The position numbers and the translations under genes were made by a program. A stretch of 64,000 nucleotides of DNA from Candidatus Poribacteria bacterium (GTDB lineage Bacteria > Poribacteria > WGA-4E > JAJDTR01): assembly GCA_028820655.1 (NCBI GenBank), contig JAPPIK010000041.1, positions 1 through 64,000 on the forward strand, in the 5' to 3' direction. The stretch's first letter is position 1; every line of letters starts with the position of its first letter. Positions 1-64,000 of this stretch are shown one piece after another. The notes under the pieces were generated by a model, which made no database searches, was not told the DNA's origin, and saw only the letters and a list, made by a program, of their open reading frames with translations.

Positions 1-95
1 GAATCGCGATTTGGAAATCGCTCCTACAGACGATGTAGGGAATCGCGACCTGGAGATCGCTCCTACAGACGACGTAGGGAATCGCGACCGGGAGA
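1..95. repeat. Tandem 39-bp palindromic repeat, about 2.5 units
   Basis: Two nearly identical 39-bp units begin at 1 and 40, and a third partial one begins at 79. Each opens with an imperfect palindrome of the form GCGAnnTGGAnATCGC followed by TCCTACAGACGAyGTAGG. A further single copy of the core lies at about 62079-62105. The unit number is too low and there are no spacers, so this is not a CRISPR array. It resembles a dispersed REP-like intergenic element; its function is unknown. Confidence 0.7.
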
Positions 96-100
96 AGATC

Positions 101-425
101 TCTATCGCGGTCATTATTCATTCCCTTGATCACTCGCTATCCACTCGCTTGATCACCGAATTTTCTCATTGAAGCGATTTAGTGGAAAAAGATGCTAACG
201 GAGCGCTGATTTGAGCGGCGTGTTAGCATTATTCAAAATGGAGAATCCTTTTGCCGGAGCGGGTTCTCAGGAATCGTGATGCTAACAAGAAGCCAACAGA
301 AAAAAAAGTCGCACTTCCATGGCCGGCGCTATGTTAAAATATACCACATACATGTTAAGTTTTCAATGAAATATTTCCAAGTTGCGGGAGGGAAGAGAAG
401 ATGGCTTGAAGGCGGTTATCAGTGG
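101..425. repeat. Dispersed intergenic element, copy A
   Basis: This stretch is strongly similar to 59207-59545. The shared landmarks, in order, are a TCTATCGCGGTC start, TATCCACTCGCTTGATCACC, a GATGCTAAC / GTTAGCAT inverted pair, GGAGCGGGTTCTCAGGAATCG, a second ATGCTAACAA, AAGCCAACAGAAAA and ATACCACATAyATGTT. The final part also matches 42335-42375. In copies A and B the element leads directly into a decayed transposase sequence, which suggests these are the remains of one mobile-element family. The short ORFs inside it are not convincing genes. Confidence 0.75.
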
Positions 426-650
426 ACAGCCGAACTGTATTTCCCATGCCCATCAAGGAACATCGGAGCCAGTGCTTGATTCAGGGAATGGGTAATTCAA
501 TCGAGAATGGACGCCACAAGATGGTTACCGTGAGCATATTGTCAGAAGGCGCTAGATTCGCCACATCACCAAAGGCGTCCCTCGAAGAGACATCAAATAA
601 GTATAGCTATTCTACCCAAGTTGCTACCTATTGTTAACAGTAGGATTTGA
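380..650 (+). pseudogene. Decayed DDE transposase 3' fragment (copy A)
   Basis: The nucleotide sequence aligns by eye with the better preserved transposase fragment at 42384-42680. Shared stretches include CCGAACTGTAT against CCAAACTGTAT, CATCGGAGCCAGTGCTTGA against TGTCGGAGTATGCCCTTGA, AATTCAATCGA against AATTCAACCGA, TTCGCCACATCACCAAAG against TTCGCATCACCAAAG, and a common ATTGTTAAC near the end. The reading frame is broken by several indels, so no protein is expected. The 71-residue ORF at 422-637 covers part of it but has lost the family sequence. From about 650 to 983 nothing else is recognisable. Confidence 0.6.
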
Positions 651-983
651 GATTTTCCGAATGTAAAATTGTAGTCCTGCTCGGCTTGGGTAGGCAGAAC
701 CAAGCCGTATGCGTATGTGTGCAGTGGATTTGTCAGTCCACTGCGAGCAGATTTCGTCAATTTAACGTACGTTGCCCCGGTTTGCGATGCATCCGAATAG
801 GATTGTCGGGCTAGAAGCCCAATCTACGGGAATGGGTCGCAACTTGCGTTATTCTAATCAGCAAGGTTACCGTACCTGCAAAGAGCTATTTCGGAAAGAT
901 ATCTAATGTGAAAACGGGGCAAATACTCTGATTCAAAAGCGAATATCGTGACTTGGCTTGGAACTCATGCTATACTTAACATC

Positions 984-2279
984 ATGTTAACCTTTTCACT
1001 GGTTTGTAAAGCGATTGCCGATGATCGCCGTGCGCTTAGAGGCGGAATGCGCCTACTTGCAGAGGTCGCCCACAGATACGGAATTCCGATTACATGGGCG
1101 ATTGACGGAAATTCGGCGCGGTTTTTCGCCGATGCCCTGACTGAATGGCATGAATCATATGGGGATGAACCGCTCCTCATGTTGGATATTATGCCAATTT
1201 GGAAAACCGACGTCGATCTCGACAATCCTGTTCAGTCAGCCGAGCATGTCGTGACAATGCGCGAGAAGTTGCCCAGGTACATATCGTCCGAATGGAATAA
1301 GATACACCGAGCCATGGAGTGGGCAACGCCTCGAGTCGCAGGCGCAGACAAGAAAACCCAAGTACTTCTTTACGCTTTGGAGCAAGCAGGCTTCAAGGGG
1401 TTGTGGGGATATCTATGGGAAACAACAGAATTGGACATCGGAGATGATCGGGGTTGCCCATTTGGTTTTTTTTATCCTTCGAAAGATAACCACAATCTTG
1501 CGGGAACACCGCCGAGCCGAATTGTCGGCATGCAACGCACATCTTTTAACCTTCCGGAATATCGGGAACCGCAGGAAGGAGCCTCTCACGACAGCCATGA
1601 CGCAACGCTTTACCAATGGATTTCAAGTGGTGCGGCACACCAAACATTTGATTGCTATGTATCAAGCGCGGAATGGAACCGTTGGCTAGGTTACGTTCAG
1701 TATTTTAGTGCCGAGGATTTGACGCGACTAGAGTCGGAAGGGACGGAACAACTTGACAATTTTCTAGGCAAAGCTTGTAAACATGAAGCGACCCAAGTCA
1801 TGCTGCTCTCCGACGCGGTGAGCGACTATCAACTCGCCTTCAAGCAGACGCCCCCGACTTTTCTACTTTTTAGTAATGCATTCGATGCTGATTTTGCCCT
1901 GCCGAACACTTCGTCGCAATCAACTCTTTTCTATTACGATGACGAGTGCCAATTTGTCTTTGAGAGGGACAAAATGGAGCCGATTGATATGAAGAATTAT
2001 GTCTCTCCGCCCACCGAGTCCCGGCACGGTGTAGAATTCACGTTACCGAAAATCGAAGTATTCCACCCTATTCGCACGAGGGAGAAGTTACAGATGCGTT
2101 TTACGCTTGAGTCCTCGAAGGCGATGCCCTACGCTTTTGCAGTCTGGGGAAACCATGAAGGGTTAACCCTCGTAAATTCAAACGCCAAGGAAGTGAAGTG
2201 GTTGGGTGACCAACTCCTGTTCGTCAGAGTCGGATTACAACCTGGGCAAAACGAAATTGAAGTTGTGCTAACCATCTAA
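984..2279 (+). CDS. Unassigned protein, possibly deacetylase/GH-barrel-like
   Basis: This ORF of about 431 residues has the codon pattern of a real gene, but I cannot assign it firmly. The first third has the phrase GIPITWAIDG and an alternation of hydrophobic strands and helices that recalls NodB-type or GH57-like (beta/alpha) barrels, and later there is a WGYLWE/CPFGFFYPS segment. I see no clear Asp-His-His metal triad. The C-terminal 130 residues look like a beta-sandwich. An in-frame GTG lies at 948, but the ATG at 984 is preferred because the homologous-looking sequence begins with MLTFSL and a TATACT -10-like box sits at 971-976, only 8 bases before it. That could mean a leaderless or very short 5' end. 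No signal peptide is clear. It is followed by a 480-base gap. Confidence 0.6.
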   Translation: MLTFSLVCKAIADDRRALRGGMRLLAEVAHRYGIPITWAIDGNSARFFADALTEWHESYGDEPLLMLDIMPIWKTDVDLDNPVQSAEHVVTMREKLPRYISSEWNKIHRAMEWATPRVAGADKKTQVLLYALEQAGFKGLWGYLWETTELDIGDDRGCPFGFFYPSKDNHNLAGTPPSRIVGMQRTSFNLPEYREPQEGASHDSHDATLYQWISSGAAHQTFDCYVSSAEWNRWLGYVQYFSAEDLTRLESEGTEQLDNFLGKACKHEATQVMLLSDAVSDYQLAFKQTPPTFLLFSNAFDADFALPNTSSQSTLFYYDDECQFVFERDKMEPIDMKNYVSPPTESRHGVEFTLPKIEVFHPIRTREKLQMRFTLESSKAMPYAFAVWGNHEGLTLVNSNAKEVKWLGDQLLFVRVGLQPGQNEIEVVLTI

Positions 2280-2588
2280 CAAACACAAGGCATTCGTGGC
2301 AATTAGGCATTTGGCACGTTTCATTTTGGTTTGCCTCCAAGTGGATATTATGCTAAAATTTACTGGTTTTGGCGCTCTTGAGTGATAAGGCTAGAATAAC
2401 ACGCGTGGATAGTGTGCCCTGTGGATACGATAATGGCACAGCGAAGATTCCAAATCGTCGAAAAATCTTGCAACACAGTCTGACTAAATTGAGCAAGTAA
2501 GTACGAGAGTTTCGTGAAAGAAAAAAGGACGCCATTACCCAAAAATCAGATACCCCGAATAACAATCCTTTCTCTTTGGAATCATACC

Positions 2589-2738
2589 TAACGTTATGCG
2601 ATATGCGATACGTTAATCTCGCTACAGAAATGCCAGTGTTTTTTGTCTTGATTGAGGCATGCGGTTCGAGATTAAGTTAGAGACGCACATTTCGCGAGAT
2701 TGCCTATTATCGCAACTTTGTGATAGTAGGCTTTTTTT
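2589..2738 (+). promoter_or_regulatory. Structured leader RNA upstream of threonine synthase
   Basis: The roughly 150 bases before the threonine synthase gene can form several hairpins. TTAATCTCG (2613-2621) pairs perfectly with CGAGATTAA (2667-2675) around an inner ATGCC/GGCAT pair (2630-2634 with 2656-2660). The same strand, AATCTCGC (2615-2622), can instead pair perfectly with GCGAGATT (2694-2701), which abuts the terminator stem. TAACG (2589-2593) can also pair with CGTTA (2611-2615). Two mutually exclusive pairings next to a terminator is the layout of an attenuator or riboswitch. No T-box signature and no threonine-rich leader peptide is visible. It could also be a free small RNA that ends at the terminator. 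Confidence 0.45.
2702..2738 (+). terminator. Intrinsic terminator 26 bases before thrC
   Basis: A 12-bp stem (GCCTATTATCGC with GTGATAGTAGGC, two G-U pairs) encloses a 6-base loop and is followed by seven T residues. It ends shortly before the GGAGGAG ribosome site of threonine synthase, so it either ends an upstream short transcript or works as a conditional attenuator for thrC. Confidence 0.75.
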
Positions 2739-2763
2739 ATATTGATAAACAGCGGAGGAGATA

Positions 2764-3996
2764 ATGGAGAAGGTCATTGGACTCAAGTGTCGAGAATGTG
2801 AACGCCAGTACCCGAAAGAACCTTTGCATGTGTGCGAGTTCTGTTTTGGCCCGCTTGAGGTGGACTACGATTATGAGGTAATCCGGAAATCAATCTCCCG
2901 TAAATCGATTGAGGATGGTCCGGACAGCTTGTGGCGATACGCGGACTTGCTGCCGATAGATGGAGAACCCACGGATGGTTTGAATTCAGGCTTTACGCCA
3001 CTAATCCGTGCAAGAAATCTGGAGGACGCTCTTGGAGTCAACGAACTCTATATCAAGGATGATTCTGTCTGCCATCCTACGCTGTCCTTCAAAGATCGGG
3101 TTGTCGCGGTCGCATTGAGTAAGTCAAAAGAGTTTGGATTTGATACAGTGTCCTGTGCATCAACAGGGAATTTGGCAAATGCGGTTGCGGCGCACGCGGC
3201 AATCGCAAATCTTAACTGTTTTATCTTCATTCCTGCGGATTTGGAACTCGGCAAAGTTATAGCATCGCTGGTTTTCGCGCCAATTGTCGTGGGCATCACG
3301 GGCAATTACGATGATGTCAACCGACTGTGTAGTGAAATTGCCGGTGTTTATCAGTGGGCGTTTGCGAACATCAATCTCCGTCCGTTTTATGCGGAGGGTT
3401 CGAAAACGCTATGTTTTGAACTGATTGAGCAACTCGGTTGGGAAGCCCCGGACCATCTCATACTTCCCGCCGCGGGAGGATCTCTAGTCACGAAAGCCAA
3501 AAAGTCGTTGAAAGAATTCCATCTCTTGGGTTTGATCGACGAGCCAAAAACAAAAATCCATGTGGCTCAGGCCGAAGGATGTGGTCCAATTGTCGCCACG
3601 TTCAAGGAGGATGGAGACTTTGTCAAGCCGGTGAAGCCAAACACTATCGCAAAGTCTCTTGCGATAGGAAATCCCGCCGATGGCATCTACGCGGTTTCCA
3701 CGGTGCGCGACTCGGGCGGACAGGGAGAATTCGCTTCGGATGAAGAGATTGTCGATGCAATCAAACTTCTCGCTGCAACCGAGGGAATTTTCACGGAAAC
3801 CGCTGGCGGTGTGACTCTCGCAGTGACGAAAAAACTCATTGAGAGTGGACATATCGGTCGAAAGGACCGAATCGTCGTTGGAATCACGGGCAACGGATTC
3901 AAGACGATTGAAGCTCTTGACGCGAAAGTTGAAGAGCCGCACATCATTCAACCGCAGCTTAACGCATTCAAGAAGTTGATGACTACGCTTGGCTAA
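2764..3996 (+). CDS. thrC: Threonine synthase
   Basis: PLP-dependent threonine synthase, which converts O-phosphohomoserine to threonine and phosphate in the cytoplasm, the last step of threonine biosynthesis. The 410-residue protein starts with a zinc-ribbon-like segment (C9, C12, C24, C27), as in many thrC proteins of the shorter class. The PLP-binding lysine lies in the LSFKDR motif near residue 110. It is followed by the substrate/phosphate loop CASTGNLANA, and a glycine-rich AAGGSL segment lies near residue 240. A strong GGAGGAG site stands 3 bases before the ATG. No other threonine-pathway genes (hom, thrB) are next to it. A structured leader with an intrinsic terminator directly precedes it, suggesting control by attenuation. 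Assignment is confident. Confidence 0.93.
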   Translation: MEKVIGLKCRECERQYPKEPLHVCEFCFGPLEVDYDYEVIRKSISRKSIEDGPDSLWRYADLLPIDGEPTDGLNSGFTPLIRARNLEDALGVNELYIKDDSVCHPTLSFKDRVVAVALSKSKEFGFDTVSCASTGNLANAVAAHAAIANLNCFIFIPADLELGKVIASLVFAPIVVGITGNYDDVNRLCSEIAGVYQWAFANINLRPFYAEGSKTLCFELIEQLGWEAPDHLILPAAGGSLVTKAKKSLKEFHLLGLIDEPKTKIHVAQAEGCGPIVATFKEDGDFVKPVKPNTIAKSLAIGNPADGIYAVSTVRDSGGQGEFASDEEIVDAIKLLAATEGIFTETAGGVTLAVTKKLIESGHIGRKDRIVVGITGNGFKTIEALDAKVEEPHIIQPQLNAFKKLMTTLG

Positions 3997-4064
3997 CGTT
4001 CAACACGCCATAACTGTACACTCCGAGTTCATCTCACACAACCTCACCCGTCGAATTTCTAGCT

Positions 4065-6326
4065 ATGGAAGCACTTCAAGGCATACTAGAACGAATAGTG
4101 TTTGAAAATGCCGAAACAGGTTACACCATTGGAAGGCTTTCCTCGCGCGAATACCCGAACGAGTTGATAACGGTCGTAGGCAACCTCGCCTCTGCCAATG
4201 CGGGTGAAAGCGTACTGCTAAAAGGGATTTGGACCAACAATCCAAAATACGGCAAACAGTTTCAGATTGAAGGATATGAAACGGTTCTGCCCGCTACCGT
4301 CGTGGGTTTGAGAAAGTATTTAGGCTCCGGTCTAATTAAAGGTATCGGTCCTGTAATGGCAGGCCGAATCGTCAACTGCTTCGGGATGGACACGATGGAG
4401 GTGATTGAAGGCGCACCTAAAAAGTTGATGAAGGTACCGGGGATTGGCAAAAAGCGCGTCGACATGATTATGGAAGCGTGGGAAGCACAGCGAGAGGTTA
4501 AGAACGTCATGCTCTTTTTGCAATCTCATAATGTGAGCACGACCCACGCAGCCAAGATCTATAAAACCTATCAAAGCGAGTCCGTGCCGATCGTACGGGA
4601 AAATCCATATCGTCTAGCGGATGACATTTATGGTATTGGGTTTAAAACAGCCGATACTATTGCGGAAAAGCTGGGAATGGACAGCGACTCTCCGCATCGC
4701 GTCACTGCCGGTCTCAAATACGTCCTGAGTCAGAAAGCGGATGATGGTCACGTATTCCTGTATCGCCATCAGTTGATTGCCGCGTCACAAGAGATATTGG
4801 GCGTCCCTACCGAGGCAATAGAGAACGGGATTGCTGCGTTATCCGCCAGTGAAGAGATTATTCCGGAGAAGCTAGGGATTCCCGTACCCACAGAGGCTGA
4901 GGAAGCCATATACCTTGCACCCTTTTATTATTCCGAGATTGGCGCGGCGAACAATCTTTCACGAGTCTTGAAATTCCATGCCACTCAGTACAATCCGGGT
5001 TTTTTGGATCATTCCATTTCACAACTCGAAAATGCTATGGGGATGTCATTTGCGACAAAACAGCGAGAAGCCATCAGAAAGGCATTGACATCGCGAGTGA
5101 TGATCCTGACAGGCGGTCCCGGGACGGGGAAAACGACGACGACAATAGGAATTATCCACTTGTTCGAGCAACTTGGACGACGAATTACTTTAGCCGCGCC
5201 GACCGGACGCGCCGCGAAACGTCTAAGCGAAACGACACGGCGCGAAGCAAAGACAATTCATCGCCTTTTAGAATTTTCACCGCAGGAGAACGGCTTCAAA
5301 AGGAATGCGGAAAATCCGCTTGAAACTGACGTGGTCATCATCGACGAAATCTCAATGTTAGATCTCGTGTTGATGAACAACCTGCTAAAGGCAGTCCCGT
5401 CCGAATCCATGCTGATTTTTGTCGGCGATGTAGATCAACTGCCGTCCGTCGGGGCAGGAAATGTCCTAAAAGATCTAATCGCGTCCGATAAAATCGCGAT
5501 TGTAAGATTGACGGAGATTTTCCGGCAGGCTCGGAAAAGCCTGATTGTGATCAATGCTCATCGTGTCAATCGAGGTAGGCACCCTAAAGTCTCAGGGCCG
5601 GCAGACCGTAATTTTTTCTTCATTGAAGAAGCCGATTCCGAGGAAGTTTCCGCCTGTATTTGCAATTTGGTGCGGGATCGATTGCCCAAACACTATGACT
5701 ACCATCCGATGGACGACATCCAAGTGCTATGTCCGATGCGCCGTGGCACGGTAGGCACGGACAATCTCAATAGGAGGCTACAAGAGACACTAAACACGGA
5801 TTCGGCTGAAGCGGTACGGGGTGGACGGAATTTTCGGGTGGGCGATAAAGTGATGCAGGTCCGCAACAACTACGATTACGATGTGTTCAATGGCGACATT
5901 GGACGCGTTCACGACGTGGACTCTATTGAAAAACAGGTATTAATTTCGTTTCCCGACAGAGTTGTCTGCTATGATATGGCAGATTTGAATGAGTTGGTCT
6001 TGGCGTATGCGACGACAGTCCACAAAGCCCAAGGCAGCGAATATCCGGCGGTTGTCATACCGCTTCTGACGCAACACTATATGATGCTTCAGCGCAACCT
6101 ACTTTACACAGCAATCACGCGGGCGAAAGAGCTTGTTGTGATCGTGGGAACAAAAGAGGCGCTCGGGATTGCCCTCCGTAACAACAAAGTAGTTGAAAGG
6201 AATAGCCACCTCGCCGGTCGAATTCGCGGGGCGTTGGAAGAAACGGGAGGAGTAGTTGGGCTTCCGGCCCCCGACACAACTTCGGTAAATGGTGATCGCG
6301 TCTTACCGAACCCGCCAGCGATTTGA
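4065..6326 (+). CDS. recD2: RecD2-type ATP-dependent DNA helicase
   Basis: Superfamily 1B 5'-3' DNA helicase of the RecD2 (RecD-like/YrrC) type, 753 residues, the usual length for RecD2 rather than for RecBCD RecD. The N-terminal OB-like region (about 1-90) is followed by helix-hairpin-helix segments (KGIGPVMAGRI; VPGIGKKR), then Walker A GGPGTGKTTTT with its lysine near residue 356, and Walker B VVIIDEISMLD near 425. The SH3-like region precedes motif V (TTVHKAQGSEYP) and motif VI (YTAITRAKE). No recB or recC is nearby, which fits RecD2, a stand-alone repair helicase. It lies 68 bases after thrC on the same strand and may share its transcript. Confidence 0.92.
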   Translation: MEALQGILERIVFENAETGYTIGRLSSREYPNELITVVGNLASANAGESVLLKGIWTNNPKYGKQFQIEGYETVLPATVVGLRKYLGSGLIKGIGPVMAGRIVNCFGMDTMEVIEGAPKKLMKVPGIGKKRVDMIMEAWEAQREVKNVMLFLQSHNVSTTHAAKIYKTYQSESVPIVRENPYRLADDIYGIGFKTADTIAEKLGMDSDSPHRVTAGLKYVLSQKADDGHVFLYRHQLIAASQEILGVPTEAIENGIAALSASEEIIPEKLGIPVPTEAEEAIYLAPFYYSEIGAANNLSRVLKFHATQYNPGFLDHSISQLENAMGMSFATKQREAIRKALTSRVMILTGGPGTGKTTTTIGIIHLFEQLGRRITLAAPTGRAAKRLSETTRREAKTIHRLLEFSPQENGFKRNAENPLETDVVIIDEISMLDLVLMNNLLKAVPSESMLIFVGDVDQLPSVGAGNVLKDLIASDKIAIVRLTEIFRQARKSLIVINAHRVNRGRHPKVSGPADRNFFFIEEADSEEVSACICNLVRDRLPKHYDYHPMDDIQVLCPMRRGTVGTDNLNRRLQETLNTDSAEAVRGGRNFRVGDKVMQVRNNYDYDVFNGDIGRVHDVDSIEKQVLISFPDRVVCYDMADLNELVLAYATTVHKAQGSEYPAVVIPLLTQHYMMLQRNLLYTAITRAKELVVIVGTKEALGIALRNNKVVERNSHLAGRIRGALEETGGVVGLPAPDTTSVNGDRVLPNPPAI

Positions 6327-6381
6327 ACCGCTTACAATGCTTGACGTTTTACTCACCTGTAAGGGTTGCATTTCCCGCCGT

Positions 6382-6917
6382 TCAATTGATTTTCTGTTTC
6401 TCCCATATTTGCACGTTATGTCTCGGCAATGCAGACGGATGTTCGGCGTATTCCAATATAGGAAAACCGTTATCGTCTACTGTGACGACAACAACGAGCT
6501 GATGTGGAGAAACGCTCGTAACCACGCGTTCAAGAAACTGCCATGTGTCCCCTTGGTGGGATGTTATTTTCACTCGCGTCCAAAGAACCCCTTCGCCATC
6601 CGTGTAAGTTCCATCCGATATCAGAACACTATGCGGTGGATCCGGCGGCAAGGTGAAACTTTCGCCAATCGTAGAAGTAGAATCTTTGTGCGTGTGTGAG
6701 ACGAGCACCCAGGTTCCCGGCACGGGCACCTCTACACCGTTCTGATCCACGACCCAAACGTGATCGCGTTCTTCTATTCTATTGGAGTGTCCGGATGGGA
6801 ATATTCCGCGTCTAGCAAGCTCTCAATCTGACTGCACGACAATTGCCCCGCAATCAACACTGCTATGGTCAACACAAACGGCAATTTTGTAATGTGTGTG
6901 TTCTTGATGTTCTTCAT
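6382..6917 (-). pseudogene. Small lipoprotein gene split by a frameshift
   Basis: Starting at the ATG at 6917 the sequence encodes a lipoprotein signal (basic start, hydrophobic core, box AGQLSC with Cys at residue 28), but this frame stops at the TAG at 6774-6776 after 47 residues. A second frame, open from about 6815 and continuing to 6382, encodes a hydrophilic domain (DHVWVVDQNGVEVPVPGTW, then about 110 more residues) that looks like the expected mature protein. The two overlap without interruption, so one indel between about 6774 and 6815 would join them into a protein of about 175 residues. It may be a true mutation, a sequencing or assembly error, or less likely programmed frameshifting. 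The second part alone could start at the GTG at 6750. The function is unknown; the C-terminal domain may be an SH3-like beta barrel. Confidence 0.55.
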
Positions 6918-6976
6918 ATCCTCAGTCCACTTTCGATTAAAAGCTTAGGATTCTTGACGTTATAATCAGGGCAAAT

Positions 6977-7246
6977 TTACCTGACATCCTGCATCTTCGA
7001 GCCGGTTTGACAATTTGTCGGAAGCGATGTTGTTCGTATTACGCCGAAACCAAGGGCAGGGTCGAGTTCACGAATGGTAAATGAGCCGGCGTGTGAATCG
7101 GCGGCGACAACGTCTTGAAGTAACCCGCCGAATAGTCTGAGAAATGTCGTTTCGACCAACTGTTCAAACAAAAAGCCGCTATAGGGCAACGGTGTGTAAG
7201 CCGAAATTTCGGCGGCGTTTTCAAGATTCCAACATCGATCGATACA
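6977..7246 (-). other. Possible gene remnant overlapping the glycosyltransferase end
   Basis: One frame here, partly within the 3' end of the glycosyltransferase gene, reads plausible protein sequence (TPLPYSGFLFEQLVETTF, then ADSHAGSFTIRELDPALGFG) and ends at 6977. The only obvious start is a TTG at 7189, without a good ribosome site. I do not recognise a family. It may be the tail of a gene truncated by deletion, or chance. Low confidence. Confidence 0.25.
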
Positions 7247-8351
7247 CTTGGTAAGTGCGTTCGGCTATCGTTTCCCAAGTGAATTCGTGTACTCTCTTCA
7301 GCCCGCGTTCGATGAGTTGACGTGCGAATGTCGGATCTAGCGCAATCCGATTTATTTGATCGGCCAATGCTTCGGCATCCCCCTCGGGGAAGACTAGTCC
7401 GGCGTCCCCTATGACGCGGGGAATCTCACCAGAATCTGAACCGATTACCGGCACTTCACACGCCATCCCTTCGATGATCACGCGTCCGAAAAATTCTACC
7501 CAGTCCGGTGTCGTACGTGATGGAAGAACAATTGTATTCATGCAGTTGACGAATTCCGCGACCTTTTCGGGCAACATTCCGTCCACCCAAACGATTCTGT
7601 CCGTCACTCCGAGTTCTTCGGCAATCTTGACCAAACTCGGTTTATGCTCCCCATCGCCGATTATCAATAGCCGATAGTCGATATCGAGCCTGGCGGCTGA
7701 TGCTATCAGTGTGTCCAGTCCTTTGCTTTCAATGATTCGGCCAAGATAACCGATCACGAAGTAGCTGTCCAGCCCTAGAGAAGTACGCAGATCACTTACG
7801 TCCATCTTGTGGAACAACCTAAGATCGACCCCGTTTGGAAAAGGAATGGCATCGCCGCTATAGCCGCGCTGCTTCAGAATTCGTCCAGCATTTTCACTCA
7901 ACGGAAATGCTACGTCCGTCTCTCGGAAGACCTGCCTCTCGATCCAGACCGGCAAGAAGCCGAATTTTTGTTTGGCGGGAATGCTCAATGAAGTTCGAAA
8001 AATGAAACGGCTGTCCGGGCAATACTTGCGTTTAAGCCGTGTAACCTGAAGCGCGTTCACGCTCCAAGGTTCTTCTTCAAGATGGACTATATCGGGTTGG
8101 AAATCTTGGAAATGCGCACGTAAACCACCTCGGTAATAAAACCGGCTCCCGTAACCCGAAAAACGAATGGCGCAGGGGAATTCATTACACCGGATATTCG
8201 GGTCGGGTTGAAAATGGATTTCCTGAATACTTTCGTACCACCGATTAGCAGTTACCACCCGCAATTCAACATCTGGCCGCTCCGCGATAAGGGAAAACTT
8301 GCGCCGGTAGGGCTTCATTATATAGGAGTGGGAAAACACTAGGACGCGCAA
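7221..8351 (-). CDS. Glycosyltransferase, GT4-like (GT-B fold)
   Basis: A 376-residue GT-B glycosyltransferase of the GT4/GT1 Pfam type, acting in the cytoplasm on an NDP-sugar donor. The N-terminal half begins RVLVFSHSYI and contains the acceptor-side Rossmann-like domain. The C-terminal half has the typical GYLGRIIESKGLDTLI segment, LIIGDGEHKP, and the donor-binding region VLPSRTTPDWVEFFGRVIIEGMACEVPVIG, whose E-x7-E-like motif (EFFGRVIIE) is visible. The start codon is TTG without a strong ribosome site. A nearby ATG, 11 codons in (residue M12), is another possibility. No other polysaccharide genes flank it, so the product sugar or glycolipid cannot be inferred. Confidence 0.85.
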   Translation of the reverse strand: MRVLVFSHSYIMKPYRRKFSLIAERPDVELRVVTANRWYESIQEIHFQPDPNIRCNEFPCAIRFSGYGSRFYYRGGLRAHFQDFQPDIVHLEEEPWSVNALQVTRLKRKYCPDSRFIFRTSLSIPAKQKFGFLPVWIERQVFRETDVAFPLSENAGRILKQRGYSGDAIPFPNGVDLRLFHKMDVSDLRTSLGLDSYFVIGYLGRIIESKGLDTLIASAARLDIDYRLLIIGDGEHKPSLVKIAEELGVTDRIVWVDGMLPEKVAEFVNCMNTIVLPSRTTPDWVEFFGRVIIEGMACEVPVIGSDSGEIPRVIGDAGLVFPEGDAEALADQINRIALDPTFARQLIERGLKRVHEFTWETIAERTYQVYRSMLES

Positions 8352-8419
8352 TAGGAGTGTTCTTTCTCATATGAGGAGGGATTTCGCTGAGTGATCACAT
8401 TGCCAGATGCACTTTCACC

Positions 8420-8914
8420 TCAATACTGATTGCTGAAGAATGGAGGTTCTTCTGAAGAATCACTCTCGGCAGGGTCAGTTTCGGAGGTATCGCTTTCGGC
8501 TAGTTCCGCCTCGGATAGTTCAGCATCTGAGATATTGGTCACGTCCGATGCGCTATCTGAGGCGAACAATTCGTCGTTTTCTAATTCCTCCTGGCGTCCA
8601 TTGACGCCGTTTAACATCGTCATCAGTCCCTCAATACGATCACGTATCTCGGTTTTCTCTCGATCAATCTCACCGCGCTCTTCGTCTCGTTCTTCCTGAA
8701 GTTGCTTTAAATCAGTTTCAACGTGAAGAAGCTCCTGATTCCGGTTTTCCAGGTCCTGAATCCACTCATCTTTCTGCTGAAGATCCTCTTTCAGCTGACT
8801 GATCTCCGACTCAAGCGAAAGCTTTTCTTCCCGCAGACTTTGAATGGTACCAATAGCACGTTCAACACGTTCTTCCAAAAGCGAAAGGACGTTGTCTCGA
8901 AGTTCCTCGAGCAT
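8420..8914 (-). CDS. Coiled-coil protein with acidic C-terminal tail
   Basis: A 164-residue hydrophilic protein with a good AGGAGG site before its ATG. Residues 1 to about 105 form a continuous heptad-type coiled coil rich in Glu, Leu, Lys and Gln. The last 50 residues are very acidic and Ser-rich (ELAESDTSETDPAESDSSEE), likely disordered. There is no signal peptide or membrane segment, so it should be cytoplasmic. The coil superficially resembles small structural or cell-division proteins such as ZapB, but length and sequence do not allow a family call. It lies between a glycosyltransferase and an OGG1-like glycosylase gene on the same strand. Confidence 0.7.
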   Translation of the reverse strand: MLEELRDNVLSLLEERVERAIGTIQSLREEKLSLESEISQLKEDLQQKDEWIQDLENRNQELLHVETDLKQLQEERDEERGEIDREKTEIRDRIEGLMTMLNGVNGRQEELENDELFASDSASDVTNISDAELSEAELAESDTSETDPAESDSSEEPPFFSNQY

Positions 8915-9025
8915 GTGTATTCCTCCTGAATTAGATTGTTAATGCTTTCAATAACACAACGAAAATTAATACGCCAAAATCACGGTTTCGTTTCTTTTTT
9001 CTCGAAATCCGGTAACTTTAGTTCG

Positions 9026-9928
9026 TCAACGTTGGGGAATTCGCGTCATTTTCTCCAGCCCAAACGTTCGTGCATAGTGGAAAAGGTACTGCTGGGCGTA
9101 GCCGATATATTCGCCAAAGTAACTCTCGCCGAACTCGCGAATCTCTCGAATCGAGGCCTTTCTTCCAAAATAGACGTGTTCGATGATTCGTTTTATCCAG
9201 ACATCGACGGGGAGCGCCTCAAGATGTCCCAATGAGAATAGGCAAATACAGTCGGCAACCTTTTCGCCAATCCCTTGCAACCTCATCAACTCCTGTTTTG
9301 CCAAGGGATAAGACATTTCACCGAGGTTTCTCAGATTGAAGGTATCCGCAACAATCGACGCGGAAACCTCCCACAAGTACGGAGCGCGATATCCCGTCCC
9401 ACATTCCAACAACGCGTCGATACCTGCTTCGGCAAGCGACTCAGGGGACGGAAAAGAATAATCCACATAGTCATCCAAGATCACTCTATCACCGAATCGG
9501 GCTGAAAGGGTTTGTATTATGCCCTTGATTCGAGGCACATTGTTGTTCTGAGAGATTATGTATGACGCAAGGCATTCCCACAGTTCCTGATTCAGGACAC
9601 GCATGCCCCAAAAATTCCTGATTGCCTCGTGAATACACGCGTCAGCATCTACCTCTCGTAAAATGGCAGGTAAATTACGCTTGAGATCGAGATAGTGAAG
9701 AAGAGATGATTTGAGGCTATCCGGATCTTCATCGGCAGAACTTGCAATGCACAACATCTGGCTTGTCTGCCGAATCTTCAGAAGGCGTCCCTCAATGACG
9801 CCGTAGTACCAACCGTCGTGTGACCTCCATCGAAATGACTGCGCACTCCCAAGAGTGTGGTCTAAATTGAAATCCGCTGCGTCATGAATTCGGATGGTAC
9901 TATCTTTAGAATGTGGAGTCAAAGACAT
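9026..9928 (-). CDS. ogg: 8-oxoguanine DNA glycosylase/AP lyase, OGG1-like
   Basis: A 300-residue HhH-GPD base-excision repair enzyme that removes 8-oxoguanine from DNA. The N-terminal OGG_N-type domain (residues 10-110, GSAQSFRW... as in the OGG1 family) precedes the HhH-GPD domain. SQNNNVPRI matches the SSNNN region of OGG1. The hairpin LQGIGEKVADCICL carries the expected catalytic lysine (equivalent of human K249), and LPVDVW carries the catalytic aspartate (D268 equivalent). Both are intact, so activity is expected. OGG1 is mainly eukaryotic but is found in scattered bacteria. It is preceded on its strand by a gene-free stretch of about 390 bases. Confidence 0.9.
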   Translation of the reverse strand: MSLTPHSKDSTIRIHDAADFNLDHTLGSAQSFRWRSHDGWYYGVIEGRLLKIRQTSQMLCIASSADEDPDSLKSSLLHYLDLKRNLPAILREVDADACIHEAIRNFWGMRVLNQELWECLASYIISQNNNVPRIKGIIQTLSARFGDRVILDDYVDYSFPSPESLAEAGIDALLECGTGYRAPYLWEVSASIVADTFNLRNLGEMSYPLAKQELMRLQGIGEKVADCICLFSLGHLEALPVDVWIKRIIEHVYFGRKASIREIREFGESYFGEYIGYAQQYLFHYARTFGLEKMTRIPQR

Positions 9929-10321
9929 AGCGATAAACCGCTCGCGAGCAACCTTTGCGACAAACTCAAATCCGAGTAATTATACTAAAGATTTCACAAT
10001 TAACACAAGCATTTTGCCAAGAGTTTCGCGTTAGCGGAAGGTACCATTGTACCGCTCCACTCCTTATCGCTCATTTCCGCTTGAAAAGAGACAAGGTATT
10101 GGAGTATTATTTTTAGTATAAAGGCCAAGTTCGAACCTTAATTTGCGTTGGTTTGAGCGTCACCAGATGACAGCAAATCTTTCGCGGATATGCTTAACAT
10201 TTAGCGTTGTGCACGATAATATTTCATACATTGGGGCGGCGGCTTGTTCAAATCACTACGCGATAAGAGACGAAATGTACCTCCGCTTTGAAGCTGCCAA
10301 TACACACTTTGAGGTCCAGCC
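9929..10321. other. Intergenic spacer, nothing recognised
   Basis: These 393 bases between divergent genes hold no convincing ORF, repeat or RNA gene. The 60-residue ORF at 10143 lacks a ribosome site and family resemblance. Promoters for the OGG-like gene and for the former PQQ-dehydrogenase gene should lie here, but no clear boxes stand out. Confidence 0.4.
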
Positions 10322-11475
10322 GTGATTCGGTTATATCATTTGCTCGTCATTCATATAATCTCAATTAGCGGATTAGCCTGCTTGATTGCGCGCGCGGCAG
10401 ATGCCGACAAAGTTGGAGAATGGCGGGGTTACGGCTCGGACAAATGGAGTACCAAATACCTACCACTTGGACAAATTAACAAAGACAACGTCAAGGAACT
10501 TCGGGTTGTATGGCGCTGGAATTCTCCCGACAATGAGCTAGTTCAATCCAATCCCGATTTGTGGACGATGGTGTACGGAGCCACGCCGCTTATGCTCGGC
10601 GGGGTAATCTACACTAGCACATCTCTCAATCAGGTTGCCGCAATCCACGCTATCACGGGAGAGACTATCTGGGTTTATGACCCGAATACCTACAAGGATG
10701 GTACCCCCGCCAATACAGGTTTCGTACATCGAGGCGTAGCCTATTGAGAAGAAGATACCGAAAAGCGCGTCCTCTTTGTTACGGGCGACGGGTATCTCAT
10801 CGCGCTGGACGCTGAAACGGGAACACCAATACAGGGATTTGGCGACGAGGGTCGAGTCGATCCCGGAATCATTGGAGGCGCTAGCTGGGCAGGGGCGTCC
10901 GTCGACCCGAACAAAGGGATCATTTGTATCCCGTCTTACACCTATCCTGCCGTCATCACATTAAACAAAGCGAAAGACGAATTTGCAGATTACGGCTATA
11001 CCGGCGCTTTGGTGTTCGCTCCCGATGGCCCACGCGGCCTCCCTTTAATCAAACCGCCTTATGGACGCATTACAGCGATCGATCTGAATACGGGAGAACA
11101 CTAGTGGATGCAGCCGGTCGGAGACGGGCCAAGGAATAATCCGACTTAGCGTCATCTCGACCTCCCGCGACTGGGTTGGGCACAGCGCAATTTCCCTTTA
11201 CTGACTCAATCGCTGCTTTCGCCGCGGCGCGGGCACAGTGGGATGTGACCGGCAACTCGCCCCACGGCAATGCAATCGAAGTAACCTTTGAGGAACAGAA
11301 TCCATTTCTCTGGGCGTTTGACCCCGATGATGGGCAGCTAATCTCAAAAACGGTGCTCTCCAGCAATGCGCAAGGAGCGCCGATTACCTACATGGCTGAA
11401 GGGAAACAGTTCATTATGATTCCTATTGGCGGGGCAAATCGTCCGGCGGAGCTCATCGCACTGAGTTTGCCATAA
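10322..11475 (+). pseudogene. Broken PQQ-dependent dehydrogenase (quinoprotein)
   Basis: The remnant of a PQQ (quinoprotein glucose/alcohol dehydrogenase-like) beta-propeller enzyme. An intact signal-peptide-like start is followed by GEWRGYGSDKWSTKYLPLGQ, ATPLMLGGVIYTSTSLNQ and a propeller repeat. The frame is then interrupted by TGA at 10745-10747, where the family normally has Trp, by TAG at 11102-11104 (GEH-stop-WMQPVGDGP) and by TAG at 11147-11149, while homologous sequence continues in the same frame. After about 11165 the C-terminal end resumes in another frame (11176-11475, with GAPITYMAEGKQFIMI and PAELIALSLP). The part between, roughly 150 residues in intact homologues, is missing. 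TGA is the normal stop of many neighbours, so recoding is not supported. Confidence 0.85.
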
Positions 11476-11620
11476 GGGTTTGTACGCTCATTGCCCAAAT
11501 GGATTTTACGAGTTTTCTAGCTGGAGCCACACATGGTAGAACCTAATACATAAAGAGGATTAACCTAAGAATTCACCATTCAAATCGTTATTAGGCACAC
11601 TTGACAGGAGAGATGTTTAT

Positions 11621-13591
11621 ATGATCGTTTTTCTCAGGGAGAAATTCATTGCGAAAATCTTCATGGCGGTTGTTGGATTCGTCTTCGTTATCGGTACCCT
11701 TCTGCTTTTCGATATCACCGGCGGCAGACAGTTGAGTTCGGAGAGAGATGAAGATATCGTCGCCAAGATTGGTGACACGGAGATACCACGCGGCCGCTTT
11801 GAAACACTTGTCAACCAGGAAGTTCAGAGACGCCGCGAACAGAGTCAAGGCAGTAGATCAATTGACCGCAAACAAGCTGAAAAGGATGTGGTAAATCAAT
11901 TGGTTCAAGAGCAAGTTTGGCTCAGTAGTATTCAGATATCGGACGCGGAGATTGATCATTTCGTACGCAGCGATCCCAATCTGTTGGCAAATTATAATAT
12001 TCTGCATGAACGAGGTTTTAGCGATGTCTACCGTCAGAGTGTCCGACTGCAGATGAGCCTTGAGAATCTTAGGAATGACATCCAAGGATTAGAGTTGGTC
12101 ACGGACAATGAGTTAGAGCATGAATACCGACGTCAGAACGATACGGCACAATTAAAGTATATCCAATTTCAGAATCATGAATATCAAGGTGTGGTGAAAA
12201 TCGATGACGCCGAACTGCAGTCATATTTTGAGGACAATAAGGAGAAATACAAGACCGGAGACCAAGCTGACCTGCAGTACGTCAAAGTAGATCCGAAAGA
12301 GTTTGTCTCGGAGGAAGAGATTAAAAACTACTATGACACGCATAATGACGAATTCAAGACTCCGGAGGTTGTTAAGGCGCGTCACATATTGAAAAAATTC
12401 CCGACTGATGCTACCGATGAACAGAAAGCAGAGGTCAAAACCGCCGCGGAAGAGTTGCTCGAAAAGGTCAAGAACGAGATTGCGGACGGTGCGGACTTCG
12501 CTGATCTGGCAAAGGAGTATTCCGAAGGCCCTTCTGCACCCCAAGGGGGTGCGCTCCGCGGACGACATCCAAAATTACCGCCGACGGGAGATTTCTTCGC
12601 TCGCGGCGATATGGTGCCCGCTTTTGAAAAGGCGTGTTTCGACGATTTGGATGAAGGTCAAATAAGCGATCTAGTCGAAACACAATTCGGTTACCATATC
12701 ATCAAACTTGAGGAAAAGCGCCCTGAAGATATAAAACCATTCAGTCAAGCAAAACGAGAAGTACAAGAAAAGCTTGTTCAAATCGATGGCGTTGCAAAAG
12801 CGAAGACAATTGCCGAGGAACTCAGTTTTGATGTCGAAATCTTCGAGTATCAGGAAGCGGTTAAACAGGACCGCTATAAGGAATTGGGACTGGTCGTACA
12901 GGAAACCGGGCTTTTCACACGAGATGACAATAACATTCCGACAATAGGGTCGAAGGGCAGCCATCGTGGTTTAATAGACGAAGTTTTCGATGTGGAGGTG
13001 GGTGTAAGCCGTGTGATTGAAACGAAAAACTGGAGCGATGAGATTGCGGCTTATTTCGTTGGAACCGTGGTGGAAAAGGTGCCCGCGGGCATTCCCGATT
13101 TTGAAACCGTAAAGGCCGATGTCACCGAGGATTTGCGAAAGGAACATGCAAAGCGGATGGCTTTAGAAGATGCACAACAACTGCTCAGCAAACGCAGCAA
13201 TGACGAATCGCTTGAGAAACTCGTAGAAAAGTATGTCCCGGCGGAGGGTGTGTCGCTCGATACGCGAGAAGTCAAGGAAAGCAGCAGTTTCTCTCTTTCG
13301 CCGACAAGTGACTATGTTCCCGATTTGGGGCGTTGCCGCGAGGCGATGCTTGCCGCTTTTTACCTTGAGTTGGATGCGATTGGCGGTCCATTCGAGGGAG
13401 ATGGGGCGTTTTATCTAGTCCAGTTAGTGGAGCGAGAGGAAGCGGACATCGACGCTTTGAATAATGCCCCTGATGAGAAGGTGGCACTCCGCCGCACCAT
13501 TCTTCAATCGAAAAAGAACGATGTCTACGGCAACTGGTTTGCGGCGCGCAAAACACAAACCCCTACGGAGATACATTCCGATTTTCGCTAA
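11621..13591 (+). CDS. PpiD/SurA-like periplasmic peptidyl-prolyl isomerase
   Basis: A 656-residue membrane-anchored foldase. One membrane segment near residues 10-32 (AKIFMAVVGFVFVIGTLLLF) puts the rest outside the cytoplasmic membrane. A SurA-N-like helical domain follows (about 40-230). The parvulin (PpiC) domain lies at about 250-365, recognisable by VKARHILKKF, ADFADLAKEYSEGPSAPQGG and QFGYHIIKLEEKRPE. A second, less conserved parvulin-like region may occupy 390-530. The order and length match PpiD and its relatives, chaperones for proteins leaving the Sec translocon. A GGAGAG ribosome site stands upstream. It is a single gene, convergent with maf. Confidence 0.88.
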   Translation: MIVFLREKFIAKIFMAVVGFVFVIGTLLLFDITGGRQLSSERDEDIVAKIGDTEIPRGRFETLVNQEVQRRREQSQGSRSIDRKQAEKDVVNQLVQEQVWLSSIQISDAEIDHFVRSDPNLLANYNILHERGFSDVYRQSVRLQMSLENLRNDIQGLELVTDNELEHEYRRQNDTAQLKYIQFQNHEYQGVVKIDDAELQSYFEDNKEKYKTGDQADLQYVKVDPKEFVSEEEIKNYYDTHNDEFKTPEVVKARHILKKFPTDATDEQKAEVKTAAEELLEKVKNEIADGADFADLAKEYSEGPSAPQGGALRGRHPKLPPTGDFFARGDMVPAFEKACFDDLDEGQISDLVETQFGYHIIKLEEKRPEDIKPFSQAKREVQEKLVQIDGVAKAKTIAEELSFDVEIFEYQEAVKQDRYKELGLVVQETGLFTRDDNNIPTIGSKGSHRGLIDEVFDVEVGVSRVIETKNWSDEIAAYFVGTVVEKVPAGIPDFETVKADVTEDLRKEHAKRMALEDAQQLLSKRSNDESLEKLVEKYVPAEGVSLDTREVKESSSFSLSPTSDYVPDLGRCREAMLAAFYLELDAIGGPFEGDGAFYLVQLVEREEADIDALNNAPDEKVALRRTILQSKKNDVYGNWFAARKTQTPTEIHSDFR

Positions 13592-13625
13592 ACGCGGTCA
13601 GCAAAAAATCCAACGCTAAATCTTT

Positions 13626-14222
13626 CTAGCTCTCCGCAAGTTCCCAAAGATTGTCAACCAGTCTTGCCAACGGAAGACCAACCACATTGAAATAGCAGCC
13701 TTCAATCCGGGACACGAAGGCTGCAGCACTGTCTTGAATTCCGTAACCTCCCGCCTTGTCCAACACTTCATGACTTTCGACATAGTCCAGGATTTCCGAT
13801 TCACGCAATCGTCTGAAGTGGACCAGCGTGCTCTCTGACCACACGATCTCCTGTTTCCTATCGATGTCGAGTAGCGTAACGCCCGTAATAACGTGATGGC
13901 GAATTCCGCTGAGTCGCCTGAGAATCTCCACGGCATGCCGATTGTTCTTCGGCTTTCCGACAATCTCCCGGTTGATGACGACAGTTGTATCTGCACCAAT
14001 GATAAGCCCCTGCTTGAGATTCTGCGCTACAGATTGCGCTTTCATCCGCGCGAGTTCTTCAACTACCTCCGCGGGCGAAGTCCGAGCGGAGTGTGTCTCA
14101 ATGATGCCGCTGGGACACGCGTGAAATTCAAGACCAATCTGTTTGAGGAGATCAGCTCGTCTGGGAGACTCAGAAGCCAGAATGATGTTTGAAAACCGTT
14201 GAGCTAACCGCAATTTCGTCAT
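13626..14222 (-). CDS. maf: Maf-family nucleoside triphosphate pyrophosphatase
   Basis: A 198-residue Maf/YhdE-type house-cleaning NTP pyrophosphatase that hydrolyses dTTP/UTP or modified nucleotides to monophosphates. The signature ILASESPRRADLLKQIG lies near residue 14, the catalytic GADTTVVINREIVGKPKN near residue 70, and DKAGGYGIQDSAAAF near residue 155, as in the YhdE subgroup with the DKAGxYGIQ motif. The length is typical. It follows the small winged-helix-like gene by 19 bases, which suggests an operon. Assignment is confident; the exact nucleotide substrate is not. Confidence 0.93.
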   Translation of the reverse strand: MTKLRLAQRFSNIILASESPRRADLLKQIGLEFHACPSGIIETHSARTSPAEVVEELARMKAQSVAQNLKQGLIIGADTTVVINREIVGKPKNNRHAVEILRRLSGIRHHVITGVTLLDIDRKQEIVWSESTLVHFRRLRESEILDYVESHEVLDKAGGYGIQDSAAAFVSRIEGCYFNVVGLPLARLVDNLWELAES

Positions 14223-14241
14223 GCCAACTGGCGCGCTTGAG

Positions 14242-14532
14242 TTACTTGAGGTGATACCACAGCGTTCTGCGCTTGTTCCGAATCTCTAGCACTCCAGCCT
14301 TCAACAACTCATCGAGCCCCCTGTCAATCTCCGCCTTAGAGAAACCGGTTGTCTTCAGGCGTTTGTCGCGGTTTGGAGCACGAAACCAATCACGGCTGTG
14401 GTCGTCGCCGACACTGTGACCGATTTCGGCGTTTTTGAAGACCTCCAATGCGCTATAGAGGCGAAGTGCTTCAGGCGAGAGTCCGGCTAAAGGATTCGCG
14501 GCGTAACAGAATTGAATCAAATATTGTAACAT
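14242..14532 (-). CDS. Small winged-helix-like protein, unknown function
   Basis: A 96-residue protein with a clean GGAGGA ribosome site about 10 bases before its ATG. The middle and C-terminal part (SPEALRLYSALEVFKNAE, then FSKAEIDRGLDELLKAGVLE and RNKRRTLWYHLK) has the helix-turn-helix-plus-wing pattern of a winged-helix domain. It could be a DNA-binding regulator, but no family is recognised and the N-terminus (LIQFCYAANPLAGLSP) is not typical. It lies directly upstream of maf on the same strand and is probably co-transcribed with it. Confidence 0.6.
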   Translation of the reverse strand: MLQYLIQFCYAANPLAGLSPEALRLYSALEVFKNAEIGHSVGDDHSRDWFRAPNRDKRLKTTGFSKAEIDRGLDELLKAGVLEIRNKRRTLWYHLK

Positions 14533-15178
14533 TCGCTCTCAATCCTCCGGATAATCTGCTGACTTCAGGCGGTTTATCTGAATGTCAACCCTTTGTGCGG
14601 CCGCACAGATTAGTTTAACCCGACAATGTCACACGACTGCGAACGATAGGCTTTTAATCCGTGTCTATCGGATTTTCCACATTCGTCAATAACCACCACA
14701 CCGATTTAACGCCATCGGTGTGGACATCCTGCAGGCATCCAATGTGTACCAACTGAACTCATCGGTGAATCTTGGCAATATAGATTTTAGAGCGTATTCG
14801 TCCATTCTTGTTCTATTCCCGGCTGGACCGGACAATCACGTATAATTGTCCAAAATATTTAACGATTGAAAACGGAGGATTGTTTCATAAAGATAGTAAT
14901 GGCGCATGTTTCAGACGCTCGCATACGCTAATCTTTGCTTCTGGCGGGCTTGTTCTGGGCGACGGTCAGGTTCCAAGGCATTCTCGATCACGAAGCGGAA
15001 TCATCTGATCTCCATGATTTAGTGAAGGGTACAAAACGGGAGGCCGATTGAATAATCACGCACCACGGAAACTCCTCAATCGGGGCGATGCGAATTGGTC
15101 GGGTCGTGCATCCAGACACTCACTGTGATGGATGGGACGTACCGAAATACATGATTCAGGTAAAACATGGGCACTTAA

Positions 15179-15462
15179 GAGCGTGCCATTATCCCTGTCG
15201 GTAAATTCTTTCAGCACGTAACACTTTTGTACCGCAAACTGTTAGTTTGCGATCGCAATCCATCAGCGGGACACATTCATTTTTCGCTCTATCACTTGCC
15301 GTAAAAAGTGTTCATCCGTGGTCTGGTTTTCACTCCTGCGGAGTGAGATGTCAATAGAACATGAATCCTCACCGCGTCTGCACTCCAGCGGAGTGCAATG
15401 TCGAGTGTTTCTTGAGAGCATGCCATTATCCCTGTCGAAATAATTCTTTCCACAAGTAACAT
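15179..15462. repeat. Direct repeat of about 47 bp, two copies
   Basis: The copies at 15179-15226 and 15413-15462 share GAGCrTGCCATTATCCCTGT and then a TAAATTCTTTC...CA.GTAACA pattern with a few changes. They bracket two of the hairpin repeats. They may be the ends of a small decayed element. Confidence 0.6.
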
Positions 15463-15561
15463 TCACGGGTAAAGGTTCTTAGCCCCGGCGGGGCGGCATG
15501 TGTATAGAAAACCGGAATCCCAAAGAAACCTAGCCCCAGAGGGGCGACACGTGTATAGAAA
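15233..15561. repeat. Cluster of five short palindromes, four with a common tail
   Basis: Perfect hairpins lie at 15233-15251 (CGCAAACT-GTT-AGTTTGCG), 15331-15345 (CACTCC-tgc-GGAGTG), 15381-15395 (CACTCC-agc-GGAGTG), 15482-15494 (GCCCC-ggc-GGGGC) and 15532-15545 (GCCCC-aga-GGGGC). The last four are each followed by a similar tail of the form rnATGTnnATAGAA (weaker in the 15381 copy). The stems differ but stay complementary, which means the fold is what is conserved. They look like REP-type palindromic repeats. Confidence 0.65.
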
Positions 15562-15720
15562 TCGAGAGTGTTACTTGATAGAGATTTCTCGACAGCTTGT
15601 AGGGAACGTGGAAGGTCAGAGTCTAGTAGCGAGGTAAAGTAGCGTATACGCCGTTAAACAACAATCTGCGTGACGCCGGTTCAAACCGAATCAAAATTAT
15701 AGGGTCGATTTCCGTTGCCG

Positions 15721-16500
15721 TCATGACACGGATGGGGCCCGATCACGAAAGAGCCTCTCGAAATTGCGTGTCGTAATCTCCGCAATTTTGTCGAGCGAAA
15801 CTCCGCGCAATTCGGCGATCTTTTCTGCGGTCGACCGAACATATGCGGGCTCGTTGCGCTTCCCGCGCTGATTCTGCGGTGCGAGCCACGGGCAATCGGT
15901 TTCTACGAGCAGGTGGTCGACCGGGACTTCTCGAGCCACGGTTTGCAATTCCTCCGCTTTACGATACGTGACGGGCCCCCCAATTCCAATGCAAAAACCG
16001 AGATCCAAAGTGTGCCGCATTGTTTTCACATCTCCGGAGAAGCAGTGCATTACACCGCGAATACGGCCACTTCGCGCTTTGAGAATTGGAAGAATGTCGT
16101 GATACGCTTCACGGTTGTGAATAATGACGGGCAGGCTTAATTCCTCCGCCAAATCCAGTTGCTGCTCGAATGCGAATTTTTGAAGGGATCTCGGTGATTG
16201 GTTGCGGTAGTAATCAAGCCCCATCTCTCCTAATGCGATCACCAGCGGGTCCGATGCAAGTTTGCGAAAAATGTCAAGTGTCGCGCTGGTTAAGGTCGTT
16301 GCATCGTGCGGATGCATGCCAACAGTCGCAAAGCACTCATCGTGAGACTCTGCGAGAAGAATTGCGTCTTGGCTAGTCTGTAGATCAAACCCAACAATAA
16401 GAATGGCATGTACATCCGCCTGGCGCGCGCGGGTCAACACCGATTCCCGGTCTTTATCATAGTTGTCGAGTTGAATGTGTGCGTGAGAATCAACAAGCAT
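15721..16500 (-). CDS. tatD: TatD-family metal-dependent DNase
   Basis: A 259-residue TatD-type metal-dependent hydrolase, an amidohydrolase-fold 3'-5' exonuclease of the YcfH/TatD group. All expected metal ligands are visible: the N-terminal HxH (DSHAHIQLDNY), the bridging Glu (IALGEMGLDYYR), His in VIIHNREA, His in GVMHCFSGD, and Asp in LVETDCPWLAP. Length is normal. It is a single gene on the minus strand, divergent from the Ldh2-type dehydrogenase. The role in DNA repair or D-aminoacyl quality control is inferred from the family, not from neighbours. Confidence 0.92.
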   Translation of the reverse strand: MLVDSHAHIQLDNYDKDRESVLTRARQADVHAILIVGFDLQTSQDAILLAESHDECFATVGMHPHDATTLTSATLDIFRKLASDPLVIALGEMGLDYYRNQSPRSLQKFAFEQQLDLAEELSLPVIIHNREAYHDILPILKARSGRIRGVMHCFSGDVKTMRHTLDLGFCIGIGGPVTYRKAEELQTVAREVPVDHLLVETDCPWLAPQNQRGKRNEPAYVRSTAEKIAELRGVSLDKIAEITTRNFERLFRDRAPSVS

Positions 16501-16714
16501 TGATAATGCCTAGTTTTGGTATGTGTCACTGCAGAACTTCGACGCGACATAATAGCAAGGAAGGCGGTGAGCGTCAAGCTCATCATACGAAACGTAGATT
16601 CGACTTGACATAGCATGTAACCTTTGCAACAATTAATTAGTACAAATTTAGAATGCTTGGGGCTGCCATTGCCCAAGACTTAGCCTATGTTAATCTATTG
16701 ATTTGGAGTTTTTC

Positions 16715-17764
16715 ATGCCGATAGTCAATCACACGGTCCTAAGAAACTTTATATATGACATCTATCGAGCGGCTGACGGTGCCGACGAAGACGCCCGAAT
16801 TGTTAGCAACCACGTCGTAGACTCAAATCTTGTGGGGCACGACTCGCACGGTGTTATCAACGCGTTGAATTACGTGAGCGCCATGAAAGGCGGCCCGTCG
16901 GCGGATCGAATGGAGATTATCCGCGAAAACGCCACTAGTGCAGTGATTGACGGACATCGTGCATTGGGCATGGTTGCAGCCACCAAAGCGATGGAGTTGA
17001 CGATTCAGAAAGCCGAGGTGAACACGATTGGCGCGGTAGGTCTCCATCAATGTGGGCATGCGGGAAGGATGGGAGAGTATCCGCCCATGGCAGCGAGAGC
17101 AGGGATGATTGGTATAGTGCTTCTCAATGGCGGCGGACGATTCATGCACCCGTTTGGCGGCACTTCGCGCCGTCTTCCTCCCAATCCGGTCGCAATTTCA
17201 GTGCCGCGCAGGGAAGGCGAGCCTTTGCTGTTAGACATGACACTCAGCGTCATCGCCGGCGGCAAAATGTTGGTCAAGGTTGCGCGCGGCGAAGAGATGC
17301 CCGAAGGTTGGATGATCGATTCGGATGGAATACCGGTAACCGATCCGAACGACTTCTTGAATCGAACGGATGACACAGCCGTTATGCCGCTCGGAGGATT
17401 TCAGTTTGGACACAAAGGATTCGGCTTAGGTTTTATGGTGGACGCCATTGCCGGAGGATTGTCATGGGCTGGCTGCACTCGTTCCGAACCAACCCGAGGC
17501 GGAAGCGGAATTGTGATGATCGCCATTAAAATTGATGAATTTATTGACCTTGACGTTTACGTTCAAGAAATCGAATATATGATTGAATGGGTGAAATCGT
17601 CAGCTAGGCTTCCCGGAATTGATGAGATTTATGTACCGGGGGAATTCGAAGAGCGTAACCTCGAAACGCGATCGAGGGAAGGCATCCCTATCGAGGAACC
17701 GACCTGGGATGCGATCGTAGAGAAGGCGAAGGAACTTGGCGTGGACGCGCCGCAAGTGTTGTGA
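16715..17764 (+). CDS. Ldh2-family malate/L-lactate-type dehydrogenase
   Basis: An NAD(P)-dependent 2-hydroxyacid oxidoreductase of the Ldh2/MDH2 family (malate, L-sulfolactate, ureidoglycolate and 2,3-diketo-L-gulonate dehydrogenases), about 349 residues. The family signatures are the N-terminal SNLVGHDSHGV (catalytic His), VGLHQCGHAGRMGEYP, PNPVAISVPR near residue 160, and FGHKGFGLGFMVDAIAGGLS near residue 235. The ATG at 16715 is chosen because GGAG at 16705-16708 is correctly spaced; a TTG at 16703 is in frame. The substrate cannot be told from sequence alone. Neighbours are housekeeping genes, so it is probably transcribed alone. Confidence 0.88.
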   Translation: MPIVNHTVLRNFIYDIYRAADGADEDARIVSNHVVDSNLVGHDSHGVINALNYVSAMKGGPSADRMEIIRENATSAVIDGHRALGMVAATKAMELTIQKAEVNTIGAVGLHQCGHAGRMGEYPPMAARAGMIGIVLLNGGGRFMHPFGGTSRRLPPNPVAISVPRREGEPLLLDMTLSVIAGGKMLVKVARGEEMPEGWMIDSDGIPVTDPNDFLNRTDDTAVMPLGGFQFGHKGFGLGFMVDAIAGGLSWAGCTRSEPTRGGSGIVMIAIKIDEFIDLDVYVQEIEYMIEWVKSSARLPGIDEIYVPGEFEERNLETRSREGIPIEEPTWDAIVEKAKELGVDAPQVL

Positions 17765-17883
17765 AAACCCCAAAATATGAGATGAAAAGAGCGCTGCGAG
17801 GAAGGATCTTACCGCATTTGCGCTTGCATTCTTTTCATCACCGTTATAGAATATGATTAGCTTGAAGGGAGGTCCGTTGCGTA

Positions 17884-18873
17884 TTGGAGAACCGAGAATC
17901 GCTGAAAATACCCGTGCAGAGCAATGCAGAAGCACAACTCCTCTTTGGCAAGGAAGATACTTTCCTAAAGGTGCTAGAGAACAGTCTTGATGTCAACGTG
18001 CTCCTGAAAAGTGATGGAATTGAACTAATCGGCGGCAGCGCCGATCAGATAAGCCGGGGCGCAAAGGTATTGGAATCGCTGCTAAACCGAATGCGCACAG
18101 GACATGAAATTGGTCTTGATGATGTCAAGTATGCGATTCAAGTTGCGAAACGCGGCGACACGAATCATCTAACGGATATCGTTGGCGAATCAATACCAGT
18201 GCTCTCAAAGCGTGGAGCCATACGGCCTAAAACTATCGGGCAAAAACAGTACGTAGAGGCAATCAAGACACACGACCTTGTGTTTGGAATCGGACCTGCA
18301 GGGACTGGAAAAACTTATCTTGCCATGGCAATGGCAGTTGCGGCGCTAAAACGCGGGTTGGTGAGTCGAATCATTTTGACGCGCCCGGCTGTTGAGGCTG
18401 GCGAAAGGCTAGGTTTCTTGCCGGGTGATATCTCGGCCAAAGTCGACCCTTATCTTCGGCCTCTTTATGATGCGCTATACGACATGATGCCCCCTGAAAC
18501 GCTTGATCGTTCTGTAGAACGGAATATCATCGAGGTCGCTCCGATTGCCTTTATGCGCGGCAGAACCCTAAACAATTCGTTTGTTGTTCTCGACGAAGCC
18601 CAGAATGCAACGATTGAACAGATGAAGATGTTTTTGACGCGTCTCGGCTTCGACTCCAAAGCGGTGGTCACGGGAGATATTACGCAAACGGATCTGCCCA
18701 CGGGTAAAGTGTCGGGGCTTGTTGATGCGCAGGCAGTGTTGTCTGGAATCGCGGGAATCGGATTCGTTTATTTTTCCAGATCTGACGTCGTACGTCATGA
18801 ATTGGTTCAACGGATTGTCGAGGCCTATGAGGATCGCGCAGAATCGGAAACGCCTGACGAGCCTTTAAGCTAA
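17884..18873 (+). CDS. phoH: PhoH-family ATPase
   Basis: A 329-residue PhoH-like (YbeZ) P-loop ATPase related to superfamily 1 helicases. Residues 30-80 form a KH/R3H-like RNA-binding start typical of the ybeZ subgroup. Walker A GIGPAGTGKTYLAM lies near residue 140 and Walker B SFVVLDEAQNAT near residue 235, followed by VVTGDITQTDLP. The start is TTG preceded by GGGAGGT. It is followed 56 bases later by ybeY, the standard phoH-ybeY pairing linked to rRNA maturation and ribosome quality control, then by a CorC-like gene. This order is conserved in many bacteria and supports the assignment. Confidence 0.93.
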   Translation: MENRESLKIPVQSNAEAQLLFGKEDTFLKVLENSLDVNVLLKSDGIELIGGSADQISRGAKVLESLLNRMRTGHEIGLDDVKYAIQVAKRGDTNHLTDIVGESIPVLSKRGAIRPKTIGQKQYVEAIKTHDLVFGIGPAGTGKTYLAMAMAVAALKRGLVSRIILTRPAVEAGERLGFLPGDISAKVDPYLRPLYDALYDMMPPETLDRSVERNIIEVAPIAFMRGRTLNNSFVVLDEAQNATIEQMKMFLTRLGFDSKAVVTGDITQTDLPTGKVSGLVDAQAVLSGIAGIGFVYFSRSDVVRHELVQRIVEAYEDRAESETPDEPLS

Positions 18874-18929
18874 TTGATCGCTTGCGATCAATTCGTCCGT
18901 ACACGGGATAGACATCGCACGCAAATTCA

Positions 18930-19355
18930 ATGGTTTTTGTACGCAACGAGTCCCAAGACACCGGCGTCAGTGAATGCGTTGTCCGACAGGCAGCCTTGGC
19001 GGCATTAAGAATGCATGAGTCGCAGGCTTGCGAAGTAAGTGTTTTGTTAACAGACGACAGCGACATTCAGTCTCTTAATCGCCGATATCGCGACATTGAT
19101 GACTCGACAGACGTGCTCGCCTTCGCTATGCGAGAAGGCGACGGTGAATTATTGAATCCCCATCTTCTGGGCGATGTCGTCATATCGGTTCCCACAGCAC
19201 AACGACAAGCACTGGCGCACAATCATTCGCTTGACGTTGAAGTTGCCCATCTCACCGTACATGGTATCCTTCACCTTCTAGGTTACGACCACCAAATCTC
19301 GGCGGATGCCGCTATCATGCTCGAGAAACAAGAAGCGATTCTTCGCCTTATTTAG
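18930..19355 (+). CDS. ybeY: Endoribonuclease YbeY, rRNA maturation factor
   Basis: A 141-residue metal-dependent single-strand endoribonuclease needed for 3' maturation of 16S rRNA and for 70S ribosome quality control. The zinc motif HGILHLLGYDH is intact near residues 112-122, and the upstream LNRRYRDIDDSTDVLAFAM and LGDVVISVPTAQRQA segments match the family. The length is typical. It stands between phoH and the CorC-like gene, its usual position, and is very likely co-transcribed with them. Confidence 0.94.
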   Translation: MVFVRNESQDTGVSECVVRQAALAALRMHESQACEVSVLLTDDSDIQSLNRRYRDIDDSTDVLAFAMREGDGELLNPHLLGDVVISVPTAQRQALAHNHSLDVEVAHLTVHGILHLLGYDHQISADAAIMLEKQEAILRLI

Positions 19356-19415
19356 AGACTCTGGCACAGCCGTTGCTTAGACCGATTCCAACAAACTGGA
19401 GGTGCAATTTTACGC

Positions 19416-20717
19416 TTGGACGACGACATAGTAAAGTTAATTTGCTTGGTCATTTTGTCGATGCTTACGGCCCTCTTTTCGGCAGCCGAGGCGCTCTTGA
19501 ACCGGTTAACGCGCGAAGACATACTCAATATTGTGGAAACGGGCGGAACCGATTATGAAACCCTGACCTCGTTGCTTCGAAAGCCGCGGCGATATTCTGC
19601 GACGATAGTTACTGCCAAGAGTATCTTGGTTGTGGCGCTTGTCCTGTTGCTTGTGTCTGTCTTCGGCTTTGACGATCTGGGAAGGCAAGTGATTGCCGCC
19701 TGCGTGGCGACCGTCCTTATCGTTGTCGTTACCGAACTCATTCCCAAAAACTACATCCAAGGGAGTTCCGAAAATTCAACAATTCATACGTTACGTTTCT
19801 TGCGTGTAGTTTATTGGGCGCTGTATGTAGTTGTCGCGCCATTGATTCTCCTAGGAAATTTTGGAGTACGGATCCTTGGAGGCAAGGTTCATCAGCAGGA
19901 GGACAGCGTTGTCTCACCCGAAGTGATTGAGGCGTTGGACAACGTAGGCGACAGCCAAGAGATATTGGAAGCGGAAGAACGGGAAATGATCTCGCGCATT
20001 TTGGATCTACCGGACAAAGTCGCACGCGAGATTATGAACGCTCGTACAGACATGGTTTGTCTTGAGGTTTCGACACCCAAGCAGGAAGTTCTACGAACAG
20101 CCATTGAGTCGAGACACTCTCGCATCCCGGTGTACGAGGAGACAGTCGATCGAATCATCGGTGTACTCCACGTAAAAGATATGTTGGATTATTGGGAAGA
20201 GGGGAGAACGATAGACCTAAGGGAGTTAATAAAGGATAGGACTCCCTTCTTTACGCCCGAGAGCAAGAAGATATCCGACCTGTTTCAGGATTTGCGGGCA
20301 AACAAACAGCAAATGGCTCTGGTTGTCGATGAGTACGGAGGAACCGCCGGGCTCGTCACGCTTGAGGATATTGTTGAAGAGATTGTTGGCGAAATTCAAG
20401 ATGAGTATGACGCTGATGAGCAGGAAGAGTGCATATTGTTGAGCGCAAACACGTACTCGGTTGACGCTCGCATGAATGTCGACGATCTTAATGAACAACT
20501 CGGCATTCAACTTGAAGCGGAAAATGTAGACACCATTGGGGGATTTGTCGTCGATTTCCTTGGAAGGGTTCCCGAAATTGAAAGCCAATTCTCTTATCAA
20601 GGCGTGGATTTCACCGTTTTGGAGTCGGATGAACGTCGAATCCATCGACTTAGAATCCAAACGCCGAAAACCAAAGATACGATTTCCTCTCAACTCGACA
20701 ATTCCCCCGATCGGTAA
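19416..20717 (+). CDS. CNNM/CorC-type transporter-associated protein (HlyC/CorC)
   Basis: A 433-residue membrane protein of the CNNM/MpfA/CorC (former haemolysin-like) family, involved in Mg2+ homeostasis. The N-terminal DUF21/CNNM domain (about 1-180) has membrane segments at about 5-25, 65-85, 90-110 and 130-150, with TELIPKNYI in the conserved position. The Bateman module of two CBS domains lies at about 200-325 (SRIPVYEETVDRIIGVLHVK; MALVVDEYGGTAGLVTLEDI), and the C-terminal CorC_HlyC domain at about 340-420. The start is TTG after a GGAGG site with rather long spacing. It is the third gene of the phoH-ybeY group. Confidence 0.9.
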   Translation: MDDDIVKLICLVILSMLTALFSAAEALLNRLTREDILNIVETGGTDYETLTSLLRKPRRYSATIVTAKSILVVALVLLLVSVFGFDDLGRQVIAACVATVLIVVVTELIPKNYIQGSSENSTIHTLRFLRVVYWALYVVVAPLILLGNFGVRILGGKVHQQEDSVVSPEVIEALDNVGDSQEILEAEEREMISRILDLPDKVAREIMNARTDMVCLEVSTPKQEVLRTAIESRHSRIPVYEETVDRIIGVLHVKDMLDYWEEGRTIDLRELIKDRTPFFTPESKKISDLFQDLRANKQQMALVVDEYGGTAGLVTLEDIVEEIVGEIQDEYDADEQEECILLSANTYSVDARMNVDDLNEQLGIQLEAENVDTIGGFVVDFLGRVPEIESQFSYQGVDFTVLESDERRIHRLRIQTPKTKDTISSQLDNSPDR

Positions 20718-20749
20718 TTGTAGGTTGAAACACTTGAAGAAAAGGGTTC

Positions 20750-20779
20750 TTGACAGTACCATTGACTGTATGATAGAAT
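20750..20779 (+). promoter_or_regulatory. Sigma70-type promoter of tRNA-Pro
   Basis: TTGACA (20750-20755) and TAGAAT (20774-20779) are separated by 18 bases, and the predicted start near 20786 is about 25 bases before the tRNA. The match to the -35 consensus is perfect. Confidence 0.7.
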
Positions 20780-20810
20780 GATTGTCTGTACCAGGCAGCA
20801 TATATTTCGA

Positions 20811-20885
<75 letters not shown>

Positions 20886-20896
20886 TCTGTTTTCTT

Positions 20897-20954
20897 ATGG
20901 GACAATGGACAGGTGAAATGATGGTAAAATCAATTCATCGTCCCATTGTCCCAT
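20897..20954 (+). terminator. Hairpin after tRNA-Pro, probable terminator
   Basis: ATGGGACAATGGAC (20897-20910) pairs with GTCCCATTGTCCCAT (20940-20954), 14 bp with one bulged base and a 29-base loop, followed by a T-rich stretch. It probably ends the tRNA transcript. The loop is longer than usual, which lowers confidence. Confidence 0.45.
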
Positions 20955-20972
20955 TTTGTTGTTGGGTATAAA

Positions 20973-21737
20973 ATGCCCGTTCAAAAAACAGATGCGATTG
21001 TTATTCGGTCATATCCTTTCGGCGAATTTCACAAGATCATCATATTCTATACTTCCGACTTTGGGAAGGTTCGAGCTGCCGCGTACGGTGTTAGGGGGCC
21101 GAAAAGTCGGTTTGGGGGCAGTTTAGAACTTCTGAATCGTGGCACACTAGTCTTCTCCGAGCGCCCCAATAAAGACTTGAGGATCGTGCAGGAATTCGGC
21201 TTAACCGATGCATTTGACGGTATAAAGGCCGATTATGATCGGACGACCTACGGTTGCTATCTGGCAGAATTGGTTAATGCGATAGAGTCGGAGCACAGCG
21301 CTAATCAAGGTGTATTCCGTTTATTGCAACACGGGTTTGATGGATTGACTCGGGTTAATGACATTGCATTGCTAGCTCGCGGGTTTGAATTGAAATTGCT
21401 GGATATCACCGGTTTTGCGCCGCAACTGTCTCAGTGCGTTGTGTGCTCTTCCCATCCACCGAGAAACACGCTGAGGTTTAGTACCCGTCTTGGGGGCGTA
21501 CTCTGCGACGACTGTACCCATAACGATTCAAACGCACCAATACTTGCGCGCGGTAGTTGCGAATTGATGAAATTCCTGAGAAGATGCGATTTAGTGCATC
21601 TCGACCGCGTGCAGGCTTCAAGATTGAACCATCGCGAACTCCAATTGGTGCTGTCGAGATTCATCTCTTACCACACCGAACTGACATTGAAGAGTTTGGA
21701 ATTAATCGAAGATTTGAATTCATCCCAAAGAATGTAG
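20973..21737 (+). CDS. recO: DNA repair protein RecO
   Basis: A 254-residue RecO, which with RecR loads RecA on SSB-coated single-stranded DNA in recombinational repair. The N-terminal OB-fold starts with the characteristic KTDAIVIRSYPFGEFHKII and continues FGKVRAAAYGVRGPKSRFGG. The C-terminal half has a zinc-finger-like pair of cysteine motifs, CVVC and CDDC, as in many RecO proteins. The start is placed at the ATG at 20973, where conserved sequence begins; an upstream in-frame start at 20946 would lie inside the tRNA-terminator hairpin. It is followed by glycyl-tRNA synthetase, the common recO-glyQS arrangement. Confidence 0.92.
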   Translation: MPVQKTDAIVIRSYPFGEFHKIIIFYTSDFGKVRAAAYGVRGPKSRFGGSLELLNRGTLVFSERPNKDLRIVQEFGLTDAFDGIKADYDRTTYGCYLAELVNAIESEHSANQGVFRLLQHGFDGLTRVNDIALLARGFELKLLDITGFAPQLSQCVVCSSHPPRNTLRFSTRLGGVLCDDCTHNDSNAPILARGSCELMKFLRRCDLVHLDRVQASRLNHRELQLVLSRFISYHTELTLKSLELIEDLNSSQRM

Positions 21738-21853
21738 AGAAGATTAAAGAATGAAATCTTGTCGTAAACCGCATGATTCAACGATAAGATTGATGGGCAA
21801 GATGTTGGAAGGCCCGTTGAATCTCGTGAAAAAAAACTATCCTAGCGTGTAGC

Positions 21854-24800
21854 GTGTCTGAAGGCATGACTTTTCAAGAAATCATCCTCTCTTTGGAGAG
21901 ATTCTGGGCAGATTACGGGTGCATCATCCAACAACCCTGCGATATTGAGGTCGGCGCAGGAACATTCAATCCGGCAACATTTTTGCGTTGTCTCGGCCCC
22001 GAACCATGGCAGGTTGCTTATGTTGAACCCGTGCGAAGACCTACAGACGGGCGCTATGGTGAAAACCCCTTTCGAGTTGGGGCATACTATCAGTATCAGG
22101 TCATCTTGAAGCCGGCGCCAATAGATGTGCTGCCGCTCTACCTTGAGAGCCTCCATCACTTGGGAGTTGATCCGCGTAAGAACGATTTCCGTTTCGTGGA
22201 AGACGATTGGGAGTCGCCGACCCTCGGCGCCTCCGGGCTTGGCTGGGAGGTTTGGTGGAACGGTGCTGAAATAACGCAGTTCACCTACTTTCAGCAGATG
22301 GGAAGTATTGAATTGGATCCAATTTCCGCCGAACTCACCTACGGGCTGGAGCGGATTGCACTTTATCTTCAGGATGTTGATAGTTTCTTCGATATCCGCT
22401 GGAACGATCAACTTGTTTACGGAGACGTGCATCACCAGAGCGAGGTGGAATACTCGCGCTACGCCTTCGAACATTCCGACACCAAGATGCTGCTCCAACA
22501 CTTTGATGCCTGCGAGAAGGAAGCGCGTACTTGCCTTGAGAGAGGGCTTGTTTTACCGGGAACCGACTACGTGCTCAAATGCTCACATGCCTTCAATATG
22601 CTCGACACGCGCGGGGTTATCAGTGTCACAGAGCGTGTCAGCTATATTGAACGCGTAAGACGCCTTGCACAGCAGACGGCACGCGCCTATGTCGAGCAGC
22701 GCGAGGAGATGGGACATCCACTTTTGAATCGGTGGGCGCCGAAGATCCAAGAAGACACCCCGGAGAAAGAGCGTACGAAGAACGTAACGATATCCGGTGA
22801 ATCGGCTGATCTGTTGGTCGAAATCGGTACGGAAGAAATTCCGGCCGGTTATATTGCCCCAGCATTAGAGCAACTTAAAGGTATTGCGTCGAACTTTCTT
22901 GAGACGCACCGCCTTTCGTTTGACGAAACTCACACGTTCGCAACCCCACGGCGGTTAACGCTCTGCGTCAAAGGGTTAGCCACTATTCAAAGAGACGAGG
23001 TGTCTGAGATAATTGGCCCTCCACGGAGCGTTGCATTCGATGAGAACGATGCGCCGACGAAAGCCGCTATCGGGTTCGCGAAAAATCAGGGAGTTGAAAT
23101 CGCGGATCTGAAGATTGTTGACACTGATCGAGGAGAATACGTAGCGGCTTCCAAATTAGAAAAAGGACGTGCCACAGTTGATGTCTTGCAAGAACTCTTG
23201 CCAAAATGGATTCAATCGTTGAGTTTTCCCAAGACCATGCGTTGGAATAAGCTGCGGTTTGCTCGTCCTATTCGCTGGGTGGTGGCTCTCCTCGGGGATC
23301 GGGTAATCGAAGTTCAGCTCGACGCACTCGAGGCCGGACGGCATACTTATGGACATCGTTCTCTCAATCCCGATCCGGTTGAGTTGCGAGATGCATCGCT
23401 TGAGGGCTACGTCGAGCAACTCCGGAAGATGAACGTTGTAGTGGATCATGAAGAGCGGCGAACCATAATTGAGCGGCAGGTAACCGAGATCTTGGAATCT
23501 GAAGGTTGCTCCACGGAAATTGATTTGGATCTACTGAATACCGTCACCTACCTCGTCGAAAATCCCGAACCGATTGTTGGAAAATTTAGCGAATCTCACC
23601 TGTCTTTACCAACCGAAGTCTTAATCACTCCCATGAAGAGTTACCAACGCTACTTTCCGATGTGGTCAAGCGATGGAAACCTCATGGCGAAATTCATCAT
23701 AATCTCCAACGGGATTGAAGGGAATCGCGAGAGTGTACGACATGGCAATGAGCGCGTTCTTCATGCAAGATTGAACGATGCCGAGTTTTTCTACCGGGAG
23801 GACCAAAAGACTCCTCTGTCTGAGAAAGTTAATCGGTTACGCAATGTCGTTTTTCATGCCAAACTTGGATCGCTTCTTGACAAAGTTATGCGTCTGGAAT
23901 CGTTAACCAATCTCATCATTGACGAGGTTGATCGGAATGCACCCCAGGGATTATTTTCTGAGCATTCAAGACAACGTGCAGAGCGGGCGGCAAAACTTTG
24001 CAAAGCGGATTTGACCACCCACATGGTGATCGAGTTTCCGTCCTTGCAAGGCATTGTAGGGAATTATTACGCCCAGAACTCGGGAGAGGCGTCCGCAGTC
24101 TCGATCGCCATCGAGGAACATTACCAACCTATTGCTGCTGATGGACCATTGCCGCAAACGGAAGCCGGGGTTGTCTTATCGATCGCAGACAAGATCGACA
24201 CGTTGGTCGGCTATTTTGGCATCGGTGAACGTCCAACAGGTTCACAGGACCCATATTCCTTGAGGCGTCAAGCGATTGGAATCGCACGCATTCTGCTGGA
24301 AAAGGAGATTCATCTTCCGCTTGAATTAGTTGTAGAAGAAGCTGTTAGACTATATCAGGTGGACCTAGCCGAAGATACCAAGCCTGCGCTGCTTGATTTC
24401 CTTAAGGGCAGAATTGAAGGCGTGTTGCAGACCGAGGGCTATGAGACAGATATTCTTGAAGCGGTGTTGGCTACCGCCGAACTTGACCCAATTGACATTT
24501 TGAAACGAGCGCGAGTCGTGGCCGAATTTCGAGACAATTTGAACTTCAATAGCATATATCCTGCGTTGAATCGCGTTTTAAGAATTCTACCGGATTCTCC
24601 TCCCACGGAAGTTGATGCCAGTCTATTGCAGGATGTCGCCGAAAAACAATTAGCTTCGGAGATAGCCAAAGCGGAGCCTCAGCTTCAAAGCGCCATTGAC
24701 AACCGCGCCTACGGGAAGTTACTTTTGCAACTTGGCAATCTCCAGCCAACAATAGATCAATTTTTCGATGAAGTCCTTGTTATGTCGGAAGATGCCGAAC

Positions 24801-24892
24801 TCCGCTCTAACCGTTTGGCGCTGCTGAATTCGATAGCCATTAAGATAAACGCTGTCGGAGATCTTACAAGGCTGGTAATCGCAGGAAATTGA
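21854..24892 (+). CDS. glyQS: Glycyl-tRNA synthetase, fused alpha and beta subunits
   Basis: One 1012-residue chain carries both subunits of the bacterial tetrameric glycyl-tRNA synthetase, which charges tRNA-Gly. Residues 1 to about 290 are GlyQ, with [20 protein letters not shown] and [17 protein letters not shown]. After a short linker, GlyS begins near residue 318 with [15 protein letters not shown] and runs through the tRNA-binding region to a DALR-like anticodon-binding C-terminus. Most bacteria have two genes; fused forms are known from Chlamydiae and chloroplasts. There is no stop codon or internal ribosome site between the halves. The start codon is GTG at 21854. A plain assembly error is unlikely because the frame is continuous through both domains. 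Confidence 0.93.
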
Positions 24893-24973
24893 AGCGGAAA
24901 AGACAGAATTGGTAGATTTCTTTGTTTGCCGATTTTGACGGGCGAATCTAAAACTCAATAAGGAGCCTGACGC

Positions 24974-27900
24974 ATGAACCGAAACACTCTTTTTTCTATT
25001 GGTGTCGTATTGATCATAGGAATATTCATAGGCTGTGGGGAGAAAGAAGACAAGGATATCCTAGATGCACGATTAGCGGCTGCCGAAGGCGATTTTTCTG
25101 CAGTCCAAATGGCAGTTGAAAGGGCGCTTGCAAATAACCCCAAGCAACCTGAAGCACTGTCCCTGCAGAACATACTTCGGTTGCGCTCAAGTTCGGACGT
25201 TTCCGCTTGGCAATCAGGTCTAGAGCAAGTTTTGAGTCATCTGAAACCGCTGAATGAACAAATTCAAGTAATCAGCGATCAGGAGGATCCTGACTCTGAC
25301 GATCTAGATCGACAAGAACGACTCATTCGGTCAAGAAACTCAATTGCCAGTTCTTTGGTGAACTCTCTCGCTGAAGCCAAAGGCAAGCAAAACAACCTCA
25401 TTACCGATTTGGCAAAGCAACCTAAACCAATAGTTATTACGGCCTTGTTGGAGGCCGAGAAGTGCTTTCAGCTTGGCCCCCGTGAAACCGCAGCCCGGTT
25501 GATTCAAGAGGCGACAACAACAAGCGACGCGGCAAGAAAGCTACTCGTTCAAGCAACCCGGCACGCCGATCCCCGTATCCGGCGGGAAGCAATCAAGCAT
25601 CTCGGCAATATGCGCAGCGAGGAACTCATTCCAACTTTTGAGTCTGTGCTGAAGAACAAGGACGAAGAGCCGGATGTACTTTATCGTGTCGTCGTTGCTT
25701 TAGAAATGCTAATTGGCAAGTCCGCCGTGCTGCCCGCTTTAAGTGAAGCAACCAAAACGAACACCACTCAAGTAAGGATTCACGCGGCGAAGTTGATTGG
25801 GCAGCTAAAAGCAGAAGAGGGGATTGATGAGATGATTCGTCTATTGGCAGATTCTAATTCCTATGTGACGAATACGGCGGCAAACGCCCTCGTTGAGATC
25901 GGAGATGCCTCAATTTCGCCGTTAATTGAGGTACTGGATACGGACGCGAGGAACGTCATCCCCAGCGGAGATTCAGAGTTTATGCATGAGTACCAGTATA
26001 TTGCAAATGTATTTATAGATGACGCTCGTCTGCAAAAACGTAGGTCGAGCACACAATCGCACGTGATCGGCGTTCTAGGTGCACTTCGGTCTCGCGAGGC
26101 GGTCCCGCGCCTAATTAACCTATTGGCAGATGACGACCTCCGTGTAAGCGCATTGGATGCATTGGTTGCAATGGGTACTGCGGCAACACCACACCTCTAT
26201 CCCGCTTTGGAACATAATGCAGAAAAAATAAGGATCAGTATTGCCGAAGCTCTGAGCAAAATTCAAGACCGGCGAACGATTAAACCGCTGATTGCGGCGC
26301 TTGAGCGCGACGGTCAGAGAAAGGAAGTCAAGTCTCACGCCGCCGAGGCGCTAGGTTCTATGAGGGCAAGAGGAACCCACGACGGAGCGGTTTCAGCGTT
26401 GTCAAGTGCGCTTGGTTTGGACGAGACCACTGCGACAAACGCGGCTGTCGCGCTCGGTCAGATCAACGTAGCCACCGACGAAACAATTCGTGGACTTATC
26501 ACGATGGCAATGGACAAGCAGCGGCGTGAGACAGTGCGCACGACTGCGATTTCTTCGCTGGGTCTTCTTAAGCCGACTGCGGCTGTTCAACCTTTGATAT
26601 TGCTGATGTTGAGCGATGATACCAGTCCTGTTATCCGAAACGGAGCAGTAGCGGCATTGGGCGAGATCAAATCGAATGAATCGCTGGCACCACTTCTTTG
26701 GATTCTATCGACGCGATATGATGATGTAAAGGATTTCCAGCGCCACATGAAACGGAGATACAACACGCTAGACGAATTTAGAAGCGCAATCGAAGCACTA
26801 GAGATTCAATGGACCTCCGATTATCCGCAACCGATGTATCGAACATGGGGAGAACTAAAATCAATTCCGAGTCTTGTGCGAAGTGAGGCAGCGATAGCCC
26901 TTGGAAAGATCAGAGGGAAATTCTTGTTTAGTAGCACGCAACGAGCACAGTACGAAGCGTCTCTAAACGGCGGAGACGTCCCCGAAGGGTTTCGACAGGA
27001 ATTCGCCAGCAATGGAACCGCGTTGTCTCAGAACATAACTCTTGACGTAGACAGACCGGGCGAGATCTGGATTCTGACGGACAAAGCAAACCAAACGCGA
27101 TACGATTGTAGGAAAGTCGGTGAAGCGCTTAACATTTATTTGAGGGGAGACGATGTTTTGGATACCCTGATATCCGCCCTTAAAGACGATGAACGTGCCA
27201 CCGTTCGGCGAAGCGCGGCTTTTGCGTTGGGCGAGATAAAGGGTGAATCTACCATTTCGCATCTGCTTAGCGCTGTCAAGGATGAGCAAGGGGTTGTCCG
27301 ACAGGAGGTCGCAACTGCTCTGGGAAAAATCAAAGGCGACCGTGTCGTTGCGCCTCTTCTCTCTGTGCTCAAGAAGGACAAATTTGAATCAACCCGAAAA
27401 CAAGCTGCGATCGCCCTCCGCGAACTGGACCCGGTCCAAGCAGATGTTGATTTAATTGACGTGATCCAAAAGGGCGTAGGAACGTTCGAGGAAGATCACG
27501 AAGTTCTATCCGTCATGAATGAAGTTGTCGCTTCACTAACAAAGGGCGGTGGAGCACCCACCGCAAAATATATCCAAGACGCCCTGAAGTCCGCAGATGA
27601 TGAGTGGACGCGCTCGACCCTTCTAAAGACGTTAGCTTCGTTAGAGCACTTTGCGTCGGTCAAGGGTCTGGCTGATGTGTTTAAATCGGAATTACAGCAT
27701 TCAAGTTACATCGTTCGCAAAACCGCAATCGGTGCCCTCGGAAAATATAAAGATAGAGATTCCGTCGATGTCTTGATAAAAGTGCTTCAAGATGAAAACG
27801 AATATAAATCTATGCGCGCAGAGGCCGCGGCCGCGCTGGGAGCGCTATTGGACGAGCGCGCATCTGCACCGCTTCTAGCCGCTCTTGATAACGAAAATGC

Positions 27901-29035
27901 AGAGGTGCGCGCAAAAGCGGCTACAGCATTGGGGGCCATCAAGGACGCCAATGCAGTTGGAAAACTCATCGCGTTGGTTGAGGATAGGTTGGAAGCCACC
28001 GCCGTACGGGCGGCAAGCATAGCTGCATTAGGCGCTATTGAGGACAAGAGTGTTGAACCACAGCTTCTAAATATCCTACAAACCGAATCGGGAGAATTAT
28101 ACAACAGCGCTATTTCAGCCTTGGGTAAGCTCAAGAGCACCAAGGCTGTGCCAGAACTGATTGCAATTCTTGAAGATCGGAGTTTACCCCTCGACGCCAG
28201 CACGGACGCATTGGCAAAAGCCTCTTCTCGTACGAAAGCGGCGGCTGCACTTGCCGATATTGGCGATGAACGCGCCGCCGAAGTTCTCGGGCGACGCGTC
28301 GCAGATGAAACGGAGTACATCGTAGCAATACACGAAGGACTAAAACGCAATTGGTCATGGGAGGCATTCATCGCCGCGGCTAAACCTTTTCAACTTCCTG
28401 CCTTCGCTGCTCCAAAACTAGAGCAACGGATGGAGGATACATGGGAGGATGCACCCATAAGAACCGCGGCATCGCTCGCGCTCGTTCACACTGATGTTGC
28501 GCAGGATGCTTCAGAAGTCGCCGCGAGGCTACGCGGACTGCTTTCCTCCCCCCAATCTGCGGTGCGTCAGGCAACCGCCCTTGCCATTGGCAAAAGCAAG
28601 ATTCGTGAGCTCAAAGACGAGCTTTTGAAGATGATGAAGGGTGTAACCGAACTTAACAAAGACGTCAGACGCGGTGCAACACAGGGCGTAGGAGAACTTG
28701 CCGACATTACCACGGTGCCAGATTTGATTGAAGTGTTCAACGACGAAACCAATCACGAGGAGATTCGCCGTGATGCGGCGATTTCGCTCGGAAAACTCGG
28801 CACCAGTGAAGCGGTTTCCGCGTTAATCGAGACATTGCAAACCTTACAGACGAACAATTCATCCAAGGCCTTCAGAATCGACATCACCAAAGCTCTAGGC
28901 AATGCGAAGAACGCCAAAGCGGTGGCAATACTCGAAACGGTTTTGAAAGACAGGGACTCCGATATTCATTTTCATGCGGCAGAAGCACTCTTTCAAATCT
29001 CGGGAGAGGGATACGGATATAATCGCGTCGGCTAG
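24974..29035 (+). CDS. Giant HEAT-repeat lipoprotein
   Basis: A 1353-residue lipoprotein. The N-terminus has a hydrophobic signal ending in a lipobox (IFIGCGEKED, Cys about residue 16). Residues 25-70 look like one or two TPR-type helices. From about residue 195 to the end there are dozens of HEAT/PBS-lyase-like repeats of about 30 residues, with recurring phrases such as VRAKAATALGAIKDANAV and VRRSAAFALGEIKGESTI. A divergent block of about 100 residues lies around 575-720 between two repeat groups. The family provides protein-binding solenoids; no enzymatic motif is seen. A GGAG ribosome site precedes the ATG. It probably sits on the periplasmic face of a membrane as a scaffold. The next gene, a solute-binding lipoprotein, may share its transcript. 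Confidence 0.88.
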   Translation: MNRNTLFSIGVVLIIGIFIGCGEKEDKDILDARLAAAEGDFSAVQMAVERALANNPKQPEALSLQNILRLRSSSDVSAWQSGLEQVLSHLKPLNEQIQVISDQEDPDSDDLDRQERLIRSRNSIASSLVNSLAEAKGKQNNLITDLAKQPKPIVITALLEAEKCFQLGPRETAARLIQEATTTSDAARKLLVQATRHADPRIRREAIKHLGNMRSEELIPTFESVLKNKDEEPDVLYRVVVALEMLIGKSAVLPALSEATKTNTTQVRIHAAKLIGQLKAEEGIDEMIRLLADSNSYVTNTAANALVEIGDASISPLIEVLDTDARNVIPSGDSEFMHEYQYIANVFIDDARLQKRRSSTQSHVIGVLGALRSREAVPRLINLLADDDLRVSALDALVAMGTAATPHLYPALEHNAEKIRISIAEALSKIQDRRTIKPLIAALERDGQRKEVKSHAAEALGSMRARGTHDGAVSALSSALGLDETTATNAAVALGQINVATDETIRGLITMAMDKQRRETVRTTAISSLGLLKPTAAVQPLILLMLSDDTSPVIRNGAVAALGEIKSNESLAPLLWILSTRYDDVKDFQRHMKRRYNTLDEFRSAIEALEIQWTSDYPQPMYRTWGELKSIPSLVRSEAAIALGKIRGKFLFSSTQRAQYEASLNGGDVPEGFRQEFASNGTALSQNITLDVDRPGEIWILTDKANQTRYDCRKVGEALNIYLRGDDVLDTLISALKDDERATVRRSAAFALGEIKGESTISHLLSAVKDEQGVVRQEVATALGKIKGDRVVAPLLSVLKKDKFESTRKQAAIALRELDPVQADVDLIDVIQKGVGTFEEDHEVLSVMNEVVASLTKGGGAPTAKYIQDALKSADDEWTRSTLLKTLASLEHFASVKGLADVFKSELQHSSYIVRKTAIGALGKYKDRDSVDVLIKVLQDENEYKSMRAEAAAALGALLDERASAPLLAALDNENAEVRAKAATALGAIKDANAVGKLIALVEDRLEATAVRAASIAALGAIEDKSVEPQLLNILQTESGELYNSAISALGKLKSTKAVPELIAILEDRSLPLDASTDALAKASSRTKAAAALADIGDERAAEVLGRRVADETEYIVAIHEGLKRNWSWEAFIAAAKPFQLPAFAAPKLEQRMEDTWEDAPIRTAASLALVHTDVAQDASEVAARLRGLLSSPQSAVRQATALAIGKSKIRELKDELLKMMKGVTELNKDVRRGATQGVGELADITTVPDLIEVFNDETNHEEIRRDAAISLGKLGTSEAVSALIETLQTLQTNNSSKAFRIDITKALGNAKNAKAVAILETVLKDRDSDIHFHAAEALFQISGEGYGYNRVG

Positions 29036-29085
29036 CCAAATTCTATGGAATCCCCCCGTGGAAGCGTAGGTTTTAGGCCAACCTG

Positions 29086-30462
29086 ATGGGCACACGCAAC
29101 TGCTCTATTCTTTTCCTATTGGTGACGTTCTGTTGTTTGATGCCCATCAGCCTTGAATGTTCGTCCCCGCCTCAATATGGCGGCAATCTCCGTCACGCCG
29201 TTTTTCAGCGTGTAACTACGCTTGACAATTCCAACTACCTCAATTATGCCGAATTGCAGATTGCTTCTCAGTTGTACGAAGGACTTGTGAGGCATGACGG
29301 ATATGGGGACATTGCGTCTGGGGTTGCCAAGAGCTGGGAACATTCTCCAGATTATCGCACATGGACGTTTACGATAGCTGAAAACGCCAGATTTCACGAT
29401 GAAGTGGTGGTGCGGGCAACCGACGTACAACGGGCGTGGGAACGATATATAAAAGAAAATTGGTTGGGAGAAGTTTCTAACAAATGGTTGAACCCGCTAT
29501 TCTCCATTAACGGGGCGTCTAACTTTCGACGTGGCAATTCAAACACGGTTTCCGGTATCGAGGTTCTGGATGATTGCCATTTGCAAGTCACGCTCGAGGA
29601 GCCGGATGACGAGTTTCTGATGAAGCTCACGGGGCCAGCCGCACATATTGCCAAACCGGACATCAGAGATGGGCGCGAATCGTTCCCGTTAGGGACGAGT
29701 CGCTTCCGCCTAGCGTCAATCCAACCCGAGGAAATACGCATCAAGGCGAATGCCGATTACTCGTGGGGAAAACCCTATCTCGAAGAAATCACATTCCACT
29801 ACTATGGTGGTGTTCGCCTAGCGCTGTTTGATTTTGAATCGGGTGTTCTGGATGCATTGCACCTACCAATCACCGAGACATTCAGACGGCGCCGCGATGA
29901 TTCAAGCGAAATCTTAATACAGGCGAAAGCGACGGTTGGTGTATACCTTCGACGATTGTCAGGGCAATCCGATCCGCCTGCATGGTATGATGTTTTAGAA
30001 TATGCCCTTGATGTCGATGAACTGCTACGGATGCAGTACGGCGCTCCATCCACGTGGGCGACCGTAACGTTGTCTCCAAGGCGATTCAACCCCGTCAAAG
30101 CGCGTCGCCGTCTGAAGAATTCGCCGGCTGTTCGGCTCACATTTGCTCCCCTGCCGGACAATAGCGGCAGTGAAATCGCCACACGATTACAGCGTGATTT
30201 CTTTTCGCCGATTGGGCTGCAAGTGTCCATGGTCGATACAGGATCCGAGCCCCTTGGATATGAAGACGCCGATCTCGCGCTGCTATCCGTTCCACTCCCT
30301 AGCGGCGCCGACACCGTAAGTAACCGGCTTAGTCGTTCCGACGATATAACGCTGCTCTATCTGCTGCCCTCGAACCTCCTGTGTCAACCGCGTCTCCGCA
30401 ACCTCAACATAGGATGGGGTGGTGTTTTGGCTTTCGACCAAGCTTGGTTACTAGATCGCTAA
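29086..30462 (+). CDS. ABC transporter solute-binding protein, family 5
   Basis: A 458-residue extracytoplasmic solute-binding lipoprotein of the SBP_bac_5 family (oligopeptide, dipeptide or nickel uptake). The signal peptide ends in a lipobox-like SLECSS (Cys about residue 25). The family start GGNLRHAVFQRVTTLDNSN and the stretch QLYEGLVRHDGYGDIASGVAKSWEHSPDYRTWTF match the conserved N-lobe, followed by HDEVVVRATDVQRAWERY. The C-terminal part is shorter than in most members (about 500-550). No permease or ATPase genes are adjacent, so it may serve a transporter encoded elsewhere or have another role. It is 50 bases after the HEAT-repeat gene. Confidence 0.85.
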   Translation: MGTRNCSILFLLVTFCCLMPISLECSSPPQYGGNLRHAVFQRVTTLDNSNYLNYAELQIASQLYEGLVRHDGYGDIASGVAKSWEHSPDYRTWTFTIAENARFHDEVVVRATDVQRAWERYIKENWLGEVSNKWLNPLFSINGASNFRRGNSNTVSGIEVLDDCHLQVTLEEPDDEFLMKLTGPAAHIAKPDIRDGRESFPLGTSRFRLASIQPEEIRIKANADYSWGKPYLEEITFHYYGGVRLALFDFESGVLDALHLPITETFRRRRDDSSEILIQAKATVGVYLRRLSGQSDPPAWYDVLEYALDVDELLRMQYGAPSTWATVTLSPRRFNPVKARRRLKNSPAVRLTFAPLPDNSGSEIATRLQRDFFSPIGLQVSMVDTGSEPLGYEDADLALLSVPLPSGADTVSNRLSRSDDITLLYLLPSNLLCQPRLRNLNIGWGGVLAFDQAWLLDR

Positions 30463-30521
30463 GCACGTGACATGGAGACCTGCGGCTTTAATCTTCCTTT
30501 TTGAGCATTCATCCGAATAGA

Positions 30522-30848
30522 ATGAAAACAACAATTGCCTGCCTGCTCATAGTTTCGCTTTTTCTCACCTCTGTCCCCTATACCCATAGCATTACCGAAA
30601 AAACGAAAGGGAAATTGGGTCTGGTCGCAATGTTGTCCGGTATAGCAGCCTTAACGCGATACCTAGTGAAGCGCGACATTCGCGCCAACCAAAAACTACG
30701 TGCAGAACTCGGCGATCCAGACCGGACTATCGAGTTTGAACGCGGGTTCGATCATTGGCGTGTCGAGTGGCATGGAGACAGCCGCTATCAGTTTCGGAAC
30801 AACGTTCTGTACAAAATACTACAGCGGCAATCCGAAAGCAACGAATAA
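30522..30848 (+). CDS. Small exported or membrane protein, unknown
   Basis: A protein of about 108 residues starting at the ATG at 30522 (KTTIACLLIVSLFLTSVPYTHS), a clear signal peptide or anchor. A second hydrophobic stretch lies near residues 33-48. The rest is basic and charged (RDIRANQKLRAELG; DHWRVEWHGDSRYQFRNN). No family is recognised. The same reading frame continues beyond its TAA as protein-like sequence (see 30849-31211), so the present gene may be the 5' part of a longer decayed gene. Confidence 0.55.
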   Translation: MKTTIACLLIVSLFLTSVPYTHSITEKTKGKLGLVAMLSGIAALTRYLVKRDIRANQKLRAELGDPDRTIEFERGFDHWRVEWHGDSRYQFRNNVLYKILQRQSESNE

Positions 30849-31211
30849 GCTCAGTCATTCGAAGCTGCGCCGCCCTTCGCTGACCTAGGTGACGATAACG
30901 CAAAAATTGGCAACATGCACGTTGCGCCTCGCGACGCACAAGAAGTGTACGATGTCGCTATAAAGAACGGCCCCGTCGAAGAGTGTTGGAAAGGCAGTTG
31001 AACAACTGGTACAACAAGGTTGCCCGGGGAATTGACAACCGACGAAGCCAAACCCCGCCATGAGGACTTCGAATTTGCCTGACAAGTGCTGGTCATGACC
31101 GTCAACGACTACATTGGTCACCGCCTCGAGAACCTCGGGCGGTTGGAGACGGACCTCGAATTCGAGCGTTGGCGTACACCCAAAAACCGAAAGGAGGCGC
31201 ATCTTGAATAA
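30849..31211 (+). pseudogene. Decayed ORF with two in-frame TGA codons
   Basis: The frame of the preceding gene stays protein-like here: phrases such as KIGNMHVAPRDAQEVYDVA, VNDYIGHRLENLGRLETD and LEFERWRTPKNRKEAHLE are interrupted only by TGA at 30999-31001 and 31080-31082, ending at TAA 31209-31211. No family is recognised. The end overlaps the TTG start of the next ORF, a spacing typical of co-transcribed genes. It is probably a pseudogene, although chance reading cannot be excluded. Confidence 0.35.
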
Positions 31212-31512
31212 GAAGCATTGGTTCCTGAATAAAAAGCACCGCTGGTGGATCATTCCAGTCATCCTTTACCTGTTCTGCCTGATTGGTGCTTTTATCGTAA
31301 TCTGGCCCGACGAATACGAGAAAGCGCTCCTTGAATACGACAAACTGATCGTCGAATACAACGCTCTCGCAAGAGGGTCCGAGGAACACGAACAGCGACT
31401 AAAGAAAATCAATGCCGATCGAGCGAGCCGTTTTGAATCTCTGCCACTGCACCAGAGGGTCGAGCATGAGATTAGGATGCTGCCCGAGCGGCTCAAATAT
31501 AGCCTACCATGA
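31204..31512 (+). CDS. Small membrane-anchored protein with coiled coil
   Basis: A protein of about 102 residues starting at TTG 31204, directly after a GAAAGGAGG ribosome site. Basic residues (NKKHWFLNKKHRWW) precede one membrane helix (IIPVILYLFCLIGAFIVIW). A charged helical tail of about 70 residues follows with heptad-like spacing (ALLEYDKLIVEYNALARGSEEHEQRLKKI). It may be an anchored coiled-coil protein. No family is recognised. The upstream in-frame ATG at 31114 would begin inside the decayed ORF and lacks a ribosome site. Confidence 0.5.
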   Translation: MNKKHWFLNKKHRWWIIPVILYLFCLIGAFIVIWPDEYEKALLEYDKLIVEYNALARGSEEHEQRLKKINADRASRFESLPLHQRVEHEIRMLPERLKYSLP

Positions 31513-32758
31513 AGAAACTCCTTTCCGCATTGGAGACATGCTTACCCCCAAAAGTCGCCTGTCGCTACTCCTTCGATAACCCGTTTACTTTCGTTGTTAC
31601 CTGCATGGGCTTGCCCCCTCGAGTACCGCACCCGTCACCAGTGCCATGCGTGTCGAGCCATAGCGCCATTTCCGAATCCATATTTCATGCGAACTCTATA
31701 GGATTTGTATCGCATTAGGATCTCTATCGATCAATTGATTGACTAGGGAAGGCGACAGAATGTCCCGTGCCGTATATATTTGCTTGAACTTTTTGCACAT
31801 TATATCGTTCACAATTCACTAACTCTATTACGCGCAAACCGCTCGCCTGATTGCTACTACGACCCCTCCGTACTTGAAGCTCAAGGACTACGACCAGTAT
31901 GAGAAGACGTTCGAAATGTCCCACATTGTGTCGCTATGCGGTCGTAGACGTGATGGTTCTCTGACATTCGGGGATGCCGGTCATGCATGCCAATGCTGAG
32001 GATGTATATAGATTATTCGGCAAGCTATTCTTGCCAAGCCGTGTTGAGTATGATTTTACGAATAGGCGCGATTCTCTCGCAGGTACGGATGTGGAACAGA
32101 CAAGGCAGAACCACTTTGATTTTGACCGAGTCTTTCGCCGAGGATTCTGTAGCGCCGTGAACATCAAAGAAATCATCGGAAACGTCAAGAACATCCTCGG
32201 CCTTTGGATTCTCGGCGGTGCGCTGGGATGTGCGAGCCGAGCGGATCGATTGGACCTTCGTTATGATTCCAAGTTTTGTGGATCCTGTAGTTGCGCGTGA
32301 AGATTTGCAAGGTTCCGGCTTCGGATTCCGCGAGGTTTCAAGGTTTGGAAAATCGAAGTTCGGTTTCTCGGTAATTTCGTGACACACAAGTCTGGGCAAT
32401 AGATATGGAAACGAACTTTGCTAACTGCGGACTGCGGGGAGAGCGGTGATCGGCGAATCACGGTCGACATTTTTCATCACGATCGAGAGGCGAGCGCACG
32501 GTCAAGCGTCATGAACGCGCCGCGTTGTTAGAAAGGGAGCAAAGAGATCGGTGGGTAGAGAAAAAGCATACACGGCATAAAGCGGTGTGATGCGGGTGCC
32601 ATTAAACGTATTTTGTTGCCGCTGGCATAGAAACCGAGTTTTTGGACCCCGTTCGCTGAATCGTAGGCAAATTCGTCTGAATTTCGTTTGCCTTTGTTTC
32701 CACGTTGAAAAAAGGCGGTTCTTGTGCTGCCGTTGAAACAGGCGGCCTTTCAGACTAC
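31513..32758. other. Gene-poor, apparently decayed tract
   Basis: About 1.25 kb between a small membrane-protein gene and the aminotransferase. Short protein-like stretches occur, for example at about 31845-31998 on the plus strand (TTPPYLKLKDYDQYEKTFEM...), but all are broken by stops. No start, ribosome site or family supports an intact gene. ORFs at 31509-31718 and 31974-32300 are not convincing. Confidence 0.4.
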
Positions 32759-34057
32759 CTATTGAGCTTGTGTTGCCTCCGCTATGGCATCAAAGAGAAA
32801 TTGAATGTCCGATTCATCCACACAGGAATAGGCGACTCGGAGTTCGCTATCCCCTTGAGAAACTACGCCAATGCCGTATTCATTAAGAAGATGCTGTCTC
32901 ACCGCCTCTGCGTTGCCACGCTTTAAGCGTAAGCACATAAAATATCCGGCGTGAAACGGGTATACCTCCCACAAGTCTTCATAGGTCGGACTTCTCACAA
33001 CGTCTTTCACTTTAAGAGCGCGAGACTTTAGAGTTTCATATTTTTCCTGTTTTTCCTCTGTATACTCCGGTGTATTCATCGTCTGATACACCATGGTTTG
33101 CGACAATTGGGAGGTGCCTGACGTACTCACACGAATCAGAGCGGTGATCTTTTCTTCCAAGGGTTTCATCTCGTCTTCGTTTAGGCCAAAGGTAAGAAAA
33201 CCTACCCGCAATCCCCATGAATACTCCTCTTTCGTTGCCCCGTCAATCTTGACCGGTATAACGTTGGGATGGAGGTCGGTCAGCCATCCGAAGAGGGATT
33301 CCCGCAATACATTGTCATCATACCACATCCCAAAGTAGGCATCATCAACCATGACAAGAAGTTGGTTCCCTTGCTCGGCGAGCTGCTTAATCGCCTGAGT
33401 AGTTTGCCATGCTTCCGCGGAATTGATGGCATAACCTGTCGGGTTGTGTGGAAAGTTTAGAATCACGATGAGTTTCCGACATCGTTCTCCTGCTTGTATG
33501 AGGGTTTCGGCAAGCCCGCGAGTATTGAACTGCCATCGTGAATCGAAAAACGGATAGGTCACTATCTCTGCCTCATGTTTTCTCCCATAGATCGAAAGGT
33601 AGTTGCCCCAAAACTTATCGGGCAGGACCATCAGGTCTCCCCCATTTACAAATAGGTCGGCAATTATACTGAAACCGTGAGTCATTCCACTCGTAACAAT
33701 GGGTGTGCTGCACGGTTTTCCGTTAAGCGTCGGATTTTCGGCAATCATCTTGTTTTTCCATCGCTTTCGCAGGTCCATTTGGCCTAGAGCGGGCGCATAA
33801 CCGTAAACCAGATTTGGATCAAGCTCCGGTGTATACTCACGTGAACTCTGGAGATACATGGCACTATCATTTTCAAGCGCGACCGCACGAGTTGCATTGA
33901 AGCGATACGCCTTTAGAATCGCTTCGGCATTTTGGCTCAGAATACCCTTGGGATGATAACATCTCCGACCATACGCCGACAGCAGGTCGAAGACGACGGC
34001 ATTATTGGATTGGATTTTCTCGTTTAATTCGACAGCTAAGGGGTTCAGCGCGATCAC
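32759..34057 (-). CDS. Fold-type I aminotransferase (class I/II)
   Basis: A PLP-dependent aminotransferase of about 432 residues. The cofactor-binding features are SGMTHGFSIIADLF (phosphate-site region), LNFPHNPTGYAI (substrate and PLP contact Asn), VDDAYFGM (Asp pairing with the pyridine nitrogen), and the Schiff-base lysine in DGATKEEYSWGLRVGF. It resembles aspartate/aromatic aminotransferases of the class I/II fold, but the substrate is open. The GTG at 34057 is preferred because GGAGG stands 4 bases upstream; a TTG at 34084 is in frame but without a site. It is divergent from the acetolactate-synthase-like gene, with about 210 bases between the two starts. Confidence 0.85.
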   Translation of the reverse strand: MIALNPLAVELNEKIQSNNAVVFDLLSAYGRRCYHPKGILSQNAEAILKAYRFNATRAVALENDSAMYLQSSREYTPELDPNLVYGYAPALGQMDLRKRWKNKMIAENPTLNGKPCSTPIVTSGMTHGFSIIADLFVNGGDLMVLPDKFWGNYLSIYGRKHEAEIVTYPFFDSRWQFNTRGLAETLIQAGERCRKLIVILNFPHNPTGYAINSAEAWQTTQAIKQLAEQGNQLLVMVDDAYFGMWYDDNVLRESLFGWLTDLHPNVIPVKIDGATKEEYSWGLRVGFLTFGLNEDEMKPLEEKITALIRVSTSGTSQLSQTMVYQTMNTPEYTEEKQEKYETLKSRALKVKDVVRSPTYEDLWEVYPFHAGYFMCLRLKRGNAEAVRQHLLNEYGIGVVSQGDSELRVAYSCVDESDIQFLFDAIAEATQAQ

Positions 34058-34270
34058 ATGTCCTCCAAGTAGTATGAGTTCCAATGATTAAGTTGTATTC
34101 GACAGTAGAGATAAGGCAATCGTGATAATTGTTCAGGTAGCATTTTGTTCCCAACAGATTCCGAATTTCCGTGACAAACCCTAAATGGTTATCGACTTGA
34201 TTGATACCATAGAAAGGATTAATATCGTCCACGTCTCATCCATCACATGCAGCACCTCGGGAGGCGCAAA

Positions 34271-35851
34271 TTGGTAATAACCGGTGATGATTTAGTTGCT
34301 GAACTGCTTGAACTGTATAGGGTTAGAATTGTCTTCGGATTGACAGGGGATCATGATTCAAACATTTTAGACGCCGTAAAGAAATCCAACAAGATTCAAT
34401 ACTTCTCCGCGCAGTCGGCTCAAGCTGCCGTTTTCATGGCGGACGGATACGCGCGCGCAACCGGTAATATCGGAGTTTGCCTTCTTTCCGGAGAATATGC
34501 GGCCGTCAGCGCAGTGCCGGGAATTGCATCATCCAACGCGGACAACATTCCGCTACTGGTGCTCACGGAACAGATGCGCGCCGATGACCCATCGTTCAAA
34601 TCGCCGATGGAGCGTCACCGCGATCCAATTAATCATGTGGACTCACAGAAACTATTCGAAGCCGTAACGAAATGGCACTGGCGAGTTGAAAACCGCGAAG
34701 AAATTCGGCATACAATTGGTCAAGCATTCGAGATAATAGAACATGGGAGTCCGGGGCCTGTTCATCTAGAAATCCCATCTGATGTGTTAGAGGGTGAATC
34801 AACCGAGTTTCTCCCTTCCAGAGGAAGCATCTCCCAAAGTGCTCCACTTGCGGCATATTTTAACATGCTCACTTCGCACCTTACCACGTTGGTCGCAGAA
34901 ATGATGACCCATGCGAAGTACCCTGCCATTATCGCAGGCGGCGGAGTAGTGTCGGCACGCGCGGGAACTGAACTCATCCAACTTGCGGAAATTCTCAACG
35001 CTCCCGTATACACAACCCCGATGAGCAAAGGAGTAATTCCTTCTGCGCATCCGCTTGCAGCAGGCCTGGTAGGAGCCGCAATCGATAATCCGGCATCTTC
35101 AGTCATTTGTCAAGCCAATGCCGTCATGGCGATCGGGTGCGGCTTGTCGCGGCGCACGACAAGGGATGGGCAGTTACGGTTGCCGAGAGATCTCGTTCAA
35201 ATTGACATTGAAGAAAAGGCAATTGGCAGAAATTACCCCGTGCGTATAGGTATGGTAGCGGACGCGAAAACCGCTTTGAGGCAAATCATCGAGGTCATTG
35301 ACGAAGAATCGCTGGAAACTCACAACGAATGGGAAATCTCGATCACAGGCTCTGGTGCAGTTGGTGCAACCGAAAATAGCCAAGGTGCCAATCGTCAAAT
35401 CGCGGCAATTCTTCGCGCTTCGCTCAATGAAGAGGCAATTCTGGCGGTGAGCGGAGACTACCCCATCGAATTTCTAATCGATCACTTTGAGGTTTCTACA
35501 CCGCGAACTCTCCTCCATTCGTGCGACTTGAGAACTGCGGGATATGCGCTTCCATGTGCAATCGGCGCGAAGGTTGCGCATCAAGATCGTCAGATTGTCG
35601 CGGTAACGGACCGCGAGGAATTCTCGTTGATGGCATCCGAACTGACCACGGCAGCGCAAAAGGGTATAAATGTTACCGTATTGGTTGTTGGGACTCGACA
35701 GCGTTCCCCGCAACCGGACGTGAAAAAACTTTCGGAATCATTCGGACTTCACGGCGTGCGAGTCGAGACGATTGCGAAGTTGAGACCCACGCTGGATTCC
35801 GTGCTGCATTATTCCGAAACCTCCGTAGTCGATGTTCCACTCCTCGACTGA
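34271..35851 (+). CDS. Acetolactate synthase-like protein lacking ThDP motifs
   Basis: A protein of about 526 residues with the full three-domain layout of ThDP enzymes of the acetolactate synthase/POX group: PYR domain (about 5-165), central Rossmann-like domain (about 195-330), and PP domain (about 370-520). Two key sites are altered. At the position of the catalytic Glu of the RHEQxAxxMAxGYAR motif the sequence reads SAQAAVFMADGYAR, with Ala in place of Glu. The Mg/ThDP motif GDG...N of the PP domain is replaced by TDREEFSLMASEL followed by VVGTRQ. The surrounding folds are well kept (TAGYALPCAIGAKVA). It is thus unlikely to use ThDP normally. The TTG at 34271 follows GGGAGG; an ATG at 34247 is in frame. 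Confidence 0.82.
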   Translation: MVITGDDLVAELLELYRVRIVFGLTGDHDSNILDAVKKSNKIQYFSAQSAQAAVFMADGYARATGNIGVCLLSGEYAAVSAVPGIASSNADNIPLLVLTEQMRADDPSFKSPMERHRDPINHVDSQKLFEAVTKWHWRVENREEIRHTIGQAFEIIEHGSPGPVHLEIPSDVLEGESTEFLPSRGSISQSAPLAAYFNMLTSHLTTLVAEMMTHAKYPAIIAGGGVVSARAGTELIQLAEILNAPVYTTPMSKGVIPSAHPLAAGLVGAAIDNPASSVICQANAVMAIGCGLSRRTTRDGQLRLPRDLVQIDIEEKAIGRNYPVRIGMVADAKTALRQIIEVIDEESLETHNEWEISITGSGAVGATENSQGANRQIAAILRASLNEEAILAVSGDYPIEFLIDHFEVSTPRTLLHSCDLRTAGYALPCAIGAKVAHQDRQIVAVTDREEFSLMASELTTAAQKGINVTVLVVGTRQRSPQPDVKKLSESFGLHGVRVETIAKLRPTLDSVLHYSETSVVDVPLLD

Positions 35852-35914
35852 CAAGCGTCTTGAGGCATTTCGCGCCAAACTACGAAGTCCTCCGGTCTTT
35901 TACTTCTCTAGTTC

Positions 35915-38842
35915 CTAGCGAACTGCATCGGCAAGCAACTCTATTAGATGTTTAGGATCCTTTCCGGTGCCCTGTTTAATCTGCTCACGGCAAGACACTC
36001 CAGCCACTCCCACTTCAAAATTCCCCCTCTTTTCTCTTATTTTGCCAAAGAGCCTCAGTTCGCCTATCTTCATTGAAAGGTCGTAGTGTTCCTTTTCATA
36101 GCCGAATGAACCTGCCATTCCGCAACAACTCGAATCGATAACCTCGACACTAAAGCCGGGCGGCAAACTCAGTGCTTTTACGGATGACTCGATGCCCACA
36201 ATTGCCCGTTGATGGCAATGTCCATGCAAAAGGATGTCCTTCCGAGCGTCGGTAAACTCGATGTTGAGGTTCCCCTCCTCATGGGAGGCAATCAGGAATT
36301 CCTCGATTGTAAAGGCATGGTTTCCAACGAGTTTGGCATCCGCCCCATCTATCAAATCAATGTAGTCATCTCGCAGCGCCAAGATACAACTCGGCTCGCA
36401 CCCCACAATCGGAACTCCTTTTTCCGCGTAGGGTTTCAATTGTTCGATATTGTACCGCGCGTTCTCAATCGCTTGTCCAAGCATCCCCTTGGAAATCATC
36501 GGACGTCCGCAGCATCTTTTCTCCGGCAAGATTACGTCGTACCCCGCAGCTTCAAGCACATGGAGCGCCGCTTCTCCGACCTGCGGGTAGTTATAATTCA
36601 TAAAGGTATCGTGAAAGAGGACGACTTGCTTTTTCTGGCCCCCGCGTGGGCGCCGGTGTCGCTTGAATCGCTTTTCAAAAGTCTTGTGCACAAAGTTCGG
36701 TAAGGATCGACGCTGATCAACCCCGACGTATTTTTCCAGAATTTTCTTGGAAAACCAACAGTTGGCAAGCCAATTCGACACCGGGGCGAATCTCGCTCCA
36801 AACTCGCTAAGTCGGGCAATATCCCCAAAAAGACGGTTTCGAAGCGGGAGCCCGTGTTCCTCATAGTAGTGGGCAAGAAACTCGTACTTTATTTTTGCCA
36901 TGTCCACATTTGAGGGGCATTCCGCTTTACAGGCTTTGCACTCTAGGCAAAGGTCCAGAACTTCATGAAGCCGTTCACTCTTGAAGTTTTCACGCGCGAG
37001 CGATCCTGAAATGACAGCCCTCAGTGCATTCGCTCTGCCACGGGTGGAATGTTCCTCTTCGCGAGTCCCTACAAATGAGGGGCACATTGTGCCTGTCAGG
37101 GTCTTGCGGCATGCGCCAACACCGTTGCACATTTCAATCGCCCCCGCAAACCCGTCTTGGCTTGAAAAGTCAAAGTAGGTATCGATTTTGATTGTGCGGT
37201 AACTTGGCCCAAAGCGCAATGATTTGGTCATCGGCGGCGCGTCAATTATCTTCCCAGGGTTCATTATGTTGGTGGGGTCGAACGCGGATTTTACCTCACG
37301 CAAGGCGCCGTAAATCTGCGGACCAAACATGCTCTCAATCCATTCGCTGCGAACAAGCCCATCACCGTGCTCGCCACTCATCGCGCCGCCGAGTTCGATC
37401 AGCAAATCGCGCACATGTCTAGCAATAGAGTGCATCTTCTCGATATCCGATTCCGACTTGAGATTTATGACCGGGCGATTATGGAGCAACCCGACACTGG
37501 CGTGTGCATAGTGCGAAGCCGTGGTATCGTGATCGGCGACAATCTTGTCGAACCTTCGAATGTACTCGGGCAGATCTTTTATGGCGACGGCGGCATCTTC
37601 AACAAACCCGACCGGCTTGTGGTCGCCTGTCGTTCCCATTAGTAATCCAAGCCCCGCCTTCCGCGTCTCCCAAACACGTTGCTTTTCTTCCGTGGTAAAG
37701 CACGACACAAAGGCATATCCCAAACCAACGGACTTCATTTTGTGCTCAAGTCCGTCGAGTTTTTCCTGAAGTTCGTCCTTGGAATCGCCGTAAAATTCTA
37801 CCGCCAAAATCGCACCCGGATCGCCTTGGATGAAATTGGTAATACGCGAGAACTCGAGCGACCGTTTCGTCATGCCGATAATCTTGTCATCGATTAGTTC
37901 GACGGCAGTCGGACTGCATTCCAAGATAGGTTGCATCGCCTCCATAGACTCAATCAGGGTCTCAAAGTGCAGCACATTCAATGCGGTCATCGCGGGCGTT
38001 TGGACGAGATCAACCTTCGCTTCGGTAATTGTAGCGAGGGTGCCTTCTGAACCGACGACGATTTTTGCAAGGCTGAAAGGGAGATCGGCGTTACAACCAT
38101 CACGCCGGTAAGGGGTAACCTCCTTTGTTCCGGCGTCCGTGATGTACTCATCCAAATTATATCCCGCGACACGTCTCAGAATGCGTGGGTAGCGTTTCCG
38201 AATCTCCTCTTCATTTTCCGCCGCGATTCTGCAAATTTCTTGGTAGATGTGTGCCTCGTGTGTGTCCTCCGAGCATTTCGTTGCAAGTTCTTCGGCCGAA
38301 ATCGGCTCAGCAACAATCTCGTCGCCGTTAGCAAGCACAAGGTCTAGTGACATAACGTGGTCGATGGTCTTGCCATAGATGAGAGAGTGAGAACCGGCGG
38401 AGTTGTTGCCTATGGTGCCGCCAACGTTCGCTCGACTGCTGGTCGCTAGGTCAAGTGGATACATTAGGCTGTGCCGTTCAAGGTGATGATTCAAATTATC
38501 GATTACGACTCCGGGTTGGACCCTAGCCCATCTTTCCTCGACATTGACCTCAATAATTTTATTCATGTACTTGGACATGTCGAGCACGATTGCCTCGCCC
38601 ACCGTCTGCCCCGCCAGGCTTGTTCCTCCGCCGCGCGGAAGGATCGGCACGTTTCGCTCATAGGCAATCTTAATTGCCGCAATGACATCCGCTTTATGTT
38701 TAGGTACAACGACGCCTATGGGTTCTATCTGATAAAGGCTTGCATCCGTGCTATACAGCACTTTGGAATACGGATCAAATCGCACTTCGCCTTCGATCTG
38801 GTCCAACAAGATTTGTTCCAATTCCTTGGTTAGATCATTCAT
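35915..38842 (-). CDS. FAD-linked oxidase with Fe-S and CCG domains
   Basis: A 975-residue glycolate/D-lactate dehydrogenase-like fusion (GlcD plus GlcF/GlpC type) that oxidises a 2-hydroxy acid and passes electrons to an Fe-S carrier and probably quinone. The FAD_binding_4 domain lies at about 40-215 (ILPRGGGTSLAGQTVGEAIV; VGGTIGNNSAGSHSL), and the FAD-oxidase C-terminal domain at about 245-515 (GEHGDGLVRSEW). Two Fe-S cysteine clusters follow near residues 570-620 (GVGACRKTLTGTMCPS; CLECKACKAECPSN), then two cysteine-rich CCG domains (EKRCCGRPM; DSSCCGMAGSFGYE). Its substrate cannot be read from sequence. It is convergent with the AHAS-like gene. Confidence 0.9.
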   Translation of the reverse strand: MNDLTKELEQILLDQIEGEVRFDPYSKVLYSTDASLYQIEPIGVVVPKHKADVIAAIKIAYERNVPILPRGGGTSLAGQTVGEAIVLDMSKYMNKIIEVNVEERWARVQPGVVIDNLNHHLERHSLMYPLDLATSSRANVGGTIGNNSAGSHSLIYGKTIDHVMSLDLVLANGDEIVAEPISAEELATKCSEDTHEAHIYQEICRIAAENEEEIRKRYPRILRRVAGYNLDEYITDAGTKEVTPYRRDGCNADLPFSLAKIVVGSEGTLATITEAKVDLVQTPAMTALNVLHFETLIESMEAMQPILECSPTAVELIDDKIIGMTKRSLEFSRITNFIQGDPGAILAVEFYGDSKDELQEKLDGLEHKMKSVGLGYAFVSCFTTEEKQRVWETRKAGLGLLMGTTGDHKPVGFVEDAAVAIKDLPEYIRRFDKIVADHDTTASHYAHASVGLLHNRPVINLKSESDIEKMHSIARHVRDLLIELGGAMSGEHGDGLVRSEWIESMFGPQIYGALREVKSAFDPTNIMNPGKIIDAPPMTKSLRFGPSYRTIKIDTYFDFSSQDGFAGAIEMCNGVGACRKTLTGTMCPSFVGTREEEHSTRGRANALRAVISGSLARENFKSERLHEVLDLCLECKACKAECPSNVDMAKIKYEFLAHYYEEHGLPLRNRLFGDIARLSEFGARFAPVSNWLANCWFSKKILEKYVGVDQRRSLPNFVHKTFEKRFKRHRRPRGGQKKQVVLFHDTFMNYNYPQVGEAALHVLEAAGYDVILPEKRCCGRPMISKGMLGQAIENARYNIEQLKPYAEKGVPIVGCEPSCILALRDDYIDLIDGADAKLVGNHAFTIEEFLIASHEEGNLNIEFTDARKDILLHGHCHQRAIVGIESSVKALSLPPGFSVEVIDSSCCGMAGSFGYEKEHYDLSMKIGELRLFGKIREKRGNFEVGVAGVSCREQIKQGTGKDPKHLIELLADAVR

Positions 38843-38933
38843 CCTCGTGGTTACTCTCTTTCACCTACGCGGCAAACACATTTCTGCGCGAAAAAGTCCA
38901 TTAGAGCAGAATCATGTAATTCCATCGCCCGTA

Positions 38934-40130
38934 TCACATCCATTCCACCAGTGAGAATCGATTGCCTGTTTCCGAGGAAATATATGCCCCATAGCAAACT
39001 GCTATGATGTCCCGTCCTAGCTCCACGGTGCTTTTCGGTTGTCTCCCAACCGCAATTGCCTCACAAAAGTCTTGCAGTTCATGAGGAAAACCGTTCATCC
39101 AGTCTTCATCCGGATTTGTGAACTGCCAGCCAGATCGCGTTTCCACTTTTTCTCGAATGTAGGTGTCACCCAAGACGTCGTCCTTAGGTGCGTAATTCAA
39201 AATGCCTGTGTTGGGATTTATGTTGCAATGAATCACGGTCTTGCTCGAATAGACCGTGATGATGTTTTGAATTCCGCCAAGCACCATGTCGGATGCCGTA
39301 ATCTGTGCGACTGAATCGTCCGAGAAGGTAATCATCATGGACGCCCAATCCTCGCAATCTTTCCAACCTTCGCGCACCCATTTTTCGTCTTCAGCCAAGA
39401 AACTCTTTATGTGGGTTAGATTCGCCACTTCCGCGGTGACGCTTTTCGGCTTTATGGGGCTGCCGAATTTTCGCAGTCCTTCGCTATACTTTAGATAGAG
39501 CGCGGCGCCGAGAGGGTGGCACCCCTTATTGATAAGGCTGCCTCCGCCGGAATAGCGCCATTCCTTCGCGTATTCCGAGTGCGATCCGCTATGAGATTCT
39601 TCGCCCGAGATCCGCAGAATTGTGTTGTCGCTCTGTGCGAGGATGTCATTGGCTTTTGTCACACTTGGCGCATAAACCCAGTTTTCGCCGTAACAGAAGG
39701 TGACTCCGTTTCGTGTGACCGCGTCCACTATTTCGTCAGCCGCTTTGAGCGCGTCCTCGAACATTTGGCGGCGCGGTGTGGAGTGACCGACGAGCGCCGC
39801 CTTGCCATCGCCAAAATAGCCTGTGAGCGGTTTTTCGCATATGATATGTTTTCCCGCGTTGGCGGCTTGGATGGACAAGGGATAGTGCAAATAATTTGGG
39901 ACGCAGAGGTCAACAATCTCTATCTCGGGATCGTCTAGAATTGACTTGGGGGAATCGTAGATTTCCTCAAGTTCGTGTTTCTCCGCGAAGGCAGACGCTT
40001 TCTCTTTGGACCTTGAAGTTACACCTTTGATTCGGACGGAGAGTCCCGGAATGCGCTTGTAATTCTCAACATGAAAGGAGGCGGCAAATCCGGCGCCAAT
40101 CATGCCTATAACAATGGGATTGGTGTTCAT
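38934..40130 (-). CDS. Gfo/Idh/MocA-family oxidoreductase
   Basis: A 398-residue NAD(P)-dependent sugar or cyclitol oxidoreductase. The N-terminal Rossmann domain opens with VIGMIGAGFAASFHVENY, and the conserved HIICEKPLTG stands near residue 95. The C-terminal alpha/beta domain carries GGGSLINKGCHPLGAALYL, with a likely catalytic His. A ribosome site is not obvious. It lies on the same strand as the mannonate-dehydratase-like gene upstream, 336 bases away, which fits a sugar-acid pathway, but the substrate is unknown. Confidence 0.9.
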   Translation of the reverse strand: MNTNPIVIGMIGAGFAASFHVENYKRIPGLSVRIKGVTSRSKEKASAFAEKHELEEIYDSPKSILDDPEIEIVDLCVPNYLHYPLSIQAANAGKHIICEKPLTGYFGDGKAALVGHSTPRRQMFEDALKAADEIVDAVTRNGVTFCYGENWVYAPSVTKANDILAQSDNTILRISGEESHSGSHSEYAKEWRYSGGGSLINKGCHPLGAALYLKYSEGLRKFGSPIKPKSVTAEVANLTHIKSFLAEDEKWVREGWKDCEDWASMMITFSDDSVAQITASDMVLGGIQNIITVYSSKTVIHCNINPNTGILNYAPKDDVLGDTYIREKVETRSGWQFTNPDEDWMNGFPHELQDFCEAIAVGRQPKSTVELGRDIIAVCYGAYISSETGNRFSLVEWM

Positions 40131-40466
40131 AGTTTCGTGTGACGGCGATCTCTATAGTAATTACGCCCAAGATTCCTTCATACAGAAGGAAGAACTTGGG
40201 CTGTTCGAATTGCAGTAATACAGTCTACCGCGTGTATTCCGAAGGGGCGGGTTTCGCTTTCCGCCGGAAACCGTGATCGGGAAGGTATCCCAATCATGCT
40301 CAATATTCAGTCGCTTGATTTACTCGTTCAGTCTATCGTTCGCTTGACGACTACTGCAGGCATTGAAGTGGACAACCAGACAATAGGAGAAAGTTTTTTC
40401 ATATCGTTAGGCGTTTATCTGCGTGGGTGCCACAGTCTGTGTTTCGCAAACCCCTCGAAGTACAGT
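40131..40466. other. Intergenic spacer, nothing recognised
   Basis: These 336 bases lie between the 3' end of the mannonate-dehydratase-like gene and the Gfo/Idh start. The ORF at 40296 overlaps the neighbouring gene antisense and is a shadow. No terminator with a T run or repeat stands out. Confidence 0.35.
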
Positions 40467-41459
40467 TCAACGGGTTTTTTCCACGCTTTCAGCGAGGCCT
40501 TTCATGTAGCCGATTGCGAACACCTTCGCCATCTTCCAGCCTGCTTCCCCCTCCAAACCGATGCCGTGGTCCGGACGCATGGGACCCTCAAAATCCACAT
40601 CGTAGTACGCCTCCATAGCATTAAACATATCGGTTTGACCGTCATCGTGCAACACTTCTTGGAACTTTGGTACCGCGCCCTTTACGTCCCTAAAGTGTCC
40701 GAAGAAAATTCTACCCTGTGAGCCGAAGTGGTGGATTGCCGTCGGTATATCTTCGCCCATTTCGGAAAAGCAACCTTGGCAGAAGTTCAGTCCGATGGTA
40801 TCCGTTGTGGGCGCGATATTGAGTAACCGGTCAAAGGTCTCGGTACTCCGCAGTGGTCTTGCAAACCCCTGCGTCGGGGAAATGGGAGGGTCGCATGGGT
40901 GAAATGCGAGACGCACGCCGCAACTCTCCAAGGTAGGCACAACCCCGTTGACGAGGTATGCCAGGTTTTCCCAAGTTCGTTCTTCCGTTAACTCCCCATA
41001 CTCGGTTAGGGGAAGCTTTTTGATTTCTTCGTAATCAAACGCGCGAGTTTGAGCACCGCCTCGTCCGGGTAGTGTCCCGGTTCCGGCGACTCTGCCCCAA
41101 ACGCCGAATTCGTCAATCCAGCAAGCGCTTGACGCATTTATGGTACGTATGTCTGCCTCGGCCAAGTTTTCAACCGATTTGCAGAAGTTTTCCAACTGTT
41201 CCTCGCGGCCATCGTAACCCAGCATAATCTTATTTATTGGCGGGCAGTCTTCAAACACCTCGAGCCTCAGTCCATGCGCCTCGACTTGGCGTTTCATTTT
41301 CACCAAGTCTTCCACCTTCCAGACTTCATGCCAAGGCGACTCAATGCCGATAGAAGGCGCGGGCGGTCCGCCGCCAATCGCATCCGTACAACCTATCTGT
41401 TTTGCAAATCTCAGGCTTTCTGAAGAATAGGCAGCGCCTGCGTGTATTGCAAATCTCAT
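40467..41459 (-). CDS. uxuA: Mannonate dehydratase-like enzyme, copy 1
   Basis: A 330-residue TIM-barrel enzyme related to UxuA mannonate dehydratase, which converts D-mannonate to 2-keto-3-deoxygluconate. UxuA-type metal-site motifs are present in order: AFHPCDPPISPTQG, NFCQGCFSEMGEDI, GHFRDVKGAVPKFQE and MRPDHGIGLEGE. The protein is shorter than E. coli UxuA (about 394), so it belongs to a sister subgroup whose substrate could differ. A strong GGGGGA site precedes the ATG. It is close in sequence to the gene at 42831-43811, with almost the same length and the same motifs. Confidence 0.85.
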   Translation of the reverse strand: MRFAIHAGAAYSSESLRFAKQIGCTDAIGGGPPAPSIGIESPWHEVWKVEDLVKMKRQVEAHGLRLEVFEDCPPINKIMLGYDGREEQLENFCKSVENLAEADIRTINASSACWIDEFGVWGRVAGTGTLPGRGGAQTRAFDYEEIKKLPLTEYGELTEERTWENLAYLVNGVVPTLESCGVRLAFHPCDPPISPTQGFARPLRSTETFDRLLNIAPTTDTIGLNFCQGCFSEMGEDIPTAIHHFGSQGRIFFGHFRDVKGAVPKFQEVLHDDGQTDMFNAMEAYYDVDFEGPMRPDHGIGLEGEAGWKMAKVFAIGYMKGLAESVEKTR

Positions 41460-42335
41460 TTGTTTATCCCCCTTGTCTGGAATGTCGTTCGAGTGTATGG
41501 GCGATTAACTGAATCAGTGTTGCCGTCATTGCATTAACGTTAGTGATAAAACTTGTGCGGCTCATTGATTTTGATTAAATGACACTACGACTCGCCCATT
41601 ATGGGCATTAGTCTCTGTAAAACCTGCCGACCCACCGGGATTTTCCTTCACGGTGGTGCGATCCTACTATATGCCTTGAAGGTTAGAGAAGGGACCCCTT
41701 CTCTGTCAATTTCTAAAAATCCCGATTTGATAGACCTCTTTCCAAGATTCTGCCAGCCGTTTCGGGGATTTATTCCTATCTATGAGTGTCCAAAGGCGCG
41801 AAAGAACGGACATGAGATTGAGGAGATGCGGCTATGCTTGTTTACACGTGTGCTCCTTCATTTCCCGCGCGGAAGCTAGGTATCTCGGTGATTCAATCAA
41901 CTCACGGGTTTCTGCCGGGATTTTCTGTTTTCCAATGACTCGCAATCCGTTTTCCATTTTTGACGGTTACACTGTTTGTTCACCTTAGATTGCGTGATTC
42001 AATTCGGCGTGCGACTCCGGATGTCGTCGCAGACGAGAGCTATTCGCAAAGATCGGCTTGAAATCCAGTGATGACGCGGGTTTGACAGGTTTTGAGCGCC
42101 AGGCGGTGTTCTGCGAATAACTGCGAATAGTTTTCAGTGCGCCTCCTCCCGCTTAGCCAACCCGTGGGGAGGTCGACGATATAAATTCGATCTGATTTCA
42201 TAGAGTTGAGACACTTGGCATCGTTTGAGGGATCTCTATCGCACTCGCTATTCGCTCGCTTGATCCTACAGAATTGTACTAGAAAGAAACGAAGTTTTGA
42301 AAAAACTCGGTTTCGACACGTACAGAAGGTGCGCA
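41460..42335. other. Intergenic spacer with hairpin repeats
   Basis: No intact gene is seen. A perfect palindrome, AGAGAAGG-GACC-CCTTCTCT, lies at 41685-41704, and a member of the GAAAC...GTTTC hairpin family at 42279-42316, preceded by a TCTATCGCACTCGCTATTCG repeat. The ORF at 41601-41879 has no ribosome site or family resemblance. Confidence 0.4.
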
Positions 42336-42690
42336 ATGTTAGCATACCACATGAGTGTTAAGTATTCAAGCTAAAATCGATGAGTGGCAAAGCAAGGGAC
42401 TATTTGCGGTAGTTGTCCGGACTTAGCCAAACTGTATGCCAACAGCTCGACGCCCACAAAGAAATGTCGGAGTATGCCCTTGACTCATAAATCGAAGCAA
42501 TTCAACCGACGGTTGGCCGCACACAGGGTTGCCATCGAGCACATCGTCACACGGTGTAAGATATTTCGCATCACCAAAGACATCTATCGCGGCAGACATC
42601 GCAACTATGTGAAAACTCGGAATGAGATTACTGCCATTGTTAACCTGAGGTATTCTTTGACAAGTTGCCAAACGGTGTAGTTAGCCCAAT
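42335..42690 (+). pseudogene. DDE transposase C-terminal remnant (copy B)
   Basis: The ORF at 42384-42680 encodes the last part of an IS5-like/DDE_Tnp_4-type transposase: KSKQFNRRLAAHRVAIEHIV, then RCKIFRITKDIYRGRH and NEITAIVNLRYSL match the family's FNRxLAxxRVxVEHxIxRxKxFRI...VNLR end. The catalytic Asp residues and the whole N-terminal half are absent, so it is inactive. The stretch just upstream (42335-42375) matches the dispersed element of copies A and C. It lies between two near-identical dehydratase genes. Confidence 0.75.
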
Positions 42691-42830
42691 CTCCAGGATA
42701 TCAGGATCCACTTGAATCTATTTTGGAATGATATTCGGATTAATCAAGATTATTTGAAGGGGAATTGGGGCCTTCCGAAACGATTTTCAATCATGCTTCC
42801 TTCGCTTGTCGCGCGGAGTGCCAAGTTGCC

Positions 42831-43811
42831 TCAACGATTTTTTTCCACGCTTTCGGCGAGACCGCGCATGTATCCAATGGCAAAAATCTTAGCCATTGTA
42901 CCGCCCTCCGCTCCTTCCAAATTGGCGCCGTGGTCGGGACGCATTGGCCCTTCAAAACCTACGTCGTAGTAGGTTCGCATAGCCCTGAACATGTCCGTGG
43001 GGCCATCATCGTGCATGACTTCGGTAAATCTCGGCACCGCGCCTCTCACATCTCTAAAATGAGCGAAGAAGATTCTTCCGCGCTCGCCGAAATGACGGAT
43101 GGCAGTCGGAATGTCTTCTCCCATTTCAGCAAAACAGCCCTGGCAGAAATTCAGCCCTATCTTGTCTGTCGCCGGTTCGATGTCGAGGAGCCGGTCAAAA
43201 GTCTCGGTGCTCCTTAACGGTCGCGCAAATCCCTGAGTCGGTGAAATTGGCGGATCGCACGGGTGAAATGCCAACCGCACCCCTGTAGCCTCAAGGGTGG
43301 TCACAACACCCTTGACCAAATATGAGAGATTCTCCCAAGTGCGTTCTTCGCTCACCACTCCATACTCGGACAAGGGTATGTCCCTTATTAGCCCGTAGTC
43401 AAAGCCTCTAGACGTCGCGCCGCCCCGAATCTCATCTTCCGATGTTGTAGCCACGAGGCCCCAATTGACCCATTCGGCGCTCGACGCGTTAATCGTGTGT
43501 ATGCCGGCTTCAGCTACGTTTTCAACCGATTTGCAGAAGTTTTCCAACTGTTCATCTCGCCCGTCCAGATTCAGCATTACCTTGTTGATTGGCGGGCAAT
43601 GCTCAAGCACTTCCAACCTCAGGTCATGAGCTTCAACCTGGCGTTTCATTTTGACCAGGTCTTCCACCGCCCACACTTCGGAACCCGTGTCTTCAATGCC
43701 GATTGAGGGAGCGGGAGGTCCGTGACCAATCACATCGGTACAACCTATCTGTTTCGCGAGCTTTAAAACCTCAGGCGTGTAACGATAACCGAGATGTATA
43801 GCAAATCTCAT
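42831..43811 (-). CDS. uxuA: Mannonate dehydratase-like enzyme, copy 2
   Basis: A 326-residue paralogue of the gene at 40467-41459, with the same start (MRFAIH) and the same UxuA-type motifs: AFHPCDPPISPTQGFARPL, NFCQGCFAEMGEDIPTAI, HFRDVRGAVPRF and MRPDHGANLEGAEG. Most differences lie in residues 110-135 and the N-terminal 15. Retention of all metal-site motifs suggests both copies are active and may differ in substrate or expression. The reaction, dehydration of a sugar acid to a 2-keto-3-deoxy acid, is inferred from the family. Confidence 0.85.
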   Translation of the reverse strand: MRFAIHLGYRYTPEVLKLAKQIGCTDVIGHGPPAPSIGIEDTGSEVWAVEDLVKMKRQVEAHDLRLEVLEHCPPINKVMLNLDGRDEQLENFCKSVENVAEAGIHTINASSAEWVNWGLVATTSEDEIRGGATSRGFDYGLIRDIPLSEYGVVSEERTWENLSYLVKGVVTTLEATGVRLAFHPCDPPISPTQGFARPLRSTETFDRLLDIEPATDKIGLNFCQGCFAEMGEDIPTAIRHFGERGRIFFAHFRDVRGAVPRFTEVMHDDGPTDMFRAMRTYYDVGFEGPMRPDHGANLEGAEGGTMAKIFAIGYMRGLAESVEKNR

Positions 43812-43927
43812 CTACGTTTTCACCACAATTTGAATTCCCTTGCCTCTGACGACGTCATATAACTCGGTCTGAAGTGATAGGTAGGGTGGCTTGGCGATCT
43901 GACTCAAACCGACGTTATTCTATCTGA

Positions 43928-44368
43928 TCATAACGTTGCAGTCAACAGCAAACTGAAGAGAGGACATGACCTTCGTTCCCACTCTTCGATAGCAAAAGCA
44001 CCCTCCAATTCGCTCCGGATTGCACAGGCAATGAAGAGCCGCCGAAGGTCGTGATTGGTGCGCAAACCCTGAACTGTACAAGGCAGAAATTGCGCATTAA
44101 AGGCAAGAGCGGTTGCTGCCGTACCGAGATTTCTACCGCCCTCCCTACCACTTAGCTGCGCCCCTGACAGGTCGCCCGATTTAGCGGGACGGTTGATTGG
44201 TGTTGAGTGAGAATCGAAATCTAGCGGCACAATATCCCCCGGCTGCGACTGCCCTACAGCGTAAATCATTCTGCCGGGATAAACATTGACATGGGGATTA
44301 CTGCTCTGATATATTTCGGGCGGACCGATGCCTAGGCGATCGAAGGAGATTCGAGATGCGGTTAACAC
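43928..44368 (-). CDS. Doubtful ORF divergent from the subtilisin gene
   Basis: A 146-residue frame with some protein-like sequence (GRMIYAVGQSQPGDIVPLDF; LEGAFAIEEWERRSCPLF) but no recognised family and no clear ribosome site. It overlaps the start of the S8 peptidase gene by 13 bases head-on, although internal starts such as the ATG at 44269 would avoid this. It may be a decayed gene or chance. The remaining spacer from 43812 holds nothing else. Confidence 0.3.
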   Translation of the reverse strand: MLTASRISFDRLGIGPPEIYQSSNPHVNVYPGRMIYAVGQSQPGDIVPLDFDSHSTPINRPAKSGDLSGAQLSGREGGRNLGTAATALAFNAQFLPCTVQGLRTNHDLRRLFIACAIRSELEGAFAIEEWERRSCPLFSLLLTATL

Positions 44369-46248
44369 AGTATTCTTCTTTTCCCGTGAAGACCTCTTCC
44401 TTGCTGCTGCTCTGCTCTGTAGCCTCGTTATGTGTCCATGCTCCCGTCTATCCGTCCGACGGTTTGTCTATAGAACACACCAAAGTATCCAACCGACTGC
44501 ATGACGCGGCTGTTCACGAAAAACAGAAGGTCTGGATACTGTTCGAAGATAAAGGCATCTTATTGGAAAATGCGCTGCAAACGGCATTGGAAGCGCACAA
44601 ATCCCAAATGTCCCCGCGCACCAAGGACCGCCGCCTCCGCCGGGCCCACCGTCCTTTCCCCGATCTTACCGATCTCCCTGTACAGCCTTCGTACACTGAT
44701 GCGGTGCTCGAATTAGGCGGCAGACTGCGCGCCATGAGTCGATGGCTTAACGCGATCTCACTTGAGGCAACGCCCCCTGTGATCGCCAAGATTGCCCGCC
44801 TGCCCTTTGTCCGTGCGATTGATCCGATTGACGTTTATAGAAGAACCTCCCAACGCTTAGATTCATCATCGTATTCCTCGTCACACGAAGCCCCACCTCG
44901 CCGGGCACCATTGAATTACGGGGACTCGCTAACGCAAATTGAACAGATTCAAGCCAACTTTATGCATGAAGCGGGATTCTCCGGGTATGGAATGATAATC
45001 GGATTGCTGGATACGGGATTCAACTTAGACCACACCGCACTTCGGAAAATTGACGTTTTGGGCCAGCGTGACTTTGTCAATGATGACAACAATCCGGCCG
45101 ATGAGATCGGTCAAGACGATGCCGGAGAAGATGACCACGGTTCGATTGTACTCAGCATACTCGCGGCAAACACGCCGGGGACACTCATCGGGGTCGCATA
45201 CCGTGCCAGCTATCTACTTGCCAAGACGGAAAACGTTTTCGAAAACGGTCAGGAATTCGAACACGTCATCGAAGAAGACTGGTGGATAGAGGGGCTGGAA
45301 TGGGCGGAAGAGATGGGAGCGGAAATCATTGGCAGTTCGCTCGGTTACGCAAAATGGTACCGCTTTGAAGATCTTGACGGGAAGACTTCAAAACTGACGA
45401 TTGCCGCAAACCTCGCGGTGGAAAAGGGAATGTCGGTAATTGTCGCGGCAGGAAATCTGGGAGATCAACCCTTAGGCGATTTTGGATTAGGCGGGCGCAT
45501 CACGGTACCGGCGGACGGATTCGATGTACTCGCCATCGGAGCAGTTGACCGCCATGGCAGGAGTATCCGAATCAGTTCGCGAGGACCAACATTTGACGGA
45601 CGGATCAAACCGGATCTCTCCGCTCTGGGGCTCGGTGTCACGGGCATCGACCCGGGCACACGGAACCGTTACACTCATACGCATAGCGGCACCTCGGCGT
45701 CCGCGTCTTTGGGGGCGGGTGTGGTCGCGCTACTGAGTCAAGCATTCCCCCTGGCTACGCCTCGGGACATCGCAAATGCTCTTCGATCTACCGCCTCCCA
45801 ATCACACGCACCGGACAACGCTGTCGGGTACGGAATCATCCGCTGCCGCGCCGCTTATGAGACGTTGTTGGAGCAGTTTGGCGAAACTGGCACGCCCGAA
45901 ACTAGCAAAGTTAAAATCCGTTCCACCTCGCTGTCCACTACCTTGGGCGGCTTAAAACGCGGCGTCCTATTGCAAAACTATCCCAATCCGTTCAACGCGG
46001 AGACTTGGATCCCATTCAGACTGATGCAGCCGAGCCGAGTGACGCTTTGTGTTTACGACCTGCGAGGCGGTTTAATCCATAGTATTGCAATGGGGGAACT
46101 TCCAATCGGCGATTACTCGGCGAAGTCTGGGGCGGCATATTGGAACGGGCATAATGAGAACAACAATCCTGTATCGAGCGGCGTCTATTTTTGTGTGATG
46201 GAGGCTTCCGGGGAGACGCAAACGCGGAAGCTGATAGTGGTGGAATGA
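44356..46248 (+). CDS. Secreted S8 subtilisin-like protease with sorting tail
   Basis: A 630-residue exported serine protease. A signal peptide (about 1-35) and a propeptide-like region are followed by the S8 domain with catalytic Asp in IIGLLDTGFNLDH, His in GEDDHGSIVLSIL, oxyanion Asn in VIVAAGNLGD and Ser in SGTSASASLGAGVVALL. The last 90 residues form a FlgD/Por-like domain beginning LLQNYPNPFNAETWIPF and ending SSGVYFCVMEASGETQTRKL, the type used for sorting by type IX-like secretion or for surface attachment. AGGAG stands 7 bases before the ATG. It probably degrades extracellular protein. There is no inhibitor or partner gene next to it. Confidence 0.92.
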   Translation: MRLTQYSSFPVKTSSLLLLCSVASLCVHAPVYPSDGLSIEHTKVSNRLHDAAVHEKQKVWILFEDKGILLENALQTALEAHKSQMSPRTKDRRLRRAHRPFPDLTDLPVQPSYTDAVLELGGRLRAMSRWLNAISLEATPPVIAKIARLPFVRAIDPIDVYRRTSQRLDSSSYSSSHEAPPRRAPLNYGDSLTQIEQIQANFMHEAGFSGYGMIIGLLDTGFNLDHTALRKIDVLGQRDFVNDDNNPADEIGQDDAGEDDHGSIVLSILAANTPGTLIGVAYRASYLLAKTENVFENGQEFEHVIEEDWWIEGLEWAEEMGAEIIGSSLGYAKWYRFEDLDGKTSKLTIAANLAVEKGMSVIVAAGNLGDQPLGDFGLGGRITVPADGFDVLAIGAVDRHGRSIRISSRGPTFDGRIKPDLSALGLGVTGIDPGTRNRYTHTHSGTSASASLGAGVVALLSQAFPLATPRDIANALRSTASQSHAPDNAVGYGIIRCRAAYETLLEQFGETGTPETSKVKIRSTSLSTTLGGLKRGVLLQNYPNPFNAETWIPFRLMQPSRVTLCVYDLRGGLIHSIAMGELPIGDYSAKSGAAYWNGHNENNNPVSSGVYFCVMEASGETQTRKLIVVE

Positions 46249-46536
46249 GGTGAACCGAAGTTCGGCAAGGAAGAAGCACGGAATAGCGAAGGGAACGAAG
46301 GCCATTGGGAAGTGCGGGAGCACGCCGAGCGGAGAACGACTATGTTATGTCCGAAGAAACGGGCGCTCTAATGTCTACCCTTATATGCGATGAACGGGGA
46401 TGCGAAGAAGTGTCGGGTTTCACTGCGACCGTGGTCCTTTCGGATGAAACGAATTCGTGAAATCAATCTGGAGCGCAATTTTCCCGGTTTCCCGTTGACC
46501 CAAATCATCCGACTCTCGCTAATCTTTGGCAAAACA

Positions 46537-47604
46537 TTATATGAGCGAATCGAGGGTATTTCCGTCAAGTTTGGGAATGAGATGTAGAAGTAGATCCAAC
46601 GCTGCCGAATAGTCGTCGCTGTTGATAATCGACACGTGGCTATGAACATATCGCGCCGGTACGCCCAACACAATTGACGGTATGCCTCTTCCGACTTGAT
46701 GAATTGAACCCGCATCTGTTCCACCGGATTGACGCACGGCGAGTTGATGGGGAATCCGATGTGACTTCGCGGTCTCAATGACGAACTCACATAGCCGAGG
46801 GTTAGGAATCATCGTCGGGTCGTACAGCCGAATCTGTACCCCTCCGCCGAGTTTTCCCTGCACGGCGTCACTATCCGTACCGGGGGTATCGTCCGCAGGG
46901 GGTCCTTCCAAGACAATAGCGACATCGGGCTGGACAATCTGCGCCACTGTGCGGGCTCCGCGCAATCCCACCTCCTCTTGCGCACTGCCGGCGCCGATTA
47001 CCGTGTTCGGGTGATTACCGAGTTTTTGAAGAGTTTGAATCACAAGCGCCACTCCGAGTCGGTTGTCGAAGGCTTTTGCCGAAAACAGTTTCGTGTTCTG
47101 CATCGGCATGAAAGGTCCGTGGGGAACGATTGGGCAACCGGGTACTACGCCATATTCGTCGGAAGCCTGATAGTCATTTTCCGCGCCGATATCTATGAAG
47201 AGGTTCTGAATTTCCATCACTTTTTCACGCGAACCGGCACCGAGGAGATGAGGCGGGATCGAACCGATGACCCCGGGAATTTTTCCGTGCTTGGTCACGA
47301 TATTTACCCGTTGGGCAAGCAACGTATGCGCCCACCAACCTCCTACCGGAAGGAATTTCACATATCCGGACTCCGTCACGCGTTGCACGATAAAACCGAC
47401 CTCATCAAGATGAGAATCGAGGAGAACACGAGGTTCATTGACATCGCCCCGTTTAGTGCAGAAAATGCTTCCCAATCTATCTCTGTCGATCGGTCCAATA
47501 TCAGCGAGTCGGGATTGGAAAATCGCCTGTACTTCAGTTTCATGTCCTGGGATTCCCGCTGCTTGGGTCAATTCTTCAAGTAACTCGGTTGATTGCTTGT
47601 CCAT
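46537..47604 (-). CDS. M42-family aminopeptidase
   Basis: A metallo-aminopeptidase of about 355 residues, of the M42 (FrvX/glutamyl or tetrahedral TET-type) family. The dinuclear zinc ligands are visible: LLDSHLDEVGFI (His, with following Asp), FSAKAFDNRLGVAL (bridging Asp), GSAQEEVGLRGA (Glu pair), VLEGPPADD (Asp) and VPARYVHS (His). The start at 47604 follows AGGAAAAAAT and conserved sequence (TELLEELTQAAGIPGHE) begins there; a start at 47658 would add 18 residues without support. The enzyme should act on short peptides in the cytoplasm, possibly completing digestion begun by secreted proteases such as the S8 enzyme upstream, which is convergent with it. Confidence 0.92.
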   Translation of the reverse strand: MDKQSTELLEELTQAAGIPGHETEVQAIFQSRLADIGPIDRDRLGSIFCTKRGDVNEPRVLLDSHLDEVGFIVQRVTESGYVKFLPVGGWWAHTLLAQRVNIVTKHGKIPGVIGSIPPHLLGAGSREKVMEIQNLFIDIGAENDYQASDEYGVVPGCPIVPHGPFMPMQNTKLFSAKAFDNRLGVALVIQTLQKLGNHPNTVIGAGSAQEEVGLRGARTVAQIVQPDVAIVLEGPPADDTPGTDSDAVQGKLGGGVQIRLYDPTMIPNPRLCEFVIETAKSHRIPHQLAVRQSGGTDAGSIHQVGRGIPSIVLGVPARYVHSHVSIINSDDYSAALDLLLHLIPKLDGNTLDSLI

Positions 47605-48127
47605 ATTTTTTCCTATGGGTTTCTCCGAAGCACCGTGAAATATACACCTTGATGACAATAATGATAATACTTTTAATTGTTGGTACGCTGGGGCAGGTTC
47701 GGAATCCTGACCGAGCCCATTTTTTCAGTCTCCCGGGTGTGGCAAGAAACTGCATTTACCGAATATGTGCAAATGTGAATGCAATTTACTATAGAAACTG
47801 ATTGCGGGCGAGGTGCCATTCGAATTTTATCGGTTGCATTCCCGGAAATCTTGACACTGATCATGCCAAAACGGGATTTTCAATAGAGACGGGAAAGCAC
47901 ACAAACCCTTGCTATTTTACGCATTATACTTCATTTCGCAGCCTCATTCAATGGTCCGATAGGGTCGGCTTGGCAGGCGTCAATAAACAGAATGCGTCAA
48001 CCGGCGCAGGCATCACAGGGTTCGCAAAAATTATGGACAGGCCTCCCGGATTCTGGTACAATGGGATTACCACAGTGGTCTACTTCTTTAGGTTTCCGAA
48101 TTGGCTCAATCTGAAAGGAAGCATCAA
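47605..48127. other. Intergenic spacer between divergent genes
   Basis: About 520 bases holding the 5' sides of the M42 and HpcH/HpaI genes. No repeat or RNA gene is evident, and the ORF at 47802-48146 has no family resemblance. Promoters are expected but not clear. Confidence 0.35.
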
Positions 48128-48859
48128 ATGGCACAAAAGAATGTGAAACAGCGGATGCACGATGGGGAGGTTATCATCTGCGGGAAAATGGCACTGGGAT
48201 CAGATCCTGCCGACATTAGGGCTACGCTGGAAGCGGGCGGGATCGATCTGTTGCAGTGCGATAGTCAACACGTTCCGCTTAAGGAGGAACAACTCATTCC
48301 CTATTGCAACATCGCCGAGGAATACGATGTTCCGGTACTTTTTCGGATAAAGAACACGCGCTTAACCTACCAAATCGGAAATTGGGCAGATTTGGGCCCC
48401 ACGGGTTTCGAGGTGCCGCAGGTGGAAACCGAGGCAATGGTCGACGAAGCGCTGGATGCCCTGTATTACCCTCCCTTCGGCAAGCGTAGTTGGGGGCCCG
48501 CTTATGGATTCGGATTCACACCGGACCGCGAACGCGTCGAGTACGCTACATGGTGGAATGAAACTTGTATACTCCTGTTACAGGTGGAGTCCATCAACGC
48601 AGTCACAAACGCACTAAAATTCGCCAAAACGGGGGTTGATTGTATATCGTTCGGTCCCGCGGATTTGACCATTAACTTGAGCTCTTACCCGCACCATCCG
48701 TTAAGTCTACCTTCATCCGCTCATCACATCCTATCAGACGAGATTGTGCGTCACGTTGGCGATCAGCTAAAGGGCAGCGGAGTTTCAATCTGCCTTCGCG
48801 GCATCGAACCGGAAGACCGGGATAGGTACATTGACATGGGGGTCAACGTGTTTTTGTAA
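48128..48859 (+). CDS. HpcH/HpaI-type class II aldolase
   Basis: A protein of about 243 residues of the HpcH/HpaI aldolase/citrate lyase fold, a divalent-metal pyruvate aldolase acting on 4-hydroxy-2-oxo acids. The expected metal site is present (LLLQVES, with Gln and Glu; FGPADL, with Asp), as are the general base region DSQHVP (His) and the Arg in VLFRIKNT. It is somewhat divergent from HpaI and KDGA aldolases. AAGGAA before the ATG at 48128 supports that start over one nine codons upstream. In context it could cleave the 2-keto-3-deoxy acids made by the dehydratases, an inference. Confidence 0.85.
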   Translation: MAQKNVKQRMHDGEVIICGKMALGSDPADIRATLEAGGIDLLQCDSQHVPLKEEQLIPYCNIAEEYDVPVLFRIKNTRLTYQIGNWADLGPTGFEVPQVETEAMVDEALDALYYPPFGKRSWGPAYGFGFTPDRERVEYATWWNETCILLLQVESINAVTNALKFAKTGVDCISFGPADLTINLSSYPHHPLSLPSSAHHILSDEIVRHVGDQLKGSGVSICLRGIEPEDRDRYIDMGVNVFL

Positions 48860-48970
48860 TACTGCGCGCCGGAACGGTTGCAGTGAGTTGACATGCCCAA
48901 GAGTTTACGCATCGGGTGCTCGGAATCTTATTTTGTGCCTTGTAGATTCTAATCCTGAAAGGAGACAAAA

Positions 48971-49396
48971 ATGGCTCCGGAACAACAGGGCAGACACGAT
49001 CTGATTGAATATCAGATACAGGACAATGTTCGTTTAGAGGTGTATTGGCGGGATGATCGGGCTGGTTATGGACCGGCAGTGTCCATCTATGCGTACGATC
49101 AGGAGGTTTTGCGGCTCGACTGTTTTGGGGAAGAAAACGATAAACAGGGCAAGGGGCATTGCCACATCAACTTGCGGCAGACCAAAGCGCGGCAGTGGAA
49201 TTACCTACCCGGAACAGTCAGGGATCATATTGGGCAGGCAATGCACGATATGCGAGAGAATCTGAACTACTGTCTGCATACCAATGTTGACGAGAGGATT
49301 CAGCAAACCACGGTTGATTCCGACACCCTAGAGCCGGTTGCCCACCAAGTCGAAACGAAAATGCTTGGGTTCATGAATCAACTTCGCTTGGAATAA
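48971..49396 (+). CDS. Conserved-looking small protein, unknown function
   Basis: A 141-residue cytoplasmic-type protein after a good AAAGGAGA ribosome site. It has an alternating beta pattern in the first 85 residues (VRLEVYWRDDRAGYGPAVSI; VLRLDCFGEENDKQGKGHCHI), with Cys and His that could bind a metal, and a helical second half (GTVRDHIGQAMHDMRENLNYC). No known family is recognised with certainty. It lies 111 bases after the aldolase gene on the same strand and may be co-transcribed with it. Confidence 0.65.
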   Translation: MAPEQQGRHDLIEYQIQDNVRLEVYWRDDRAGYGPAVSIYAYDQEVLRLDCFGEENDKQGKGHCHINLRQTKARQWNYLPGTVRDHIGQAMHDMRENLNYCLHTNVDERIQQTTVDSDTLEPVAHQVETKMLGFMNQLRLE

Positions 49397-49403
49397 CAGA
49401 AAT

Positions 49404-49580
49404 GCAGTGACTAGTGGTCAGTGGCGAGTGACCAGTAAAAGCGGGCGAAGCATAATACCTTAGTCGTGCGATAACGGCTTAATTCCGCTAAGAACACTTA
49501 TCTAGATTTGGTTATCACAATTTGTGTGCCAAGGTTGCGAACGAAAAAACCGAGTCCCCGAGAAGAAACTCGGATTCAGG
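49404..49580. repeat. Two intergenic palindrome-type repeats
   Basis: At 49404-49437 a GTGACTAGTGGTCAGTGGCGAG run with an ACCAGT end can fold on itself and resembles a run at 59654-59680. At 49542-49580 a hairpin (CCGAGT... ACTCGG) belongs to the GAAAC...GTTTC family found elsewhere in the window. It ends just after the enolase-family gene stop on the opposite strand and may act as a terminator. Confidence 0.45.
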
Positions 49581-49615
49581 GCAAGTGAGTCTACCCGACA
49601 GGGCAATACGCGGAT

Positions 49616-50758
49616 TTATCGACTGACTACAAATCCGTCCGCCGCAACAGATTTCGCAAAAACCTCTTCATCCAATCGCAGACCGAATCCGGGGGTGTCG
49701 GGAACATTGACACGTCCTTCAGAGATTTCATAGTCGGAGGCGTCCAGACCGGCGGTTTGCGCTTCATCCCATTCGACGAATTCAAAGCGCCGGACTTTTG
49801 CCGCCAAATGAGCTGCGGCAAAGTTGCCGTAATGACCGCCGTAGTGGTGAGGCGCGGTGCCAATCTCCCATGCGTCGAGTTGGGGCCCTAGTTGTATCCA
49901 GTGGGTGAAGCCGGGATTGAAGATGTCATACTGGATGATATCAATCAAGCCTTCTCGCGCCCAATTAACCAAATTGGGTGAAGCGTCGCCCTCTCCATCA
50001 GCAATGCGTGTCTCCAATCCCTCTTTGTCTAGCCATTCGCGCAGGCTGGCGTAGAATTTCGGATCTTCGTGGAAAGCTTCCTCTATCCAGTACACGTTAG
50101 CCTCGGCGCTCCTACCCAACACCCTTTTCGTCAAACTCAAATTATATCCGTTATTCGCATCTATCAGGATGACCGCGTCTTCGCCCACGGCTTCTCGGAC
50201 GGCGCGGATGACGAGGACATCTCTTGCCGTTCCTTTCTCAAGCGGCATGTGCATCGCGCCGCGTCCGACCTTAATTTTGAACGCTCTATGCCCCCGCGCC
50301 ATCCCTTCCAAAGCCTCCGAGGCAATCAGCGCCGCCGCTTCGTTGTCGTCTTTCAAGTGAAGGTCATCGATATACAATGAGGTGTCGTAACAAGGCACAC
50401 GAAAGCCCTCGTTGCTATCCGGTTTGCCTCCCAACATCGCGTATACGGGTTCGCCGGTAAGTTGTCCCGCAAGGTCCCAGAGTGGATATTCAAGCACCCG
50501 AAAACGCTTGTCAACACCGTGTTCCGGATCGAACATCCGGCTTAGCTGAATGCCGACAAGCGAATGTGCTTGTTCTTTGGTAATCGGCGACCAACCAAAA
50601 CCGGTTGCGCCACTATCAGCGGTAATTCGGGCGATGCCGAGTCTAACTTGTGTGCCATGTTCTCCGAGACGCGAGTTGCATCCGGCGTTACGGGGTCTTG
50701 TTCCGGTCAGGAGGGTCCATTCAATTCGATCGATGATTGAATTGTTCATAAAGCTCAT
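49616..50758 (-). CDS. Enolase-superfamily sugar-acid dehydratase/racemase
   Basis: A 380-residue member of the mandelate racemase/muconate-lactonising subgroup. The capping domain (about 1-120) precedes the barrel. The catalytic K-x-K appears in RAFKIKVGRG, the first metal ligand in VILIDANNGYN, the second in YWIEEAFHEDP and a third acid in RIADGEGD; a late His occurs in APHHYGGHYGNF. This layout is typical of sugar-acid dehydratases and racemases. Together with the dehydratase-like and aldolase genes it points to sugar-acid catabolism. The exact substrate cannot be told. No strong ribosome site is seen before the ATG; an internal ATG three codons later is possible. Confidence 0.86.
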   Translation of the reverse strand: MSFMNNSIIDRIEWTLLTGTRPRNAGCNSRLGEHGTQVRLGIARITADSGATGFGWSPITKEQAHSLVGIQLSRMFDPEHGVDKRFRVLEYPLWDLAGQLTGEPVYAMLGGKPDSNEGFRVPCYDTSLYIDDLHLKDDNEAAALIASEALEGMARGHRAFKIKVGRGAMHMPLEKGTARDVLVIRAVREAVGEDAVILIDANNGYNLSLTKRVLGRSAEANVYWIEEAFHEDPKFYASLREWLDKEGLETRIADGEGDASPNLVNWAREGLIDIIQYDIFNPGFTHWIQLGPQLDAWEIGTAPHHYGGHYGNFAAAHLAAKVRRFEFVEWDEAQTAGLDASDYEISEGRVNVPDTPGFGLRLDEEVFAKSVAADGFVVSR

Positions 50759-50951
50759 TCGGAAATACTAAGAATGGTTAGTACGGTCTCCCCAGCCATT
50801 GATGGGGATTGAATAATTTGGGTTCGCCGCAAAAACCGGGGTAACGATCATAAGTTTCAAGAAGGCTGTGAGAAAGAAGGTGAGAGTTCAAGACCCCTGC
50901 TCGTCCAAAACTACGAGTAGGCGTCGGCGCATGGAGGAGTGTGAACGGTAG

Positions 50952-52193
50952 TTACTTCCTAGCCATCAAGTGTCTTCCGCGATGCTGCCGACACTTGTAC
51001 GTGCCGCCATAATGCCGCTCATAGATATACTCGTAGACACCCTCCGATACACTGCGTAGGATTTCCGTGCGCCGACTCACCCAGGAACCGAAGGACTGCG
51101 AGCGATTCCGAAGATTGGTCTTGGTTGTGTCCTCGATGATACCGGTAAGAATATATGCTCGCTGCTTACCCTTTGGGTCAGAGATGACTAGAATTCCACT
51201 ATCGCCGACCATTCCATACACGGTGCCGGTTTTGTTATAGACGCGAACGCCGCGCGGTATGCAAGTTTTATCGTAAAGACGATCGCCCTTTGGCAAGCCC
51301 AAGTAATGTTTCATTTTCGCCGAATGCGGAAGATGCCCCAGCCACAATTGATTATAGAAACGGTTCATATCGTGGGCGGAGGTCATGTTTCGATAGGTGC
51401 GCCCGCCGCTCGGAATGTATTCTACGACATGGGTTTGTTCAAAATAGGGATAGTTCCACCTGAGGAGTTGATTCACGCGCGTCGGGCCGCCAATCAATCT
51501 AATGAAATAGTTCGTCGAGGAATTATAGCTTCTCTGAATCATGTTTTTCAGATGTCTACGATTCTGGTTTGTGTGGCGCAGCCGCCCTTGTCGAACCTCG
51601 TGAAAATAAACCAACATAACAAAGTTTTTGATAAAGGATGCCGCCATCATGGGTTGATCTTCGTTAATCGAGACAACCTTCTTTCCTTTGGAAATGTCGT
51701 AAACCACAAAGCTGGTTCGGTCTGTCGATGCCAACCTACGCCTGTATCGGTTACTTTTGATATATCGATCAATTCCCGCCTCAAGAGGAGAATCCACCGT
51801 AAACTCTAGCGGCACCGTTTTTTTCTGCGAGGTCTTGCTAGAAGGATTTTGGGGCACTCGTCCGCGATTCTGGAGGAGATCCGATGCTTCATAGTCTTGC
51901 TGTTTTTGTAAATTGGCTTGGCAAAGCAACGGCGCACCTTGTAGCTCCAACTCGGCGCTGTCCACGGGGTCGCCAGCCCCACGTTGCATTGGACCGAAAC
52001 ATCCGGCGCCGATGTCCTCCGCGTCGGCATTTTCTTTCAACGGTTCCTGCATGTCAGACGTAGAACTCTTGTCGGTACTTTCTCCCCAGCAGAAGACGGC
52101 GCCGCCGTTAATAGTTTCCAACAGCGGCGATGAAAGGAAAACGGTCGAGAAAAAGACAAAAACTATCCGGAGATTTCTTCTCTTAGAATTCAT
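50952..52193 (-). CDS. Exported serine hydrolase, class A beta-lactamase-like
   Basis: A protein of about 413 residues. A signal-like N-terminus (RIVFVFFSTVFLSSPLLETI) is followed by about 110 residues of low-complexity, probably disordered sequence. The penicillin-recognising domain comes next, with the active-site SxxK in MMAASFIKNFVML, an SxN-type motif in SYNSSTNYF and KTG in YNKTGTVYGMVGD. The position of the class A Glu166 is not evident, so it may be a D,D-peptidase or other serine hydrolase rather than a resistance enzyme. The start at ATG 52193 places the signal peptide at the N-terminus. It stands alone on the minus strand. Confidence 0.82.
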   Translation of the reverse strand: MNSKRRNLRIVFVFFSTVFLSSPLLETINGGAVFCWGESTDKSSTSDMQEPLKENADAEDIGAGCFGPMQRGAGDPVDSAELELQGAPLLCQANLQKQQDYEASDLLQNRGRVPQNPSSKTSQKKTVPLEFTVDSPLEAGIDRYIKSNRYRRRLASTDRTSFVVYDISKGKKVVSINEDQPMMAASFIKNFVMLVYFHEVRQGRLRHTNQNRRHLKNMIQRSYNSSTNYFIRLIGGPTRVNQLLRWNYPYFEQTHVVEYIPSGGRTYRNMTSAHDMNRFYNQLWLGHLPHSAKMKHYLGLPKGDRLYDKTCIPRGVRVYNKTGTVYGMVGDSGILVISDPKGKQRAYILTGIIEDTTKTNLRNRSQSFGSWVSRRTEILRSVSEGVYEYIYERHYGGTYKCRQHRGRHLMARK

Positions 52194-52235
52194 ACAGGAA
52201 TCTACCTTCGACTGACGCATTTCGTTAAAAATCAT

Positions 52236-52734
52236 ACCTATCTACAATATTGGACATTCGGAGTGCGGAACCGCATCGATCTCAACGGTGCTTAATGGCA
52301 CCCATGGAATAATTGCATTACAACCTAATCGGATTTTGGCTGTCAGACCTACTTGGATGGTCGTACAGCTACCTTCCTGGACCGCCTATGAGCCTCATAC
52401 GACGATTAGCAGCAATGCCACTTTAGGTCATTTGCAGCGACGGAGTTTTGATCGAGACCCAAGTCTCGCACTTACAGGGCGAATTGCGCGTGGAATCGGC
52501 TAAAGGTCTTTATCGCACGAAATAACCTGTGGGATCTCAATTGCTGTTGGAACCCTTCGTTTGATCTCCCGTGATGCCAATTGGTCAATTGCTCCTTCCT
52601 TTTTCAGGCGTTTTATTTCCCCCGATTCGATCGAATAATCTGACAGAATGTGCTACAGAAGCTTCGCTCCTAACGAACTGTTCTCAACCAATAGCGGTGC
52701 CGTATGTCTGAACTCTGGTAAGTTGCAACTCGGT
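52236..52734. other. Intergenic spacer, nothing recognised
   Basis: About 500 bases between the beta-lactamase-like gene and the 3' end of the barrel-protein gene. ORFs at 52288-52503 and 52648-52863 have no family resemblance, and the second overlaps the next gene antisense. No repeat family of this window is present. Confidence 0.35.
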
Positions 52735-53883
52735 TTAACTTACATCGGACGACGAGGAATGGATTTCCTCAATGATTTCTACATTCGCTCGCGGAAGCGT
52801 AATTTGGGCGCCGTCTTCCAACTCAACTTCCAAAACACGTACGTTCGCTCCGGTTTCAAGTAGCTGCAACTCGACGGGCAAAGCGGTTACACGGCCAAGT
52901 TTTCCGAAATGCGGCTCACGAATGACGCGAATCGGCGTTCCGACCTCAAGTCGTCCGGCAACGACCGCATCCTCAATCAGATCCTCGCTTGATTCGGTCG
53001 GAACAATGATTTCCGGACGTACGACTCCCGCGCGAATTTGGGTGGTACCATTGATTGATGTTTTGAGACCTTGTCGTTCTCTAAGCAGGTTAAAAGTGCG
53101 ATCCGCCATTCGGATTTTTCCAAAGCCCTCCGTCACCACGAGAGTGATACCGATGTCTTCTGATCCCGTGATAGCGACACCGAGTTCGTAACCCAACAGT
53201 TCCCGAAGATCTTGGTCATCAATGCCGCCCGCAATCAACCCTCTGACTCCGCCTCGTATGGCTTCCCGAATCGCATCGTGCGAGACAATCGACCCTCCGA
53301 CAAGGATCTTGCCACGGTGTTCAGGTTGAATCAAATCCGGGGTGAGCGGAGCGTCGGGAGAGTCGACGACAACTTCCAGCACACCAAGGGTTTCACCGCC
53401 GATGCCGAAGATTCCCTGAATGTAAGTACCGTAGGTTTCAACGGTAATCCCTTCATCACCAGCGACTTCAGCGACAGATCCGTCCACATAAGCAATCACT
53501 TCGACAGGGATTGGCGCCTCCCGAAGTATTACCTGCCCGGTGACGTTAGAGATGTTCTCGACCTCGCCGGTAATCGGTGAACGCACTTGTGACTTGAAAA
53601 GCCCGAAAATACCTTGCGTTTCAGCCAGGACTTCATCTTTTTCAACCGGTTCCCCTACATTTTTGATTGTGTATTCCACCACATCGTTGGCCGGTACACT
53701 AAGTTTATTTGCGATGTTTACCAACTGCACATTTCCGGGCAGATCAGCCTTTGCAACGACGTCATTGGCATGAACGTAGTTCCCAACGTCTACAAGCACG
53801 GTGCCCTTGAGCGGGAGTCTACGCTCTTTGCGTATCGTCATGCCTTTAGAGACTTTGAGTCCCGGCGTATAGGCGTGTGCCAT
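52735..53883 (-). CDS. Lipoyl/biotinyl-like barrel protein, unknown
   Basis: A 382-residue soluble protein built of beta-strand repeats. Residues 20-130 contain two segments in the style of a biotinyl/lipoyl carrier barrel (KGTVLVDVGNYVHANDVVAK; VRSPITGEVENISNVTGQV), but no AMK or DKA-type modification lysine is visible. Residues 170-260 have a Rossmann-like ring of glycines (GGSIVSHDAIREAIRGGVRG). The last 80 residues form a KOW/SH3-like barrel (GTPIRVIREPHFGKLGRVTA). I do not recognise a named family. It directly follows the CPBP protease gene, with 15 bases between them, so they are likely one operon. Confidence 0.78.
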   Translation of the reverse strand: MAHAYTPGLKVSKGMTIRKERRLPLKGTVLVDVGNYVHANDVVAKADLPGNVQLVNIANKLSVPANDVVEYTIKNVGEPVEKDEVLAETQGIFGLFKSQVRSPITGEVENISNVTGQVILREAPIPVEVIAYVDGSVAEVAGDEGITVETYGTYIQGIFGIGGETLGVLEVVVDSPDAPLTPDLIQPEHRGKILVGGSIVSHDAIREAIRGGVRGLIAGGIDDQDLRELLGYELGVAITGSEDIGITLVVTEGFGKIRMADRTFNLLRERQGLKTSINGTTQIRAGVVRPEIIVPTESSEDLIEDAVVAGRLEVGTPIRVIREPHFGKLGRVTALPVELQLLETGANVRVLEVELEDGAQITLPRANVEIIEEIHSSSSDVS

Positions 53884-53898
53884 GCATCAGACCTCGTT

Positions 53899-54723
53899 CT
53901 ACGGTTCGCGTTCGGCGAACCGTTGCTGAAGGGTAAAGAACGCGGTGACAAACAGTATGACGCCAACCACGTCGAACCACCACGGTTGCAACTTAATCGG
54001 GCCCGTAGGATCCGATGAAAATCCGGTAATTTCAATCTTCATACCCAAAACAATCATCGGTATCCCATTGAAGAAGGCGTGACCCAATATTCCCGGAAGA
54101 ATTGAACCTGTATTGACTCGCCACCAAGCAAAGATTGTTCCAAGCACGAAGGCTGCTGGGAATTGCCAAGGATTCAGGTGAAACACGGCAAAGAGGGTTG
54201 CCGACACTAAAACAGACTTCCTAATTGAATATTTTCGCAGAAAACCATCCAGAATGAGACCGCGGAAAAGAAACTCTTCCGTAAGCGGCGCCACTATGAT
54301 AAGAACAAGAACAGATCCCCATAGGCTCTGTTTTCCTCCCACCAATTCGGAAAGGGACTCCATGATCCATTCCGGCGCCGGCAGTATTGTCCTCAAAATA
54401 TTGTCGGACTCGGAAAGAAGTATGCCTGCCCCTAGGCAAAGGAGAGCCATCACCGGGTATAGCGACGCAGCTACCGATGACGTGGGACAGATCTCCTTCA
54501 GCGTTCCGCCCGATTTGCGGATGCCCCTGTCTAAAACTATTCCGATCGCCGCAAAATTGATTACTGCAAGCACGGCGGGATGCTGATACAGTGGATAATC
54601 GACAAAAAAATCTACCACTGCGAGCGGTATGCTCAGTAGAATCATCCACAGAACGACCTGTACCAGGATCCAAATCGCCTGCCGGATGTCTGGATAGTAG
54701 ACTTTTGCATCGTGTTCACCCAT
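53899..54723 (-). CDS. CPBP-family intramembrane metalloprotease
   Basis: A 274-residue polytopic membrane protein of the CPBP/Abi (Rce1-like) family. Hydrophobic segments are spread over the length (about 10-35, 45-65, 85-105, 140-155, 180-245). The active-site motifs are EEFLFRG near residue 147, a conserved HLNPW near 190 and a third segment HAFFNG. Members act as intramembrane glutamic endopeptidases, in prenyl-protein processing in eukaryotes and bacteriocin self-immunity in some bacteria; here the role is open. It is followed by the barrel-protein gene. Confidence 0.87.
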   Translation of the reverse strand: MGEHDAKVYYPDIRQAIWILVQVVLWMILLSIPLAVVDFFVDYPLYQHPAVLAVINFAAIGIVLDRGIRKSGGTLKEICPTSSVAASLYPVMALLCLGAGILLSESDNILRTILPAPEWIMESLSELVGGKQSLWGSVLVLIIVAPLTEEFLFRGLILDGFLRKYSIRKSVLVSATLFAVFHLNPWQFPAAFVLGTIFAWWRVNTGSILPGILGHAFFNGIPMIVLGMKIEITGFSSDPTGPIKLQPWWFDVVGVILFVTAFFTLQQRFAEREP

Positions 54724-54758
54724 GGGCGCGATCTTCTTTCAATCTCTGTTGTTCAGCT

Positions 54759-55553
54759 TCACCTCCAAGCTTCACATCCTTTGAATGACATGTGTTCGCC
54801 TGCAACGTATTTGGGCTTCGGTTTATAATCGTTATCCACCCCCCGAACCGCTTCGCCGCGAAACAGGAATGTGCACGGCCAAGGTTTGGTTACATGAGTG
54901 GTTGTCGGCAAATATTGGATGGACCCGCCCCGGCGCCACCGGTCACTGATGTTGGCTTCGGAACCGTGGATGGTATGCGGATGGTGCACCGATATATCAC
55001 CGGGATTTAGCTCGACATACTCCGCTTTGCTTTCATCAATTCCCGATAGATCGACCTCCGAACTGAGGACGTTCACGATCCTAGTCTCCGCAAAGTGTTC
55101 AAGTAAACCGAGGCGATGTGACCCCGGAATGACCTTGACACAACCGTTTTCGCGATTCGACTCGGAAACTGCGAACCAAATGGTGACCACCTCCATCGGT
55201 TCGAGCGGCCAGTAATTCGCGTCCTGGTGCCACAGTAGCGCTTGCCCGGTGCGCGGTTTTTTAGCGATGTAGTCCGCGGCAAAGAAGGCGATGTTCGGAC
55301 CGACCAAGCTCTCGGCAACGTCCAAAAGACGATGGTCGCTGACAAATCGCACCCAGAAAGGGTCTTGAGCCACCATCCAATGCCCAAGTGTTTCCGTGGC
55401 GAGATCGGGGTTACGCTCGATCAACCAGTCGATGTGCCGGTTCAGTTCTTCCAAGAACTCGAGATCGAGCACGTCGCGGACGATGAATGCTCCATCTCGT
55501 TCATATGCTTCGCTACAGCCTTCCAGATTCCCAAACTTGAACTCGGCTAGCAT
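54759..55553 (-). CDS. Phytanoyl-CoA dioxygenase-family oxygenase
   Basis: A protein of about 264 residues, an Fe(II)/2-oxoglutarate-dependent oxygenase of the PhyH family. The iron facial triad reads HxD in LLWHQDANYWPL and the distal His in HPHTIHGSEAN, with the 2-oxoglutarate Arg a few residues later (RWRRGGSI). The ATG at 55553 follows AGGA with proper spacing, whereas an upstream TTG start at 55574 has none. The family is commonly abundant in Poribacteria-like genomes, but individual substrates are unknown. It lies downstream of pobA on the same strand, separated by 97 bases. Confidence 0.88.
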   Translation of the reverse strand: MLAEFKFGNLEGCSEAYERDGAFIVRDVLDLEFLEELNRHIDWLIERNPDLATETLGHWMVAQDPFWVRFVSDHRLLDVAESLVGPNIAFFAADYIAKKPRTGQALLWHQDANYWPLEPMEVVTIWFAVSESNRENGCVKVIPGSHRLGLLEHFAETRIVNVLSSEVDLSGIDESKAEYVELNPGDISVHHPHTIHGSEANISDRWRRGGSIQYLPTTTHVTKPWPCTFLFRGEAVRGVDNDYKPKPKYVAGEHMSFKGCEAWR

Positions 55554-55650
55554 GTTTGATTCCTTATTGCTCAATCCTGCAAAGCACCCCTCTGTCTATC
55601 ACATGGCGCTTGTGGGGGTCTCGTGGTTCGGCGAAGAGAATGAACCGCCC

Positions 55651-56841
55651 CTAATTTTCCGGGATGCCGACATAATTCTCGGCGAGCGCTCTTGCCGCTG
55701 TCTCCGAGGTGCAGATATAGTCGAAAGCGGCTTCCTGTAATTTGTAATCGAATGTGTCGATGGGGGCTTGAAGGTGCATAAGTTTGGTGATGAAATTGGA
55801 GAAACCCTGTGTCCGCCACACGCTCCCCAATCTCGTTTCCGAATATCTTTGCAAGAGTTCGTCGCAACCGCTCTCGTACCGCTTGATTAAACCTTGCGAC
55901 AAGACTCTGACATCGGCAACGGCTAGATTGAGCCCCTTGGCACCCGTGGGAGGAACAATGTGGGCGGCGTCTCCTGCCAAGAATAGTCTTTGATACTGCA
56001 TCGGTTCGGCGACAAAGGTCCGCAGTGGAGCGAATGTCTTTTCCAGAATAGGACCTTCATTCAAAGACCATCCATCCGTCGCCAAGCGAACATGCAGTTC
56101 CGCCCATATCCTTTCGTCCGGCCAGTTCTCAAGGTTGTCGTCTATGTCGGATTGGACGTACAAGCGGCTGCATGTCGGAGACCGCAAGCTGTGCAACGCA
56201 AAGCCGTTCGCATGGAAGGCGTATATCAGTTCCTCCGTGGAAGGAGGAACATCAGCCAAGATTCCCACCCATCCGAACGGATATTCGTGACTGTACTCCT
56301 TCAACACGCCGTTAGGAATCGATTTGCGGGAGACCCCATGGAAGCCGTCGCAACCTGCCACATACTCACACTGAATCGTGTGTTCGTTCCCGCCCTGCTC
56401 GTAGCAAATGTGGGGGCTGTTGTCGAGTCCCTCTACTCTCGTGGCTTCGGCTTCGAAGAGAATCTCACCGCCTGTATCCAACCGTGCCTGGATGAGGTCC
56501 TTCAGCACTTGCCGCTGCCCATAAATATAGATAGCGCGGCCGCCGGTAAGATTTGTCAGCGGTATCCGTGTGGAGCGTCCACTAAATCGAAACTCCACAC
56601 CGTGGTGGACCAAGGCTTCTTTGTGCAGGCGGTCGGCAACACCGATGGAGGTCAGAAGGTCAACCGTGTTTTGCTCCAACACGCCCGCTCTTATTCTTCC
56701 CTCTACATGCTCGCGGCTCCTGCTCTCCAACACAATGGAACCAATCCCCATCTGATGCAGTCGATGCGAAAGAACGAGTCCCGCAGGACCTGCGCCGATT
56801 ATGCCAACTTGGGTATTCTTGACGCGGCTTGACTTTGGCAC
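55651..56841 (-). CDS. pobA: 4-hydroxybenzoate 3-monooxygenase
   Basis: A 396-residue FAD monooxygenase that hydroxylates 4-hydroxybenzoate to protocatechuate using NAD(P)H. The FAD motif GAGPAGLVLSHRL begins near residue 16. The pobA-specific RIRAGVLEQNTVDLL and the second FAD motif LAGDAAHIVPPTGAKGLNLA are conserved, as are IYIYGQRQVLKDL and the DG motif AGCDGFHGVSR. The length matches known PobA (about 394). The GTG start has a GGAGG site at good distance. The next gene upstream on the strand is a carboxymuconolactone decarboxylase, supporting a protocatechuate branch of the beta-ketoadipate pathway, but ring-cleavage genes are not in this window. Confidence 0.93.
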   Translation of the reverse strand: MPKSSRVKNTQVGIIGAGPAGLVLSHRLHQMGIGSIVLESRSREHVEGRIRAGVLEQNTVDLLTSIGVADRLHKEALVHHGVEFRFSGRSTRIPLTNLTGGRAIYIYGQRQVLKDLIQARLDTGGEILFEAEATRVEGLDNSPHICYEQGGNEHTIQCEYVAGCDGFHGVSRKSIPNGVLKEYSHEYPFGWVGILADVPPSTEELIYAFHANGFALHSLRSPTCSRLYVQSDIDDNLENWPDERIWAELHVRLATDGWSLNEGPILEKTFAPLRTFVAEPMQYQRLFLAGDAAHIVPPTGAKGLNLAVADVRVLSQGLIKRYESGCDELLQRYSETRLGSVWRTQGFSNFITKLMHLQAPIDTFDYKLQEAAFDYICTSETAARALAENYVGIPEN

Positions 56842-57038
56842 AATCTTCCTCCAACCGGTGCGCCGTGACTACGACCATACCTATCGGCACAGGTATAGGA
56901 TTTAACGCTTGTTCACCCCTATACCGTTTCATCGGATGTGCGCACCGCGAGAGATATCATCATATTAAATTCGAAATTTTTCACTCATCACCGTTGAGGC
57001 AAAGCAAACAACGCAATTAACCCTGGCGACGACTTGCA

Positions 57039-57425
57039 TCAAATCTCCAAATTTAGTTCGTCAAATACCTCCTGGGCAGAATGAAATGCGGAATGAGCCG
57101 CGGGCAAACCGCAATATACCGCTGATTGGAGCACGACCTCTTTGATCTCATCGATGGAAACGCCGTTGTTTAGGGCGGCTTTCACATGCAACTGAAACTC
57201 GGGTGTTCTATTGAGAGCAATCAACATTGCCAGTGTGATAAGACTTCGAGAGCGCTTCGACAACTCGGGGCGCGACCAGATTTCTCCCCATGCATAGCGG
57301 GTTGTCAAATCTTGAAAAGCGTCATTGAAGGCGTTGGCATTGGCTAGGGATCGCTCTACATGTTCCTCTCCCAAGACTTCCTTTCGGATCTGCATCCCTT
57401 TTTCAAAACGTTTGTTTTCATCCAT
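57039..57425 (-). CDS. pcaC: Carboxymuconolactone decarboxylase-family protein
   Basis: A 128-residue protein of the CMD/PcaC family, matching 4-carboxymuconolactone decarboxylase of protocatechuate degradation in length and signature: FQDLTTRYAWGEIWSRPELS, RSLITLAMLIALNRTPEFQLH near residue 60, and a CxxxxH-type segment in VYCGLPAAHSAFHSA, which carries Cys and His. A GAGGAG ribosome site precedes the ATG. It lies just before pobA on the minus strand and is probably the same transcript, with about 200 bases between them. The PcaC role is inferred from family and context; relatives also act as alkylhydroperoxidases. Confidence 0.85.
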   Translation of the reverse strand: MDENKRFEKGMQIRKEVLGEEHVERSLANANAFNDAFQDLTTRYAWGEIWSRPELSKRSRSLITLAMLIALNRTPEFQLHVKAALNNGVSIDEIKEVVLQSAVYCGLPAAHSAFHSAQEVFDELNLEI

Positions 57426-57535
57426 TCGTCAAATGCTCCTCGTTCGTTCCGTACGATAGCGGGCGGATAACGCCATACGGAGTATACCTGCTATTGTGTG
57501 TTCCCGGCAACTCCACTTCTCTAAACAGATTATGG

Positions 57536-58528
57536 TCAATCCAATTCAACGGCGCCTCGCTGTCTTGCCAGCACGGCTTCATAAAGCCTCATTGTTCCGA
57601 GACAGTCGTGAATGCTTGCAATCGGCTCGCGCTCCTCTCTGATAGCGCTGACGAATTCGGTCAGGCTGTATCCGTCGCCGGTCAACTCGCCGTTGCGCTG
57701 ATCACTGAAGTTATCCGTGAAATGGTTTTGGGATTCGGTGTAGTGGGCAACGCACCACAAACCGTCTAGGACGATGTATTCTCCCTGGCCCGTGACTTCT
57801 ACGCGGTCGTAGTTGCGTCCCCAGAGACGGTGGCTGTTGAGTTGCAGCGTTCCGACCGCTCCGCTTTCGAAATGCAACGACACCGCGAAGGCTCCCTGCC
57901 CTCCAATCTCGTTGTGGAAACTCGAAATCGCTTTCACCTCTCCGCCGATATAACGAATCAGATCGAAATAGTGAATCGCAAAATCAAGGAGATAGACCTG
58001 TGCCGCTCCGCAATCTACTGTCTCGCCTGTCTTGGCAAGACGTGAACGGTAGTTGCCGGAGCAGAACGAACCGAAAAGTTGTGTGACTTCACCGAAACTG
58101 CCCTCTCCCATAATCTCCATCGCACGTCGGACGCCGAGGCTAAATCGTCGTTGGAAGTTCACCATCACGACTCTCTTCGTGCGATTTGCAATTTCAGCTA
58201 TTTCGGTTGCGTCCGCGAGCGTCTCCGCGGGAGGTTTTGGCACAAAGACGTGATATCCGGCTTCAAGCGCTTCGCAAACAAGCGATTGGCGCGCCTCGGG
58301 ACCCGCACAGATAATCATTGCCTCGATATCTTCATTATCCCACATCTGACGGTAATCCGCATACCACTTTCCCGTGCCGAATTTTCCCAGCACGGTTCGC
58401 GCTCTTTCTTCGTCAAGCTCACAGATCGCTTGCAATTCAACCGGGGCGAAGTGCAGAGCCGGGTAGAGTGTGTGCCGCGCAAAGCCTCCCGCGCCGATAA
58501 AGCCTGTACGCAGCGGTTCTAATTCCAT
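57536..58528 (-). CDS. Gfo/Idh/MocA-family oxidoreductase
   Basis: A 330-residue NAD(P)-dependent oxidoreductase. The Rossmann start is TGFIGAGGFARHTLYPALH, and the usual EKP motif appears as VPKPPAET (Lys kept, Glu changed). The C-terminal domain has DFAIHYFDLIRYIGGEV, with the likely catalytic His. GGAGAG lies upstream of the ATG. It is not close to the other Gfo/Idh gene at 38934 in sequence. Its position upstream of the pcaC-pobA pair on the same strand may mean a shared aromatic or sugar function, but no firm substrate can be assigned. Confidence 0.88.
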   Translation of the reverse strand: MELEPLRTGFIGAGGFARHTLYPALHFAPVELQAICELDEERARTVLGKFGTGKWYADYRQMWDNEDIEAMIICAGPEARQSLVCEALEAGYHVFVPKPPAETLADATEIAEIANRTKRVVMVNFQRRFSLGVRRAMEIMGEGSFGEVTQLFGSFCSGNYRSRLAKTGETVDCGAAQVYLLDFAIHYFDLIRYIGGEVKAISSFHNEIGGQGAFAVSLHFESGAVGTLQLNSHRLWGRNYDRVEVTGQGEYIVLDGLWCVAHYTESQNHFTDNFSDQRNGELTGDGYSLTEFVSAIREEREPIASIHDCLGTMRLYEAVLARQRGAVELD

Positions 58529-59206
58529 GTATGTCTCTCCTACCGTCCCTCAACTGACATTGACCTTGTGCCATAAAGCAGGACACGTTTTCCAAAAATA
58601 TCGTGGAGTCTCATGGCATTTGCGTCTGTTCCAATTGACTTGGAAATGACAAAATCGGTTAGAACTCCGAGGTACCCGTTAACACCCGAGAGAATCTCTG
58701 TCGCGATTAGCTATGGTATCTCTATCAGGATTCTCTATCGTACAGGGAACTCTATCGGGGTGGTTATTCGTTCGTTTGATCCGAAAGGATAGTGTGAGAA
58801 AGAAACCAAGTTTACAAGAATAAACTCGTTGTCGAGGCGCTAATGTGAGAAAGAAATCAAGGTTTTAAGAAAAAACTTGATTTCGACGGAATCGACGGTT
58901 TCGAGATTAGAGCGCACAACTTGGATTAGCCCTGAAATTGCGCTTAAAGCCTTACGGGGCGTGGTTTGAAGCCATTCGCGGCACGCTGCACGATAGTGCG
59001 CTAATGTGCGCTCATATATTTCACCCCTCATTTCCAAGAACGCACCAACAGCGGTTCAGGAAGTAATAATGCGTCTGTCTATCATCCGAGAATAACATGT
59101 TACCACTCTCGGTCATCTCCTATCTCGATGAACGCCTGGGTCCCTATCGCACTGGGATTTCTACCGCGTTCGCTATTCACTCACTTGCTGGATTTCTATG
59201 GGATTT
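58529..59206. repeat. Repeat cluster between Gfo/Idh and hydrolase genes
   Basis: No gene is seen. The TCTATCGC-type short repeat recurs at 58690-58780 and 59135-59180. Two members of the GAAAC...GTTTC hairpin family lie at 58791-58833 and 58842-58886, the second with a perfect GAAATCAAG/CTTGATTTC stem. The ORF at 58840-59037 is a product of these repeats. Confidence 0.55.
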
Positions 59207-59545
59207 CTATCGCGGTCGCTAGCCGCTCCCTTGATCGTTCCTTATTCAGTCACTTGATCTATCCACTCGCTTGATCACCGCTTTTCTCTTTAACCGATAC
59301 GGTGAAATGAGATGCTAACAGAGCGTTGATGCAGCCGGCGCGTTAGCATTTTCTGAGATGGAGAATCCCTTTGTTGGAGCGGGTTCTCAGGAATCGTAAT
59401 GCTAACAAAAAGCCAACAGAAAATTAAAGTTGCGCCGTCATGGCGGTTAGGCTGGCATAATATACCACATATATGTTGAGTAGTCAATCTAAAATCAACG
59501 AACTGAGGGAGGGAACGAACGTTGTGTGACGGCGGTTGTACCATT
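59207..59545. repeat. Dispersed intergenic element, copy C
   Basis: The best match to copy A (101-425): the same order of the CTCGCTTGATCACC, ATGCTAAC...GTTAGCAT, GGAGCGGGTTCTCAGGAATCG and ATACCACATATATGTTGAGT blocks. Unlike copies A and B, the transposase-derived part is cut off shortly after AACTGAGGGAGGGAACG. A hairpin-family member at 59573-59612 follows. A further repeat run lies at 59615-59680. Confidence 0.75.
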
Positions 59546-59697
59546 TCTATAGGATGTCGGTGTATAGCAGAATTGTGCGAGAAAGAAACCAAGTTTTGAA
59601 GAAAAAAGCAGTGGCCAGGGGATTTCTATCGCACTTGCTAATCACTCGCTTGATGGTCAGTGGCTAGTGGTTAGTTACGATTCGTAGCGGCGGGCTG

Positions 59698-60540
59698 CTA
59701 CTTCTCAAGGAAGCGTGTTATTTCTGTGACCACCCTCTTTGCATTCTCGCCGAGGATCATGGTCAGGTGATTCCCCGGCACCCTGACATATTCTCCGTTT
59801 GGGAGCAAACTAGCCGTTTCCATGGCATATTCCCGCGGCAGCACCGGCGGCGTGCCGGGTGAGCCGTACGCGCCCGGGGCGTTGAGCAATAGTGTCGGAT
59901 GCTTGACTTGAGCTGCAATCTGGCGCCAGTCTACCTCTTCGGTCTTCGCCGATACTTCTTGAATGACTTTGCGGGGCGTACGAGGTTTCACGCTTCCGTC
60001 GGCACGGATTTCGACATCCGCTCGATAGTGTTCTTCGATGTATTGATCCCAGTACCCATCTAGGAAGGGCATCCCCTTCGCCAAGTTCAGGTAGACGTCC
60101 CAAGAGGGAGATACTTTGTCGAGCCGATCCAGCGACGGTTTAAGGAGAGCGCCGGTGCCGGAGGGCCAGGAGATGGCGGAATCAATGATGACCAGCTTGC
60201 TGAAACGCTCCGGATACTTTGCCGCCATGTAGAGCGCCAGCATGCCGCCGAAGGAGTGCCCGCCGAGCACTATTTGGCCGAGTCCCAATGCATCCAACAC
60301 GCCCACTACGTCCGCCGCGTGGTCTGCCATGCCGTAGCCGGTGTCGGGTTTGTCACTCAGCCCGCGGCCCCGTAAGTCGAGTGCGACCACACGGCGCGTT
60401 TTGTTTAAGCCCGCGTGAACGAGTCCGCCAAACGAGTGCGCGTTATTCGTCAACCCCGGCATGAGTACCAGAGGTGGATTGGCGCCGGCGTAGTCCAAGT
60501 AGTGAATTCGGATGTTGTTTGTATCCGCAAAGGCTCCCAT
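59698..60540 (-). CDS. Alpha/beta hydrolase
   Basis: A protein of about 280 residues with the alpha/beta-hydrolase fold. The nucleophile elbow GGHSFGGML has Ser near residue 102. An oxyanion segment LMPGLTNNAHSF stands near residue 27, an acid lies after strand 6 (LLLNAPGAYG region), and the catalytic His is in VPGNHLTMIL near the C-terminus. It resembles haloperoxidase/esterase/hydroxy-acid-ester hydrolases; the substrate is unknown. The ATG at 60540 starts conserved sequence (MGAFADTNNIRIHYLDY); a GTG at 60570 is in frame, and neither has a clear ribosome site. It is alone on the strand. Confidence 0.85.
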   Translation of the reverse strand: MGAFADTNNIRIHYLDYAGANPPLVLMPGLTNNAHSFGGLVHAGLNKTRRVVALDLRGRGLSDKPDTGYGMADHAADVVGVLDALGLGQIVLGGHSFGGMLALYMAAKYPERFSKLVIIDSAISWPSGTGALLKPSLDRLDKVSPSWDVYLNLAKGMPFLDGYWDQYIEEHYRADVEIRADGSVKPRTPRKVIQEVSAKTEEVDWRQIAAQVKHPTLLLNAPGAYGSPGTPPVLPREYAMETASLLPNGEYVRVPGNHLTMILGENAKRVVTEITRFLEK

Positions 60541-60570
60541 CACGCTGTTCTCTGACGGAATCGATGACAC

Positions 60571-60803
60571 TATCGTAGATTATCATACCAGTTAATATGT
60601 GTTGCGTCAACTTGAAATTAGAAGATTTCTTGTGATTATATAATCGATTTCGGCATGGGGTTTATTGGGCACATCGCATGAATGGCACATCTATCGCACG
60701 GGGATCTCTATCGCGCTCGTTTGATGGGAAGCAGCTTTGAATCCTGACCAAGCGGTTAAGGAGGTTGTGTTGCAGTACTGTCCCTACTACGGAGAGATAT
60801 GAA
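60571..60803. other. Intergenic spacer with a short repeat
   Basis: The 233 bases between the hydrolase and the propeller gene contain one CTCTATCGCGCTCGTTTGATG copy at about 60708-60728, part of the TCTATCGC repeat family. Nothing else is recognised. Confidence 0.35.
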
Positions 60804-61832
60804 CTAGCGCCAATGGAGGTGGTGGAAATCGTGACTGGATGATGTGATTTGCGTCATATCGCCAGATTCAACATCCAAGATGAAGATTTCGCTTGTGCGT
60901 CTGCCGCCGCGGTCTCCGCCGATGAAGCCGATTTGGCCCCCGTCGGGACTCCAGGTTGCATCTCTGCCCCGGTAGCGGCTCAGATTCTGATAGCTCTCGA
61001 ACTTTCCGTTCTCTACGGTTGCGATGCAGATATCGCCCGCCGTATAAAACAGGATATGGTTCCCGTCGGGCGACCATCTTTCTATTCGTTGACACGGCGG
61101 CTCGTCGCGCTGGAGAAACCATAACCCGGTCGTGCCGACGACCTCCGGCTGTGCCAGCGCCAGGAAACCGTCGGTCGTGAAGGCGATCCATTTGCGGTCG
61201 GGCGACCACTCAGGCCACCTGACTCCTTTCGGCAACGCTTCAAGCAGTTTGTTTTTCGGCTCTATGATTTTCTCACCTTCCGCATCCCAATGAAACCAGC
61301 CTTCCGCCCACCTTCGGGTTCTCCAGCGTTTGGTCGATTCCCCGTCAACGGTCACAACCCAATTCTCCAATCGATCTTTCGGTCGGTCAATCTCTACCAC
61401 AACGAGAATCGCATCACTGCGCGGCGACCACCTGAAGTCGTGGATGCGAAATTGCTTCTTGACAAGCCGCGTCGTATCGGCGCCATCCGCATTCATCACA
61501 TAGAGCGCTTCCGCCTCATCAACGCCGGATACATACGCAATTAGGGTTCCGTCGGGAGACCATCGAGGTCTGCGGGAAAGCCCATCGTCGGTGAGTTTGC
61601 GGAAATCCGTACCGCTCGCGCTCAATATTCCAATGTCGTATTGATAGAATTCCCACCACTTTTTGGTGCCGCGTCCTTTTTCGATGGTGTCCGTTGCCGC
61701 ACGGAAACCGTCTCTATGCAGGTGGGGTTCTCGGATGGAGAAGACCAATCTGCCTGATCCGTCTCGCGCCAGGGCGATGTCGGTTGTCAATACGAGGAGA
61801 ATAAAGATTCCAAACAGGTATTTTTTGCGCAT
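60804..61832 (-). CDS. Exported TolB-like beta-propeller protein
   Basis: A protein of about 342 residues with a signal peptide (RKKYLFGIFILLVLTTDIALA) and six or so PD40/TolB-type beta-propeller blades, each carrying the W-SPDG signature: RWSPDGTLIAYVSG, WSPRSDAILVV, WSPDRKWIAFTTDG, RWSPDGNHILFYTAG and TWSPDGGQIGFIGGDRGG. Such proteins act in the periplasm or on the surface as binding propellers, for example TolB partners or tricorn-like domains; no catalytic domain is attached. The start at ATG 61832 follows GGAAGGA. An upstream extension to 62021 has no ribosome site and no signal. Confidence 0.85.
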   Translation of the reverse strand: MRKKYLFGIFILLVLTTDIALARDGSGRLVFSIREPHLHRDGFRAATDTIEKGRGTKKWWEFYQYDIGILSASGTDFRKLTDDGLSRRPRWSPDGTLIAYVSGVDEAEALYVMNADGADTTRLVKKQFRIHDFRWSPRSDAILVVVEIDRPKDRLENWVVTVDGESTKRWRTRRWAEGWFHWDAEGEKIIEPKNKLLEALPKGVRWPEWSPDRKWIAFTTDGFLALAQPEVVGTTGLWFLQRDEPPCQRIERWSPDGNHILFYTAGDICIATVENGKFESYQNLSRYRGRDATWSPDGGQIGFIGGDRGGRRTSEIFILDVESGDMTQITSSSHDFHHLHWR

Positions 61833-62179
61833 TGTGTAATCCTTCCACGTTTGATGTAGTGTTCGGGAATGCAGAGAATGTGTATCATTCGAAAGAACGG
61901 AAGATTGGCAGGTTGGAAGAGTGGAGGACTGAGGCTCTCTTCCAACTTGTGTGTCAAGCGCCGTGCATATTCGTCCCGTAACTGTGCGTTCAGGGTAGAA
62001 AAAGGCTGATGCGCGGTGCACACCCTACAGATATTACTGAATCTAACGCACAATGAATTGTGTTACTACAAACTGCGGTCGCGACCTGGAGATCGCTCCT
62101 ACAGGGATTTCGGTGGAAAATGTCAATAATCCGTCTTGCTGCACACCTTCGGGTGTTGATCATATAAGTCGGATAGCAT
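61833..62179. other. Intergenic spacer with palindromic repeat copy
   Basis: About 350 bases between the propeller gene and the helicase 3' end. It contains at 62079-62105 one copy of the TCGCGACCTGGAGATCGCTC palindromic element seen in tandem at 1-95. No intact gene is seen. Confidence 0.5.
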
Positions 62180-64000
62180 TCAAACCATTTTGCGGTAGAG
62201 GATTAGATGTTTGTAGTCGATTGTTACCTCGAAGGCGGTGCGAAGCGGGTCGGCGTAGGGGCTGCGCGCTGCGTCTTCACCGTTGATGGTTTCGATGGTG
62301 ATACGGCGGAGCGGGTGAAACTCTCGCTTGAGAAGATGGTGCAGGACCCCGAGGAATTCTTGCATCTGAGGGTCGTCGCTCGGCACATTGAATTTCAGCG
62401 TCTTGCCGTTCCGCTCGGAAATCATGACAATCTGGCGTCCACGATACACGAGGTGCGAACCGGGAACGCGTTTGGGCAGCCTGCCTTTGACGGCGTCAAG
62501 CTGGACACCGCATAGTGACACGGGATCTGTAGCATTGATCCAGAAGACTTTGTCATCGGGAAGTTGCCGGCTCAACGCTCGGAATGCTTGATGCGAGATG
62601 AACTGGGGACCGGGTATGCCATGAAAGAAGTACCCCGCCAATACCTCACCGGACAACTCCATGATTCGCAATGAGCGAAAAATGCTCGACCAACGGAACG
62701 CGGGCATTTCTCGCTGAAGCAGTTCCCGAAAAAGGATTCCGTATCGGTCGAGCAACAGCCGGGCACGGTCTTTCTTGCGTTCCTCGGATTCAAGGAGATC
62801 GTCCGAAAACTCAAGTGCCGGCAGCCGGTACCAGTTGCCGACATGGGAACTTGAGCCCTTCCATCTCGCGAATTCGGTGCGGTGACTGATGCGGCGGCCT
62901 CTTCCTCGACCTTTGTCCGCTCCAATTTCGGGCGGCTTGAATTTGCTCAGTACCCCTCTCCGGAGCGCCAAAAAGGTGTCGTTTGCTACACGCCCCTCCC
63001 ACACGAATTCCCAGAGTTGATTTGTCAACCGCGCGGCATTCATGCTCGAAGTTCGCATCAGGGACGAGAAGTCGTACCGCCCCGATTCGTCCGGGAATAG
63101 ATCATCAAGCGCTCCATTTTCACCTGTATCGAGGCGGTGTGCCTCAATGTCATCTTTTTCCCCGTGATAAAGCTCAATTTGGTGCGGGGGGTTTTCGGCG
63201 GTTTCTTCCTGCATCAGGTCGAAATCCTCTTCAAAGTAGAATGTCACGCGGCGATTTTCGCCCCCTATCCATCTGAGGCCGCCCTCCATCATGGCGGAAT
63301 CAATCCATGAGGTATTGTACACGCGGGACCTGGCAGGGAGGATTTCCGACTCCCACAATCCCGCCGCCGCCGGATAGCAAGCCAACTGCTCGATGATACC
63401 GAGAAGATCGTCGAGATTGTCCACGGGAGTTGTTAGCTTTTGGAAGTTGGCAAGGAACACGATCAGCCACTCGACTTCCAGCGGCTCGAAGCTCGGTGCC
63501 GCATCTCGCCGCGTCAGGCGTAGGAGTATTTCAAAGTTCTCGCTATCGCACAGGGTTTCGGCGGCGGCATCCTCCACAAGCTGGCCGGCGATGATTTTTT
63601 GCGAATCTGCGAGATCGTCCAACGCCCGACTGAGTTGAACCTCCCCTATGCCGAGGGTTTCGCAAATGTATTCGGCAGTGGTGGGACCATAGAACTGCAA
63701 CCACTCACCGATGAGCGAGGTTAGCTCTTGGGTATCGTCAAACCCGGGGGAATCCGAATCCTGAATTTCAGGTTTAAAGTGGAGCGGGGCTTTCGGGTCC
63801 CCGATCGATTCAAAACCCATCATTTCCATATTGTCGTAGAGAGAGCAGATTCGGGGCATCGTTTCCAAGGCGGCAATCAGTGAATCAGAGGCATCCGGCG
63901 GCTTTATTCGCACAAGTTTGTCGGCTATGGGCGAGAGAATCTCTTCCGGTTCGAGGTTGTGATCGTTACGGATGGCGTCGAGAAGCGCCTTCCACTCCGG
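62180..64000 (-). CDS. Lhr-type DEAD/DEAH helicase, C-terminal part (partial)
   Basis: The frame is open from the stop at 62180 up to the window end, at least 606 residues, so the protein is incomplete at its N-terminus. The sequence matches the large C-terminal part of Lhr-family helicases: winged-helix and tandem domains, with WYRLPALEFSDDLLESEER, a DRARLLLDRYGILFRELLQR segment, RWSSIFRSLRIMELSGEVLA and GYFFHGIPGPQFIS. The ATPase motor would lie upstream, beyond 64000. Lhr proteins are DNA repair helicases that unwind forked and RNA-containing substrates. A GTG at 63913 is an unlikely true start, since homologous-looking sequence continues upstream of it. Confidence 0.85.
   Translation of the reverse strand, partial: PEWKALLDAIRNDHNLEPEEILSPIADKLVRIKPPDASDSLIAALETMPRICSLYDNMEMMGFESIGDPKAPLHFKPEIQDSDSPGFDDTQELTSLIGEWLQFYGPTTAEYICETLGIGEVQLSRALDDLADSQKIIAGQLVEDAAAETLCDSENFEILLRLTRRDAAPSFEPLEVEWLIVFLANFQKLTTPVDNLDDLLGIIEQLACYPAAAGLWESEILPARSRVYNTSWIDSAMMEGGLRWIGGENRRVTFYFEEDFDLMQEETAENPPHQIELYHGEKDDIEAHRLDTGENGALDDLFPDESGRYDFSSLMRTSSMNAARLTNQLWEFVWEGRVANDTFLALRRGVLSKFKPPEIGADKGRGRGRRISHRTEFARWKGSSSHVGNWYRLPALEFSDDLLESEERKKDRARLLLDRYGILFRELLQREMPAFRWSSIFRSLRIMELSGEVLAGYFFHGIPGPQFISHQAFRALSRQLPDDKVFWINATDPVSLCGVQLDAVKGRLPKRVPGSHLVYRGRQIVMISERNGKTLKFNVPSDDPQMQEFLGVLHHLLKREFHPLRRITIETINGEDAARSPYADPLRTAFEVTIDYKHLILYRKMV

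Follow-up and report, generated by a model that had tools for sequence, protein, structure and literature searches.

Gene content of the pALS locus

The window, that is, the whole stretch of 64,000 nucleotides analyzed here, comes from contig JAPPIK010000041.1 (assembly GCA_028820655.1) of a Candidatus Poribacteria bacterium. It contains a gene, with a reading frame open throughout, for a protein that has the fold of the ThDP-dependent decarboxylases but lacks a recognizable ThDP site (Table 1). We refer to this protein as pALS and number its residues from a TTG codon. The TTG is a better start than the longer ATG, which was rejected, because the Shine-Dalgarno-like GGAGG in front of the TTG is conserved.

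All three Pfam domains, TPP_enzyme_N (PF02776), TPP_enzyme_M (PF00205), and TPP_enzyme_C (PF02775), scored well above their cutoffs, and both Pfam and the fold matches gave the PYR-TH3-PP domain order of the ThDP-dependent decarboxylase superfamily. In a Foldseek search of the PDB, the AlphaFold model of pALS (pLDDT 87.8, pTM 0.91) matched best to BbmA (TM score, 0.85), and acetohydroxyacid synthases also matched with a TM score of about 0.85. The claim of an earlier sequence-only reading that the whole fold is kept therefore holds for the three domains but not for the ThDP-binding loop, of which about 20 residues are deleted. No NCBIfam cutoff was reached, and the best models, those of acetolactate synthases, gave at most about half the required score. 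pALS obtained 269.6 bits against acetohydroxyacid synthase (TIGR00118; curated cutoff, 538.35), 232.5 bits against PRK08266 (NF006122; curated cutoff, 571), 219.6 bits against 5-guanidino-2-oxopentanoate decarboxylase (PRK07524; cutoff, 500), and 178 bits against glyoxylate carboligase (TIGR01504; cutoff, 711), in which last comparison it shows Ala and no GDG.

The divergent neighbor of pALS encodes a PLP aminotransferase that scores as an intact family member, with 539.8 bits against PRK08637 (curated cutoff, 301) and 2x5f as its nearest solved structure. A promoter and terminator scan of the intergenic region common to the pair gave a number of matches not above chance, as judged from shuffled sequences. 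GC3 was 0.50 for the pair versus 0.57 for the flanking genes.

Near the pair, a frameshifted, truncated pseudogene (31914-32503, plus strand) matches, in three frames, residues 9 to 226 (about 218) of a 661-residue protein of which the same-genus locus L031 has an intact copy (4337-6322). Convergent to pALS, a fused FAD-binding and Fe-S/CCG protein (35915-38842, minus strand) resembles the D-2-hydroxyglutarate dehydrogenase YdiJ (618 of 1350 bits); it is 88% identical in the sister genome and does not adjoin the pair in genome G004. The window also encodes a 1353-residue protein, apparently a long array of HEAT-type repeats (24974-29035, plus strand), followed by a family 5 solute-binding protein (29086-30462), as well as a 330-residue relative of UxuA-like mannonate dehydratase that scores below the NCBIfam cutoff (40467-41459, minus strand).

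Table 1. Features of the pALS-aminotransferase pair, in window positions
Feature	Position	Strand	Remark
PLP aminotransferase, PRK08637/NF006388 type, divergent partner	32759..34084	-	GTG at about 34054 possible true start
Divergent intergenic region common to the pair	34085..34259	.	One weak sigma-70-like match, 34201-34228
Shine-Dalgarno-like GGAGG	34260..34264	+	Conserved in both orthologs
pALS, ThDP-decarboxylase-fold protein without ThDP site	34271..35851	+	526 aa from TTG (534 aa from ATG 34247)
PYR domain, residues 1-172	34271..34786	+	
Codon 50, Ala where catalytic Glu is expected	34418..34420	+	From alignment with relatives
Central (TH3/M) domain, residues 200-347	34868..35311	+	Most constrained part, dN/dS about 0.09
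PP domain, residues 372-526	35384..35848	+	Least constrained, dN/dS about 0.33
Codons 447-449 (D-R-E) where metal/ThDP GDG is expected	35609..35617	+	From alignment with relatives
Codon 474 (Gly for Asn ligand) and junction of ~20-residue ThDP-binding-loop deletion	35690..35716	+	

Loss of the ThDP site and distribution of pALS

Searches of 85 genomes from the phylum and of 84,980 species genomes yielded only two further pALS members: an ortholog from the same genus (L031/L002, 69% identity) and one from another family of the same order (L032/L003, 43%). Because two of the three members share a genus, the conservation of pALS rests on two independent lineages. The scan of the 84,980 species genomes, seeded by two short conserved peptides and thus able to miss distant members, returned no member outside Poribacteria, and the relatives it did return have complete sites. 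In samples of 392 and 400 genomes from two other phyla, with up to three candidates scored per genome, there was likewise no pALS member, and the relatives there were complete. Glu was retained in 44 of the 45 other relatives inspected (Asp in L034), and GD was retained in 41/41 relatives with a readable C-terminal domain (GE in L066).

In the ThDP-dependent decarboxylase superfamily, the catalytic Glu occupies standard position 51, and the metal/ThDP motif reads GDGX24-27N. The Glu is retained by 94% of superfamily members and the first Gly of GDG by 98% (PMC3534367). The sequence-only reading had claimed that pALS carries Ala for the Glu and has its GDG motif replaced, and both claims were borne out. 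Ala50 of the window protein (Ala and Ser in the orthologs) aligns with Glu in 96% of active relatives. The GDG motif gives way to D447-R448-E449, with Gly at position 474; at GD itself, the window protein has D447-R448 and the orthologs have N-R and N-T, whereas active relatives carry G (100%) and D (98%). The GDG position thus reads DRE, NRD, and NTE in the three members, with Arg, Arg, and Thr at the metal Asp. At position 474, that of the Asn ligand, the members have Gly, Glu, and Asn, and right after it about 20 residues, which form the ThDP-binding C-terminal loop in relatives, are missing from all three. In the PYR domain, the GPG turn (positions 76-77) is replaced in all members and Asn80 is altered in two. 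Both the Asn and, in the M-G turn, the Met are still present in the third member (L032/L003), and its Asn ligand suggests that erosion continued after the lineages split.

Both orthologs share the loss of Glu, the loss of GDG, and the same deletion, and since these features are common to three genomes at 43 to 69% identity, they are not an effect of chance or of the alignment. The alignments show that no pALS member has the ThDP-activating Glu, the GDG that binds the metal, or the loop that holds ThDP, and pALS is very probably in a non-ThDP state. A precedent that supports the absence of ThDP binding is TKT-delta-38, a model of TKTL1 consisting of transketolase with a 38-residue active-site deletion, which folds and shows no specific binding of the thiamin cofactor (PMC3485151). 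Like pALS, TKTL1 is a ThDP-enzyme relative with a cofactor-site deletion; unlike pALS, it is human, belongs to the transketolase family, and has one deletion.

Other comparisons set pALS apart from enzymes of the same build. The acetohydroxyacid synthase large subunit (TIGR00118) has the same fold and domain order, and pALS lacks its catalytic residues. BbmA, deposited as a "ThDP-dependent HKA synthase" (8x3x), is the best solved structure for pALS by both sequence and fold; unlike pALS, it keeps the Glu and the GD motif in the alignment and is ThDP dependent as deposited. Glyoxylate carboligase (TIGR01504; 2pan, 8i01) is also without the catalytic Glu, having Val instead, but still binds the cofactor (PMC3534367), whereas pALS additionally lacks the metal site and the loop. 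The distinction from glyoxylate carboligase drawn from the sequence alone was therefore correct.

The closest tree branches, with the domain order and length of pALS, are those of the PRK08266-like proteins (NF006122) and of L149, a protein found in the sample from the phylum of the Planctomycetota locus L080. L149 shares the central-domain motifs GGGVV.A, TPM.KG, and QID..E..GRNYPVR with pALS. Like the PRK08266-like proteins, it keeps the Glu, GDG, and ThDP loop, none of which is present in pALS. In a tree built by a quick method without bootstrap, the three pALS members formed a clade (100) sister to L149 (SH-aLRT, 93). As the active site of this nearest relative found is complete, with Glu, GDG, ND, and loop, the ThDP site was probably lost a single time, on the stem leading to the pALS clade. 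The neighbors of L149 (an M81 peptidase, a URO-D family protein, and LMF1) gave no functional hint. Within the order, family f1 (G000, G001) lacks two PRK08266-like ThDP enzyme groups that are present in other families, and G004 contains one PRK08266-like group plus pALS.

Purifying selection, with constraint strongest in the central domain

Between the two members of the same genus, dN/dS was 0.17 (NG86) or 0.23 (YN00) for pALS and 0.19 for the aminotransferase versus 0.05 for two flanking genes, and pALS evolved 3 times faster than these two genes at the protein level. At the level of codon substitutions, these values show that the pALS reading frame is maintained by purifying selection. The sequence-only reading had taken the double loss to suggest a new function and had named homologs that retain the residues as the sign of mere local decay. 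Both orthologs lack Glu and GDG and the frame is open in all three genomes; because the losses are shared by a small subfamily under purifying selection, a new role is supported rather than local decay.

By domain, dN/dS was 0.14 for PYR, between the values of the central and PP domains (Table 1), and 0.32 for residues 386 to 480. The central TH3 domain is generally less conserved in the superfamily and takes on functions of its own, for example the binding of ADP or FAD (PMC3534367). The ratio of central-domain identity to the averaged identity of PYR and PP was 1.25 to 1.30 in pALS pairs, compared with a mean of 0.77 (range, 0.57 to 1.03) in 101 pairs of active relatives, which are similarly diverged (38 to 50% identity) and not mutually independent. 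Positions that are conserved in active relatives have been retained in pALS to different extents, 20/25 in the central domain versus 20/41 in PYR and 14/30 in PP; within PYR, the whole MADGYARATG helix is retained. The usual pattern of domain conservation is inverted in pALS, the central domain now being the most conserved, so the present function most likely lies in that domain. The nearest solved central domains are those of BbmA, glyoxylate carboligase, and cyclohexane-1,2-dione hydrolase. In the alignment, read by eye, an FAD-contact Arg of AHAS is apparently not kept in pALS.

The aminotransferase neighbor and possible roles of pALS

The aminotransferase lies divergent to pALS in all three loci, so that the conservation of this neighbor, which the sequence-only reading had proposed to check, was confirmed. 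In the third genome, the remaining neighbors are unrelated (by eye, frames like those of a peroxiredoxin, a TIM-barrel sugar isomerase, a transporter, and a glycosyltransferase), and the pair is thus the conserved unit. In families f1, f3, and f4, both genes are present (3 genomes) or both are absent (11), a pattern for which adjacency alone could be a sufficient cause. In family f2, most genomes have the aminotransferase but no pALS, and no ALS-like gene was found in the 1.5-kb flanks of the f2 aminotransferase loci examined. Since the PRK08637 aminotransferase has no adjacent pALS in most of these Poribacteria, unlike at the window locus, it does not need pALS in general. Relative to f2, the aminotransferases of the three pairs group together in a single clade, as the species tree would also predict.

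What pALS does was weighed among several readings, of which the retention of ThDP in a noncanonical site is highly improbable. Glyoxylate carboligase is active without the Glu (PMC3534367) and in the third member the Asn and the M-G-turn Met persist, but all three members have a changed metal Asp, an altered GPG turn, and a deletion of the diphosphate loop, and the cofactor-site deletion in TKT-delta-38 abolishes specific thiamin binding (PMC3485151). We also regard it as quite unlikely that pALS is in slow decay, with the common losses as early steps on the way to its disappearance. Its rapid protein evolution, the looseness of the PP domain, and an Asn ligand position that differs in each member, as if loss had progressed after the split, would fit decay. 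Against this stand the full-length open frames at 43 to 69% identity, the low dN/dS, above all in the central domain, and the same pace in the adjoining, intact aminotransferase; local decay is visible in the nearby true pseudogene, and pALS has nothing alike.

Each ThDP site of the superfamily combines the Glu of one subunit with the GDG of the other. An inactive pALS subunit might pair with an active ThDP paralog and inhibit or stabilize it, as the ten other ALS-like genes of the window's genome and the intact MADGYARATG helix would allow. Since pALS supplies neither Glu nor GDG, no site in a mixed dimer would be complete, which excludes catalytic complementation; moreover, the conserved neighbor is an aminotransferase, there is no paralog gene in the vicinity, and the window's genome lacks the PRK08266-like groups that are nearest to pALS within the order, making such a complex decidedly improbable. 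Somewhat less improbable, though still unlikely, is a ThDP-free enzyme whose old pocket, now with Gln48, Gln51, His416, Asp419, and Glu450 among its lining residues, catalyzes another reaction, acting on either the aminotransferase's substrate or its product. These five residues do not vary among the three members, Gln48 replacing an Arg present in 87% of active relatives, and arginine transaminase with 2-ketoarginine decarboxylase provides a parallel for an aminotransferase beside a ThDP-decarboxylase-type protein. These five polar residues are weak evidence, however, because invariance in the three rows is common, extending to well over one-third of positions, and the highest dN/dS falls in the PP domain, opposite to the expectation for a new active site. 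Because constraint has shifted to the central domain and the PP domain is loose, we favor binding or regulation by pALS over ThDP-free catalysis.

Our tentative proposal, to which we give slightly less than an even chance, is that pALS is a conserved pseudoenzyme that acts via the nucleotide-type domain at its center and probably regulates the aminotransferase or assembles with it. It would have arisen once, from an active PRK08266-like ThDP-dependent enzyme, and would still fold as the usual dimer or tetramer while binding neither ThDP nor Mg. The central domain may bind a nucleotide-type ligand such as FAD, ADP, or an acyl-CoA, as in relatives, and ligand-bound pALS would then assemble with or control the divergently encoded aminotransferase, such that amino-acid/2-oxo-acid conversion would be adjusted to cofactor status. 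A regulatory or scaffold role is in itself about equally tentative, and that the aminotransferase is the direct physical target seems rather doubtful; genes that diverge from a common promoter region need not encode proteins that interact physically. Yeast Thi3p is likewise a decarboxylase-type ThDP-enzyme relative. It is a regulator and thiamine sensor (PMC4299793) and so a precedent for a regulatory role, with the difference that Thi3p senses thiamine and pALS has no recognizable ThDP site.

With partial coverage of the literature, we found no paper joining ThDP-dependent enzymes, pseudoenzyme, and acetolactate synthase, and none of relevance on BbmA/CsmA or 2-ketoarginine decarboxylase. pALS would represent a pseudoenzyme branch of the ThDP-decarboxylase fold, such as we did not find in the literature covered, and "acetolactate synthase" would be a wrong annotation for genes of this type. 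It is possible, if less than probable, that a whole ThDP-decarboxylase scaffold was converted here to a cofactor-sensing regulatory subunit of an aminotransferase, or to a ThDP-free enzyme, as selection moved away from the two ThDP domains to the central domain of nucleotide-binding type. One protein, one neighboring aminotransferase, and one relative with an intact active site make this a compact system. The superfamily is defined by its cofactor, yet the pALS lineage dropped the recognizable ThDP contacts and stays under selection, a pattern suggesting that the central domain is able to carry function alone.
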